A stretch of 49,949 nt of DNA from Fimbriimonadaceae bacterium (lineage in GTDB: Bacteria > Armatimonadota > Fimbriimonadia > Fimbriimonadales > Fimbriimonadaceae), in contig JAHBTC010000004.1 in the NCBI GenBank assembly GCA_019638835.1, positions 1 through 49,949 on the forward strand, given 5' to 3'. Made by a program: the position numbers and the translations under genes. Each line of letters opens with the position of its first letter. Positions within the stretch are counted from its first letter, which is position 1. The notes below the pieces were generated by a model. It had not been told where the DNA came from and ran no database searches. It worked only from the letters and a program-made list of their open reading frames with translations. Below, in pieces: positions 1-49,949 of this stretch.

Positions 1-2
1 TA

Positions 3-335
3 GGTCACCCTGATTTACTAACCAGGCGGGCGGCGGTGTCGCTTTTGTCCAAGAATCCCGAAGCCCTTCTTTCGGCCGCCGACCGCATGGCCCAAGAGCC
101 GGACTTAGTAAAGGCGCGCGGTGCACTGGAGGCGCTAGGGCTTGTCGGTTCACAGGAAGCGCTCACCGTGGTTGCGGCCTACCTGATGGATCCGCGACCA
201 GAACTGCGAATTGAGGCACTGCGCCAACTTTCGGGCCGCGTTCCGGAGGCATCGCGATCTACTGTGATTTCCCTACAGCGAGACCCGGTGCAGTTGGTTC
301 GGGAAGTCGCGCGTGGATGCGTACTTGGAGACTAA
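3..335 (+). CDS. HEAT-repeat protein, 3' end (partial)
   Basis: The frame is open to the left edge of the window, and the residues before the first possible GTG (position 36) continue a helical pattern, so I read this as the C-terminal 110 residues of a longer protein. It consists of paired amphipathic helices of about 30-residue period (for example VKARGALEALGLVGSQEAL, then RPELRIEALRQLSGRVP), typical of HEAT/PBS-lyase repeats that act as protein-binding scaffolds. No catalytic residue is visible. The stop lies 3 bases before the hutU start, so the gene is probably cotranscribed with the histidine-degradation genes. A role in that pathway is not established. A separate short gene starting at 36 is the alternative. 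Confidence 0.6.
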   Translation, partial: GHPDLLTRRAAVSLLSKNPEALLSAADRMAQEPDLVKARGALEALGLVGSQEALTVVAAYLMDPRPELRIEALRQLSGRVPEASRSTVISLQRDPVQLVREVARGCVLGD

Positions 336-338
336 TCT

Positions 339-2015
339 ATGAGCATGACCTCAAATGCCCGTGAAGTCCGGGCGCCACGCGGTACCAACCTCTCGTGCGC
401 GAACTGGCAGATCGAAGCCGCGTACCGGATGATTCAGAATAACCTTGACCCCGAGGTTGCCGAGCGTCCCGAAGACCTCGTGGTTTACGGCGGCATAGGC
501 AAAGCAGCCCGGAATTGGGAGGCGTTTGAGAACATCCTCGTCGCACTGCGTACCCTGAAACCTGATGAGTCGCTGCTTGTTCAGTCAGGGAAACCTGTGG
601 CCGTCTTCAAAACTCATCCAGATGCTCCGCGTGTGCTGATTGCAAATTCCAATCTCGTTCCCAAGTGGGCGAACTGGGAGCATTTCCACGAACTGGACCG
701 CAAGGGGTTGATGATGTACGGGCAGATGACGGCGGGCTCTTGGATATACATCGGCTCGCAAGGCATCGTACAAGGCACTCACGAAACATTCGTAGAACTT
801 GGACGACAGCATTACGGGGGCGATTGGCGCGGAAAGTGGATCTTGACAGCGGGGCTCGGCGGGATGGGTGGCGCCCAGCCACTCGCGGCAGTTCTTGCCG
901 GTGCGCACTGCATCGTCATCGAATGCCAGGAATCGCGCATTGACTTTCGACTCCGCACCCGGTATGTGGATCACAAAGCGACCAGCATTGACGAGGCAAT
1001 CCAGATTCTGGACAGCGCAACCGTGCCAACGAGCGTTGGCTTACTGGGGAACGCGGCTGAACTTCTGCCTGAGTTCGTACGCCGGGCAGAATCCGGGGGC
1101 CCGCGACCCCATGCTGTCACCGATCAGACTTCGGCGCACGATTTAATCAACGGATATCTGCCGGCAGGTTGGACCGTCGAGCAATGGGAACAAGCCCGCA
1201 CCGGATCCCGGGCCGACCAACGCGCTCTTTCCGAGGCTGCGGCCAAATCCTGCGCGATCCACGTTCAGGCGATGCTGGACTTTCACCGTTTGGGCGTGCC
1301 GACGATTGATTACGGTAACAACATCCGCCAAGTCGCTCTCGATGAAGGAGTTGCCGATGCATTTGAATTCCCGGGGTTCGTTCCGGCCTGCGTCCGTCCT
1401 CTTTTCTGCGAAGGGAAGGGCCCGTTCCGTTGGGTGGCTCTGAGTGGCGACCCGGAAGACATCTTCAAAACAGACGCAAAGGTCAAGGAGTTGTTCCCCG
1501 ACAACAAACCACTGCACCGTTGGTTGGATCAGGCGCGAGAGCGAATCGCCTTCCAAGGACTACCGGCGCGCATCTGTTGGCTAGGGCTCGGAGATCGACA
1601 CCGGGCGGGCCTTGCCTTCAACGAAATGGTGCGATCTGGAGAATTGTCAGCCCCGATCGTCATCGGTCGCGATCACCTAGATTGCGGATCGGTCGCCAGC
1701 CCAAACCGCGAAACGGAGGCTATGCGAGACGGTAGCGATGCTGTTAGTGATTGGCCGCTCCTCAATGCGATGTCGGCGGTCGCAGGAGGTGCGACTTGGG
1801 TGAGTTTCCACCACGGTGGCGGCGTTGGAATGGGTTATTCACAACATAGTGGAGTAGTGATCGTCGCGGACGGCACAGATGATGCGGCCGCCCGTTTGGA
1901 ACGAGTTCTTTGGAACGACCCGGCCATAGGTGTTATTCGCCACGCCGATGCGGGATACGAAATCGCCGAGCGCATTGCGCGGGAGAAGGGGCTCAACCGC
2001 CCCGGTGATTCGTGA
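339..2015 (+). CDS. hutU: Urocanate hydratase (urocanase)
   Basis: Second step of histidine degradation: hydrates urocanate to 4-imidazolone-5-propionate using tightly bound NAD+ as an electrophile, in the cytoplasm. The 558-residue length matches the family (about 555). The NAD-binding glycine-rich loop GLGGMGGAQ is at 172-180, preceded by the conserved block [32 protein letters not shown], the Cys-containing [19 protein letters not shown] and the C-terminal [15 protein letters not shown] are all intact. Starts 3 bases after the HEAT gene and overlaps hutH by GTGA, so it is translated as part of the hut operon. No regulator of the HutC or HutP type is next to it. Confidence 0.97.
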
Positions 2016-3499
2016 GTCCGCTCCGCATTCAAGGATGCTATTCCGGGCGCATTGAAATCACAGGCGATGATTGGGCGAGGGTTGAGAGAGCGGCGGCCGT
2101 AGTTGCCAACATTGTTCATCGCGGCGAACCAGCCTACGGAATCAATACGGGTTTCGGTAAGTTGGCGAAGGTTCACATCCCGGACGACCAACACTCCCAG
2201 TTGCAAGCCAATCTCGTACGGTCGCATGCGGTCGGGGTTGGCCCTAATCTGGATTGGTACATCGTAGAGATCGTCTCACACCTCAAGTTGAAGTCTTTGG
2301 CGAAAGGATTCTCGGGAGTGCGTCGCGAAACTTTGGAAAGAGCGATCGCAATTCACAACGCTGGCCTCTTTCCGGTGATTCCGTCGCAAGGGTCGGTCGG
2401 AGCATCAGGCGACTTAGCTCCACTCGCACACTACACACATGCGCTGATGGGTGAGGGATGGTTCTTTGGCGAAGATGGGGAACCGGTTGCCGCCCAAAAG
2501 GCACTGGATGACCACGGCTTGAAACCCATCGAACTCGGACCGAAAGAAGGTCTCGCATTTCTGAACGGCACTCAAGTTTCGACAGCGCTCGCAATCGATG
2601 CATATGTTCGGACGGTGGACTCATTCCACAAAGCTTTGGTTGCCGGAGCGATGAGCACCGATGCCTCGAGAGGTTCGGACGCACCGTTTGACCCGCGCAT
2701 CCACGAGGTTCGTGGACAAGTAGGGCAGGTCTACGTCGCGAAGGTTCTGAAGTCACTGCTTGAAGGCAGCGAGATTAGGGCATCGCATCTTGATAACGAT
2801 GAGCGAGTGCAAGATCCGTACTCGCTTCGATGTCAGCCGCAAGTAATGGGGGCCTGTTACGATCTCTTGATGTCGGCCAAACGCACACTGGAGATTGAGA
2901 TTAATTCGGTTACGGACAACCCGCTTGTCTTTCCTGATACTGGGGAAGTGATTAGCGGCGGGAACTTTCACGCTGAACCGATTGCGTTTGCCGCCGATCA
3001 GATTTCAATTGCTGCTTCCGAGATCGGCGCACTTAGCGAAAGGCGGATTGCGTTATTGATCGACAACAATTTGAGCGGACTCCCTGCCTTTCTCGTCGTG
3101 GAACCCGGTTTGAATTCCGGCTTCATGATCGCGCACGTAACGGCGGCGGCGTTAGCGAGCGAAAACAAAACGCTTGCCCATCCGGCGTCCGTGGATTCGA
3201 TGCCGACGAGCGCCAACCAAGAAGATCACGTTAGCATGGCGACCTGGGGTTCTCGCAAAGCCGTACAAGTCGCGAAGAACACCCAGAAGATCGTAGAGAT
3301 TGAAGCAATGGCGGCGGCCCAGGGCATTGAGTTCCATCGCCCGCTTAGGTCGTCGGCAACCCTCGAAGCCGTTCACCGTACCATCCGAAAGCGCGTGCCG
3401 TTCTACGAGACGGACCGCTACTTCGCCGCCGACTTGGAGGCGATGGAGCAAGCGATGAAGGAAGCGATGGTTGAGTTGCCCGAGGAGTTCAAGGTTTGA
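2012..3499 (+). CDS. hutH: Histidine ammonia-lyase
   Basis: First step of histidine degradation: eliminates ammonia from L-histidine to give trans-urocanate. The 495-residue protein has the signature [14 protein letters not shown], in which Ala131-Ser132-Gly133 cyclise to the MIO electrophile. The catalytic Tyr region ([11 protein letters not shown] at 41-51) and the block SVTDNPLVF are conserved. The GTG start overlaps the hutU stop (GTGA) and the stop overlaps the hutG TTG start (TTGA), so translation is coupled on both sides. Gene order U-H-G-I places the second enzyme before the first, which is common in hut operons. Confidence 0.97.
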
Positions 3500-4413
3500 G
3501 AAAAGTGTCTGAACCTTGGACCGGGCGTGACGACGTTCAAGACGGGGAAGCCGGGCGACGATGGCATCAGGTGGTTCGTTGCTCACCGGACTTGGAAGCG
3601 GGTGCCCTTCATTTGATCGGCTTTGCTTCCGATGAGGGAGTTCGCCGAAATCAGGGCCGTGTCGGGGCTGTTGAAGGGCCGAAGGTTCTTCGCAGTGCAA
3701 TGGCGAATCTGCCCGTCGGGAGCGTTTCGACGCTTGTAGATCTCGGTGACGTCACGTGTGAAGACGAGAATCTAGAGAACTCGCACGAGGTCTACGCTCA
3801 GGTTGCCGCCCATGCGATTGGCGCAGGACGTGTGATCGGCTTCGGTGGAGGGCACGAAGTTGCGTATGGCTCCTACCTCGCATTGCGTCGGGCCATGCCG
3901 GACTCAACGATTGGGATTCTCAACTTTGACGCTCATTTCGACTTGCGAGATGAACGGCGACCGACTTCCGGAACATCGTTTTTGGCCGCCCTAATTGAAG
4001 GCGGTGCGAAGACGAAGTACGCCGTGATGGGCATCAGCAGGGCGGCGAACACTCAAGCACTATTCTTCCGGGCAAGCGAGTTCGGCACACTGATCCGCCT
4101 TGACGAAGCGATGACGGGTGCCCATCTTGCCGGGGCAAGGGAAGAGCTAAACGAATGGTTAGCCGGAATTGACGTTCTGTACATGACCATCTGTTTGGAT
4201 GTCCTGCCCGCATCAGTTGCACCTGGCGTGAGCGCTCCTGCAGCCCGTGGAGTTGCGCTTGAGGTGCTGGAACCGTTGATCCAGTTCGCCGCTGGATCCG
4301 GGAAGTTACGGATTGCGGATATCGCCGAACTCAATCCTACATATGATGTAGATTATCGAACGGCAAGGACAGCCGCGAGGATGGTCTGGATGATCGCGGA
4401 GTCGTGGCGGTGA
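3496..4413 (+). CDS. hutG: Formimidoylglutamase (arginase family)
   Basis: Last step of this branch: hydrolyses N-formimidoyl-L-glutamate to glutamate and formamide with a di-manganese centre. The 305-residue protein carries the ureohydrolase metal motifs GGGHEVAYGSY and NFDAHFDLR, and the third motif TICLDVLPASVAPGVSAPA. In that third motif the first metal-ligand Asp of the usual S/T-x-D-x-D is Cys233, followed by Asp235; this may be a subfamily trait or a changed metal site. The N-terminal WTGRDD is typical of HutG. Starts at TTG overlapping the hutH stop. The presence of HutG, with no HutF in this stretch, indicates the one-step formamide route rather than the formylglutamate route. Confidence 0.93.
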   Translation: MRKVSEPWTGRDDVQDGEAGRRWHQVVRCSPDLEAGALHLIGFASDEGVRRNQGRVGAVEGPKVLRSAMANLPVGSVSTLVDLGDVTCEDENLENSHEVYAQVAAHAIGAGRVIGFGGGHEVAYGSYLALRRAMPDSTIGILNFDAHFDLRDERRPTSGTSFLAALIEGGAKTKYAVMGISRAANTQALFFRASEFGTLIRLDEAMTGAHLAGAREELNEWLAGIDVLYMTICLDVLPASVAPGVSAPAARGVALEVLEPLIQFAAGSGKLRIADIAELNPTYDVDYRTARTAARMVWMIAESWR

Positions 4414-5606
4414 GCATTCTCTTTCGCAATGTGAACCTAGCCACGATGGATGGACTTGGTCTCGCCGAGCGAAGTGACGCTTGCCTCGGTGTCAAAGATG
4501 GACTGATTGATTTCATCGGGCACGAACCTCCATCTGGCGCAATCTACGAACGCGAAGAGGATTGTGAAGGGCTCTGGATGACCCCTGGGTTGGTGGATTG
4601 CCATACGCACCTCGTGTGGGCAGGGAGTCGCGACGACGAGTTTGAGGCACGACTTCACGGAAAATCCTACGCGGAAATCGCTCAGGAGGGTGGCGGAATC
4701 TTGCGCACGGTCGCCGCGACCCGTGATGCGAGTTACGACGAACTCGTTGACAGCGCGGTCGAGCGTGCATTTCAGTTCGTTGCAGAAGGCGTTACAACTC
4801 TCGATGTCAAGTCAGGTTACGGACAAGACCTCGATACCGAGCTGCGCATGCTTCGGGCGGCGAGGGCCGTCGCCGACGAGTGGCCTGTCCGTGTCGTGAC
4901 CGGATACCTCGGACTTCACGTGAAGCCGCCCGAGTTTGAGAATTCCGATGCGTATGTGGAGTATGTCATTCACCAAGTTCTGCCGGCAGTTGCGCGAGAA
5001 GGTCTGGCAGACTACGCAGATGCATTTTGTGAGGGAATCGCTTTTACACCGGAGCAGACACTGCGGTACTTCGATGCCGCCCGATCTCTTGGTCTTCCGG
5101 TTCGCCTTCACGCGGATCAGTTAACGGGTTGCGGTGGCGGAACGGTAGCGGCAGGATGCCGGGCGCTTTCCGCCGACCATGTGGAGTACACGAGTTCGAC
5201 ATGTGTGCGTGCGATGGCGGATGCAGAGACGACTGCCGTTTTATTGCCGGGAGCCTATTACTTTCTGCGGGAAGAAAAACGGCCTCCAGTAACCGAATTT
5301 CGAGAAGCGGGAGTTCCCATGGCGGTCGCAACCGATTGTAATCCTGGCTCGTCGCCGTTGTATTCGCTCTTGGCTGCCGGAAACATGGCGTGCGTTCTTT
5401 TCGGATTGACCCCCGCTGAGGCCCTACGTGGTATGACGGTCAACGCGGCCCGGGCGGTTGGTCTATCCGCATCGGTGGGGATGCTCCGGCCGGGGATGTG
5501 TGCCGATCTCGCACTGTGGCGGGTCAATCATCCGCGAGAACTCGTCGCACAACTCGGCGGGGCGACAATCGCCGGATCATGGTTCGGCGGAACGGCCGTC
5601 GAGTAG
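4410..5606 (+). CDS. hutI: Imidazolonepropionase
   Basis: Third step of histidine degradation: opens the imidazolone ring of 4-imidazolone-5-propionate to give formimidoylglutamate. An amidohydrolase-fold enzyme of about 398 residues. The metal motif DCHTHLVWAG is near residues 63-72, followed by the family-specific SRDDEFEARLHGKSYAEI, VKSGYGQDL, a metal His in RLHADQL and the catalytic Asp in ATDCNPGSSP. Two GTG codons could start it; 4410 gives a GTGA overlap with hutG like the other junctions of the operon, while 4404 would add two residues. The stop is immediately followed by the stop of the convergent S4-domain gene, with no base between them. Confidence 0.95.
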   Translation: MSILFRNVNLATMDGLGLAERSDACLGVKDGLIDFIGHEPPSGAIYEREEDCEGLWMTPGLVDCHTHLVWAGSRDDEFEARLHGKSYAEIAQEGGGILRTVAATRDASYDELVDSAVERAFQFVAEGVTTLDVKSGYGQDLDTELRMLRAARAVADEWPVRVVTGYLGLHVKPPEFENSDAYVEYVIHQVLPAVAREGLADYADAFCEGIAFTPEQTLRYFDAARSLGLPVRLHADQLTGCGGGTVAAGCRALSADHVEYTSSTCVRAMADAETTAVLLPGAYYFLREEKRPPVTEFREAGVPMAVATDCNPGSSPLYSLLAAGNMACVLFGLTPAEALRGMTVNAARAVGLSASVGMLRPGMCADLALWRVNHPRELVAQLGGATIAGSWFGGTAVE

Positions 5607-5831
5607 TTACCGCGACACAATCGTGATCTCAAGTTCGCCTTCAATTAAGATCACATCGCCCACCCGCAACTTCTTGGCTCGACGATTTTCCACTTCGCCG
5701 TTGACTTCGATCAAGTCTTCTTGAATAAGGTACTTCGCGTCACCACCAGACTGAACTACATCCGCCGCCTTCAGCAACTGCTGTAACTCGATGTACTCGT
5801 CGCGAATTGCAAACGTCTCACGGTGTGGCAC
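5607..5831 (-). CDS. S4-domain RNA-binding protein, YaaA/YbcJ-like
   Basis: A 74-residue stand-alone S4 domain. The order EYIELQQLLKAADVVQSGG, then AKYLIQEDLIEVNGEVE and RRAKKLRVGDVI matches the small YaaA/YbcJ family (S4_2), in which the alpha-L fold binds structured RNA such as ribosomal RNA. The start is GTG. It lies 9 bases downstream of the NTF2-like gene on the same strand; a TAAAAT box 6 bases before the GTG overlaps that gene's stop codon, so it may be read through, have its own leaderless promoter, or both. Its exact RNA partner cannot be told from sequence. Confidence 0.85.
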   Translation of the reverse strand: MPHRETFAIRDEYIELQQLLKAADVVQSGGDAKYLIQEDLIEVNGEVENRRAKKLRVGDVILIEGELEITIVSR

Positions 5832-5840
5832 AGCGGGATT

Positions 5841-6329
5841 TTAGCGAATCCCCGGTAAGAACTCGGGCGGAATTGGGTGACTCGAATCCTCGCTTCGCCA
5901 TGCGATCACTTGTACCCACCACCTACCGTCGTGCTTTGTCAACTGGATGGCGTTGATGCCCCGTGTCGTCTCGGTTGTGTCGCCCATCCTGGTTTCGTAG
6001 GTTGAGAACACCGTCGCGATACTCTCGAACTCGTGGGAGACGTGTTTGATTTCCCGTTCGACAAAGCCACGTTGCTCCAGAACGGGACCGCTTCGGGTCA
6101 CGTAGTAATCAGGGGTCCACACTAGGTGAATCTCTGTGCCGGCCGCATTCGTGCCTGTGACAATCATCTTCGCGTCCTTATCAAAAAGCGAACGGAATAA
6201 ATCCCAATCTCGTTTTTCACCCGCCGGGCCCGATATCACATTGTAGAGTGCCGTCACGGTGCCCCGGACTGTAGTCAAGTCTGGTTCTGCCTTTACCGAC
6301 TGTGACAAAAGGAGCGTCAACGCAAGCAT
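5841..6329 (-). CDS. Exported NTF2-like (SnoaL-fold) protein
   Basis: A 162-residue protein starting with a short hydrophobic leader (MLALTLLLSQSVKA), so probably exported. The rest reads as an NTF2/SnoaL-like alpha+beta barrel: a helix with YNVISGPAGEKRDWDLFRSLF, then strands around AKMIVTG, and the C-terminal pair RGINAIQLTKHDGRWWVQVIAW typical of this fold. Similar proteins are small-ligand-binding or unknown; no catalytic Asp/His pair can be assigned. It lies 14 bases downstream of the VOC gene on the same strand, with a TAACGT box 6 bases before the ATG. Confidence 0.7.
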   Translation of the reverse strand: MLALTLLLSQSVKAEPDLTTVRGTVTALYNVISGPAGEKRDWDLFRSLFDKDAKMIVTGTNAAGTEIHLVWTPDYYVTRSGPVLEQRGFVEREIKHVSHEFESIATVFSTYETRMGDTTETTRGINAIQLTKHDGRWWVQVIAWRSEDSSHPIPPEFLPGIR

Positions 6330-6343
6330 TAGAAGACGTTACT

Positions 6344-6718
6344 TCATTCGGCTTGAAGGTATCGCACGATGCTGAAGGTGTTTCCCTCGCAATCCTTGAC
6401 CCGGGCGATATCGCAGACGGTAGGGATGGTGACCTTGGCCAGCGTGACCTCGCCACCATTCTCCTCGATTAGGGCGACGACTCGATCGACGTCGTCAACT
6501 GCAATCGAACATTCGAAGTTGCCGATGTGGGTAGGGAACGGCTCATCTTGGCGCATTTGTAACGAGCCTGGAATCCCGTCACCCGTGTCGATCATGAAGA
6601 AGCCGGGCGGGCCCCAGGCGTTAAAGCTCCAACCGAATACTTCTCGGTAGAAGGTCATCGCCCGGTCGGTGTCCTCCACGTTGATGGCGAAATGGGCAAC
6701 AGAGTTCAATGGCCGCAT
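6344..6718 (-). CDS. VOC-family (glyoxalase/bleomycin-resistance fold) protein
   Basis: A 124-residue protein with the two beta-alpha-beta-beta-beta halves of the vicinal-oxygen-chelate superfamily: VAHFAINVEDTDRAMTFYRE in the first half and FECSIAVDDVDRVVALIEE in the second, closing with CEGNTFSIVRY, where the Glu is a usual metal ligand. The His in AHFAI is another candidate ligand. Substrate unknown. The start ATG is preceded by TAAAGT and six bases, consistent with a leaderless transcript. It is divergent from an AraC-type regulator that may control it. Confidence 0.85.
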   Translation of the reverse strand: MRPLNSVAHFAINVEDTDRAMTFYREVFGWSFNAWGPPGFFMIDTGDGIPGSLQMRQDEPFPTHIGNFECSIAVDDVDRVVALIEENGGEVTLAKVTIPTVCDIARVKDCEGNTFSIVRYLQAE

Positions 6719-6739
6719 TCCTTCACTTTACGGCGTAAC

Positions 6740-7534
6740 GTGTTGATAGAGTTAGTGCAGAATCAGCAAAACGTGTCGAGTACTCGTCAACCGGAAAATG
6801 ACCAATCCGTCGTCCGATTTTGGACTCTAGATCATCCCGGAGCGGATGAAGTTGCGTGGCCACCTTTGGAGTGGCCGATGCTCGCCTACGCCGAGAGTGG
6901 AGTGATGAGTGTTGAGTCCGCCTCAATGCGATGGGTTGTGCCGCCTCATCGGGCGATGTGGATTCCAAGGGGTGAGCGTTGGACTATGAGAACGAAGGGT
7001 GCGCTGCGCATTCGAAGTCTCTACTTTGCGCCCGAGACGCTCCAGCGAGATTCAGGGGTGATCGAAGTTCGACCCTTTCTCCGAGAATTGATCCGTGAAG
7101 CTTGTCTGGTCGGTCCGTTGTCCGGCAAGTCCGAAATCGAACGCGCTCTAATCACTTTACTTGCGTCAGAAATTGCGACCGTCAGAGTACTTCCGTATTC
7201 ACTTCCGATTCCTGCGGTCGAGATTGATGCGATTGCGGCGGATAAATTTCTTGATGATCCTTCTCAGTTTCCCGATGTCGCGGCGTTCGCCGAGTCAGAG
7301 TCAGTATCGATCGCAACCTTGGATAGGCGATTCCAGAAATCTCTGGGGATGAGCGTCGGGCGCTGGATGCAGGCGGGGCGACTTCATATCGGGCTCCGAG
7401 AAGTGCTTCGGGGTGTTCCCATCGCCGAAGCTGCTTTTGCAGCAGGATACGCGAGCGCAAGTTCTTTCGGGGCGGCCTTCCGAAAGCAATACGGAATGAC
7501 ACCGGCGCAGGCGCGAGCCCATCCTGATCAATGA
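6740..7534 (+). CDS. AraC-family transcriptional regulator
   Basis: About 264 residues with an N-terminal cupin-like sensing region (EWPMLAYAESGVMSVES, then PPHRAMWIPRGERW, a common pattern for AraC proteins with a small-molecule pocket) and a C-terminal pair of helix-turn-helix motifs. The second HTH is well conserved: VPIAEAAFAAGYASASSFGAAF followed by RKQYGMTPAQAR. The start is uncertain: GTG at 6740 is chosen because an upstream ATG at 6692 would overlap the divergent VOC gene; no clear ribosome binding site is present. Divergent arrangement with the VOC/NTF2 genes suggests it regulates them and itself. Confidence 0.85.
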   Translation: MLIELVQNQQNVSSTRQPENDQSVVRFWTLDHPGADEVAWPPLEWPMLAYAESGVMSVESASMRWVVPPHRAMWIPRGERWTMRTKGALRIRSLYFAPETLQRDSGVIEVRPFLRELIREACLVGPLSGKSEIERALITLLASEIATVRVLPYSLPIPAVEIDAIAADKFLDDPSQFPDVAAFAESESVSIATLDRRFQKSLGMSVGRWMQAGRLHIGLREVLRGVPIAEAAFAAGYASASSFGAAFRKQYGMTPAQARAHPDQ

Positions 7535-7592
7535 ACCCTCGAAGTGTTGACGAGTCAATGTTGTAGTGCACTCGTCTAACTACGAATAACAA

Positions 7593-7632
7593 AGCTCCCG
7601 CCCTACGCTTTTTAGAGCGTCCGGCGGGAGCT
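7593..7632 (-). terminator. Hairpin terminator between convergent genes
   Basis: AGCTCCCGCC at 7593-7602 pairs perfectly with GGCGGGAGCT at 7623-7632, and ACGCT/AGCGT extends the stem inside a small internal loop. On the minus strand the stem is followed by TTTGTTATT, so it should end transcription of the lipoprotein gene. It may also work for the AraC gene, though that side lacks a U tract. Confidence 0.75.
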
Positions 7633-7682
7633 ACCTCCCTAGACAATAAGGGTGTCCATTTTAATCGTCTCTCGTTTCGCGA

Positions 7683-8852
7683 TTAGTCCATTCGCACCAT
7701 CCGATCGACTGCAATGGCAGATGGCAAATTATAGGTGTTCTGTTGCGTCAGATCTGGCGCTCCAGTTGACAGAAATGGGGCAGTATGCACCGCGCCTGTC
7801 CCATCGATTGCCACGAAATACTTTTCGTCTGAAGTAACGAGACAAGTTGTAAGAGCGTTTGGCATGAATGGGACAGACGTCACTAGACTAGAGAAGCCAC
7901 CAACCGAGTTCACTTGGAGACTCGCTACGTCACCGTTGGGAAGACCAACGAGTATTGTATGTTGAACACCTGCTGTTCTGGAAGTCATAACGCCTCTTGG
8001 CGATGCGGCAACAGGTGTTCCAGGCGTCAACGAAATTACATTGCCAGTTGGTGTGATCGAGCCACCGGTAGTTGTGTAGCTCCGAAGCTCTGCCTCGCCA
8101 CTTGCGCTCTGTCCGAGGCTCACGAGTAGATTTCCATTGAACAACGAGACTAAGTTGTTCACGTTGTCACTCGTCGGCACTGTGGCTTTGGTTGAGGCAT
8201 CAACTTGCCCGGTCGAAGAGTTGTAATCCCAGTAGGATAGCAAATTGCTTCCGGCGTCAGATGCAACAATCCTCGGTCCATTTACCTCTACCATAGCATG
8301 TGCGTTTGTGGAGAGCCCGTGTTGTGTACCGTTAGTGGTTGTGTCATCTAGTGCCATGGTGGTTATGTCCACGGTCGTTATGTCTCCCGGAATAACTCCA
8401 TTTGTGCCGAAACCCATGACCGCGAAGTTTCCTCGGATGAGGATAGAGTTAATCGTTGAGAAAGCAGTTTGAACAAGGCATGAGCCTTCTTTCAAAAGAT
8501 TTGTTCCGTTGAATGAGAATCGGTGCAAGCGAGCAACTTGATTGTCAATCAAGAAGACCTTGTTTCCCGATGCCGAGAAACCAATGTCTCGAATTCCACG
8601 TCCTAGTATCCCGTTCGCAGTCGCTGTTTCAGTAACAACTCCATTGGTAACGTCGAAGACAACAAGCTGTCCGCGGTTTGGAGAACCTCCTTCATAGGTT
8701 CTCGTTGCGGCGAACCGAGTGAAGTTCAGGGTTTGCGTAACGCCTCCACTTCCTCCGCAGGAAGTGATGAGGAAACTCGCACCAAGCACGAGCAATGAGC
8801 CGATAATCTGGGTCGCCAGTTTTGATTTGGTTCGTACGCGATTGTTTCGCAT
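7683..8852 (-). CDS. Putative lipoprotein with beta-propeller-like repeats
   Basis: A 389-residue protein of unknown function. The N-terminus has positively charged residues, a hydrophobic segment and a lipobox LITSC near residue 32, so it should be lipid-anchored on the outside of a membrane. The mature part is rich in Gly, Thr, Ser, Asn and Val with repeated blocks such as GRGIRDIGFSASGNKVFLID, NLLVSLGQSASGEAELRSY and TTCLVTSDEKYFVAIDGTG at intervals of about 45-50 residues, as in seven-bladed lactonase or YncE-like propellers. No catalytic residue is evident. A direct repeat with 11-base period lies just upstream. Confidence 0.7.
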   Translation of the reverse strand: MRNNRVRTKSKLATQIIGSLLVLGASFLITSCGGSGGVTQTLNFTRFAATRTYEGGSPNRGQLVVFDVTNGVVTETATANGILGRGIRDIGFSASGNKVFLIDNQVARLHRFSFNGTNLLKEGSCLVQTAFSTINSILIRGNFAVMGFGTNGVIPGDITTVDITTMALDDTTTNGTQHGLSTNAHAMVEVNGPRIVASDAGSNLLSYWDYNSSTGQVDASTKATVPTSDNVNNLVSLFNGNLLVSLGQSASGEAELRSYTTTGGSITPTGNVISLTPGTPVAASPRGVMTSRTAGVQHTILVGLPNGDVASLQVNSVGGFSSLVTSVPFMPNALTTCLVTSDEKYFVAIDGTGAVHTAPFLSTGAPDLTQQNTYNLPSAIAVDRMVRMD

Positions 8853-8874
8853 ACGTCAATGTTGTCAATCCCTG

Positions 8875-8891
8875 TGTGACGAAACTGTGAC
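8875..8891. promoter_or_regulatory. Direct repeat TGTGAC-N5-TGTGAC
   Basis: TGTGAC occurs at 8875-8880 and 8886-8891, an 11-base period (one helical turn), 23-39 bases before the start of the leftward lipoprotein gene. Tandem half-sites with this spacing are typical of OmpR/PhoB-type response regulators, so this may be an operator. The regulator is unknown. Confidence 0.35.
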
Positions 8892-8936
8892 GGACACCAG
8901 GCTTGAATCGGCACAAACTTGATAGGCGCACTGACT

Positions 8937-9452
8937 TCACTTGAACACGATCTTGGCCGTCAAGTCCTCCTTGTAGATGGACGTACGCCCTGGCTCCCAA
9001 TCGCCATTCCGCAGATATTCCGCTGTAACGGTCATCGTTCCATCTGACTTCAATTCAGACTTGCCACGCACTTTCGTCACGCCGCCCGCTTCGCCGATCA
9101 CATCCTCAAGGGAAACCATCACGGGCCCTTCAAAGGAAATGGTGCCAACTGTCTGGAATCCGGCCGTGGTTACATAGATGAAGGCAATCAGTTCCTTCTT
9201 GGCATCCCAATAGATCAGCGTTTCGCCTCCGTACTCGCCGTCGTTGACGCTGTGGAGGTTGCGGATGGCTTGACCGTTCATCGCTCGCTCATAGCGGCTG
9301 ACGTCGGTCGCCTCGGATGCGCCATCACCCAAGGCACCCTTGAATGTGCGGTTGAGATAAGGTCTGAACGGTTCGAGATGGGTGTTCAGACTCGGCTCCA
9401 GTGCAGTGGATTGAGAACCTGCAATTAGAGCGATCGCTAAAGAAGTGATCAT
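8937..9452 (-). CDS. Exported protein of unknown function
   Basis: A 171-residue protein with a short hydrophobic leader (MITSLAIALIAGSQS) and a predicted beta-rich mature part. After a helix resembling NTHLEPFRPYLNRTFKGAL comes a run of alternating strands (ETLIYWDAKKELIAFIYVTT, GTISFEGPVMVS, GTMTVTAEYLRNGDW), which resembles lipocalin-like DUF1579-type folds. I do not recognise a named family with confidence. It lies 84 bases upstream of the lipoprotein gene on the same strand, so the two may share a transcript. TAATGT stands six bases before the ATG and no ribosome binding site is visible. Confidence 0.6.
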   Translation of the reverse strand: MITSLAIALIAGSQSTALEPSLNTHLEPFRPYLNRTFKGALGDGASEATDVSRYERAMNGQAIRNLHSVNDGEYGGETLIYWDAKKELIAFIYVTTAGFQTVGTISFEGPVMVSLEDVIGEAGGVTKVRGKSELKSDGTMTVTAEYLRNGDWEPGRTSIYKEDLTAKIVFK

Positions 9453-9458
9453 AAAGCG

Positions 9459-9464
9459 ACATTA
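9459..9464 (-). promoter_or_regulatory. TAATGT -10 box, leaderless start
   Basis: TAATGT followed by six bases and the ATG at 9452. There is no Shine-Dalgarno sequence. The spacing puts the transcription start at or next to the start codon. Confidence 0.5.
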
Positions 9465-9521
9465 CCCCACGATGTGCGACACCTTTACATTCTCGTAACG
9501 TCTCGGCTGATTCAAGCGGGG

Positions 9522-9527
9522 TAGGGT
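9522..9527 (+). promoter_or_regulatory. TAGGGT -10 box, leaderless start
   Basis: TAGGGT followed by seven bases and the ATG at 9535, with no ribosome binding site. It fits the TANNNT pattern seen before many starts in this window. Confidence 0.45.
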
Positions 9528-9534
9528 CTGACGC

Positions 9535-11133
9535 ATGTATCGTCGCGAGTTTCTGCGTAACTCAGCCGTCGCCTTCGCCGGTCTCTCGGCTGCCAATCTC
9601 ACGAAAGCGGTCCATCTTGATCTCGGTTCGCTCCTTGAGCAAGATGGCGTGCGTTACGCGGAGGGTTATGTCTTCCATGACCGGGCAGGACTCGGTGTGC
9701 GGCGGATCGGAGATGTCGGGATCGCGAATGTTTCGGTTTCAAACGGAACCGATGTAGTTCGTACGGATCGGAATGGAAAATATCGTCTCCCCGTAACCGA
9801 CGACTGCGTTATTTTTGTGATCAAGCCGTCGGGATGGCAATTCCCGTTGGACCACTTCAAAAAGCCGAAGTCGTACTATGTTCACAAACCCGAAGGCTCA
9901 CCAAGTTATGAATACGCGGGTGTTCGACCAACCGGCAACCTACCCCAGAGCATTGACTTCGGGATGTCGCCCGAGAGAGAACCAGACAAATTCCGGATGG
10001 TGATGTTTGGTGACCCGCAACCCCGGAACCAAACGGAGATTGATTACATTGCGCACGATGTCGTGGAACAATGCGCGCGTGATGCCGCCGCTATGGATTG
10101 CAAGTTCGGGATGAGTCTCGGGGACATCATGTTTGATGATCTTTCCCTCTACGAGAGTCTTCATGCGGTGATTGGAACAATCGACTTGCCCTGGTATAGC
10201 GTGGTCGGGAATCACGACTTGAACTTTGAATCACCGGACACGTACCAAGCCACTGAGACTTGGCATCGCGTGAGTGGCCCTACTCACTATGCGTTCAATT
10301 ACGGACGCGTCCACTTCATTGTTCTCAACGACGTGATGTGGTCGGGAGGTGAAAACCGAGGATATCGAGGCGAACTCACGCCCGAACAGTTGGAGTTCGT
10401 CAAGAATGATCTGGCGTTTGTGCCGAAAGGAAACCTACTCGTGGTGTGTATGCACATCCCGTTAGTCAATGTCACGAACCGCGAAGCGCTCTACCGACTC
10501 ATCGAAGATCGGCCCCACACTTTATCGTTCTCCGCGCATACCCATGTTGCGGCTCACACCTTCATCGGCGAAGCCGACGGCTGGAAAGGTGCGACCCCGC
10601 ATCATCACGTCAACCATGTAACGGTCTGCGGTTCATGGTGGGAAGGTGCGCCGGATGAGCGTGGGATTCCGCACGCTACGATGAGCGATGGGGGCCCGAA
10701 TGGTTACTCGATCGTGGAGTTTGATCGAACGAACTATAAGATTACTCTTCGTCCCGCAAGCCGCCCGGTTGACGAACAGATGAACATCTGGATTCCCGAG
10801 GAGATACCCGCTTCAGAGGTTGAAGGCACGGTGGTCACGGTCAACGTGTTTGCTGGGTCAGAGCGATCGGTGACAGAGTTGCGGGTGAATGGAGGTGAAT
10901 GGCACCGCATGGAGAACTTTGCGGGTCAGTGCCCGTACTTCGTGGCTCTGAAGGCTGCCGAGCAAAGCGAAACTCCGCCTGCGGGGCTCAAACTTCCGAA
11001 TCCTTCGACGACGCGGCACCTTTGGCGCGGAAACCTGCCCGCGATGCGGCAGGGAACCCACACGGTCGAAGTGCGAACCAAGGACATGTTCGGCCAGGAA
11101 TACACCGACCGTCGCATTCTCCGAGTCGTCTAA
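9535..11133 (+). CDS. Tat-exported calcineurin-like metallophosphoesterase
   Basis: A 532-residue protein with a twin-arginine signal (RREFLRNSAVAFAGLSAA), so it should be folded in the cytoplasm and exported. An N-terminal Ig-like domain of the MetallophosN type (about 40-125, with RNGKYRLPV) precedes the phosphoesterase core: GDPQPR, SLGDIMFDD, VVGNHDLNFE, CMHIPL and FSAHTHVAAH supply the expected metal ligands in order. A C-terminal beta domain (MetallophosC type) with SERSVTELRVNGGEWHRM follows. Such proteins hydrolyse phosphate mono- or diesters; the substrate is unknown. The stop is 9 bases from the end of a convergent VOC gene. Confidence 0.9.
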   Translation: MYRREFLRNSAVAFAGLSAANLTKAVHLDLGSLLEQDGVRYAEGYVFHDRAGLGVRRIGDVGIANVSVSNGTDVVRTDRNGKYRLPVTDDCVIFVIKPSGWQFPLDHFKKPKSYYVHKPEGSPSYEYAGVRPTGNLPQSIDFGMSPEREPDKFRMVMFGDPQPRNQTEIDYIAHDVVEQCARDAAAMDCKFGMSLGDIMFDDLSLYESLHAVIGTIDLPWYSVVGNHDLNFESPDTYQATETWHRVSGPTHYAFNYGRVHFIVLNDVMWSGGENRGYRGELTPEQLEFVKNDLAFVPKGNLLVVCMHIPLVNVTNREALYRLIEDRPHTLSFSAHTHVAAHTFIGEADGWKGATPHHHVNHVTVCGSWWEGAPDERGIPHATMSDGGPNGYSIVEFDRTNYKITLRPASRPVDEQMNIWIPEEIPASEVEGTVVTVNVFAGSERSVTELRVNGGEWHRMENFAGQCPYFVALKAAEQSETPPAGLKLPNPSTTRHLWRGNLPAMRQGTHTVEVRTKDMFGQEYTDRRILRVV

Positions 11134-11142
11134 GAGGATCTC

Positions 11143-11508
11143 CTAAGGAACCTTCTTCGTTTCGCCGGCCGCAGCATCCAGAAAGATCGGATGGCCGTCG
11201 GGGTCAAGAACGGTAGCGGATGCACCGCCACGAGCATGTGCGACCGGTTCTACGGTGAACGTTGCCCCCATTGCTTTGAGGTGGTCGGAAACAGAAAGCA
11301 CGTCGCCTCCCCGGAAGTTCAGCGTGATTGGCACGTCGCCTACATGTTGTGACTCGTAAAGGCCGATGCGAGACTCACCGTGAACCACCACTGCCCAGCC
11401 TTCATTGTCGTCTCCTTCGACGCGAACAAAGCCAAGCGATTCATAAAACCGTCGAGAATGGCTTACATCAGCAACTCGTAGGCAAACATCCAACCAGCCC
11501 AAGTCCAT
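11143..11508 (-). CDS. VOC-family protein
   Basis: A 121-residue glyoxalase-fold protein. The first half has LDVCLRVADVSHSRRFYESLG and the second SVSDHLKAMGATFTVEP, closing with GASATVLDPDGHPIFLD, the usual DPDG-H turn of this superfamily. No substrate can be named. It is transcribed from the short divergent region shared with the hybrid kinase; TAGAGT is six bases before the ATG, suggesting a leaderless mRNA. Confidence 0.85.
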   Translation of the reverse strand: MDLGWLDVCLRVADVSHSRRFYESLGFVRVEGDDNEGWAVVVHGESRIGLYESQHVGDVPITLNFRGGDVLSVSDHLKAMGATFTVEPVAHARGGASATVLDPDGHPIFLDAAAGETKKVP

Positions 11509-11514
11509 GATGAG

Positions 11515-11520
11515 ACTCTA
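11515..11520 (-). promoter_or_regulatory. TAGAGT -10 box, leaderless start
   Basis: On the minus strand TAGAGT is followed by six bases and the ATG of the VOC gene. There is no ribosome binding site. Confidence 0.5.
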
Positions 11521-11582
11521 CTCGTTCATCGAAGTCGATAGCACTGATAACTATTCTTATGGCTTTTTTATCTAGAGCCGAA

Positions 11583-11588
11583 TAAACT
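11583..11588 (+). promoter_or_regulatory. TAAACT -10 box of the hybrid kinase gene
   Basis: TAAACT followed by eight bases and the ATG at 11597. No Shine-Dalgarno sequence is present. It lies in an AT-rich stretch shared with the divergent VOC gene. Confidence 0.4.
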
Positions 11589-11596
11589 CTAATTCT

Positions 11597-13489
11597 ATGC
11601 GTGGGCTGGACAAGATATTTACAAGCCGCCCCATCCTAAGTTACGCGGTCGCAGTTTTTGGCCCCGCGCTACTGACTTGGATTCGATTCTCTATTGAAGG
11701 TTGGGCCACGCATTCCAGTCCATTTGTCCTCTATTCACTTCCTGTGATCCTCGCCGCAACCTGGGGAGGGCTTCGCCCAGGAGTGCTCGCAAGTTTGCTG
11801 GGGCTCGTTTGCGGTCAGTTCTTCTTGGTCCAGCCTTACAATAGCTTCGAGATCGTCAACGGAGACCAAGCATTCGCTCTGACGGCGTTTCTGTTGACGT
11901 GGTTGTCCATCTCGCTGCTTTGTGACGGGCTAAGAGCGTACGCGGCCGCCGTCAAAAGCGTGGTCGCCGAACGTGATGAATCGAAAGCGCAGTTGGACGC
12001 CGTCCTCGATCGAATCACCGACTATTTCTACGTTGTGGATGGCGATTGGAAAATCGTTCACGCGAATCGTGCGCTTGCTGATCTGATGGGTCGGAGTAGA
12101 GAAGATATCGAGGGACTGACCGTCTGGGATCTGTTTGCCGACAGTTCTAATGAGAGTCTGAAACAAGAGATTCGCTTAGCGATGGATCGAGAAGTTCCCA
12201 CCGTGGTGGAGTCATTGTCGAAAGACACGGGGCGCTGGTACGAGATCCGAATGTTTCCAAGTCCCGGTGAGCGGCACCTTGCGATTTTTGTCCAAGACGT
12301 AACGGATCAGAAGACGGTGGAATCCCAAACGGCGAGAGCCCTTGCTGCCGAACGAGCCGCACGAAGCGCCGCAGAACTCTCCAACAAAATGAAGGACGAG
12401 TTCGTTGCGGTGCTTTCGCATGAGCTCCGAACCCCTCTGACCTCGATCATTGGCTGGACGGAGATCCTGTCTGCCAAAACCTCTGTTCCGGAGGACGTTT
12501 CCGAAGGGATTGAGCGCATCAAGAAGGCGGCTCACATTCAGTCTCGACTGATTGAAGATCTCCTCGATGTGAGTCGCATAGTCACAGGCCAACTACGGAT
12601 GAGTCGCCGAGTAGTGGATTTTGCGGCCGTAGTCCAGAGCACCGTCCACCAATTGCGGGGTGGGCATGAGAATAAGGATCGCCTGCATGAGACGATTCCG
12701 AATGAGCCTGTCTTCATCATGGGGGATGCGGATCGCTTGCACCAAGTTGTTGCTAATTTGATTACCAATGCATTGAAATTTTCGCCAAACGATACGACCG
12801 TCCGCATTGATTTGCGCCGAGAGTCGGATCAAGCGATCTTAACTATCAGTGACCAAGGAGATGGAATCCCTGCCAACGTGTTACCGAACATTTTCGACCC
12901 ATTCCGCCAAGCGAACGCTTCGATCTCTCGCAAACACGGCGGGCTCGGCCTCGGCCTGGCGATCGTCAAGCAACTGGTGGAACTCCATAAGGGCAAGGTG
13001 ACGGCCGAAAGTGATGGGGTGGGTCAGGGCTCAACCTTCACCGTATCCATTCCGCTCACGGTGGAAACGGAAACTGTCCCTGATCTGTCTAGCCTTCCCA
13101 TTCCCGATTCAATAGAAGGTCGACGCATCCTCATCGTGGAGGATGATGACGGGACAAGAGCAATGCTGCTTGCGCTTCTCTCGGATACGGGAGCGGTTCT
13201 GGAAGAGGCGTCATCGGCGGGTGATGCATTGGAGATCGTGCCGGTCTTCATGCCAGAAGTGATTATCAGCGACATTGGCATGCCGGAAACTGATGGCTAT
13301 CAGTTCATGCGAATGTTGCGAAAATTTGATGACGAGGCCGTCCGCGAAATTCCCAGCATCGCGCTCACGGCATTCGCGAAACACGAGGACCGCCAGAGCG
13401 CGATCGAAGCCGGATTCAATGCTCATCTCGCGAAGCCCGTGAGCCGTGATGACTTGCTTCGGAAAATCGGCAAGGTTCTTCACATCTAG
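11597..13489 (+). CDS. Hybrid sensor histidine kinase/response regulator
   Basis: A 630-residue membrane-bound two-component protein. Residues 1-115 form a DUF4118 (KdpD-like) membrane domain with about four hydrophobic helices. A PAS domain follows (about 130-235, DYFYVVDGDWKIVHANRAL), then HisKA with the phosphoacceptor His275 in VLSHELRTPLTS. The HATPase has ITNALKFSPND (N box), ISDQGDGIP (G1) and HGGLGLGLAIV (G2). The C-terminal receiver domain (about 515-628) has VEDDDG, the phosphoacceptor Asp559 in SDIGMPETDGY and the Lys in HLAKPVS. No partner regulator with a DNA-binding domain is adjacent, so the output is unknown. The signal is unknown too; no kdp genes are nearby. Confidence 0.95.
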   Translation: MRGLDKIFTSRPILSYAVAVFGPALLTWIRFSIEGWATHSSPFVLYSLPVILAATWGGLRPGVLASLLGLVCGQFFLVQPYNSFEIVNGDQAFALTAFLLTWLSISLLCDGLRAYAAAVKSVVAERDESKAQLDAVLDRITDYFYVVDGDWKIVHANRALADLMGRSREDIEGLTVWDLFADSSNESLKQEIRLAMDREVPTVVESLSKDTGRWYEIRMFPSPGERHLAIFVQDVTDQKTVESQTARALAAERAARSAAELSNKMKDEFVAVLSHELRTPLTSIIGWTEILSAKTSVPEDVSEGIERIKKAAHIQSRLIEDLLDVSRIVTGQLRMSRRVVDFAAVVQSTVHQLRGGHENKDRLHETIPNEPVFIMGDADRLHQVVANLITNALKFSPNDTTVRIDLRRESDQAILTISDQGDGIPANVLPNIFDPFRQANASISRKHGGLGLGLAIVKQLVELHKGKVTAESDGVGQGSTFTVSIPLTVETETVPDLSSLPIPDSIEGRRILIVEDDDGTRAMLLALLSDTGAVLEEASSAGDALEIVPVFMPEVIISDIGMPETDGYQFMRMLRKFDDEAVREIPSIALTAFAKHEDRQSAIEAGFNAHLAKPVSRDDLLRKIGKVLHI

Positions 13490-13556
13490 GGCTGGGAGTC
13501 TTGCTTGGCCGATTAGTCCCGGTTAACTTGGAATGTATCGGTCAAGTCAATGACAC

Positions 13557-13570
13557 GGTGGTTCGCCACC
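13557..13570 (+). terminator. Weak UUCG-loop hairpin after the kinase gene
   Basis: GGTGG, loop TTCG, CCACC, followed by ATCTAAGTTT. A short but stable hairpin 67 bases after the kinase stop. Without a continuous U tract its role as terminator is uncertain. The rest of the 281-base gap up to 13771 shows only a TATACT box at 13689-13694 that may serve the next gene. Confidence 0.35.
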
Positions 13571-13770
13571 ATCTAAGTTTGAAGCAGGAACCTGTAACGG
13601 ATGCGCTGCCGTCACAATCTGTCCTGTCAGAATTACCTGTTTTCGAAATCGCCCCTATGATTACGGGTTCAAATTGAGCCCGCGTGGTTATACTATGGGT
13701 CGGACCTATTGCGGTCGTAGGGCGTATCGTTGGGATTCGTGATGCGACTGATGGATAGGGAGGAAACAAA

Positions 13771-14517
13771 ATGCGAAAGCTAGTTATTTCAGCACTTTTC
13801 GTGGTCGGGACCGCTTCGGCGTTCGCGAACTTCGGATCGACCAGCGTGGTCAACTTCGCTGGTGGCATGACCAACGGTGGTGATCGAAGTGCCCTTGAAG
13901 GTGCCGAGTCGCTGTTCGGCGCTGGTGCCCAGATCGTTAACGGAAACTCCGTTGCCGAAGACTTCACGGTGACCGGCGACTTCCGAGTCACGTCCTTGTG
14001 CTTCTTCATGTATCAGACGGGCGCAACGACTCCAACGATGACCGGCGTCAACTGGGGAATCTCCACTGCCGGCGGTGGCCCGGTCTTGCCGACCAACTCG
14101 ACGGATCCTTTCACCAATTCCTGGTGGGGTGGCCCGAACAACAATGCTACAGGCGTCTATCGCGTAACTTCGACCGATACGGCGGGTACAACGCGACGAC
14201 TGCAACTTATCGAAGTTGATGTCGCAGACTTTACACTTTCTGCTGGCACCTACTGGCTGTCCTGGCAAGCAAGTGGAACGCTCGCAAGCGGTCCGTGGCA
14301 ACCCGCCGTCCCGACTTCCCTTTGGGGCACGGGTGGCAACAACGCTCAGCAATCGCTCACCGGTGGCGCCTTCAACCCGCTTGTGGATGCAGGTACGACA
14401 GTTGGCGTTCAACTTCCGTTCCTCGTGAAGGGTCAAGCGGTTCCGGAGCCGGCCAGCATGGTCGCTCTTGGTCTCGGCGCCCTCGCCTTGGTTCGACGAC
14501 GCAAAGCCAGCAAGTAA
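13771..14517 (+). CDS. PEP-CTERM sorted exported protein
   Basis: A 248-residue exported protein. It has a signal peptide (MRKLVISALFVVGTASAFA) and a C-terminal sorting signal: VPEPASM, a hydrophobic helix ALGLGALAL and a basic tail RRRKASK. Proteins of this class are processed at the membrane by an exosortase and are often surface or matrix proteins; no exosortase is in the window. The mature part is Gly, Thr, Asn and Trp rich (TNSWWGGPNNNATGVY, AGTYWLSWQASG) and resembles beta-sandwich domains. A strong ribosome binding site GGGAGGAAA sits before the ATG, unlike most neighbours. Function unknown. Confidence 0.88.
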   Translation: MRKLVISALFVVGTASAFANFGSTSVVNFAGGMTNGGDRSALEGAESLFGAGAQIVNGNSVAEDFTVTGDFRVTSLCFFMYQTGATTPTMTGVNWGISTAGGGPVLPTNSTDPFTNSWWGGPNNNATGVYRVTSTDTAGTTRRLQLIEVDVADFTLSAGTYWLSWQASGTLASGPWQPAVPTSLWGTGGNNAQQSLTGGAFNPLVDAGTTVGVQLPFLVKGQAVPEPASMVALGLGALALVRRRKASK

Positions 14518-14543
14518 GAATCACCTGATTCTGAAGCGAGAGG

Positions 14544-14580
14544 AAGGCACGGAGTTCGCTCCGTGCCTTTCTTCGTTTTG
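14544..14580 (+). terminator. Strong Rho-independent terminator
   Basis: AAGGCACGGAG (14544-14554), loop TTCG, CTCCGTGCCTT (14559-14569): an 11-base-pair perfect stem with a UUCG tetraloop, followed by TCTTCGTTTT. It ends the PEP-CTERM gene just before the convergent helicase gene. Confidence 0.92.
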
Positions 14581-14590
14581 GCCGACGGGA

Positions 14591-15790
14591 TTACCGAGGT
14601 TTGCGCCGTCGGTTGTTCGCGATTGCGTTGCGCCTTGCTTGCCGTGCTGGGAATGCCTTTGGCTCGGCGGAGGCCGAGAACTTTGCGCTCCCTGCCTGAT
14701 TCACCGGAATCTTGACCTGCATGAGCCGTTCGATGTCACTTACATCCTTCTGCTGCTCGGGAGTGGCTAACGTAATCGCTCGCCCCTTCGCTCCCGCCCG
14801 ACCGGTACGTCCAATACGGTGAAGATAGTCCTCCGGATTCTCGGGGACGTCGTAGTTCAACACCAGGGAGATGTCCTTGACGTCAATGCCGCGCGCCGCG
14901 ATGTCAGTCGCGACGAGCACTCGGTACTTCCCAATTTTGAATCCGTGGAGCGCCTCTTTGCGTTGCGCTTGCGTCCGGTCCGAGTGGATCTCACAGGCGG
15001 TGTGCTCCAGCGCACGAATGTTCTTGGCGATCTTGCGAGCCCCGTGCCGCGTACGAGCGAAAACGAGGATAGAGCCCTTGTTCTCTCGCAAAACGTTTTG
15101 GAGAACCGTGGCTTTGAACTCTTTATGCACCACGACCACTTCCTGCTCGATCAGTTCAACAGGGGTTCCGGGAGCGGCGACTTCAACCCGTTCAGGGTCG
15201 ATCAGATAACTCTCAGCTAGTTCGACCACGTTTTTTGGCATAGTGGCAGAGAACATCATCGTCTGCCTTGCACTTGGGGTGGCTTCGAGTATGGTGCGGA
15301 TAGCCGGGGCAAAACCCATATCAAGCATTCGATCGGCTTCGTCAAGAACGGCGATCGCGCACCGACTCAGACTCACTGTCTTGCTTCGCATGTGGTCCAT
15401 CAACCGGCCCGGCGTGGCAATGATGACGGTTGGATGTGCGCGTAACTCGCGAACCTGCCGGTGCATCGGTACGCCACCGATAACCAAGGCCGTCTTGACC
15501 TGCAACTTCGCAAACGTCTCCTCGATCTGTACCGCGAGTTCACGCGTCGGGGCAAGGACAATTCCAAATGAACCTTTTTTTAGGTTCATGGCCATTGGGA
15601 GGGCAAAGGCGAGTGTCTTCCCGGTGCCCGTTTGCGCGATTCCGATCAAGTCATGGCCCGCGAGCGCAAGAGGGATCGCCGCATCCTGAATCGGGGTCGG
15701 CGTGTGGATGCCGAGGCGAGCGATATGCGCATTCAGAGGGGAAGACAGGGCGAAGCCCCGAAACCCGTTCGGGTTTTTCGTTTCAAGCAT
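14591..15790 (-). CDS. DEAD-box ATP-dependent RNA helicase
   Basis: A 399-residue helicase that uses ATP to remodel RNA. All superfamily-2 motifs are present in order: the Q motif TPTPIQ, motif I AQTGTGKT (52-59), Ia PTRELA, Ib TPGRLMD, motif II DEAD, motif III SAT, then VFARTRHGARK, motif V TDIAARGIDV and motif VI HRIGRTGRAG. A short Arg/Lys-rich tail (RQARRNAIANNRRRKPR) may hold RNA, as in RhlE- or CshA-like enzymes. ATG at 15790 is chosen over a TTG 33 bases upstream because a CATAAT box (15826-15831) would put the transcript start between them. A 6-base-pair hairpin lies in the leader. Confidence 0.95.
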   Translation of the reverse strand: MLETKNPNGFRGFALSSPLNAHIARLGIHTPTPIQDAAIPLALAGHDLIGIAQTGTGKTLAFALPMAMNLKKGSFGIVLAPTRELAVQIEETFAKLQVKTALVIGGVPMHRQVRELRAHPTVIIATPGRLMDHMRSKTVSLSRCAIAVLDEADRMLDMGFAPAIRTILEATPSARQTMMFSATMPKNVVELAESYLIDPERVEVAAPGTPVELIEQEVVVVHKEFKATVLQNVLRENKGSILVFARTRHGARKIAKNIRALEHTACEIHSDRTQAQRKEALHGFKIGKYRVLVATDIAARGIDVKDISLVLNYDVPENPEDYLHRIGRTGRAGAKGRAITLATPEQQKDVSDIERLMQVKIPVNQAGSAKFSASAEPKAFPARQARRNAIANNRRRKPR

Positions 15791-15799
15791 GGGAAGGGT

Positions 15800-15814
15800 T
15801 GCCCGCGACGGGCA
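15800..15814 (-). promoter_or_regulatory. Hairpin in the helicase leader
   Basis: TGCCCG, loop of three, CGGGCA, about 10 bases upstream of the helicase ATG on the minus strand. It occupies the place where a ribosome binding site would be, so it may influence translation. No Shine-Dalgarno sequence is seen. Confidence 0.35.
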
Positions 15815-15892
15815 TCCAAGCAAGAATTATGCTCGGAGTTCACCGAGACCCTCCGCCAACTCAAGCAGAGTGCCTACGGGCAGAATCGTTGT

Positions 15893-15908
15893 TATACCAA
15901 AGGGTATA
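15893..15908. promoter_or_regulatory. Palindromic operator over the -10 box of the ArsR-type operon
   Basis: TATACC (15893-15898), AAAG, GGTATA (15903-15908) is a perfect inverted repeat. It overlaps the -10 box TATAGT (15905-15910), which is seven bases before the ATG at 15918. A dimeric regulator bound here would block RNA polymerase, so autorepression by the first gene product is the simplest reading. Confidence 0.65.
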
Positions 15909-15917
15909 GTAAACGCC

Positions 15918-16238
15918 ATGGTTGAACAAACGCTTGACAACGTCTTCGGCGCCCTGTCCAACCAGTACCGGCGAGACATTCTGCGCCGGGTTACGAAGGC
16001 ACCAGAGACGGCATCCAGCCTCGCGAAGGTATATGGGATGACGATTGCAGCGGTGGCAAAGCATTTCCGCGTCCTTGAACGGGCCGGCCTAATTCAGACA
16101 CGGAAGGAAGGAAAGGAGCGGCTTGCGACGCTTGCACCGGCCGGATTTCGGGATGCCCAAGCGTATCTCGATTACTACGAACGCTATTGGAATCGCCAAC
16201 TCGATCAACTTGAATCGTTCCTCAAAGAGAATCCATGA
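15918..16238 (+). CDS. ArsR/SmtB-like winged-helix transcriptional regulator
   Basis: A 106-residue winged-helix protein of the ArsR family subset that precedes SRPBCC genes. It begins VEQTLDNVFGALSNQYRRDI, has the recognition region SSLAKVYGMTIAAVAKHFRV followed by LERAGLIQTRKEGKERLATL (the wing), and ends in a helix-rich dimerisation tail. It lacks the Cys metal-binding residues of the arsenic or zinc sensors, so the ligand is unknown. The ATG is seven bases after a TATAGT box inside a palindrome, implying a leaderless and autoregulated message. It overlaps the next gene by ATGA. Confidence 0.9.
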   Translation: MVEQTLDNVFGALSNQYRRDILRRVTKAPETASSLAKVYGMTIAAVAKHFRVLERAGLIQTRKEGKERLATLAPAGFRDAQAYLDYYERYWNRQLDQLESFLKENP

Positions 16239-16675
16239 AAAACCTGAGTCTTGAAGTCAAGAGGATTGTCAACGCCACACCCGAGCGCATCTACCGCGCG
16301 TGGACTGACGCAGAGCAGTTGCGACAATGGCACTGCCCGGAAGGGATGACGGTCAAGTCTGCGGAGACACCTGGAACCGCCGGGAGCACTTACGAAATCA
16401 CGATGGTGAGCCCGGACGGTTCCGAACATCCAGTTCATGGTGAGTTCACCGAATTGGTTCCAAACGAGCGAATTGTTCTGACTTGGAACTACATATGGGG
16501 CGGCGAGACCCGGCCGACCACGCAGATCACTGTGTCGTTACTCCCCATCAACCCTTCTGAGACGCAAATCACCCTCCTCCACGAGTACTTCCAATACGAA
16601 GAAGATCGTGATGACCATCGCGATGGCTGGACAAGCGCACTGGCCAACCTGGACCATTACCTAGCAGATCAATGA
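16235..16675 (+). CDS. SRPBCC-domain protein (AHSA1-like)
   Basis: A 146-residue START/Bet-v-1-like protein of the activator-of-Hsp90-ATPase homologue group. The N-terminal strand NLSLEVKRIVNATPERIYRA, the conserved AWTDAEQLRQWHCPEGMTV, then GEFTELVPNERIVLTWNY and the C-terminal helix DDHRDGWTSALANLDHYL are all typical. Such domains hold hydrophobic ligands in a deep pocket; no function is assigned for this type. Overlaps by ATGA the regulator before and the VOC gene after, so the three make one translationally coupled operon. Confidence 0.9.
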   Translation: MKNLSLEVKRIVNATPERIYRAWTDAEQLRQWHCPEGMTVKSAETPGTAGSTYEITMVSPDGSEHPVHGEFTELVPNERIVLTWNYIWGGETRPTTQITVSLLPINPSETQITLLHEYFQYEEDRDDHRDGWTSALANLDHYLADQ

Positions 16676-17136
16676 TAGAACAACGAATCACTCCGTCCCT
16701 TATGTTCAATGAGCGAGCGCAAGAGGCCGTGGACTACTATGTGAGCGCATTTCCAGAAGCAAGACTCGTAAACTCCCAACCGGGACCGGACGGAAACCTT
16801 CTCGTCGCTTTCGTGGAGGTTGCCGGAACCCAGATCATGATTATCAGTGGTGGCCCGCCGTGCGAGTTCTCGGAGGCATCAACTCTTATGATCAGTTGCC
16901 GAAACCAGTCCGAGGTGGACGCATATTACGGAGCGATTACCGACGGAGGGGAAGCGCTTCCGTGTGGATGGGCGAAAGACCGATTTGGCGTATTCTGGCA
17001 AGTAACTCCGAGACGAATGGGCGAACTCATGTCTTCTGGGACGCCAGCGCAATGCGAAGCGGTTATGAACGCGATGTTTGAGATGACCAAATTCGATATC
17101 GCGGCACTTGAAGAAGCATTTGAAAGCGCGAGGTAG
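16672..17136 (+). CDS. PhnB-like VOC protein (3-dmu-9_3-mt domain)
   Basis: A 154-residue protein of the PhnB/3-demethylubiquinone-9 methyltransferase-like VOC group. It starts IEQRITPSLMFNERAQEAVD, has DYYVSAFPEARLVNSQPGPDG, a second half with NQSEVDAYYGAITDGGEAL and the family hallmark CGWAKDRFGVFWQVTP near residue 100. The name methyltransferase in this family is historical and not supported. It is the last member of the ArsR-SRPBCC-VOC operon; the three occur together in many bacteria. Substrate unknown. Confidence 0.9.
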   Translation: MIEQRITPSLMFNERAQEAVDYYVSAFPEARLVNSQPGPDGNLLVAFVEVAGTQIMIISGGPPCEFSEASTLMISCRNQSEVDAYYGAITDGGEALPCGWAKDRFGVFWQVTPRRMGELMSSGTPAQCEAVMNAMFEMTKFDIAALEEAFESAR

Positions 17137-17220
17137 CACTTACCCTTAACATTTTCTTGCCATAGTCGAGAGCGGACAAAGGAAAGCTCATTTTGCCCAA
17201 CGCAAACTCAATGGAGAACA

Positions 17221-17700
17221 ATGAACAACACTCAAGGAATCGACGCTAAGGCCTTCCTCTCGGGATGGCTCGGAAACTTGGTCGGGATGTACTCGGCCGA
17301 CATCAATGCCGTACCGGACGACAAGTGGGCGACCACTTTCGGGGGGTGCACCCGCCCTTGCTCAGACTTGACGGCCGATGCGCTGTCACTCATGGTCTGG
17401 ACTACAAACGTCATGAATGACTCTCCGCAGTCGGAGACGATGATGGAGGATCTCGGAGCGGCATGTGCGACCAAGGCAGGTGCAACGGAAAAGATGAAGG
17501 AGGTGAGTGACTCATTCCTCTCTTCGTTCGCTCGGTCGAGCGATGAAAAGTTGCTTACACCTGTACAAACTCCATTTGGGATGGAGATGCCGCTCTATGC
17601 GGTGGCGCAAATCGCCGTGAGCCACATTTGGTACCACGACGGTCAGTTGAACTACGTGCATTGCTTGCTTGGCGATGACAAAGTCCACTGGATGCCGTGA
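17221..17700 (+). CDS. DinB-like four-helix protein
   Basis: A 159-residue protein predicted to be a DinB/YfiT-like four-helix bundle. Helices cover about 8-30, 45-75, 85-120 and 125-150. The final helix has VAQIAVSHIWYHDGQLNYV, with a His and Asp placed as in metal-binding DinB proteins, whose usual second and third histidines are not obvious, so metal binding is uncertain. Members often act as thiol S-transferases. A GGAG ribosome binding site lies just before the ATG. It stands 84 bases after the VOC gene and may have its own promoter. Confidence 0.75.
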   Translation: MNNTQGIDAKAFLSGWLGNLVGMYSADINAVPDDKWATTFGGCTRPCSDLTADALSLMVWTTNVMNDSPQSETMMEDLGAACATKAGATEKMKEVSDSFLSSFARSSDEKLLTPVQTPFGMEMPLYAVAQIAVSHIWYHDGQLNYVHCLLGDDKVHWMP

Positions 17701-17807
17701 TCATTTGCTGCCTAGTGCCCGCGTTTGATCGTTGGTACTAGGCAAATTCCGAGATCTTCGTTGGGGCTTGCGTAGCCTCTACGTTCCTGAGGGAGTCTAA
17801 ATGAGTG

Positions 17808-18530
17808 ATGATGACCGCTTTACTCTTCGGACTTCTTACTTTGTCTCAACCTATGAATCTGAACCATGTCACAGGCACAGTTGCTTATCGCGAGAGGATC
17901 GCCCTTGCTCCGACGGCAGTGGTTACGGTTAGTCTAGATCGATTCAGGGGAGATGACCACGTCAATGTGAGCGAGGTAACGATTCGACCTGAGGGCGGTC
18001 AGCTTCCGATTTCTTTTTCTTTGCCCTATAACGACGGTGTGATTCAGCCAGGGGATCGCTATGGTCTGCGCGCGCGTATCACTGTCGAAGGCAACACTCT
18101 ATTCGAGTCGGATTCGCACACGATGGTGGTGACGAATGGCAAGAACGCGGCGGAACTCGTCTTGGTTCGTGCAGCCCCGGTGGATCAACCAACGATTCAT
18201 GGCGTTACCTGGACCCTTATGTCGCTGAACGAAAGAGACTTGCGAGATTGGCCCAAGCCGCCCCACATCATTCTCAACGTGAACGGTCACGATTTTGGCG
18301 GGAACACCGGTGTCAACGTATTTGGCGGTGTCTACGAGTGGAATGCTCCTACGATCATGCTCGACCCGCAGGTGAGTACGATGATGGCAGGCAGCGACGA
18401 AGCGATGGCGTTGGAGCGAGAGTTCATGGAAACTTTGCCCAAGGTCACTCGGTTGGCCGTTGAAGAAGGTGAACTCGTGCTTTATCGTGGAGATCGCGAG
18501 ATCATGAGATTTCGTTTGACCAAGGCCTGA
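17808..18530 (+). CDS. Exported YbaY-META fusion protein
   Basis: A protein of about 240 residues. After a leader (TALLFGLLTLSQPM) residues 20-120 match YbaY/YscW-like lipoprotein domains: VTGTVAYRERIALAPTAVVT, then SFSLPYNDG, DRYGLRARITVEG and LFESDSHTMVV. Residues 125-240 resemble a META/HslJ domain: a first strand HGVTWTLMSLNERDL, the middle DPQVSTMMAG and FMETLPKVTRLAVEEGELVL. Both domains occur in envelope stress or heat-shock-linked proteins, but the role is unknown. The mature N-terminus has no lipobox Cys. The start could be GTG 17805, ATG 17808 or ATG 17811, with GAGGGAG at 17789 as the ribosome binding site. Confidence 0.75.
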   Translation: MMTALLFGLLTLSQPMNLNHVTGTVAYRERIALAPTAVVTVSLDRFRGDDHVNVSEVTIRPEGGQLPISFSLPYNDGVIQPGDRYGLRARITVEGNTLFESDSHTMVVTNGKNAAELVLVRAAPVDQPTIHGVTWTLMSLNERDLRDWPKPPHIILNVNGHDFGGNTGVNVFGGVYEWNAPTIMLDPQVSTMMAGSDEAMALEREFMETLPKVTRLAVEEGELVLYRGDREIMRFRLTKA

Positions 18531-18547
18531 CTCAAGTCAGGCTTTTT
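18525..18547 (+). terminator. Rho-independent terminator overlapping a stop codon
   Basis: GCCTGAC, loop TCAA, GTCAGGC followed by TTTTT. The TGA stop of the YbaY-META gene is part of the left arm, so the translating ribosome would cover the stem until release. Confidence 0.9.
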
Positions 18548-18682
18548 CCGACATTGCGGGAGGACGCAACGAGGAATCCTCGGCGTTGCAAATCAGTTTT
18601 CGTAAATCGGAACCGTTTCGTGCCTGAATCAAGGTAAGAATGAACGTTGAAGCCCGGGAGAACATTTCTTGATCCGGTGTGG

Positions 18683-21232
18683 ATGGTTCATTTCATGATG
18701 GGAACGCGTTTTTCGGCGACCGCAGTCGCCCTTCTTGCTTTACTGGTGGTCGCACCTGCACAGAGCAACCTTGCGACCGCGAACTGGGAGTTGGCCAATC
18801 GGTTCGTCTCCTCCTACGTACAGCAGTACGTTTACAGCACGAGTTTGTCTCCTGGCTGGATTAACGGGACGGACGAATTTTGGTATTCGTGGCGATCAAG
18901 CGATGGTGTCCGATTTTGGCGCGTAGACCCGGCTAAGCGGTCGAAACAGCCTCTATTCGACAGCGATGAAATGGCAGCCAAGTTGTCAGAACTGACAAGG
19001 AAGCCTTACGACCGTTCCAATCTCAACATCCAAAACCTTTCGTTTGTCGAGGACAGTACAACTGTGATCCGCTTCGTATTGGATCAAGTTCGGTTTGAAT
19101 ACGACTTGGAAAAGGGCACATTGAAGTCATTGGGTGCCGTACCGCAGAACCAAGGGCAAGGTGGTGGCCCCGGTGGCGGGCGGTTTGGAGGCGGCCAAGG
19201 CGGTCAAGGCCAGGGTGGTCAGCGCAATCAAGAAGATACACCGACTTCTCGACCGTTTGGAAACTACAACGAAGAGAAAACCGCGTACGTCTACGCAAAA
19301 GACCACAACCTCTACTATGTGGAGATTGTTGATGGAAAGGAGGCTGATCCCATTCAACTGTCCACGGATGGCGAACTCAGTTATAGTTTCGGGAGTCGGC
19401 GTGGACAAGGAGAGAACTACGAGTTGCGGCAACAAGAGAACGAAACGCAACAAGGTGGTGGTCAAGGAAACAATCGCCCCCCCGAAGACCGTGTCCGTGC
19501 GAACGTGACTTGGAGCAAAGACGGAAAGCGGTTCTATGTTGTTCGAGGAGATGCTCGCAAGGTCGCGGACCTCTGGCTCGTAAACAATCTGGCGACACCA
19601 CGCCCGACCCTCGTTACTTATCGCTACGCTATGCCCGGCGAAGCCAATGTGACGCAGTCCGAACTCCATTGCTTCGATCCGGCATCCAAGAAGTTGGTGA
19701 AGCTACCGGTCGAAAAGTACAAGGACCAACAGTTCTTCGACCTGCATTGGCAAGACACGTCCTCGGAATCTTTCCGATTCATTCGCCGTGATCGACTTCA
19801 GAGGAACATGGAACTCTGTGAGATCAATCTTGCGGACAACAAAGTGAAGGTGTTGCTCACCGAGAGCGTCGAGAATGCCTTCCTTGAGCGCCGTCCCGTT
19901 CGCTATCTCAAGCCGGGCGGCGACTTCATTTGGTGGTCAGAACGCACTGGATGGGGGCACCTCTATCTCTATGCCAACGACGGCACGCTCAAAAAAGCGA
20001 TCACGAGTGGGCCATTCCGGGTAGAGAGCCTGACCGATTACGACGAGAAGGCGGAACGGCTTTACTTCGAATGCGAAGGGCGAGAACCGGGTGAGAACCC
20101 GTATTACCAACACCTTTATCGTGTCGATCTGGATGGGAAGAATCTGAACATCCTTGACCCAGGCGACGCGGACAACAACACGTCCTTATCGCCTTCGAAG
20201 AAATTCGCGGTTGTCGTCTCTGGTCGAACGGATATGGCGCCGGTGGCTACGGTTCGCAACGACCGAGGCGAGATCATCATGGAACTGGAAACCGCAGACC
20301 TAACACGTTTGGCAGAAACCGGCTGGAAGATGCCAGAAACCTTCCGCGTGAAGGCCGCTGATGGCGTTACGGACATCTACGGAAACATGTGGAAGCCGTT
20401 CGACTTCGACCCGCGCAAGAAGTATCCGATCATTGCGAACGTCTATCCCGGCCCGCAGACTGAGAGCGTAAGCACCGGTTTCTCAGCGTATACGTCGAAC
20501 ATGAGATTAGCCCAACTCGGCTTTGTGGTCATCCAAATTGGAAACCGAGGCGGGAACCCCGCTCGGTCGAATGCTTATCACTCCTACGGCTATTACAATC
20601 TTCGAGACTACGGATTAGCGGACAAGAAGGCGGGGATCGAGCAACTCGCGGCGCGCAACCCATTCATTGACATCAATCGTGTGGGAATATACGGCCACTC
20701 GGGCGGTGGATTCATGACGGCAGCGGCGATGATGCTTCCTCCGTACAACGACTTCTTCAAGGTCGGCGTTTCGAGTGCAGGCAACCACGACAATAATGTC
20801 TACAACTCGAACTGGAGCGAGCAGCATCACGGACTGCGCGAAGTCGCCGCAAACGAGGGTCAAGGTCAGGGGCGTGGATCAAACACGGGCCGCACCGCTC
20901 CGGACGACTGGTCAGTTGAAGATGAACCACAAGACGCCGGAACGAGGTTTGAGATCAAGGTTCCAACGAATGCGGAACTCGCCGCAAACCTCAAGGGCCA
21001 CATTCTGTTGGTTCACGGAGACATGGACAACAACGTCCACCCGGCGAACACGATACGGCTCGTGGATGCGCTCATCAAAGCGAACAAGCGGTTCGACATG
21101 TTGATGATGCCCGGGCAAGCCCACGGGTTCGGTCCGATGCAAGGTTATTTCCAGCAGCGGCTTATGGAATACTTCGCGCAGTATCTTTTGGACGCGCCCT
21201 CACCCACCTCCGTTGACATGTCAAATCCATAG
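18683..21232 (+). CDS. S9-family serine peptidase (dipeptidyl-peptidase IV-like)
   Basis: About 849 residues. A hydrophobic signal segment (SATAVALLALLVVAPAQS) suggests export. An eight-bladed DPP-IV-type propeller is followed by an alpha/beta-hydrolase domain. The nucleophile Ser is in GIYGHSGGGF (about residue 672), with Asp in HGDMDNNVHP (about 780) and His in GQAHGF (about 813). Gly/Gln-rich low-complexity inserts occur at about 156-181 and 255-262 in the propeller and again between nucleophile and acid (NEGQGQGRGSNTG). The start is unclear: ATG 18683 is used; TTG 18647 would add 12 residues. Likely role: cleaving peptides in the periplasm for nutrition. Confidence 0.88.
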   Translation: MVHFMMGTRFSATAVALLALLVVAPAQSNLATANWELANRFVSSYVQQYVYSTSLSPGWINGTDEFWYSWRSSDGVRFWRVDPAKRSKQPLFDSDEMAAKLSELTRKPYDRSNLNIQNLSFVEDSTTVIRFVLDQVRFEYDLEKGTLKSLGAVPQNQGQGGGPGGGRFGGGQGGQGQGGQRNQEDTPTSRPFGNYNEEKTAYVYAKDHNLYYVEIVDGKEADPIQLSTDGELSYSFGSRRGQGENYELRQQENETQQGGGQGNNRPPEDRVRANVTWSKDGKRFYVVRGDARKVADLWLVNNLATPRPTLVTYRYAMPGEANVTQSELHCFDPASKKLVKLPVEKYKDQQFFDLHWQDTSSESFRFIRRDRLQRNMELCEINLADNKVKVLLTESVENAFLERRPVRYLKPGGDFIWWSERTGWGHLYLYANDGTLKKAITSGPFRVESLTDYDEKAERLYFECEGREPGENPYYQHLYRVDLDGKNLNILDPGDADNNTSLSPSKKFAVVVSGRTDMAPVATVRNDRGEIIMELETADLTRLAETGWKMPETFRVKAADGVTDIYGNMWKPFDFDPRKKYPIIANVYPGPQTESVSTGFSAYTSNMRLAQLGFVVIQIGNRGGNPARSNAYHSYGYYNLRDYGLADKKAGIEQLAARNPFIDINRVGIYGHSGGGFMTAAAMMLPPYNDFFKVGVSSAGNHDNNVYNSNWSEQHHGLREVAANEGQGQGRGSNTGRTAPDDWSVEDEPQDAGTRFEIKVPTNAELAANLKGHILLVHGDMDNNVHPANTIRLVDALIKANKRFDMLMMPGQAHGFGPMQGYFQQRLMEYFAQYLLDAPSPTSVDMSNP

Positions 21233-21241
21233 AGAGTGGCA

Positions 21242-21304
21242 GGTGGTCGGGCGATTCAGGTTCAATCGCCTGACCACCATTACCAGGTTTTCGCAAAAAA
21301 CCTG
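21242..21304 (+). terminator. Tandem hairpins after the S9 peptidase gene
   Basis: First hairpin: GGTGGTC...GACCACC with inner GGCGATT...AATCGCC, a 15-base-pair stem with one G-T pair (21242-21278). Second: CAGGTTTT, loop CGCAA, AAAACCTG (21284-21304). No long U tract follows the first, so the pair may be a terminator or a stabilising 3' structure. Confidence 0.7.
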
Positions 21305-21311
21305 AAGCCGG

Positions 21312-21341
21312 TTGACTTTAGAGCTTCGAATGTTGCATTGT
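21312..21341 (+). promoter_or_regulatory. Possible promoter of the second PEP-CTERM gene
   Basis: TTGACT (21312-21317), 18 bases, CATTGT (21336-21341). A leader of about 25 bases with a clear ribosome binding site follows, in contrast to the leaderless starts elsewhere. Confidence 0.35.
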
Positions 21342-21372
21342 AGGCTGTCCACCATGTGGATTGGAGGAAATT

Positions 21373-22080
21373 TTGAGAGGCATTACATTTGCAGTCTTAG
21401 CATTGGCCAGCGTTTCTGCGTTTGGTCAAAACGTTCTGGTTTGGTCTACAGGTAACGCGGGCGGAGATACGCCTGGAGTTGCGGCTTGGCTCCAAGGTAG
21501 CGGACAGTTCACTTCTGTAACCGGCGTGAATGACGATTTCGGGATGACACAGGGATTCCTTGACTCGTTTGACCGCGTTCTGTTCTTCACGAATAGTGGC
21601 GGTGACCCGGTCAACAACGGCAACCTGCTTGGCAACTTCGCCATGAGCGGCAAGCGACTAGTCATTGCCTGTTTTGCTCTGGCCGATCAGGGAAGCAATA
21701 CAATTGGAGGAAGCATCGTTGGAATGATGCCGCTCAACTTTGATGGTGGATCCAAGTACTCCAACGTCTCGATGGCATCCAATGACGGAGGTCCGTTCTT
21801 TGCGGGCGTCAACTCAGTCGATGGCTACTATCATGACGACGTCGCCCTCGTGCGTGGCACCTCTCACGGTCTTTGGAGCGACGGAGAAATCATGGTGGCT
21901 TCGAATGGTGAGATTCTCAATGTGAACCTATTCCCGGATGACTCGTTCGGTCAGGTTTCTGGCGATTACCGCCAGCTTTTCGTGAACTCGCTCAAGGCAC
22001 CGGTGCCGGAGCCGACGACGATGGCGTTCCTTGGACTTGGGTTGGCCGCGCTCGCGCGCCGACGTTTCCGCAAGGCATAG
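21373..22080 (+). CDS. PEP-CTERM sorted exported protein
   Basis: A 235-residue protein with a signal peptide (GITFAVLALASVSAFG) and a PEP-CTERM tail: VPEPTTM, hydrophobic AFLGLGLAALA and basic RRRFRKA. The mature domain (NVLVWSTGNAGGDTPGVAAW, FLDSFDRVLFFTNSG, GKRLVIACFALADQG) has the look of a ThuA/glutamine-amidotransferase-like Rossmann fold, but no catalytic Cys is placed for that, so it is probably a binding or structural protein. The TTG at 21373 is the start because GGAGG at 21363-21367 has the right spacing to it. No homologue of known function is recognised. Confidence 0.85.
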   Translation: MRGITFAVLALASVSAFGQNVLVWSTGNAGGDTPGVAAWLQGSGQFTSVTGVNDDFGMTQGFLDSFDRVLFFTNSGGDPVNNGNLLGNFAMSGKRLVIACFALADQGSNTIGGSIVGMMPLNFDGGSKYSNVSMASNDGGPFFAGVNSVDGYYHDDVALVRGTSHGLWSDGEIMVASNGEILNVNLFPDDSFGQVSGDYRQLFVNSLKAPVPEPTTMAFLGLGLAALARRRFRKA

Positions 22081-22097
22081 GTTCGTCGGAGAAAATC

Positions 22098-22134
22098 TCA
22101 GCCCGTTGGCCGTCATGGTCGACGGGCTGATTTC
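22098..22134 (+). terminator. Rho-independent terminator before clpB
   Basis: TCAGCCCGT (22098-22106) pairs with ACGGGCTGA (22122-22130), and the stem continues inward through TGGCC/GGTCG; TTTCGTTG follows. It ends the PEP-CTERM gene. Confidence 0.85.
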
Positions 22135-22214
22135 GTTGTGCCGGATCACTTTTGCGGTGGGACCCTGAAACCTAACACCCTACGCTATACGTTACTTGAG
22201 TATAAGAGACTCAT

Positions 22215-24827
22215 ATGCGATTTGATAAACTCACGGTAAAGCTTCAGGACGCGTTTCAGCGCGCTCAACAGATTGCAACGGAGCTACAACATCAGGCCGT
22301 TGATACTGAACACCTGCTTCTGGCGTTCACACAAGACAGCGAGGGCACGGTCGCCAGTTTGATGGCACGAGTAGGAGTGCGAGCGGAATCGGTTGCCGAA
22401 GCGGTCCGCCAAGACTTGTCTACCCGGGCTCAGGTGAGCGGAGCGGCTCAGCATGGGGCTACATTGTCGGGCGATTTGAGTGAGACGTTCAACCGTGCTT
22501 TTGATATCGCTGCCAAGATGGGCGACGAGTACGTAAGCACTGAGCACGTCCTCTTGGCAATGGCTGACGACAAGGGAGCAGCCGGTCGCATTTTGAAGGC
22601 GGAAGGACTTCAAGCGGACGCTTTGCGGAAGGCGATTGAGAGCCTGCGAGCCGGACGCAAGGTGGACGACCCCAACGCCGAGAACACCTATGAGGCTCTG
22701 GAAAAGTACGGAATCGACCTGACTGAACGCGCTCGAACGGGAAAACTTGATCCGGTAATCGGGCGTGACGAAGAGATTCGACGAGTCATTCAGGTTCTCA
22801 GCCGACGTACGAAGAACAATCCCGTGCTTATCGGCGAACCAGGGGTCGGTAAGACGGCGGTTGTTGAGGGGCTAGCGCAGCGAATCGTCAAGGGTGATGT
22901 TCCCGAAAGCCTTCGTGAAAAGAGTGTTGTTGCCCTTGATCTTGGAGCCATGGTGGCCGGTGCCAAGTATCGTGGCGAATTCGAAGAGCGACTCAAAGCT
23001 CTGTTGGAAGAGATCAAGCGAAGCGAGGGCCAGATCATCCTCTTCATTGATGAACTGCACACGCTGGTCGGTGCCGGAAAGGCAGAAGGCAGTCTGGATG
23101 CGGCAAACATGCTCAAGCCGATGCTCGCGCGGGGCGAACTTCGCTGCGTAGGTGCGACTACACTCAATGAGTATCGCCAGTACATTGAAAAGGACAAGGC
23201 GCTTGAACGCCGGTTCCAGCCTACTTTGGTGGGCGAGCCTAGCGTTGAAGAGACAATTTCGATTCTTCGTGGACTGAAAGAGCGCTATGAGATTCACCAC
23301 GGTGTCCGGATCACCGATTCTGCAATCGTTGCGGCGGCGACACTGAGTAACCGATACATCACCGATCGATTCTTGCCGGACAAGGCGATTGATCTTGTAG
23401 ACGAAGCCGCGAGCCGCCTGAAGATGGAGATTGATAGCGTTCCGCAGGAGTTGGACACGGTGGAGCGACAGATTCGGCAGTTAGAGATTGACCGTGAAGC
23501 CCTTAAAAAGGAGGAGGACGCGGCGAGCAAAGAACGGCTGGCGCAACTAGAAAAGAGACTCGCGGAAACCAGTGAGCAGGCGCAAGGACTACGCGCGCGG
23601 TGGAGTAGCGAGAAGGAAGCAATCGAACGAGTCCGCACGATGAAGCAGGATTTGGAAGATATGCGCAACCAACTGGCCGTTGCCGAGAGGGAACTAGATT
23701 GGGGCAAAGCGGCGGAACTTCAGCACGGGCGCATCCCGACGCTTGAGCGTGCACTGGAAGATGAAACAAAGCGCCTCAACGAACTCCTAGAAGGTCAGAA
23801 ACTGCTCAGGGAAGAAGTGGACAGCGACGACATCGCCTTGGTCGTCTCTAAGTGGACAGGTGTTCCGGTCACGCGCCTCATGCAGGGCGAAATGCAGAAA
23901 CTCATCCAACTGGAAGATCATTTGGGCGAACGCGTCATCGGGCAACGGGAAGCGCTACAAGTAGTGGCAGACGCGATTCGGCGTTCTCGCTCCGGGTTAT
24001 CTGATCCTAATCGGCCGATTGGCTCGTTCCTGTTCTTGGGTCCAACCGGCGTGGGCAAGACCGAAACGGCCAAGGCGCTTGCCGAGTTCATGTTCGATGA
24101 CGAGCGAGCGATGGTGCGGATTGACATGAGTGAGTACAGTGAGAAGTTCGCGGTAACTCGTCTCATCGGGGCGCCCCCAGGATATGTCGGCTATGACGAA
24201 GGGGGCCAACTTACGGAAGCGGTGCGTCGTCGACCCTATTCCGTCATCTTGCTGGACGAGATGGAAAAGGCGCACCCCGAGGTGTTCAATGTCCTGTTGC
24301 AAATGCTCGACGATGGGCGGCTGACGGACGGGCAGGGTCGGACGGTTGACTTCCGAAACACGGTTGTCATCATGACCTCGAACCTGGGTTCGCACTTTTT
24401 CGGCGATGGATTGTTGGAGCAGGGTGAGTTTGATCGGATCAAGGATTCGGTGCTCGGCGAGGTACGAAACTATTTCCGACCGGAGTTCATCAACCGACTT
24501 GATGACATTGTGGTCTATCGACCGCTCGGCGCAAACGAGATCAAGTCGATCGTTCGACTCCAAGTAGCGATGTTGGCGGAGCGTTTAAAGGAACGACGCA
24601 TCACCGTTGAGGTGGAGGAGTCGGCGCTCACTGAACTTGCGACGACAGGATTCGACCCGGCGTTTGGGGCACGACCATTGAAACGGGCGATCCAGCGCGA
24701 CTTGATGAATCCGCTGGCGACGAAACTGCTCAACGGCGATGTTCGCGACGGGCAGACGGTTCAAGTTCGGTTCGAGAACGGGCAATACGAGTTCTTACCG
24801 CAAGAAACGGCGACGCCGGCCGGCTAA
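22215..24827 (+). CDS. clpB: ATP-dependent disaggregase ClpB
   Basis: An 870-residue Hsp100 hexamer that pulls polypeptides out of aggregates together with the DnaK system. It has the N domain with two repeats ([19 protein letters not shown] and the second at about 85-145), a first AAA+ module (Walker A GEPGVGKT near 207, Walker [14 protein letters not shown], pore loop [10 protein letters not shown]), the long coiled-coil M domain (about 405-520), which marks ClpB rather than ClpA/C, and a second module (GPTGVGKT near 608, pore loop [22 protein letters not shown]). No CIRCE element or CtsR box is visible upstream; TATAAG lies 8 bases before the ATG. Confidence 0.97.
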
Positions 24828-24830
24828 GCG

Positions 24831-24867
24831 AAAACAGCCCCGAGTCCATGCTGAGGTCTCGGGGCTG
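24831..24867 (-). terminator. Terminator between clpB and leuA
   Basis: CAGCCCCGAG (24835-24844) pairs with CTCGGGGCTG (24858-24867). On the minus strand it is followed by TTTTCGC, so it ends leuA; it may also stop clpB transcription from the other side. Confidence 0.8.
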
Positions 24868-24883
24868 CTACGAAGGCCGCGTC

Positions 24884-26032
24884 TTAGCTCTTGACGAGTT
24901 CTTGCAAATCGTCGTCACGCACTTCTGTCTTCGTGTCGGCGACTGAGAGGAATTGGTTGTAGATATCCTCAAACCGATCAGCGGGGAAGTCGTAGCCAAG
25001 TTGCATCAGTCTGTGCTTCAGGCCATGACGGCCGCTCCGAGCAGTGAGGATAATCTCACTTCGCGCGGCCCCAACCAGATGGGGATCAATGATTTCGTAC
25101 GTACTTCGCTCCTTCAAAACGCCATCTTGGTGGATTCCACTACTATGCGCGTAAGCGTTTGCGCCGACGACCGCTTTATTTCGCTGGACAATCATGCCCG
25201 TATGCTGGGCGACCAGTTGACTGAGATTCAAGAGATCTTCCGTCTTCACCGTTGTCGTCTGTCCGAAGAAATCCTCTCGAATCCGAAGGGCGACCACAAC
25301 TTCTTCAAGAGATGTGTTTCCGGCCCGTTCGCCGATGCCGTTCACCGTTACTTCAACCTGGCGTGCGCCGCCCACGACACCCGCGAGAGTGTTTGCCGTG
25401 GCCATTCCGAGGTCGTTATGACAGTGACAACTAAAGACGGCTTTGTCACTATTCGGAACGTTGTCTATGATGCCTTTGATAAGGTCGTGGTACTCGGTGG
25501 GGAACGTGTATCCCGTAGTATCGGGCACGTTCACCACGGTGGTGCCCGCCGCGATGACGGCCTCAACAACTTGGTAGACGTACTCCTTATCGGCGCGCCC
25601 GGAGTCCTCCATGAAGTACTCAATGTCGTCGGTGTATTGTCGGGCAAGTTTCACCGCGTTGACTCCGCGTTCGAGTGCCTGCTCCCGGGTCAACTTGAGT
25701 TTATGTTGTAGGTGGTTTTCACTGACACCTAGTCCGGTGTGAATTCGCCTTCGTTCCGCCGGCTTCAATGCCTCCGCAGCCACTTCTATGTCCTTCTGCA
25801 CCGCTCGGGTGAGGCCACAGATGGTGACGCCTTTGATTTCGCGCGCAAGAGTGTTGACTGATTCAAAGTCGCCGGGCGAACTGACAGGGAATCCGGCTTC
25901 GATGATGTTGACCCCAATCTTCTGGAGCGCATGGGCGATCTCCAGTTTCTGAGGCATATTGAGTCGCACCCCAGGGCTCTGCTCGCCATCGCGCAAGGTC
26001 GTATCGAACACATCAACGTGATTCCCGGCCAT
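24884..26032 (-). CDS. leuA: 2-isopropylmalate synthase, short form without regulatory domain
   Basis: A 382-residue enzyme of the DRE-TIM family that condenses acetyl-CoA with 2-oxoisovalerate in leucine synthesis. [14 protein letters not shown] is the metal and substrate signature, NVPDTTGY and [13 protein letters not shown] are conserved, and [18 protein letters not shown] and [19 protein letters not shown] favour isopropylmalate synthase over homocitrate synthase. The protein ends soon after subdomain II; the roughly 110-residue C-terminal leucine-binding domain of typical LeuA (about 510 residues) is missing, with no sign of a frameshift. ATG 26032 is chosen since the residues upstream are unlike the family and a perfect TATAAT lies six bases before it. 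Confidence 0.9.
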
Positions 26033-26038
26033 GCTTTC

Positions 26039-26044
26039 ATTATA
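26039..26044 (-). promoter_or_regulatory. TATAAT -10 box of leuA, leaderless start
   Basis: A perfect TATAAT followed by GAAAGC and the ATG. With the usual 6-7 base distance from -10 box to transcription start, the mRNA would begin at the A of the start codon. A possible -35 (GTTCGA, 26066-26061) is 16 bases upstream. Confidence 0.7.
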
Positions 26045-26083
26045 CGGACGGAAAGGCCCCTCGAACGCGACCGGGTCGGACGG

Positions 26084-26089
26084 TAAGAT
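26084..26089 (+). promoter_or_regulatory. TAAGAT -10 box of the NIL-domain gene, leaderless start
   Basis: TAAGAT followed by AGTTTC and the GTG at 26096. The candidate -35 TCGAAC at 26061-26066 is 17 bases upstream and is the same DNA, read on the other strand, as the candidate -35 of leuA. Confidence 0.55.
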
Positions 26090-26095
26090 AGTTTC

Positions 26096-26335
26096 GTGAC
26101 CGAAGTGGACATCAACTTGACGGCAAGGGGCGAACAAGTTGCTCATCCGTGGATCTATCGTCTTTGCCGCGACTTCGATGTCGAAGTGTCCATTACTAAG
26201 GCGAATGTGGATACTGAATTCGGTTGGGTGCAAGTGCGACTCAAGGGTGCGGTGGAAGAGATTCAGCGGGCGACCGCTTGGCTGATGACCACAGGGCTCC
26301 ACGTGGACGCCGAGCAACGCGCAGTCGGTGCATGA
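26096..26335 (+). CDS. Stand-alone NIL-domain protein
   Basis: A 79-residue protein consisting only of a NIL domain: the first strand DINLTARGEQVAHPWIYRLC, the middle FDVEVSITKANVDTEFGWVQ and the end GAVEEIQRATAWLMTTGLHV. NIL domains normally sit at the C-terminus of the MetN methionine ABC-transporter ATPase, where they bind methionine and shut the transporter, or next to ferredoxin domains. As a separate protein it is likely a small ligand-binding sensor. It starts with GTG on an apparently leaderless mRNA and overlaps the esterase gene by ATGA. Confidence 0.85.
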   Translation: MTEVDINLTARGEQVAHPWIYRLCRDFDVEVSITKANVDTEFGWVQVRLKGAVEEIQRATAWLMTTGLHVDAEQRAVGA

Positions 26336-27237
26336 GCCACCCCGGATTCGAACCCCAAGTTCCCGAAGATTTCGACGCCTTCTGGCAAGAAACTGCAGCC
26401 GAAGCGCTGGCCGCGCCGCTTGACTTTCGACGTTATCCCCAAGGCGAACAATCCCGCGATGGTTTTGAGATCGAAGCCGTTTCTTTTAGGGGGATAGATG
26501 GCTCAACCAAACATGGCTGGATTGCCGCTCCGGAAGGCGCGCACCGACTACCATCCTTCCTCTGGATTCCGCCTTACTCACGCTGGTCCATGCTTCCGAA
26601 TGAGTATGGTACGCGCCCTGGCTTTGTATCGATGAGCCTAAACTTTTTCGGTGAGGGGCCTTTCCACCAAGAGACGTATTCGGTCGAGCGAGGCTATTTT
26701 GCGGAAGGGGTGATGGAGCCAAGTACGTTCATCTTTCGGAGGATGGCGCAGGATGCTCTCATTGCCTTGCGCGTGATGGAAGCCCAATCGGAAGTGGATG
26801 AGAACCGAATGGGAGCAAGCGGTATGAGCCAAGGGGCGGGAATGGCGATGTGGCTCTCTACTCTGACCCCAAAGGTACGGGCCGTAGCGGCGGATATGCC
26901 CTTTTTTGGCGCGCTGCGCTGGGTGTTCGATCAGCCGGTTCGGCGATATCCGCTCAAGGAATTGGTGGATGCGATGGACGCCGAACCGCTTGGGCGGGAA
27001 CGGGCGATGTACACATTCTCGTACTTTGACACTCTGCACTTCGCAACCCGTGTCTCAGTGCCAACGCTGGTGACCGCAGGACTCAAAGATCCGGCAGTAC
27101 GCCCGGAACAAGTTCGCGCGATCTTTTCCGCCATGCCCGTCACGGAGAAAGAACTAGTAGAGATTGACTGGGGACACGACTGGCATCCATCCATGATTGA
27201 ACGTAATGCGGCGTGGTTACGACGATATCTTGTCTAA
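26332..27237 (+). CDS. CE7-type acetyl esterase (acetyl-xylan esterase/cephalosporin deacetylase family)
   Basis: A 301-residue alpha/beta hydrolase. The opening PEDFDAFWQETAAEALA is typical of the CE7 family, which removes acetyl groups from small acylated sugars. The nucleophile elbow is GASGMSQGAGMA (usual GGSQGG), with Asp in AGLKDPAVRP and His in WGHDWHP completing the triad. There is no signal peptide, consistent with cytoplasmic deacetylation. ATG at 26332 overlaps the NIL-gene stop (ATGA); translation is coupled to it. The last four bases overlap the convergent gene. Substrate not known. Confidence 0.85.
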   Translation: MSHPGFEPQVPEDFDAFWQETAAEALAAPLDFRRYPQGEQSRDGFEIEAVSFRGIDGSTKHGWIAAPEGAHRLPSFLWIPPYSRWSMLPNEYGTRPGFVSMSLNFFGEGPFHQETYSVERGYFAEGVMEPSTFIFRRMAQDALIALRVMEAQSEVDENRMGASGMSQGAGMAMWLSTLTPKVRAVAADMPFFGALRWVFDQPVRRYPLKELVDAMDAEPLGRERAMYTFSYFDTLHFATRVSVPTLVTAGLKDPAVRPEQVRAIFSAMPVTEKELVEIDWGHDWHPSMIERNAAWLRRYLV

Positions 27238-27815
27238 GGCGACCAAATGATTCGGTACCGGCGGGTTCCCATCGCTGAACCGAAGTACCGCACCTTATCC
27301 CAATCGACTTCCAGATATCGTTGTTCACTATCGGTCTTCGCTTCAAACTCGCGGTCTCCGGCACGAACTTTAAGCACACTTGTCAATTCCCTGTCCGTCG
27401 GGATTGGTTCCTGCTTCAGCAGGAATGACTGGCCGTCGGCTGCTTTCAGAACCTGAGTGTCCACGTAGAACTGGCGTGGACCGCCGCCGATGCTCTTGGC
27501 CGTTCGTTCAATCAGCAATCCCGTGCGACCATCAATCCAAGTGGTGGTGTGAATGTTCGTAAGAGTATTCAGTTCATAGATAGGGAATGGTGTCAGTTCC
27601 CGCGCGGCTTCTCGAATGTTCGGCGGAAGATACTCCAGTTGCGCGAAGTCTGCGGGGAGTTTCGGATGCAATGTAAGTTGTTGTCCACCACTTGCTACAG
27701 GTAACCCTGAGGAACTTAGAATGCGATCAAAAGGCACTGTGAACCCCTGCGTTTCCGGTGACGCAGGTCGCATGACGGGTTGCGCTACGAAGAGAAGAAT
27801 TAGTGTTCCAATCAT
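27234..27815 (-). CDS. Exported protein of unknown function
   Basis: A 193-residue protein with a hydrophobic leader (MIGTLILLFVAQPVM) and no recognisable family. The mature part begins with FTVPFDRILSSSGLPVASGG and has a run of strands (TTTWIDGRTGLLIERTAKSI, PRQFYVDTQVLKAADGQSF, YLEVDWDKVRYFGSAMG) that could form a beta-barrel or lipoprotein-carrier-like sheet. Its stop overlaps that of the esterase gene on the other strand. Upstream is kdsA's end region with no overlap. It is likely periplasmic. Confidence 0.55.
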   Translation of the reverse strand: MIGTLILLFVAQPVMRPASPETQGFTVPFDRILSSSGLPVASGGQQLTLHPKLPADFAQLEYLPPNIREAARELTPFPIYELNTLTNIHTTTWIDGRTGLLIERTAKSIGGGPRQFYVDTQVLKAADGQSFLLKQEPIPTDRELTSVLKVRAGDREFEAKTDSEQRYLEVDWDKVRYFGSAMGTRRYRIIWSP

Positions 27816-27866
27816 AAGTTACTAACTGATTCGACGCCGCAAAACGATTGTCGTCTCAGAGTGGAC

Positions 27867-28694
27867 TCACTCAGCCTGATGGCCGCGCAGCCGATGAATA
27901 GCGATCAACTCGGTCAGAAGGGACTCCGCACGATCCAACGGCCACTGCGTCGCCGCATCGCTCATCGCCCGATCAGGATCAGGGTGGATTTCTAAGAACA
28001 AAGCATCAATCCCGACCGCGACCGCCGCCCGGGCCATGGCCGGGATGCTCTCCCGCACACCACCGGTCGTCCTGCCCGCCCCGCCGGGCCGCTGCGCACT
28101 GTGGGTCGCATCGAAGCAGACGGGAACTCCGTTCTGCCGCATCACTTCTAGTCCTGGGAAGTCGACAATCAGAGTGTTGTAGCCAAAGGAGGTCCCGCGC
28201 TCAGTAAGCATGATGCCACTGGCTTCGAAGGCTCGCAACTTCTCAACGATGTTGCTCGTGTCGTGCGGGGCAAGAAACTGACCCTTCTTGACGTTCACCG
28301 GTTTGCGAGTTCCTGCGGCGGCTTCAAGCAAGTCACTCTGGCGGCAAAGAAAGGCCGGAATCTGCAAGATGTCAGCGACTTCCGCGACCGGCTGACATTG
28401 ATTGGGAAGATGGACATCTGTTGTGACTGGAAGGTCGTACTTGGACTTGATTCGGGCGAGAATATCGAATCCCGCATCCATGCCCGCCCCTCGCTGCGAG
28501 TTTGCGCTGGTTCGATTGGCCTTATCGAACGACGCCTTGAAGATGTACGGAACTCCTAGCCGTGTCGTCACCTCCTTCATCATGCTTGCGACGTGGTCGC
28601 AAAGTTCGAAGGATTCGGCGAGGCATGGCCCGCCGATCAAGACGAGGTCGCCCTGACCAATCGTGACGTTTCCCGCAGAGAATGGCGTGACCAT
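27867..28694 (-). CDS. kdsA: 3-deoxy-8-phosphooctulonate synthase (KDO-8-P synthase)
   Basis: A 275-residue TIM-barrel enzyme that condenses phosphoenolpyruvate with D-arabinose 5-phosphate, the committed step of KDO for lipopolysaccharide. Conserved parts: FKASFDKANRTS, QRGAGMDAGFDIL, VTTDVHLPNQC, RGTSFGYNTLIVDFP, DATHSAQRPGG and EIHPDPDRAMSD. Cys24 in GGPCLAES is the metal-ligand Cys of metal-dependent (class II) forms, where the E. coli enzyme has Asn. The ATG shares one base with the dsbD stop (TAATG), so translation is coupled. Its presence shows that the organism makes LPS or a KDO-containing glycan. Confidence 0.96.
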   Translation of the reverse strand: MVTPFSAGNVTIGQGDLVLIGGPCLAESFELCDHVASMMKEVTTRLGVPYIFKASFDKANRTSANSQRGAGMDAGFDILARIKSKYDLPVTTDVHLPNQCQPVAEVADILQIPAFLCRQSDLLEAAAGTRKPVNVKKGQFLAPHDTSNIVEKLRAFEASGIMLTERGTSFGYNTLIVDFPGLEVMRQNGVPVCFDATHSAQRPGGAGRTTGGVRESIPAMARAAVAVGIDALFLEIHPDPDRAMSDAATQWPLDRAESLLTELIAIHRLRGHQAE

Positions 28695-31207
28695 TACGCT
28701 TTCGCCTTTTCGATGGCGGCCCGCATCCAGTTTCCGAAAGCGTCGCCTTCGGCGTATCCGAAGAAGGTGTCCACAACCGTGCCGTCAGGTTTCATGATAA
28801 CGTAGGTTGGGTTGGCGACTTGATTCGTAAGCTTTTGAAGGAACTCCGAGTTGAGTCTCTCCTGTGGGTCGCTCGGTTTGTCCGTATAGAGTTCGATCGG
28901 AACAACCTGATCAAAGAGTGGACGGACTTGAGCGGTAGGAAACACACCACCCTCCATGCGCCGGCAGTTGACGCATGTATGGCCAGTGAAGTTGATGAAA
29001 ATCGGCATGCCAGTCTCCTGCGCCTTCGCCTGCCCTTCCTCATAATCTTCGATCCAAGGGATATCCGCTTCCTTTTGCGTCGCGATCATGGAGTAGTCGC
29101 GTCCCGGGGGAAATGCTTCTAGATATCCGAGATTTGCGCCGTTTAGGCCAGAGAACCAGAACCATGCAAACAGGATGTTGACGATGCCAAACGCTTGACG
29201 GGCGTATCCAATCTTCGGTGATTCGCTTCCGATGCGAAGCCAACCGAAGAGCCAGAAGGCGGCAATCGTAAAGATTGTCGCGGTAATCGCGAGATACACC
29301 TCTCGGGTCAGGATGCCTGGTGCCCAGATAAGCTCACCGTTCGAAATGAACTTGAGGGCTGCCGCCACTTCAATAAATCCGAGATACTTCTTCACGTCCA
29401 CCATCCACTCACCTGAGCGGGGCAGAGAGTTGAGATAGTGAGGGAAGAGGGCGAGCAGGAAGAACGGGGCCGCGAACGCGATGCCGAAGACTAACATGCC
29501 GAGGATCGGCTTGATGTATTCACCGTTCGCCGCCGCGAAAAGGATGCCCCCCACGAACGGCACAGTACAGGTGAAGGATGTGAGGGTAAAGGCAAACCCC
29601 ATTAGGACGGGGGCGATGAAGCCGCTTTGCTTACGGCTTGCCGTTTGTGCTTTGTTTACCCATGAGGAAGGGAGTCCAATCTCGTACACGCCAAACAAGT
29701 TGAGCGACAGCACGAGGAAAAGGATTCCGAGTCCGATGTTGACCCAGGGGTTTGCGGCGAACCATTGGGCGCCGGCCGCCCCAACGATGAGGGCCATACC
29801 CATCCCAAGGATGATGAACGTGCCGATGATTCCGAGGGCGTACGCAAGTGCGCCACTGATATTGGGTTTGCTATTTTCTCCGGCCTTGTGCTTGCTAAAG
29901 TATCCGACGGTGATCGGAATCATCGGAAAAACGCAGGGGGTAGCAAGCGCCGCAATACCCGCCACGAAAGCCAGTAACAAATACTGGAGCAATGGCTTGG
30001 ATGTATCGTTTTCGGGAGTGTTCCCTTGGGCGGTAGGTGCCGGTTCGGGCGATGATCCGGTGTCACCTTCACCTGACTCGTAGTTCGGTGGCTGGGATGG
30101 AACTTGAGTGTTTGCGGCGAGAAATTCCGACCGTGGCGCGCCCGGAGTGACGGTCGCACTCAGATTCCATGTGACCGTCGTCGGCATATCACAAATGGAC
30201 TGATTGCACGCCTGGTAAGTCAGAGCAACCGGAACCGAAACTGAACCGGAAGCATTCGCCGGTACTTGGAATGGTAGTGCAATCGAGACGCCGCCCCCGT
30301 AAGAGATCACTTCGGCATTAATGGTTTGATCGAGTTTCTTGACTCCATCAGGCACGACCAATTCGCCCGCTGAAATCCCCCCACCTGTCAACTCGACCGA
30401 GATCGGAAAGATGTCAGTCGTAGTGTTCTTGGGGGAGTAAATGTGCCAGCCTTCATCAATCTGGGCCGTAAAGACAATCCGGGCGAATTCACCTGGCCGC
30501 GGGTCGGGTGGCTCCAATCGCGCGGTCCACGAAACGGCACCGGTCTTTGCTTCCGTCTGGGCGACTTCTTCAGGACTGGATGTCGTGCCTGTAGCGGGAG
30601 GCATCTCTGGCGAACTTGGCGTGGGAATTGGGGTTGCTGGGTTGTTCGCCGCGGGTTCGGTTGGATTGACTTCGGTTGGCGTGGCGGGCTGGAACTCACC
30701 AGCGCTACTTGTCGTCTTTGTCACCATAAACTCGAATGGCAGTTCGAGTTGCATTGGCGGGTCGCAAGTCGTCTCGTCGCAAGTTTGATAATCAACGACC
30801 AGTGTCCCACGTACGGTGCCTTCTGCAGCAGTCACGCGGAATTTCTGCCGGAACGTGACAGTTCCTTCGTGCAGATTGATGGTCTCGTTGATGATCTCGT
30901 CACGCTTCGACTTGTAAGCCGGTTCTACGAGAGGACCAGTAAGCGCGAGTCCTGACGAGCCCTGCTTGAGCGATACTGCAGTCTTGGTTACAAACTCGCC
31001 ATTCTTGACGGCGTAAATGTGCCACCCCGGAGACATGGTGGCGGTAATCAGCAACTCGCCAGTTCCGCCCACGGAGATGCTCGTTGGTTGAACTGCGAGT
31101 TTTAGCGTAGCGTGTCCGGTTGGCTGAGCCAATGTGACACTCACGACCAATAGAGTCAAGATTGTGAGCCAAACGCGGGCAAGAATTTCTTTCGATCGCT
31201 GATCCAT
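28694..31207 (-). CDS. dsbD: Thiol:disulfide interchange protein DsbD with duplicated N-terminal domain
   Basis: An 837-residue membrane protein that carries electrons from cytoplasmic thioredoxin to periplasmic thiols. Signal peptide 10-28, then two DsbD-alpha-like domains in tandem: 33-163 with Cys143 and Cys148 (TCDETTC), and 225-353 with Cys334 and Cys339 (ACNQSIC), joined by a Pro/Thr-rich linker. The eight-helix membrane domain (from about 405) has redox Cys in ATPCVFPM and TSFTCTVPF. The C-terminal thioredoxin domain has CVNC. E. coli DsbD has one N-terminal domain and about 565 residues. ATG 31207 is favoured over an upstream TTG by AGAGAG before it. Confidence 0.93.
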   Translation of the reverse strand: MDQRSKEILARVWLTILTLLVVSVTLAQPTGHATLKLAVQPTSISVGGTGELLITATMSPGWHIYAVKNGEFVTKTAVSLKQGSSGLALTGPLVEPAYKSKRDEIINETINLHEGTVTFRQKFRVTAAEGTVRGTLVVDYQTCDETTCDPPMQLELPFEFMVTKTTSSAGEFQPATPTEVNPTEPAANNPATPIPTPSSPEMPPATGTTSSPEEVAQTEAKTGAVSWTARLEPPDPRPGEFARIVFTAQIDEGWHIYSPKNTTTDIFPISVELTGGGISAGELVVPDGVKKLDQTINAEVISYGGGVSIALPFQVPANASGSVSVPVALTYQACNQSICDMPTTVTWNLSATVTPGAPRSEFLAANTQVPSQPPNYESGEGDTGSSPEPAPTAQGNTPENDTSKPLLQYLLLAFVAGIAALATPCVFPMIPITVGYFSKHKAGENSKPNISGALAYALGIIGTFIILGMGMALIVGAAGAQWFAANPWVNIGLGILFLVLSLNLFGVYEIGLPSSWVNKAQTASRKQSGFIAPVLMGFAFTLTSFTCTVPFVGGILFAAANGEYIKPILGMLVFGIAFAAPFFLLALFPHYLNSLPRSGEWMVDVKKYLGFIEVAAALKFISNGELIWAPGILTREVYLAITATIFTIAAFWLFGWLRIGSESPKIGYARQAFGIVNILFAWFWFSGLNGANLGYLEAFPPGRDYSMIATQKEADIPWIEDYEEGQAKAQETGMPIFINFTGHTCVNCRRMEGGVFPTAQVRPLFDQVVPIELYTDKPSDPQERLNSEFLQKLTNQVANPTYVIMKPDGTVVDTFFGYAEGDAFGNWMRAAIEKAKA

Positions 31208-31242
31208 TCCTACTTCTCTCTGCAACTAACGGTCGCAAGTGT

Positions 31243-31255
31243 GGGAATCATTCCC
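31243..31255. repeat. Inverted repeat GGGAA-TCA-TTCCC
   Basis: A perfect 5-base inverted repeat with a 3-base centre, 36 bases upstream of the dsbD start. It could be an operator for a dimeric regulator or a small hairpin; nothing else identifies it. Confidence 0.3.
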
Positions 31256-31288
31256 GGTCCTCTCTGATGAAAGGGTCGAACCTCCCGG

Positions 31289-32071
31289 TTACGCCGATCC
31301 ACGATTCCCGAGACCGAGCCAACTCTTGAACTTATAAACTGTCGTCTCTCGGTTTATCTCCGCGATCGCAAGCGTGAGCGGAACCTCCTTCGGGCAAACC
31401 TTGACACAGTTCTGGGCATTGCCACAGTTTGTGATTCCTTCTTCGCTCGTCATCACATCGAGACGATCTTCCTTCAGTGCTTGGCCAACAGGGTGCATAT
31501 TGAACAGAAGTGCTTGACCAACTGCTGCGGGACCGATAAATTTCGTGTGTTCATTCACTTGGGGGCACGCCTCCATGCAGCATCCGCAGGTCATGCATCG
31601 ACTGAGTTCGTACCGCAGTTTGCGCACGCGATCGTCCTGCGTTTGTGCCATTCCCCGATCATAAGAACCGTCAATCGGAACCCACGCCTGAATCTTGATA
31701 AGATTTTCGAACATGCTAGAGCGATCGACGATCAGATCTCGAACAAGCGGGAATTTTCTCATTGGCTTGAGTTCCACCACCCATGTGTCGCCCTGGAGTT
31801 CCCCAACGTCCTCAATCAAGGCTGTACATGCTTGACGGATCATCCCGTTTACGATCATCGTGCAAGTTCCACAAACCTCTTCTAGGCAGGCGGCTTCCCA
31901 CGCGACGGGCTCAACCAGTTTGCCGTCAGTGTTCACCGGGTTCTTGCGAATCTCCATCAATGTGGAGATGACATTCATGTTTTCTCGAAATGGAATCTCA
32001 AACGAATCCCAGAACGGTTTCTCGCTGGCGCTGGACTGACGCTGGATCTTCAGGCGAATCTTTGAGGCCAT
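31289..32071 (-). CDS. sdhB: Succinate dehydrogenase/fumarate reductase iron-sulfur subunit
   Basis: A 260-residue electron-transfer subunit that passes electrons from the flavoprotein SdhA to quinone. The [2Fe-2S] ligands are Cys62, Cys67, Cys70 and Cys82 (CLEEVCGTC...QAC), the [4Fe-4S] motif is CMTCGCCMEACP and the [3Fe-4S] motif CGNAQNCVKVCPKEVP. The CLEEVCGTC form is like the Bacillus and other two-haem-type enzymes. The first gene of a leftward group sdhB-dsbD-kdsA; no sdhA or sdhC is in the window. A TAGAAT box lies ten bases before the ATG, so the leader is very short. Confidence 0.95.
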   Translation of the reverse strand: MASKIRLKIQRQSSASEKPFWDSFEIPFRENMNVISTLMEIRKNPVNTDGKLVEPVAWEAACLEEVCGTCTMIVNGMIRQACTALIEDVGELQGDTWVVELKPMRKFPLVRDLIVDRSSMFENLIKIQAWVPIDGSYDRGMAQTQDDRVRKLRYELSRCMTCGCCMEACPQVNEHTKFIGPAAVGQALLFNMHPVGQALKEDRLDVMTSEEGITNCGNAQNCVKVCPKEVPLTLAIAEINRETTVYKFKSWLGLGNRGSA

Positions 32072-32131
32072 GAACGTTGCTATTCTACGCTCTTTGGGCT
32101 TGTAGACTCGCAAGCGGCGGGCCAGTGGGAG

Positions 32132-32137
32132 TAACGT
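32132..32137 (+). promoter_or_regulatory. TAACGT -10 box, leaderless start
   Basis: TAACGT followed by seven bases and the ATG at 32145. No ribosome binding site is seen. Confidence 0.45.
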
Positions 32138-32144
32138 TAGACTT

Positions 32145-32891
32145 ATGGTTCAGCCGGGAGCGGAGACGCTACCCATTCGAAAGGTGCTCGGTATCCCGGT
32201 TGCCTTAGTCTCCATGGATCAAGCGGTTTCGGCAATCAGGCAACTCCTCAAGACAGAGAACCCGGATCTCATCTTCACGGCCGACAGCCAAGGTATCTAC
32301 CTTGCACAGAAGGATCCCGATCTCAAAGTGGCATATGAGACCGCAGCATTCAATACGCCCGATAGCAATGGGGTCGTTTGGGCTCTTGGCAAGCAAGGCG
32401 TAAACCAGAAGCGTGTGACGGGCGTTGACCTCGCGGAGAAACTGTTGGCCGTTTGCGCGGAGGATGGCCATCCTGTCTTTTTTCTCGGGGCAGCCCCCGG
32501 AATCGCGCGCGAGGCAGCAGAAAGGATGGTGAAGCGATACCCAAACCTCAAAATGGCTGGTTGTCGTGACGGATTTTGGGCGTCTGAAGAAGAAAGCGAG
32601 GTCGTCGCGGAGATCGCCGCCGCCGGAGCCCACCTAGTGCTTGTCGCGCTAGGGATACCGCGCCAGGAAAAGTTCCTTATGGCGCACCGTGAGCAACTTG
32701 GATTTCGAGCCGCCATGGGGGTTGGTGGATCGTTCGATGTTTGGAGTGGTCGCGTGAAGCGCGCGCCGAAAATCATCCAAGCACTGCGCGCCGAGTGGCT
32801 CTGGCGAGTGCTCTTGAACCCGAAAAAGATTTCAAAGGTCGCAACGTTGCCCCGATTTGCGATTCGGGTGCTGAAAGCGAGTAGACACTAG
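32145..32891 (+). CDS. WecG/TagA/CpsF-family glycosyltransferase
   Basis: A 248-residue GT26 glycosyltransferase that adds a sugar (ManNAc-like) to undecaprenyl-linked precursors of surface glycans. Conserved parts are TADSQGIYLAQKDPDL, the catalytic-site region NTPDSNGVVWALG, VFFLGAAPGIAREAAERM and the C-terminal GIPRQEKFLMAHREQL with GVGGSFDVWSGRVKRAP. These enzymes dock to the inner face of the cytoplasmic membrane by their basic C-terminal tail (LLNPKKISKV). The donor and acceptor are not known. The start is on a probably leaderless mRNA; the next gene begins one base after the stop. Confidence 0.9.
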   Translation: MVQPGAETLPIRKVLGIPVALVSMDQAVSAIRQLLKTENPDLIFTADSQGIYLAQKDPDLKVAYETAAFNTPDSNGVVWALGKQGVNQKRVTGVDLAEKLLAVCAEDGHPVFFLGAAPGIAREAAERMVKRYPNLKMAGCRDGFWASEEESEVVAEIAAAGAHLVLVALGIPRQEKFLMAHREQLGFRAAMGVGGSFDVWSGRVKRAPKIIQALRAEWLWRVLLNPKKISKVATLPRFAIRVLKASRH

Positions 32892-32892
32892 C

Positions 32893-33432
32893 ATGGCCAC
32901 TCGCATCTACACACGTACAGGCGACGAGGGTGAGACCGGACTCATTGGCGGGGTGCGTGTTCGTAAAGACTCTCCAATCATTTCACTGGTAGGCGAACTG
33001 GATGAGTTGAATGCGGTTCTGGGCCTCGCTCGATCGGCTCCTTTGTCTCCTCTCATTGAGGATGCACTTTCGCGGGCACAGTCCTTGTTGCTTGACATGG
33101 GCGCCGAGATCGCGTCGCCAAGAGATTCCCCGTACTTTCTGGAAGCGAAGGTAGAAGTTGAACCTCAAAGGCTGGAGGCCGCTATTGATGAAATGGAATC
33201 ACAGCTACCTCCCCTGAAGCAGTTCATATTGCCGGGAGGATGCGAGTCAAGTTCTCGCTTGCACTTGGCTCGATCTATATGCCGCCGAGCAGAGCGATCC
33301 ATGGTGTCGGTTGGGGTTCGAGCAGAGTTGCTAGTGTACGTGAATCGGCTTAGCGACTTCCTGTTTGTGGCGGCCCGCATGGCGAACTCAGAAGCGAACG
33401 TGCCCGACGTTCCGTGGTCTCGAACGTCATAA
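32893..33432 (+). CDS. Cob(I)alamin adenosyltransferase, PduO type
   Basis: A 179-residue enzyme that transfers the adenosyl group of ATP to reduced corrinoid, making coenzyme B12. It has the PduO N-terminal signature IYTRTGDEGETGLIGG, DELNAVLGLARS, the helix SRLHLARSICRRAERSM with the ATP-binding Arg residues, and the final NRLSDFLFVAARMAN. The length matches the family. It follows the glycosyltransferase by one base. No other cobalamin gene or B12-dependent enzyme is in the window, so it may serve salvage. Confidence 0.93.
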   Translation: MATRIYTRTGDEGETGLIGGVRVRKDSPIISLVGELDELNAVLGLARSAPLSPLIEDALSRAQSLLLDMGAEIASPRDSPYFLEAKVEVEPQRLEAAIDEMESQLPPLKQFILPGGCESSSRLHLARSICRRAERSMVSVGVRAELLVYVNRLSDFLFVAARMANSEANVPDVPWSRTS

Positions 33433-33440
33433 TCTTTACC

Positions 33441-34157
33441 ATGGTTGCCCTGCTTCTTGGCGCCCTCCTTCAGTCTGGCTCAGCCCTTCAATCGCAAGAA
33501 GGGGTTTCTCAACTCGTTAGCCGAATGCTCAAGGTTTACGCGGACACGAAGCAATTGGATGGACAAATCGTGCTCTCGGCCTCTGACGGTCAAGGTACGA
33601 CGAAGATGACTACGGATATCGCGTACAACGCGCCGAGCAAGATTTTGGTGCGGCAAGTCGCGCCGGGCACCGAGGGCCGCACGGTGATCGTCGTCAGTAA
33701 CGGCCAAAAGTTTGTCTATACGGCACCGGACTATCTGCACGACACAACGCTACTGGAAGAGCCGGTAAACGCCAACGGATTTGTTCGGCAGTATCGAGAC
33801 ATCTTTGGCGTGGTCGGCCCTTCGTTGATCGATCGTTCAGTTCCGTTGATGATCCTCATAGCACAACCCGATGACCTGCGGGAAGTGGTTCGCCGCCTTG
33901 TCACAGTCGATGATCAAGGGACGTTGCAGGTAAACGGTAAGTCGTGCCGCCTGATTGGCGGGACGTACCGTGAAGTCGTTGGTGGAGCGACTTTCTCACG
34001 CTACCGAATGGCAGTAGATGAGAATGCTCAACTCGTCCAATTCGTACTTCAGCAAACCTATGGTGGGGCGAGTGAGCGCATGACATTGAACTTGGTTTGG
34101 GATGTTAATGTTCGGCTAGGCATCGCACCGGACGAATCAAGGTTCCGGTTGCCCTAA
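33441..34157 (+). CDS. Exported LolA-like (DUF2092-type) protein
   Basis: A 238-residue exported protein. Signal peptide MVALLLGALLQSGSALQ; mature part opens with EGVSQLVSRMLKVYADTKQL and DGQIVLSASDGQGTTKMTTD, then IAYNAPSKILVRQ and GRTVIVVSNGQKFVYTAP, which follow the half-barrel layout of LolA and DUF2092 lipoprotein carriers. Whether it carries lipoproteins or another lipid is unknown. GTG 33414 would overlap the preceding gene by 19 bases; ATG 33441 gives a cleaner signal peptide and is preceded by CATAAT and seven bases. feoA follows after 45 bases. Confidence 0.7.
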   Translation: MVALLLGALLQSGSALQSQEGVSQLVSRMLKVYADTKQLDGQIVLSASDGQGTTKMTTDIAYNAPSKILVRQVAPGTEGRTVIVVSNGQKFVYTAPDYLHDTTLLEEPVNANGFVRQYRDIFGVVGPSLIDRSVPLMILIAQPDDLREVVRRLVTVDDQGTLQVNGKSCRLIGGTYREVVGGATFSRYRMAVDENAQLVQFVLQQTYGGASERMTLNLVWDVNVRLGIAPDESRFRLP

Positions 34158-34166
34158 GTGACGGGA

Positions 34167-34193
34167 TTGAAAGAATACTTTTTTGGGTAGATT
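34167..34193 (+). promoter_or_regulatory. Promoter of the feo operon
   Basis: TTGAAA (34167-34172), 15 bases, TAGATT (34188-34193), then nine bases to the GTG of feoA. The transcript would start two or three bases before the GTG. No Fur box of the 19-base type is recognisable. Confidence 0.5.
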
Positions 34194-34202
34194 CAAAGAT
34201 CG

Positions 34203-34439
34203 GTGGACACCTCGGAGCAGATTGAACTAGGGGAACTCAAGCCAGGGGACAAAGCGAGGGTTTCATCGGTAGTTGGCACGATCCCAAGACTTCATGAGTT
34301 GGGATTGGTGCCCGGCACTTTGATCAAAGTCTTGCGGGTGGCTCCTCTAGGCGACCCAGTTGAGATCTTCGTTCGCGATTCCCGGCTTTGTCTCCGCCGC
34401 TCAGAGATGAAAGGCATCATGGTCGTGCGTGAGTCGTGA
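34203..34439 (+). CDS. feoA: Ferrous iron transport protein FeoA
   Basis: A 78-residue SH3-like cytoplasmic protein needed for FeoB function. Conserved features are ELGELKPGDKARVSSVVG, LHELGLVPGTLIKVL, and GDPVEIFVRDSRLCLRRSEM. The start is GTG with almost no leader. The last four bases overlap the feoB GTG start (GTGA), so FeoA and FeoB are made together. Confidence 0.93.
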   Translation: MDTSEQIELGELKPGDKARVSSVVGTIPRLHELGLVPGTLIKVLRVAPLGDPVEIFVRDSRLCLRRSEMKGIMVVRES

Positions 34440-36517
34440 GTACGACTCTCGGAAAAAAGACAGCGCGAGTCGCGATTGTTGGACGCCCAAATGCCGGCAA
34501 GACGACTCTTTTCAACGCCCTGACCGGGGCGAAGCAAAGGATCGGAAACTACCCCGGCATCACCGTTGAGATCGCCGAAGGATCTTATTGTGTTTCTGGC
34601 CGAGTCATCCAATGCCTTGATGTGCCTGGGCTTTACAGTTTGCGGGCCATCAGTGAGGACGAAGACGAAGCACTCCGCGTGATGACGGCGGCCGATGATT
34701 CTGCGGCTGATCTCTACGTTATCGTTATGGATGGGAGCAGTCTTGAACGCTGCCTCTTCCTCTTCTCTCAAGTAGCCGAGTTGGGCCGTCCGATGCTCGT
34801 TGCGCTCACGATGACCGATGTTGAGGCCGTTGATGCCGAGGAACTCAGCCGACATATAGGTGTCGAAGTCATCCCGGTCGTGGCTCACCGAAATCAGGGG
34901 GTGGATGAACTTCGGGATGCCATCGAACGCAACCTAGCCGATCCGGTCGCCCCTGACCTTGAGTTGGGATATCCGGAAATGGTGCGAATTGCGGTGCAGC
35001 GTCTCGCCCAGAATGGGGTCGCCGGTTCGGTGAATGAGCTAAGAGAGTATGCGCTTGGCATTCGCTCGCACGATGGTCTTCCCGAATTACAGCGTCTTCA
35101 AGTTGAAGCTGAGATGAAGGATCTGCTCGGCAAGAACATAGAGGGGAGGCTTCTTGACAGCCAAACTCGCTATGCATGGGCATCGTCGGTACGGAAGGCC
35201 GTTCATACGACGGCACCGCGGACAAAAAATCGCACCGATAAGATCGATGCTGTTCTCACACATCGCGTGTTTGGCGTATTCATTTTCCTTGCAATCATGT
35301 ATGGGGTCTTCCAGGGCATTTACACGCTCGCATCTCCCCTCATGGATTTGATTGAGATGGGAACCGGGTGGCTGAGTGATCTTGTTTCGGGGCCGCTGTC
35401 GGGTACCCCGATGCTTCATGATCTCGTGATCGACGGCGTGATTGCCGGCGTCGGAGGGGTGCTCGTATTCCTGCCCCAGATTGCCATCCTCTTTTTCTTT
35501 ATTGCCGTGCTTGAGGGGAGTGGATATCTCGCTCGGGCTGCGTTCTTGATGGACCGATCTCTTGGGTGGTGCGGTTTGAACGGACGGGCGTTCATTCCTC
35601 TCTTATCAAGTTACGCGTGCGCCATTCCAGGGATCATGGCGGCAAGGGTCATGCCCGATCCGAAGTCGCGTCTCGCCACGATCCTGGTTGCTCCACTGAT
35701 GAGTTGCAGCGCGCGGTTACCGGTCTACGTGTTACTCATTGGCATATTCATCGAGCCCCAATATGGGGCAGCAGCGGCTGGACTCGCCTTGTTTGGTATG
35801 CATATCGTGGGACTGCTTGTAGCGGTACCGACGGCACTCGTTCTCAATAGGGGATTCTTGAAGGGGCCACGGTTACCGTTCCTCTTGGAAATGCCTCGTT
35901 ACCAGTGGCCAAAGCCTCGTGATGTAGCGATTACGGTTTGGTCTAAGGTTGCCTCCTTCTTGAAGACCGCTGGCACCGTCATTCTCGCGATGTCAATTGT
36001 AATCTGGGCATTACTCTACTTTCCGCGTACCGCACCAGTAGACCGATACCGAAACCCATGGACACCCGAGCAGATTGAAAGTCAGCAAGCCCAACGACAA
36101 CTCGAGAACTCATACTTGGGTCAGTTTGGTCGGGCCGTGACTCCGGTTTTTGAGCCGGCCGGATTTGATTGGCGACTTACGACATCCATCATCGCAGCGT
36201 TTCCCGCCCGCGAGGTCGTGGTTCCGGCCATGAGCGTAATCTTTGGTATGGGCGAGGGCGAAGATTCGGATGACTTGCGCTCCGCCATTCGAGATGCGAA
36301 AAAACCTGATGGAACACCGCTCATGGGTCTGTCCAATGCGATCAGTCTGATGGTGTTTTTTGCGTTGTGTTGTCAGTGCCTTTCGACGGTTGCCACGATC
36401 AAAGCGGAAACGAAAAGTTGGAAGTGGGCATGGCTCGCCTTCTTTTACATGACCGCGATCGCATGGGTGCTGGCTGTGGTCGTCTATCAGGCAGGGATTG
36501 CTTTTGGGTGGGGCTAA
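34436..36517 (+). CDS. feoB: Ferrous iron transport protein FeoB
   Basis: A 693-residue inner-membrane ferrous iron transporter. N-terminal G domain: G1 GRPNAGKTT (16-24), G2 YPGITVE, G3 DVPGLYSL. The G4 motif, NxxD in most FeoB proteins, is TMTD (Thr125-Asp128), a change at the guanine-contact Asn. A helical spacer domain follows, then the membrane core with two Gate regions (GCIL-type; YLARAAFLMDRSLGW and SCSARLPVYVLLIG with the conserved Cys) and about eight to ten helices. Coupled to feoA by GTGA and followed directly by a small Cys-rich membrane gene. Confidence 0.95.
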   Translation: MSTTLGKKTARVAIVGRPNAGKTTLFNALTGAKQRIGNYPGITVEIAEGSYCVSGRVIQCLDVPGLYSLRAISEDEDEALRVMTAADDSAADLYVIVMDGSSLERCLFLFSQVAELGRPMLVALTMTDVEAVDAEELSRHIGVEVIPVVAHRNQGVDELRDAIERNLADPVAPDLELGYPEMVRIAVQRLAQNGVAGSVNELREYALGIRSHDGLPELQRLQVEAEMKDLLGKNIEGRLLDSQTRYAWASSVRKAVHTTAPRTKNRTDKIDAVLTHRVFGVFIFLAIMYGVFQGIYTLASPLMDLIEMGTGWLSDLVSGPLSGTPMLHDLVIDGVIAGVGGVLVFLPQIAILFFFIAVLEGSGYLARAAFLMDRSLGWCGLNGRAFIPLLSSYACAIPGIMAARVMPDPKSRLATILVAPLMSCSARLPVYVLLIGIFIEPQYGAAAAGLALFGMHIVGLLVAVPTALVLNRGFLKGPRLPFLLEMPRYQWPKPRDVAITVWSKVASFLKTAGTVILAMSIVIWALLYFPRTAPVDRYRNPWTPEQIESQQAQRQLENSYLGQFGRAVTPVFEPAGFDWRLTTSIIAAFPAREVVVPAMSVIFGMGEGEDSDDLRSAIRDAKKPDGTPLMGLSNAISLMVFFALCCQCLSTVATIKAETKSWKWAWLAFFYMTAIAWVLAVVVYQAGIAFGWG

Positions 36518-36652
36518 GTGACCGGGATTAGCTTGGACGCAGTATTGGTTGGTGGAGTGATGATTGCTGCCGTGGCTTATGTCGTGGTCATGATTGTCAA
36601 GAATCACCGACCCAAACCGCCTGGATGCGGCCCCGATTGCGGTTGCGGCTAG
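36518..36652 (+). CDS. FeoB-associated small Cys-rich membrane protein
   Basis: A 44-residue protein that starts with the GTG immediately after the feoB stop. One membrane helix (DAVLVGGVMIAAVAYVVVMI) is followed by a basic stretch KNHRPKPP and a C-terminal Cys-rich end GCGPDCGCG. This layout is that of the FeoB-associated Cys-rich membrane proteins found at the end of feoAB operons, thought to help iron transfer or sense redox state. The last four bases overlap the stop of the convergent glycosyltransferase gene. Gene content and position make it convincing despite its size. Confidence 0.85.
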   Translation: MTGISLDAVLVGGVMIAAVAYVVVMIVKNHRPKPPGCGPDCGCG

Positions 36653-38046
36653 TCCGATTCTGTCTTTTCAAGCTCTTCAGATTTTCCGGCCGCGATTGCC
36701 TCGTCCGGGTCAAATTCAATCTCCGGTGCGGCTACGGGCGATGGCGATTTGGGTGCAAATGCCCCCGTAGCCGCTTTCTCCGCAACCCGAAGCCTTTCGG
36801 CTCTTTCTTGGGCGCCAGGGGTGACGGGCCAAAGCGTGCGTGCTGCCCAGGGACTTTGGAGAAACTCTCGCCATACGCGCTCGTAAACGCGATGGGTTTG
36901 CTCGGCCAAGTTTTTCCAATGAAAATCCGTATTCAGCCGGCGGTCAGCGTTTTGTTTCAGGCGGTCCGCCCGCTTAGGATCACCAAGCACCTTGAGAATT
37001 CCCCAAGCCAAGCTTCCAGCGTCGCCTGCATACGTAGAAGTCCCATTCACGTCATGGATCACAACTTCCTTGAGCCCGCCGGCATCGCTTGCGACGACTG
37101 CGCACCCGGCTGCCATACCTTCTAGCGCGACGATGCCGAATGGCTCGTACAACGAGGGGAACACGGCGACATCGGCCACGCGATAGAGTTGATGAAGAGA
37201 GCGATTCGCCATGAATCCGGTGAACAGCACTTTCTCTTCGAGTCCATACCACCGCACAAACCTTTCCAATGACTCGCGATTACCGCCTCCAACAATCACA
37301 AATTTGGTTTCGGGTTGCTTTGCCAGAACGCTACTTGCCGCATTCAAAAGGACGTGGATCCCTTTCTCTCGAACGAATCGCCCGACATACATAACGATCT
37401 TCTCGTCTGGTCGCGCCAGCCGGCCACGCCACTCCGCGATTTCAGCGTCCGTAGCTTCGAATCGAAACTTCGACGCATCGACGCCATTGAAAACTACATC
37501 AATCTTGTCGAGTGGACACGAGAAAGAGTTATGAACTTCTTGCCGCATGAACTGTGAGCACACGATGACTCGCCATGCCTCGTATGTAAGCCAGTACTCC
37601 TGTTCGTGAATGTAGCGGCTCAGATCGCCGTGAATGCCTCCGTGACGACCCTTTTCCGTGGCGTGCACGGTGGCGACCATGGGAAGTTGGTACTCGTATT
37701 TGAGTTCTCGGGCTGCGTCAAGACTGAGCCAGTCATGGGCATGGAACACCGTAGGAAGGCCCTCCGCTCGCCACGACTCCAAGAGTTGGCGGCACTTCAG
37801 ATCCGTTGCCTTATTCAGAAGTTGAATTTCGTCCACAAAGTTGTGGGGTTCGCGCTCCAGATGCACGCGGTGAACGTGAACTCCGGTTGCCTCTGTCTCT
37901 TCGTCCGGTGCTTTCGGAGTGGATTTTGTGACGACATGGACTTCGATTCCGCGCTTGACAAGTTCGGGGCAGAGTTCAAAGACGTGCGGGCTTATGCCGC
38001 CGACGATGCGCGGAGGGTATTCCCAAGAGAGCATGACCACGCGCAT
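36649..38046 (-). CDS. GT4-family glycosyltransferase (glycogen-synthase-like)
   Basis: A 465-residue GT-B retaining glycosyltransferase. It opens with RVVMLSWEYPPRIVGGISPH, has the acceptor-side FHAHDWLSLDAARELKYEY and VCSQFMRQEV, the middle strand KIVMYVGRFVREKGIHVLLN and the nucleotide-sugar motif PSLYEPFGIVALEGMAAG (EX7E). It resembles GT4 enzymes of alpha-glucan or maltose-1-phosphate-type synthesis and sucrose-synthase-like relatives, but the substrate cannot be assigned. The C-terminal 60 residues are low-complexity (Pro, Ala, Glu). It is the last gene of a leftward group after era and a nucleotidyltransferase; TAGAAT, overlapping the upstream gene's stop, is seven bases before the ATG. 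Confidence 0.88.
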   Translation of the reverse strand: MRVVMLSWEYPPRIVGGISPHVFELCPELVKRGIEVHVVTKSTPKAPDEETEATGVHVHRVHLEREPHNFVDEIQLLNKATDLKCRQLLESWRAEGLPTVFHAHDWLSLDAARELKYEYQLPMVATVHATEKGRHGGIHGDLSRYIHEQEYWLTYEAWRVIVCSQFMRQEVHNSFSCPLDKIDVVFNGVDASKFRFEATDAEIAEWRGRLARPDEKIVMYVGRFVREKGIHVLLNAASSVLAKQPETKFVIVGGGNRESLERFVRWYGLEEKVLFTGFMANRSLHQLYRVADVAVFPSLYEPFGIVALEGMAAGCAVVASDAGGLKEVVIHDVNGTSTYAGDAGSLAWGILKVLGDPKRADRLKQNADRRLNTDFHWKNLAEQTHRVYERVWREFLQSPWAARTLWPVTPGAQERAERLRVAEKAATGAFAPKSPSPVAAPEIEFDPDEAIAAGKSEELEKTESD

Positions 38047-38053
38047 CGCCGAC

Positions 38054-38059
38054 ATTCTA
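38054..38059 (-). promoter_or_regulatory. TAGAAT box before the GT4 gene
   Basis: TAGAAT followed by seven bases and the ATG at 38046. The TAG is also the stop codon of the preceding gene, so the match is less independent than the others. Confidence 0.4.
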
Positions 38060-38812
38060 TCTTGTGCGGAAGCAACCACCCACTAACTTTCGACAATCCG
38101 CGAGAGCGGAAGTGGGCAACGTAGTCCTTCTTGAGCGGGCGACCAGAGCTTGCACTGCGACATCGCTTCCGAACTCGTCGGAGAACCATCGCGCGGCCTC
38201 AGATTTTGAGACCATGCGATTTGTACTAAGGTAACAAGCGCCGCGAGCAAGAGTAAGAACCGCATAAGCACCCGAGGGATCATGTCCGGGTCGAAAGGCG
38301 TTTCTGTACGCCCACCTCATCTCCCGCTTTACTTCGTGGGATAGCCACTCTTGATCAGGTTCATTGATAAGTGATCGCGGGGGAGCGCCAGAAACGGAGA
38401 ATCCCACCTGCCGACAAGCCTCTAAGTCAAGAATCCCCGCGTTGTAGCGACCGTTCGCGCGAATCCTCTCCGGAAAAACAGAGCCCGTGTCCATCGCCAT
38501 CACATAGGGAAGCGGCCGCGGGAGTTGGCGCAATGTGGATTGTCGATAAGCAAGGAGTTCCAGTCCGATCGCCGGGCATGGGAGTGTGTGATGACTCAGG
38601 AGTTTCAACCAGAGATTCGGTTCGGGAAGTCGCTTTCCATCGGGGATCATCGCGATGATATCGATATCGCTTGATCTGGGTTCGAACGCACCAAATGCGA
38701 GTGACCCCGAGACCATGACGGATCTACATCCGAGTCCTTCAAGTCGGACACTGACGTCCAACAGGTAGCGACGCACCTCTGGAGTGCACCGATGCCACGG
38801 AGTGGAGCTCAC
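38057..38812 (-). CDS. Nucleotidyltransferase-domain protein (AadA-like layout)
   Basis: A 251-residue protein. Residues 25-60 hold the Pol-beta-type nucleotidyltransferase signature: GCRSVMVSGSLAFGAFEPRS then SDIDIIAMI, with the GS...G...DxD metal and nucleotide residues. The C-terminal helical part (QEWLSHEVKREMRWAYRNAF, AYAVLTLARGACYLSTNRM, SKSEAARWF) follows the DUF4111 layout of aminoglycoside 3''-adenylyltransferases. Sequence similarity to real resistance enzymes looks low, so a modification of another small molecule or tRNA is also possible. The GTG start is 14 bases after the era stop, in the same operon. Confidence 0.75.
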   Translation of the reverse strand: MSSTPWHRCTPEVRRYLLDVSVRLEGLGCRSVMVSGSLAFGAFEPRSSDIDIIAMIPDGKRLPEPNLWLKLLSHHTLPCPAIGLELLAYRQSTLRQLPRPLPYVMAMDTGSVFPERIRANGRYNAGILDLEACRQVGFSVSGAPPRSLINEPDQEWLSHEVKREMRWAYRNAFRPGHDPSGAYAVLTLARGACYLSTNRMVSKSEAARWFSDEFGSDVAVQALVARSRRTTLPTSALADCRKLVGGCFRTR

Positions 38813-38826
38813 TCCATTATTGTGGA

Positions 38827-39735
38827 TTACTTCGTGTAATCAAGTTCTTGCAAAGTTCGGTCACTTTGCCGCCAATCCGATTTGACTTTGACGAAAAGAT
38901 TGAGATACACGTGGCAACCAATCATCTCTTCAATCTCCTTTCGGGCATCTGTTCCAATCGCTTTGAGCATCACACCCCTGCGTCCGATGAGGATGGCTTT
39001 TTGACCCTCGGTTTCGCAAAGCAAGACAACGCTGATCGTAGTTGTCCCTTCGGCCTCTTCCCAGTTCTCGCAATACGTAGCAAGGGCATGAGGTACTTCT
39101 TGGCGGAGTCGCTTTAGGGCTTGCTCTCGCACCAACTCGGAGGCGAGGTCGCGCATGGGTTGGTCGGTATAGAGTTCGTCGTCGAACAACGGCGCCTGCT
39201 CGGGCAGATGCTTGACGATCATTGCCTCCAGTTCCGCCAAGTTGTCGCCCCGAGTCATCGAAGTCATGATCACTTCTTGGGGCTGGAATAGATCTGTGAA
39301 TTCCTTGTATCTTGCTTCCACATCGGCTGGGGCAAGCATGTCCATCTTGTTCATCACGAGGATGAGCGGCGTGGAGCGCTTCGCATCTCCAAGTTTTGCA
39401 CCTTCGAGCATCGCGGAGATACGGCGATCTTCCTCGCGGGGGTCTTGCGAAACGTTGACGACGACGAGAAGCGCATCCGCGTCATCCAATGTGCTACGGG
39501 CCGAATCGTTCAGCGCGCGACCTAGTTTGGTCGAGGGCGTGTGGATGCCAGGCGTATCCAGAAACGCAATCTGATATCCCGGCTTCGTCAGGATCCCCAA
39601 TGCTCGGCGCCGTGTGGTCTGCGCCTTGTCGCTGACGATGCTGACCTTGTTCCCCACCAAGGTATTGACCATCGTGCTCTTGCCGACATTGGGTCGCCCC
39701 AAAACGGCAACGATGCCTGCGTGATATTCGCCCAT
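38827..39735 (-). CDS. era: GTPase Era
   Basis: A 302-residue essential GTPase that binds the 3' end of 16S rRNA and helps 30S assembly. G domain: G1 GRPNVGKS (13-20), switch region VSIVSDKAQTTRRRALGIL, G3 DTPGIHTPSTKLG, G4 NKMD. The C-terminal KH domain has the loop AILIGRRGVMLKAIGTDARK and KVKSDWRQSD. The start ATG is one base after the stop of the upstream GH42-like gene with TTAGG at the junction, so the two are translated from one message. This junction is strange given that the upstream protein looks like a glycosidase. Confidence 0.96.
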   Translation of the reverse strand: MGEYHAGIVAVLGRPNVGKSTMVNTLVGNKVSIVSDKAQTTRRRALGILTKPGYQIAFLDTPGIHTPSTKLGRALNDSARSTLDDADALLVVVNVSQDPREEDRRISAMLEGAKLGDAKRSTPLILVMNKMDMLAPADVEARYKEFTDLFQPQEVIMTSMTRGDNLAELEAMIVKHLPEQAPLFDDELYTDQPMRDLASELVREQALKRLRQEVPHALATYCENWEEAEGTTTISVVLLCETEGQKAILIGRRGVMLKAIGTDARKEIEEMIGCHVYLNLFVKVKSDWRQSDRTLQELDYTK

Positions 39736-39736
39736 C

Positions 39737-42700
39737 CTAATCGCGTTTACGGAATACAACATTGATACTGTCGTCATTCGCAGACACTCTCTCTACACCT
39801 TCCGTTCGGCGGTCGGTTCCTTCCTCCCCACCTCGGCGTCGAGTTTTGCGTCGTCGCTTTCTTCCTGGCCGTTGCTCTTCGGACTGGATCGTAGCTTCTT
39901 CTTGACGTCGTTCGATGTCTAGAAGTGAAGGTTTAAGGAGTAAATCTTCTGCTAAATCGTCGCTCCAACTAGACTCGACCCACTCGCCGAGTTGCATGAT
40001 AGGCACATCCAGTTGTAGGGCATCCCAATGCATTTGGTCGTCGTGGGGACGTTCGATTTCCGGGACGTCCAAAGCCTTAATCGGGTCGGTTCCCAGTAAC
40101 GCATCAATTGAGCCTCTTGTGCCAACAAGGAAAGAGTAGGTGGCACCGGCGAGAGCGTTGAACCGAAGTGACTTGTTGTCCATCGCCATCCACTCTCCGT
40201 TGATCAGGTCGTAAGCGCACCAGTTGTCGGGTAGGGCAAGTGTTCGTGGCCCAGCGGTCTTCGTGTGAATGGTGAGGAACGGGGGTCGCACAGTAAGGAC
40301 ATCGTCATCAAAGGACCAGATGTGGCAACCAGCGATCCGTCCTAATTCGCGGAACAGGGCCGGAGTTACGATGGGTTCACCGAGGAAGACGCTGGTCCAA
40401 TGTTCTTGAGGATTCGGATCCTGATCGAAGGGGCAAACGACGAAGCTAGGCAATCCCGTCTGGCTGTACTCGCCGAGCACCGTACCGACTTCAGGGATCG
40501 CGAAGTAGCTGGGAGCGAGCATCCCACCTTGAGCAAGTTCTCGTTCCGGTAATGCGTTCGACAGAGGGTCTCTCGAGTTCAGCAGCGTTGTTCCCGACTT
40601 GCTCGCAAACGGTTGAGGCCGAAGAGCAATTCCCGTTACTTCACGGGCACGCTCAAGGCTTTCACGTCCCCCTTCAAACAGGGCCGCAACGTAGAGCCAA
40701 AACAGCACTTTGCCGTCCCTTTGCAATCTTGTCTTGACCGCGCTTCGAACTTCGGGGCGCATATCCCAAGCATTGACGAACACATACAATTTGCTTTCCG
40801 GGAATGACTCTCGGTGAGCGAGATCGCTCAACAGATAAGTTCCGACGCTTAGGCCCGACCGGACGAGTGACTGCCGAACGTCTTTGACAAGGGCATTGAA
40901 TGCGTCCCGATCTACCAGGTAGGCAAGCGATCTCTCATCAATGAGGAGAGCAACGTCCGGTGCCGTTTGCGGTGCGGCAAGCCGCATTGTCATGCCACGA
41001 CGAACTTCTTGTGCTCGCTCCCAAATCCCTCGGCTATTGAGCCAGCCGTTGCCCCACGTATCCATCCAGACGGTGCCTGTGCCGTGAGCCAATGCGCCAC
41101 CCGCCCCGCGCCAATGGACGCTCTCCAGAGCCTGCGGAGTCTTCATTACCGGATTGTAGGTGTCCGGTTCATTTCGACCCGAAATAGGAGTTTTGTAGTC
41201 CTCTTCCGATATCGCGAGTTTGTTGTTGAGCGAGAAACTGTCAACCGGGCCGGGGAATGCGGCCGCCGCGCCGGGTTCGCGACTGGCATAACTCGGCGGG
41301 CCAGCGATGTAGTCAAGGTCAGGTGACCGAAGTAGCTTTCCGAGCGACAAGTGACCACTTGCGGGGTGAGACCACTCAAAAGTGTATCCGTAGCTAGCAC
41401 CGACGAGGAAAGTGCCTTCACTGGCGACCTTCGTGGCATTAGCCAACTTGTTGATGCGCTCGGCAATTGCATCGCTCAAGAAGAGGTGGTAATCCACCCA
41501 ACGTCGCGATTTGCGATCCGTGCGTACAAATGATTCGCCCTCGCGATTCGAGACTTGATCCTCGGGAATCGCGACGGTATCAAACTGCACTTGTCCGTCA
41601 AACCACGATGCGCGCAGACTCACGACGTCATTGCGGTAGCGAGCGCGGAGCCAGCCTCGGAACTTTTCGTGCGCTGCTACCGAGGAGTCATATCCAACCT
41701 CTTCACTATGGAACCATTCCCCTCGTTCCAGGTGGATGCCAACAATTCGGTCGGCTTGAGGCAATAAGCGCACTCGTCGGACAAATCGGACGAGGCACTC
41801 TTCCGCCACGCTCCAGTACGCATCATCGCAAAAGCTGGGCTCACTGACCACTCCGTCAAGGGGAACGAAGACGGCATTCGGATACTGCTTCTGCCAGTTT
41901 TCCGGCGCAACAAACGCTGTGCGGAAAATCATCCGCATCTGCGGGGCAACTTCCTCTACCTTTTGGGCCAGATAGGCGGCAAATCCGACCGCGTCGTCAT
42001 TTACGTCGTGATTGACCTCCAACTCAACAAAGAGGGAAACGACTTCGACACCGTGTTCGGACGCCAATCGGATCTCTTCAAGCACTGTCTCCAAGCGGGA
42101 CTCATCAAGTGCGGAAGCGAAGAAGAAAAGCGGCACGAGGGCCTTGTGACCGATTGATATGCGTGAGATTCCGTCTTGCACCACGATTTGGGGAGCATCA
42201 GGAGGAATCACGACGGCTTCGCGAGTCACAACGGGGGGCAATGGTTTGGGAAGTTCTTCACGCTTGGCTCGCCGGGTGACGCGTGGCAAGTCGTCGGCTG
42301 CAGACTCCATGTCGGGAGCCTCTTGTGTCCGCGATCGTCGACCGCGACGTTCTGACTTTTCCTGAACGGACTCGATTTCCGACTTTTCTGGCTCAACGAA
42401 AGCGTCGGCCGCGGTAACTCGACTCTCAAGGTTGTCACCTCGACGTCGGCGTCCTCGTCGCCGACGGGTTACGCTTTCGGAATCGGTGTCCTTGTCGTCA
42501 TCGGCAACTTGGGGTCGGGGGGACGCAGAAACGGCTCGCCATGTGGGAATCGGCAAGGCAGCCTCACCATCCCGTAATTCGATACTCAGAACGAAGTCTT
42601 CGCGGACTTCACCCAACGGTGGAAGCTCGGCTTCTAAAGCTACTGTCGGTTCTTGTTCTCGGTCTCGTCTTTTTGCTCGGCGCGGCGATCGCTCAGGCTT

Positions 42701-43222
42701 GGGCAACTCTTTCGGTTCCAGGACTGGCTCAGTCTTTGGTTCAGACTTCGTTGCTTTGCTGGATCTTCGAGAACGAGGCGTCGCCTTCTCCTTTTCTGGT
42801 TCAGCAGCCGCGACAACTTCTTCAGCTTGAGCCGCACGTTTCGTTCGGGTGGACTTCGGCTTGGTAGCCGCTTCTTCAGGACCCGAGGTTGAAACGGTCT
42901 TCTTCGTTCGAGGCGACTTCGGTTTTGATTCAGTTGTCGTCTCCTTGATCTTTGCAGACGCAGACTTAGTCCGTGTCTTCTTCACGATCGGAGTTGCAGG
43001 TTCTTCAACAACAGGCTCAGCCTTTTTCACGGTCTTTGCCGTTTGTTTAGCCTTCGATGCTGGCTTAGCTTCGCTCAACTTTGGTTCCGCCTTTGCCGAT
43101 ACCTTTTTGGAGGTGGGAGTCTCGAGTGCGCTTGACTTCTTTGTGACGCGTCGGCGGGACGGAGTGGTGGAGGTCGTTACTTCTTCGGCGGGCGATACTT
43201 CGTCCTGTTTTTTTCGTGCCAT
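39737..43222 (-). CDS. GH42-like TIM-barrel protein with long basic disordered tails
   Basis: A 1161-residue protein without signal peptide. Residues 1-345 are low-complexity Lys/Ala/Glu/Pro/Thr sequence like histone H1 tails (TPTSKKVSAKAEPKLSEAK), with Arg-rich knots VTRRRRGRRRRG and ERRGRRSRT. From about 350 to 1090 it resembles GH42/GH-A beta-galactosidases: ALVPLFFFASALDESRLET, HLERGEWFHSEE, HEKFRGWLRARYRNDVV, SLNNKLAISEEDYKT, VWMDTWGNGWLNSRGIW, and then a Rossmann-like part (LLIDERSLAYLVDR). The C-terminus is basic again (RPGRKRRRKTRRRG). The tails suggest RNA or DNA binding. It abuts era with one base between. Enzyme activity and substrate are not shown. Confidence 0.8.
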   Translation of the reverse strand: MARKKQDEVSPAEEVTTSTTPSRRRVTKKSSALETPTSKKVSAKAEPKLSEAKPASKAKQTAKTVKKAEPVVEEPATPIVKKTRTKSASAKIKETTTESKPKSPRTKKTVSTSGPEEAATKPKSTRTKRAAQAEEVVAAAEPEKEKATPRSRRSSKATKSEPKTEPVLEPKELPKPERSPRRAKRRDREQEPTVALEAELPPLGEVREDFVLSIELRDGEAALPIPTWRAVSASPRPQVADDDKDTDSESVTRRRRGRRRRGDNLESRVTAADAFVEPEKSEIESVQEKSERRGRRSRTQEAPDMESAADDLPRVTRRAKREELPKPLPPVVTREAVVIPPDAPQIVVQDGISRISIGHKALVPLFFFASALDESRLETVLEEIRLASEHGVEVVSLFVELEVNHDVNDDAVGFAAYLAQKVEEVAPQMRMIFRTAFVAPENWQKQYPNAVFVPLDGVVSEPSFCDDAYWSVAEECLVRFVRRVRLLPQADRIVGIHLERGEWFHSEEVGYDSSVAAHEKFRGWLRARYRNDVVSLRASWFDGQVQFDTVAIPEDQVSNREGESFVRTDRKSRRWVDYHLFLSDAIAERINKLANATKVASEGTFLVGASYGYTFEWSHPASGHLSLGKLLRSPDLDYIAGPPSYASREPGAAAAFPGPVDSFSLNNKLAISEEDYKTPISGRNEPDTYNPVMKTPQALESVHWRGAGGALAHGTGTVWMDTWGNGWLNSRGIWERAQEVRRGMTMRLAAPQTAPDVALLIDERSLAYLVDRDAFNALVKDVRQSLVRSGLSVGTYLLSDLAHRESFPESKLYVFVNAWDMRPEVRSAVKTRLQRDGKVLFWLYVAALFEGGRESLERAREVTGIALRPQPFASKSGTTLLNSRDPLSNALPERELAQGGMLAPSYFAIPEVGTVLGEYSQTGLPSFVVCPFDQDPNPQEHWTSVFLGEPIVTPALFRELGRIAGCHIWSFDDDVLTVRPPFLTIHTKTAGPRTLALPDNWCAYDLINGEWMAMDNKSLRFNALAGATYSFLVGTRGSIDALLGTDPIKALDVPEIERPHDDQMHWDALQLDVPIMQLGEWVESSWSDDLAEDLLLKPSLLDIERRQEEATIQSEEQRPGRKRRRKTRRRGGEEGTDRRTEGVERVSANDDSINVVFRKRD

Positions 43223-43315
43223 GGCGGGTGACTTGCTCACAGAGGGGAGGAAGGTAAGCGCCAACCCAGACTCTATGTGCCAACAGAGATTATGGACGAG
43301 CCGATCGCATTGACC

Positions 43316-43343
43316 TAAGGAAAAGCAGGGCATATGCCGACGA
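43316..43343 (+). promoter_or_regulatory. Possible sigma-28-type flagellar promoter
   Basis: TAAGGAAA (43316-43323), 12 bases, GCCGACGA (43336-43343), close to the flagellar sigma-28 consensus TAAAGTTT-N11-GCCGATAA. It is 27 bases before the fliK-like start, so a transcript would have a leader of about 20 bases. Confidence 0.45.
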
Positions 43344-43370
43344 TCCTCGTGAGAGAAATCTCAAGACGCC

Positions 43371-44600
43371 ATGAAAGTCTTTGCCCTTACGCTCCAAACG
43401 GGGCCAGGGACGGACGCTCCGGCTAATCGAGAACCGGTCTCGGAAGGCTTCAGCCAGACCTTGAGTCAAGCAGAAGAGAGTCTTTCAAAGCCGGTGAGCA
43501 TTGAGGAAGAGTCGGCCACGCCTGATGTGCCAACCGAAGAGAATCTGGACCTCAAAGCGCTTGATGCCGTGAACGCGCTGTCATTGGTCGGGATGAATCC
43601 TGTCACAGGATTGGTCATCGCTTCGATCGCCTCGCTTGTCGCACCAAGCGACGGTAGCCCTGCGCCTTCCGGGCAGAGAGTTTCAGCGATCGGAACTCCC
43701 CTCGCGTCCGACCAAACATTCCCGGTCTCCGCACTAGAGCCTCAAGGTACTTCCACCAACCCAGAACTAACCTCACCCGAACAATTGATATTGAAGTCAG
43801 TTGAGGTGTCTCAACCTCAGGGCATGACTTCGCAAGCTGCCACAGAAACTGTCGGAAACAAACTCGTGACTCAAACGCGGCAAGGACACGGTGCCGTTCA
43901 ACCGGAAGTTGCTGCTCCGGAGGTTATCAATTCTAGCGAAGCAAAAGTGGATCGTCATGCAATTCGCATTACCCCGCAAGGCGAAACGAGTAGCCCTGAG
44001 GCGGTGGGATTCGAGGCAACTCGTTCCAGCGATTTAGAGGGAGAAAACCCGTCTGATGGAGAACGAAACTTTGACGACGGAAGTCGCGAGTTGCCTGCTC
44101 AATCTGGGATACACCGCCCTCAACAAACTCAAGCTGAAGGCTTTTCTGCGAGTTTGGATAAGAGCACAGGAGTACGTGACGCTTTACGGTCAATTGCCGA
44201 TCGGATCGTCAACACGGTTGAACTCAAGCCGCAAGGCGAAGTGAAGATTGTTCTTGACTCGATTGACCTTGGCGCGATTACCACAACGGTTCAGATTGAT
44301 GGACCCCGAGTGGACGCACAAATTAAAGTCCAAGACGAGCGTCTCGGCATGGCAATGCATGCCCAACGACAAGAGTTGTTCCATCGCATTGAAGCACGCG
44401 GCCTTTCACTTGACAGTTTTCATGTGGGGCAAGAGAATTCCCTTTCTTCCTCTCATCAACAAGCATCCTCTGAGCAGTTCCGCGAGGGACAACAGCGAGG
44501 CCAATTGATCGCCGCGAACTCCAGTTTGGAGGTTGCCGACACGACTCATACGGGATCCGATTGGAGCCCAACGACCCGATGGATTAATACCATCGCTTAA
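43371..44600 (+). CDS. fliK: Flagellar hook-length control protein FliK-like
   Basis: A 409-residue protein of the FliK type, which measures hook length and switches export to filament subunits. The first 260 residues are Ser/Thr/Pro/Glu-rich and probably disordered, as usual for the ruler part. Residues 265-345 are the Flg_hook domain: RDALRSIADRIVNTVELKPQ, GEVKIVLDSIDLGAITTTVQ and RQELFHRIEARGLSLDSFHV. The extreme C-terminus ends with WINTIA. It is the first gene of the flagellar cluster; flgD starts 5 bases after the stop. The FliK family diverges a lot, but the domain and context agree. Confidence 0.88.
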   Translation: MKVFALTLQTGPGTDAPANREPVSEGFSQTLSQAEESLSKPVSIEEESATPDVPTEENLDLKALDAVNALSLVGMNPVTGLVIASIASLVAPSDGSPAPSGQRVSAIGTPLASDQTFPVSALEPQGTSTNPELTSPEQLILKSVEVSQPQGMTSQAATETVGNKLVTQTRQGHGAVQPEVAAPEVINSSEAKVDRHAIRITPQGETSSPEAVGFEATRSSDLEGENPSDGERNFDDGSRELPAQSGIHRPQQTQAEGFSASLDKSTGVRDALRSIADRIVNTVELKPQGEVKIVLDSIDLGAITTTVQIDGPRVDAQIKVQDERLGMAMHAQRQELFHRIEARGLSLDSFHVGQENSLSSSHQQASSEQFREGQQRGQLIAANSSLEVADTTHTGSDWSPTTRWINTIA

Positions 44601-44604
44601 CGCC

Positions 44605-45009
44605 ATGAACGTAACCGATGTCACGACAATGACTGGGTTCCAGACGCCCGGTGCGAAAGCCAAGAACGAGTTTGATATGCAGACATTCTTGCGCCTTCTC
44701 ACCGTGCAGTTGGCCACTCAAAACCCGCTCGAACCAATGAGCGACCGCGACTTCTTTGCCCAGTTGGCTCAACTCGGCCAAGTGGACGGCATAACGAAAC
44801 TTCAGGAGAGCCAATCCCTCACGACAGCAACGTCGATGATCGGCAAAGTTGCCACCGGCGATCGAACGAAGAACGGACTCTCCGAAACCATCTCTGGTGT
44901 CGTCGAAGGAGTAGTCGTTCGGACTGAAGGCACGATGGTCGCGGTCCGATTATCGAATGGGGAGCGCGTCGAACTGAACCTCAACTCCGTCAAGGAAGTC
45001 ACGAGTTAG
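44605..45009 (+). CDS. flgD: Flagellar hook capping protein FlgD
   Basis: A 134-residue FlgD, the cap scaffold under which hook subunits polymerise. The N-terminal motif FLRLLTVQLATQNPLEPMSDRDFFAQLAQL is the family signature, with the conserved QNPLEPM at its heart. The rest (SMIGKVATGDRTKNGLSETI, GVVEGVVVRTEGTMVAVRLS) is a small barrel like the tudor-like part; the Ig-like domain of larger FlgD proteins (about 230 residues) is missing, so this is a short form. The ATG at 44605 is five bases after the fliK stop. Confidence 0.92.
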   Translation: MNVTDVTTMTGFQTPGAKAKNEFDMQTFLRLLTVQLATQNPLEPMSDRDFFAQLAQLGQVDGITKLQESQSLTTATSMIGKVATGDRTKNGLSETISGVVEGVVVRTEGTMVAVRLSNGERVELNLNSVKEVTS

Positions 45010-45015
45010 CCACGG

Positions 45016-45396
45016 ATGAGCACAATCGCAAACGCCAAGATTCAGCAGTTAGTGCAACCGACCCCGGTTGCACCGACTCGTAATGCGCCCGTCACCTCGA
45101 CGCCAGGCACGGCAAGTACGGACTTCCAAAACGTCCTTGCGGACCGGCTCAAAGTGAGTGGCCACGCCCAGACCCGCCTCGCGAGCCGGGACATTCAGTT
45201 GGATTCTGGCCAATGGGAGCGAGTGCTGGATGGTGTCGATCGGGCGGCCACGAAAGGGGCTCGCGAATCGCTTGTGCTAATCGATGACGTAGCCCTTCTT
45301 GTGAGTGTTAAGAACCGCACGGTGATCACCGCTGTGGATCAAGCCAATCTGAAAGAAAACGTGTTCACGAACATTGACAGCGCGGTCATTGTTTAG
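45016..45396 (+). CDS. Flagellar operon protein (TIGR02530-like)
   Basis: A 126-residue protein that matches the small proteins found between flgD and flgE in many bacteria. After an unstructured N-terminus (30 residues of Pro/Thr) come FQNVLADRLKVSGHAQTRLA, SRDIQLDSGQWERVLDGVDR, AATKGARESLVLIDDVALLV and SVKNRTVITAVDQANLKENVF, with the conserved SxHAxxRL-like and NRTVITA segments. Function unknown, presumed in hook assembly. The ATG is 6 bases after the flgD stop. Confidence 0.85.
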   Translation: MSTIANAKIQQLVQPTPVAPTRNAPVTSTPGTASTDFQNVLADRLKVSGHAQTRLASRDIQLDSGQWERVLDGVDRAATKGARESLVLIDDVALLVSVKNRTVITAVDQANLKENVFTNIDSAVIV

Positions 45397-45444
45397 CGTA
45401 CACCACGACCTGTCATTCGAAACTCACATTTGTCAATCCCGGGA

Positions 45445-45489
45445 CTTCGGCACAAGCCGAGGACGGTGTCATCCATCCGAAGCATGGAT
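45445..45489 (+). other. Two hairpins in the flgE leader
   Basis: The 152-base gap 45397-45548 contains no gene. CTTCGGC, loop ACAA, GCCGAGG (45445-45462) and ATCCAT, loop CCGAAGC, ATGGAT (45471-45489) form two adjacent hairpins. It does not fit the cyclic-di-GMP (GEMM) consensus. It may be a structured leader of the flgE message. Confidence 0.4.
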
Positions 45490-45548
45490 CGGCGACGAAA
45501 TGGGAGTTTCTCCGACCGCAATCAACTACTGGGAAGAGAACAAAAAAC

Positions 45549-46802
45549 ATGCTTCAAGCAATGCTCGCGGGAGTCGCGTCTATCAAGGCGCAACAATCCC
45601 GCATGAACGTCATAGGGAACAACCTCGCAAACGTCAACACGACGGCTTACAAAAAGAACCGCGTGAGTTTTAGCGAGATGATGTCGCAAACCGTTCGAGG
45701 TGCAACCCGACCGACTGACTCGACAGGTGGTATCAACCCTGTCCAATATGGTCTTGGCGTTCTCGTTTCGGGAACAGATACCGATAACCTACAAGGAAGT
45801 CTGAACGCAACGAACCGGCCCACAGACTTTGCCATTCAAGGAAACGGATTCTTTGTCACGTCTAACGGCGCGGCGACTTCCTACACAAGGGACGGAACCT
45901 TCAACCTTGACTCCTTAGGCTATCTTGTTCACCAGGCCACTGGTGACCGACTCTTGGGATATTCGGCCGATCCAATTGATGGCTCAATCGATACGAACTT
46001 GCCGCTTACGGCTGACTCCGCCCTTCAGATTCCGATAGGGTCGCGAACAGCGGTGCAACAGACTTCTTACATCTTGTGGGCTGGTAATCTCGATGCGCGG
46101 GCCTTTTCCACGACTGGAACGACCAATGTCAACTCGCTTGTTCGAGTCGTTGATCCGCTCGGCGGCGAGCACGATGTAACGATCTCGTTTACCGAATCTG
46201 CCACACCGAACCAATGGAACTGGTCTGTCAACGGCCAAGCTCCCACCGGTGCGTCCGGCAACGGGACACTGACATTTGACCCGACCACAGGATCCCTCTC
46301 CTCAGGTTCGCCGGCAACGATCACTGTCACCCCAGATTCGGCTACGGGAATCGCGCCTTTCGATGTTTCAATGAACTTCGATTCGTTTAGTCAGTTGGCC
46401 ACGGACTCGCAGATTCAGGCCGCTAACCAAAACGGATACACGCCGGGCGCACTCCAAAGCTTCTCGGTGGGCGCCGATGGTTTGATCTCCGGGATTTACT
46501 CAAACGGATTGACCCGTCCCATTGGCATCATGGCGATGGCCGTGTTCTCCAACCCGAATGGATTAGAGAGGGCAGGGAACAACCAATGGAAGGAATCGGA
46601 GAACTCCGGCATTGCCTCTATTGGCGCACCTCGCACAGGTGGGCGGGGTGTCATCAATGCAGGCTTCCTTGAGCAATCGAATGTAGATATCGGTAATGAG
46701 TTCACCGACATGATCGTGACGCAACGCGGATTCCAAGCGAATACGCGAGTTGTCACGACAGTCGATGAGATGCTTCAAGATCTCATCAACATCAAGCGAT
46801 AA
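45549..46802 (+). CDS. flgE: Flagellar hook protein FlgE
   Basis: A 417-residue hook subunit that polymerises into the universal joint of the flagellum. The N-terminal helix MLQAMLAGVASIKAQQSRMN and NVIGNNLANVNTTAYKKNRV are the D0 signature, and the C-terminal helix TDMIVTQRGFQANTRVVTTV, DEMLQDLINIKR closes D0. The middle holds D1 (FAIQGNGFFVTSNGAATSYT, RDGTFNLDSLGYLVH) and D2 (VDPLGGEHDVTISFTESATP, NGTLTFDPTTGSL). GAAGAGA is a weak ribosome binding site. It follows a 152-base structured leader and precedes a paralogue of its own D2 domain. Confidence 0.97.
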   Translation: MLQAMLAGVASIKAQQSRMNVIGNNLANVNTTAYKKNRVSFSEMMSQTVRGATRPTDSTGGINPVQYGLGVLVSGTDTDNLQGSLNATNRPTDFAIQGNGFFVTSNGAATSYTRDGTFNLDSLGYLVHQATGDRLLGYSADPIDGSIDTNLPLTADSALQIPIGSRTAVQQTSYILWAGNLDARAFSTTGTTNVNSLVRVVDPLGGEHDVTISFTESATPNQWNWSVNGQAPTGASGNGTLTFDPTTGSLSSGSPATITVTPDSATGIAPFDVSMNFDSFSQLATDSQIQAANQNGYTPGALQSFSVGADGLISGIYSNGLTRPIGIMAMAVFSNPNGLERAGNNQWKESENSGIASIGAPRTGGRGVINAGFLEQSNVDIGNEFTDMIVTQRGFQANTRVVTTVDEMLQDLINIKR

Positions 46803-46826
46803 GCCAGTAGGATTGGCACGATTCTT

Positions 46827-46861
46827 GCGGCGGGAAGGGCATGAGTGCTCTTTCCCGCCGC
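46827..46861 (+). promoter_or_regulatory. Hairpin enclosing the ribosome binding site and start codon of the FlgE-like orphan
   Basis: GCGGCGGGAA (46827-46836) pairs perfectly with TTCCCGCCGC (46852-46861). The region GGAAGGGC and the ATG at 46841 lie inside the loop and the left arm. It begins 25 bases after the flgE stop. It is a terminator for flgE, a switch that hides the start of the next gene, or both; only GTTGATTTT follows the stem. Confidence 0.65.
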
Positions 46862-47695
46862 GTTGATTTTGGATCGGCCACCACTCAGCCAACTCGGCGG
46901 AGCGAGATACCTCGGAGCAAGTTTGAAGTCATCCCAAACCCTGGAGTACTGATTGAGGGTTCGTCAAATCGGTTTCTACCGATCCGACGAGCACACATTC
47001 ATCTCAACGCGACTGGTGTACTGACGAACTCATTGACAGATCGACCCGTTCTTGGCTGGATGGCTGATGGGATCGGAGCGAACACGCCTAGATCAACCCA
47101 AGAGTTAGGTCAGATTTCTTTACCAACGCACCGCTTTGGTGCTGAAACAACCACTCACATTGAATGGCAAGGAACGTTACCATCGCGGGCTCACAGTCAC
47201 GACAAGTTCTTTTACTTTGAGGCTCCAACCAAGGTTCACGACGGTACAGGAGGTGTCGTTCAACTGAGTCTGGCCATTGTGGAGAGCCCTATACCAGATC
47301 AGTGGTCATGGTTTGTAATGGCGATACAAGGGCAGGAAATGCCCAAGATCCTTGCCGGAAAAGGAACACTGGTCTTCGATTCTGCGACTGGTCGCTTGGT
47401 CGCAGGGCACAGTGGTCGAGTTGGGCTACTTTGGGCCGATCTCCATCGACCGGCCGTCGGGATCTCCTTCGACTTCACGTCCATCATCCAAAACCGAGAG
47501 AAACTGAGCGACCTTCGTTGCATGGTGATAGATGGTAAGCCGGGGGTTGCGGTATTGGACTACCGCATCGAGCGTGATGGCGGTGTGTTTATCCGCCTCA
47601 CGAATGGTACGGAAAGGTTGATCGCCCAATTGGCGATCGCGTCAGAAGATGGGCGGCTTACTGGTGGCTCAGTTTCAGTTCGTGCAGTTCGGTAA
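46841..47695 (+). CDS. FlgE outer-domain-like orphan protein
   Basis: A 284-residue protein resembling only the central part of the neighbouring FlgE. Matching pieces, orphan versus FlgE: IEWQGTLPSRA/ILWAGNLDARA, LSLAIVESPIPDQWSWFV/ISFTESATPNQWNWSV, GKGTLVFDSATGRL/GNGTLTFDPTTGSL and VGISFDFTSI/DVSMNFDSF, followed by LTNGTERLIAQLAIA versus YSNGLTRPIGIMAMA. The N- and C-terminal D0 helices needed for polymerisation are absent and replaced by unrelated sequence; it also has no export-type N-terminal helix. It may be a hook accessory or a decaying duplicate, but the frame is open throughout. Function unknown. Confidence 0.7.
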   Translation: MSALSRRVDFGSATTQPTRRSEIPRSKFEVIPNPGVLIEGSSNRFLPIRRAHIHLNATGVLTNSLTDRPVLGWMADGIGANTPRSTQELGQISLPTHRFGAETTTHIEWQGTLPSRAHSHDKFFYFEAPTKVHDGTGGVVQLSLAIVESPIPDQWSWFVMAIQGQEMPKILAGKGTLVFDSATGRLVAGHSGRVGLLWADLHRPAVGISFDFTSIIQNREKLSDLRCMVIDGKPGVAVLDYRIERDGGVFIRLTNGTERLIAQLAIASEDGRLTGGSVSVRAVR

Positions 47696-47704
47696 AACGG
47701 ATGC

Positions 47705-48088
47705 ATGCGCGAAACTCACCGAACGGATGCGGCGCCAGCGGCAATCGGACCCTATTCTCAAGCCGTTAGGGCACGGGGCACCTTCGTCTTTTTGAGCGGT
47801 CAAATCCCACTGACCCCGAGCGGCGAGAAACGAGTAAGTTCGATTGAAGAGCAGACCGAGCAAGTCTGTATGAATATCAAAGGGCTGCTTGGCTCCATGG
47901 GTTTGGGAGTTGACAACATTGCCAAGACCACCATCTTCCTAAGCTCGATGGAGCATTTCCAAACCGTAAATGCCGTGTACGGTGCGCATATGGGCGATCA
48001 GCCTCCGGCCCGATCAACGGTTGCAGTTGCGGGTTTGCCGCTCGGAGTCGATGTCGAGATTGAGTGCATCGCCGTGATTCCGGACTGA
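47705..48088 (+). CDS. ridA: RidA-family reactive-intermediate deaminase
   Basis: A 127-residue YjgF/YER057c/UK114 protein. RidA hydrolyses reactive enamine/imine intermediates formed by PLP enzymes. The signature AIGPYSQAVRARGTFVFLSG, the catalytic Arg in QPPARSTVAV and the Glu in VEIECIAVIP are all kept, so activity as an imine deaminase is likely. The start codon is preceded by a TAAAAC-like box overlapping the previous stop; the next gene begins 6 bases after the stop. Confidence 0.93.
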   Translation: MRETHRTDAAPAAIGPYSQAVRARGTFVFLSGQIPLTPSGEKRVSSIEEQTEQVCMNIKGLLGSMGLGVDNIAKTTIFLSSMEHFQTVNAVYGAHMGDQPPARSTVAVAGLPLGVDVEIECIAVIPD

Positions 48089-48094
48089 TAGAGA

Positions 48095-49009
48095 TTGAAA
48101 AGGGTCGTTTCAGTTAGCCTTGGTTCTTCCAAGAGGGACAAAGTGGCGATAGTTACTTTGTTCGGCGAAGAGTATCAGATTGAACGAAGAGGTACTGATG
48201 GAGATCGAGATGCGTTCGTTCGGTTACTTGAAGATCTGGATGGCGAAGTAGATGCTATAGGGATAGGTGGGGCAGATCTCTATGTCGTCAGCGGCGAAAG
48301 GAAGTACGAGTTTCGGGAAATTCGGTCACTCATTTCCGTTGTAAAGGAGACCCCCATTGTTGACGGGTCCGGATTGAAACACACTTTGGAGAGGGAAGCG
48401 ATCCGTTGGCTTGGTCGGGAGCGTGTCATTGATTGGCCGAACACCCATGTTCTATTAGTTTCAGCCGTTGACCGATACGGAATGGCGCAGGCCCTTGATG
48501 AGGCCGGTGCCCATGTGGTCTACGGCGACCTTCTGTTTGGTCTTGGACTCCCGCTTCCAGTTCGCTCATATGAAGGCGTCAAAAAGATCGCCCATGTGGC
48601 CCTCCCCTTGATTACGAAGCTTCCGCTTCAGTGGTTCTATCCCACGGGTGCGAAACAAGAAACCCGGGCCCCGAAGCACCCCAAGGCATTTGCTGAGGCA
48701 TCGGTGATCGCCGGGGACTGGCACTACATTAGGCGCTACGCACCGGATGATCTATCGGGAAAGACAGTGATAACGCAGACCGTAAGAAGTGCCGATCTCG
48801 ACTGGTTAAGAACAACGGGCGCAACTCAGGTCATCACGACGACGCCAGTGATAGATGGGGAAACCTTCGCCACAAATGTGATGGAAGCAGTGATCGTTGC
48901 GATGTTAGGAAAGCCCGCCGATCAAGTGTCAGAAAACGACTTCCTAGAGACCTTGGCGAAACTAGACTGGCACCCCACCATCATCCCTTTGAGTAGCCCG
49001 GTAGACTGA
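48095..49009 (+). CDS. Conserved protein commonly annotated quinate 5-dehydrogenase, function unknown
   Basis: A 304-residue protein that starts at TTG. It opens KRVVSVSLGSSKRDKVAIVT, has DAIGIGGADLYVVSGERKYE, TPIVDGSGLKHTLEREAI, then VLLVSAVDRYGMAQALDEAG and GKTVITQTVRSADLDWLRTT, ending with a conserved TTTPVIDGETFATNVMEAVI. Parts read as a Rossmann-like fold, but no GxGxxG NAD-binding loop of the usual type is seen, and the commonly copied name quinate 5-dehydrogenase is not supported by motifs. It lies between ridA and an acyl-ACP-reductase-like gene with short spacing, so the three probably form an operon. Confidence 0.6.
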   Translation: MKRVVSVSLGSSKRDKVAIVTLFGEEYQIERRGTDGDRDAFVRLLEDLDGEVDAIGIGGADLYVVSGERKYEFREIRSLISVVKETPIVDGSGLKHTLEREAIRWLGRERVIDWPNTHVLLVSAVDRYGMAQALDEAGAHVVYGDLLFGLGLPLPVRSYEGVKKIAHVALPLITKLPLQWFYPTGAKQETRAPKHPKAFAEASVIAGDWHYIRRYAPDDLSGKTVITQTVRSADLDWLRTTGATQVITTTPVIDGETFATNVMEAVIVAMLGKPADQVSENDFLETLAKLDWHPTIIPLSSPVD

Positions 49010-49017
49010 CGGGCATC

Positions 49018-49949
49018 TTGAACCGATTCGCGTTCGTGCTCCATCCGATTTCCGTCAAGGACACGGCTCGGAAGTATCCGATTGCCAAGTACCTACCGGA
49101 TTCTTGGGTGGAGTCCGCGATGGCAAAGATGTCACCGAGATTGGTGAGCGAGATCACGGGGATCACGGGCAAGAATGGATCGGAGGCCTCCGGAGTTTTC
49201 ATCGGGTTACCTCTCACGCCTCGCCAAATGATCGAGACTTTGCCTCTTGAAAGGGTTTATGACCGGATTGTTCAGTGTGCGGAACTGGCCCACAGGGAAG
49301 GGGCCAAGATTATCGGTCTCGGAGCGTTCACTAGCGTTGTCGGAGACGGTGGGATCACGGTTGCGAATCGTAGCCCGATTGCGGTTACGACAGGAAACTC
49401 CTACACGGTTGCAACGGCGATCCAAGGCACTTTGAAGGCATGCGAGTTGCTCGGAATCAATCTGGAGGAAGCACATTTGGCTGTCGTGGGAGCGACCGGC
49501 TCAATCGGTAAGACCTGTGCAACGCTTCTTTCGCCTTCATTCGCGCGAACCTATCTCGTTGGCCGTGATCAAGCAAGAACGGAGGAGTTGGCCGTCTCCC
49601 TGACAAACGCTCGTGGGACAACCGATATTGAGGTGATTCGGGATGCCGACGTCATAGTTACGGTGACTAGTAGCGATTCGGAAGTCATTGAGCCAGCCCA
49701 TTTAAAAGTGGGAGCCGTAGTCTGCGATGTCGCTCGACCGCGCGATGTATCGGTGAGAGTGGCAAAGGAGAGACCTGATGTGCTCGTCATTGAAGGTGGT
49801 GTCGTGGCGGTTCCGGGCGAGGTTGATTTTCGGTTCAACTTCGGCTTTCCGCCCAAGACGTCTTATGCGTGCATGGCCGAAACCATGATGCTTGCGCTTG
49901 AAGGAAGATATGAAAACTTCACTTTGGGTAAAGACGTATCGCCGGAGCA
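49018..49949 (+). CDS. Acyl-ACP reductase-like protein (3'-truncated by window end)
   Basis: The first 310 residues of a protein related to the cyanobacterial long-chain acyl-ACP reductase, which makes fatty aldehydes. It starts with TTG (RFAFVLHPISVKDTARKYPI). The order IIGLGAFTSVVGDGGITV, TTGNSYTVATAIQGTLKACE, VVGATGSIGKTCATLLS (nucleotide-binding loop), IEGGVVAVPGEVDF, and YACMAETMMLALEGRYENFT matches that enzyme closely; the Cys in YACMAET corresponds to the proposed acyl-thioester Cys. The N-terminal half differs more, so another acyl or shikimate-like substrate is possible. It follows the unknown gene after 8 bases, pointing to a shared role. Confidence 0.75.
   Translation, partial: MNRFAFVLHPISVKDTARKYPIAKYLPDSWVESAMAKMSPRLVSEITGITGKNGSEASGVFIGLPLTPRQMIETLPLERVYDRIVQCAELAHREGAKIIGLGAFTSVVGDGGITVANRSPIAVTTGNSYTVATAIQGTLKACELLGINLEEAHLAVVGATGSIGKTCATLLSPSFARTYLVGRDQARTEELAVSLTNARGTTDIEVIRDADVIVTVTSSDSEVIEPAHLKVGAVVCDVARPRDVSVRVAKERPDVLVIEGGVVAVPGEVDFRFNFGFPPKTSYACMAETMMLALEGRYENFTLGKDVSPE

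Follow-up and report, generated by a model that had tools for sequence, protein, structure and literature searches.

GH42 enzymes, for example the Thermus A4 beta-galactosidase (1kwg), have middle and C-terminal domains that mediate trimer formation. The Klotho-type pseudoglycosidases belong to a different family, GH1, and are animal proteins that serve as extracellular co-receptors. The term pseudoglycosidase is applied to proteins of this type in PMC12665127 and PMC10628560. In RNase E, the C-terminal scaffold is disordered and Arg-rich and contains short linear motifs (PMC11964227, PMC4435900).

The gene described here is located in a 49,949 bp stretch of DNA (the window) and predicts a protein that resembles each of these in part. 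It shares the barrel and downstream domains with GH42 beta-galactosidases at ∼17% identity, but has a family-specific GEWF motif instead of the GH42 acid/base NE motif and, unlike those enzymes, carries long charged tails, lacks an export signal, and is a single copy protein that is near-universal in its class and has lost its catalytic candidates in several lineages. The likeness to Klotho-type proteins would lie in a glycosidase fold that has lost catalytic residues yet is retained for its binding function, though those are GH1, animal and extracellular, with no relation in family or context. RNase E likewise combines a folded enzyme core with a disordered Arg-rich tail that includes a short conserved motif, but no sequence relation between the two was found.

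Core and tails of the predicted protein

The gene occupies 39737..43222 on the minus strand, with an ATG at 43222 and a TAG stop at 39739-39737, and forms one uninterrupted frame of 1161 codons predicting a 1161 aa protein, to which its own genome contains a single match. Residues 345-735, approximately (41018..42190, minus strand), are predicted to form a GH42-like TIM barrel from hhalign matches to GH42 and low-confidence fold matches, and residues 736-1045, approximately (40088..41017, minus strand), correspond to the middle and C-terminal domains of GH42 within the same full-length hhalign match. The match between the tailed family and 17 genuine GH42 proteins extends over 586 columns covering the barrel and the following domains (prob 97.2, E 4.6e-11), and a set of untailed paralogues provides a bridge to GH42 (hhalign E 9.4e-16). 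This supports the GH42/clan GH-A barrel with a second domain that had been proposed in a first-pass annotation of the window and, judged by these alignments, homology to GH42 beta-galactosidases extends through the whole core.

Matches of single sequences to Pfam PF02449 reach E≤0.1 in 28/39 members, the best being 1.5e-6, and the window protein (E=0.0046, 16.8 bits) is below the 21-bit cut-off, which is exceeded by the one paralogue checked (G125). AlphaFold models made from five sequences, those of the window and four relatives, had a pLDDT of 38.7 over 712 residues and a mean pLDDT of 44.6 for the barrel alone. The best PDB matches of the latter are GH35/GH42/GH5 enzymes (VIA Z about 11-13), and a model this poor would back the fold but not its details. 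Searches of Pfam and NCBIfam predicted no RNA-binding domain at a significant score in the tailed protein.

The N-terminal tail (42191..43222, minus strand; residues 1-344) is of low complexity and mixed charge, with 23% K+R, 17% D+E and 41% A+P+S+T and a net charge of +20. An earlier description of it as histone-H1-like is correct only in part, as the charge is mixed and Arg-rich knots are present. The C-terminal tail (39740..39967, minus strand; residues 1086-1161) contains RKRRRKTRRRGG and ends in NVVFRKRD, and the final 45 residues have a net charge of +8 and are 29% Arg. The long N-tail and basic C-terminus seen initially in the window recur across families. Where the N-terminus of a class member is complete, its N-tail measures about 110-450 aa and its C-tail about 40-85 aa, both being rich in K/R, D/E and A/P/S/T, and every full-length orthologue of the tailed family examined carries low-complexity charged tails. 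The tail sequence is not conserved, but the length and charge type of the N-tail recur in relatives.

The extreme C-terminus is [F/W]R in 100/100 class members that have a C-terminus, with an FRKR-like ending in all 77 members of family f1. In the tailed outgroup (n=26), a run of at least 4 Arg is found near the C-terminus in 20/26 and RRRRGG in 16/26. FRKR[DE] was considered as a tag common to several proteins and rejected, as it precedes a true stop only once in the window genome, in the tailed gene. Seven of 10 RNase E/G proteins of this phylum were readable (L155, L156, L158, L160, L162, L163 and L164), and these are apparently without a long C-terminal disordered tail, giving no support to the same tail being present on RNase E/G of these bacteria. 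In one Armatimonadota RNase E/G the tail is polar and short, at about 30 aa.

Joining of two genes through a frameshift or misassembly, or a chance low-complexity coding run, could produce an open reading frame of this kind, and both the low complexity of the N-tail and the weak family match of the single sequence would be in keeping with such an artefact. However, the window copy has no internal stop, and the architecture is identical in all full-length orthologues, including those from single-contig genomes. Because the architecture is conserved across orthologues, the artefact reading was rejected and its probability is considered negligible; the frameshift or misassembly joining two genes, which the first-pass annotation had named as potential evidence against it, is ruled out. 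The gene is real, and the observation of a tailed GH42-like protein is confirmed.

Distribution and untailed paralogues

The tailed protein was detected with a whole-protein query in 107/113 genomes of the class, almost always as one match, and in 87/88 of those of good quality. This class is probably Fimbriimonadia, in the Armatimonadota, and the Armatimonadota genome CP021424 is a named relative. A profile (A1) built from an alignment of 39 tailed sequences was used to search beyond the class, and found strong orthologues (∼550-840 bits) in families f8, f12, f17, f26, f28 and f37 of the same phylum. A second set elsewhere in the phylum scored lower (∼350-450 bits) and has a different anatomy, that of the untailed paralogues. 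No relative was found in the viral contigs searched, and literature searches found no description of the protein. It appears to be an undescribed protein that is near-universal and single copy in the class, itself a little-studied one.

The untailed GH42-like paralogues, from other Armatimonadota, are mostly 720-930 aa and lack the charged tails, but share the core and the positions of two conserved glutamates, E502 and E673, with the tailed protein. Several have signal-peptide-like hydrophobic N-termini. In the window protein, the highest 17-residue Kyte-Doolittle mean within the first 70 aa is -0.68, with no export signal, and among 66 tailed members examined no hydrophobic N-terminus exceeds the threshold used, which upholds the earlier report that an export signal is missing. 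The tailed protein is predicted to be cytoplasmic. In contrast, 6/14 of the untailed set exceed the threshold and several more are near it, suggesting that this set is a separate and largely exported-looking group. Distant homologues that have neither the tails nor era linkage, of the kind named in the first-pass annotation as potential evidence against its interpretation, do exist, but they belong to this separate paralogue group and all full-length orthologues examined are tailed.

Candidate catalytic glutamates and their loss

E502 (codon 41717..41719, minus strand) is the candidate acid/base, in the GEWF motif after strand 4, and E673 (codon 41204..41206, minus strand) is the candidate nucleophile, in the SEED motif after strand 7. 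These are the two glutamates singled out in the first-pass annotation. Profile alignments to GH42 are shifted and gapped in these strand-4 and strand-7 regions and the structure models are of too low quality to overlay the active sites, so that the two residues are a putative catalytic pair. Both positions are Glu in 26/26 of the tailed outgroup and 14/14 paralogue sequences, and both are kept in all members of f2-f5 that could be scored and in 84/99 scored members altogether, including the window copy. Losses were found in f1, where one or both are replaced in 15/77 genomes (E502 in 13, E673 in 11, both in 9), with Leu, Met or Asp in place of E673. Trees were constructed with FastTree and residue changes counted by Fitch parsimony. 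Counting either residue, E502 alone and E673 alone, the Era tree requires 8, 7 and 5 changes and the protein tree 5, 4 and 3, respectively. Most degenerate members cluster on the protein tree, perhaps due to long branches, and genus g19 holds both intact and degenerate states.

The degenerate proteins are otherwise well preserved. Ten strongly degenerate members retain 87 of the 100 columns that are ≥97% conserved elsewhere, and 12 of the 13 lost columns, which include E502, F504, H579, W617, H619, H624, E673 and M720, are within the barrel (Fisher p 0.014). E674, D675 and D721 are still present in almost every degenerate member, and the terminal motif and era linkage are retained as well. Close pairs that lack both glutamates have a dN of 0.014-0.17 and a pS of 0.62-0.80, indicating strong purifying selection in the absence of both residues, and dN/dS-type ratios are not quoted as synonymous sites are near saturation. 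The dN values revealed no difference in constraint between the barrel and later domains that was specific to degenerate pairs. Provided that E502 and E673 form the catalytic pair, the degenerate f1 lineages would be pseudoenzymes. The first-pass suggestion that the protein had lost its enzyme role is likely for several relatives, but not for the window copy, which keeps both residues.

A HAD phosphatase gene resembling ppaX is the same-strand upstream neighbour in 20 relatives from f1 (part), f2, f4 and f8. It lies directly upstream at L071:4329-5090, at L107:4895-5719 and in 18 other relatives, and its product is closest to PpaX/phosphoglycolate phosphatase, below cut-offs. In the window, the upstream slot is held by divergent flagellar genes.

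It is possible, though in our view somewhat doubtful, that the protein is an active cytoplasmic glycosidase for which the tails serve only in localisation or concentration, and that lineages without E502/E673 now rely on different catalytic residues or act on a different substrate. The GH42 homology is full-length, both glutamates and the surrounding residue shell are kept in most members, including all that were scored in f2, f3, f4 and f5, the outgroup and the paralogues, and the HAD phosphatase suggests a metabolic setting. However, glutamate loss is repeated and often joint and takes otherwise conserved neighbouring residues with it, with the remainder of the protein under strong purifying selection, and catalysis leaves the motif at the extreme C-terminus unexplained.

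Linkage to era and predicted role

The downstream gene, era (38827..39735, minus strand), encodes GTPase Era, identified with NCBIfam NF000908 at 326 bits, where the cut-off is 237. The TAG of the tailed gene ends at 39737 and the era ATG is at 39735, and the junction sequence thus bears out the one-base gap noted earlier. As the next gene on the same strand, era is found in 76/77 f1, 1/1 f3 and 6/7 f5 genomes, the seventh being at a contig end, and in 67/69 f1 cases measured its start codon is -23 to +6 bases from the tailed-gene stop. The linkage is absent from f2 (0/15) and f4 (0/1), no era was found near the tailed gene in the outgroup loci examined, and neighbours in other classes are inconsistent. 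The era linkage that the first-pass annotation sought in related genomes is therefore tight in f1, f3 and f5 but does not extend to f2, f4 or other classes.

Three genomes from other Armatimonadota families (G133, G146 and G169; loci L249-L251) keep the tailed protein but have no match over the Era cut-off, and one of them is a single contig with 99% completeness. From these searches, era appears to be lost or strongly diverged in the three, indicating that Era is not an obligate partner. The gene ybeY was considered as an alternative era neighbour and rejected, as the two are far apart on one contig in G001 and G041 and on different contigs elsewhere. In the window, the ORF after era (38057-38812, minus strand) matches PF13427, an aminoglycoside adenylyltransferase C-terminal domain (27 bits, cut-off 22.2), shows no more than a trace of a nucleotidyltransferase domain, and is far under all resistance-gene cut-offs.

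Era binds the anti-Shine-Dalgarno part of 16S rRNA, and the products of genes known to adjoin era frequently act on the 30S subunit (PMC10582724). A protein dedicated to Era in 30S assembly, as its partner or regulator, with tails that bind rRNA and synthesis coupled to that of Era, would agree with this and with the era starts that mostly overlap or abut the tailed-gene stop in the linked families. We nevertheless regard such a role as quite improbable, given the families and outgroup loci that lack the linkage, the orthologues in the three genomes without a recognisable Era, and the metabolic genes that also adjoin era with unclear meaning (PMC10582724). The coupling is real and old within f1, f3 and f5 but not required for the tailed protein, and Era is unlikely to be an obligate partner. 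The anti-Shine-Dalgarno region is shifted left (UCACCUCCU) in Fimbriimonadia, with a table value of 25% (PMC10783764), and any link between this shift and the tailed protein is speculation.

The explanation that we favour, at roughly even chances, is that this is a GH42-derived cytoplasmic protein in which catalysis is dispensable and the conserved role is binding or scaffolding rather than hydrolysis. The protein is missing from a single good genome, and yet its likely catalytic centre has decayed in several lineages, which argues for a non-catalytic job in the degenerate ones. As intact and degenerate members do not differ in their tails, C-terminal motif or gene order, the simplest interpretation is one binding or scaffold role common to all, with catalysis optional, and the lasting job is probably not sugar cutting. 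The folded core, comprising the barrel and the GH42 middle and C-terminal domains, would form a rigid and predicted oligomeric hub with a scaffold role, and partners would be held by the charged N-tail and by the Arg-rich C-tail with its terminal [F/W]-R-[K/R] peptide. On account of the Arg-rich clusters and, in three families, of co-translation with Era, RNA or ribosome surfaces would be the likeliest targets, though to name either as the ligand is a guess from tail composition. In most lineages the intact sugar site may still bind a glycan or cleave it slowly, and in several it would be gone.

Several observations count against this binding or scaffold role. Pfam and NCBIfam searches recognise no RNA-binding domain, and era is missing beside the gene in f2, f4 and other classes and not recognisable at all in three outgroup genomes. 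Retention of the glutamates and their surrounding shell in 84/99 members argues that sugar binding or catalysis is still selected there, the persistence of E674, D675 and D721 could support a remodelled active site, and the HAD phosphatase conserved upstream in 20 relatives points to metabolism. A stronger form, in which the whole class relies on a GH42-derived hub that is made with Era, binds ribosomes or RNA through its tails and has repeatedly had its sugar site turned to pure binding, is unlikely.

If this stronger form is true, the protein would be a ribosome or RNA factor derived from a sugar enzyme. Active sites in the family grade naturally from intact to degenerate, which makes the role of a glycosidase fold without catalysis directly testable. 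Should the ribosome prove to be the partner, an assembly factor of unexpected origin would be added; if it is not, a linkage to era that is tight yet clade-limited would be a caution against predicting function from gene order.
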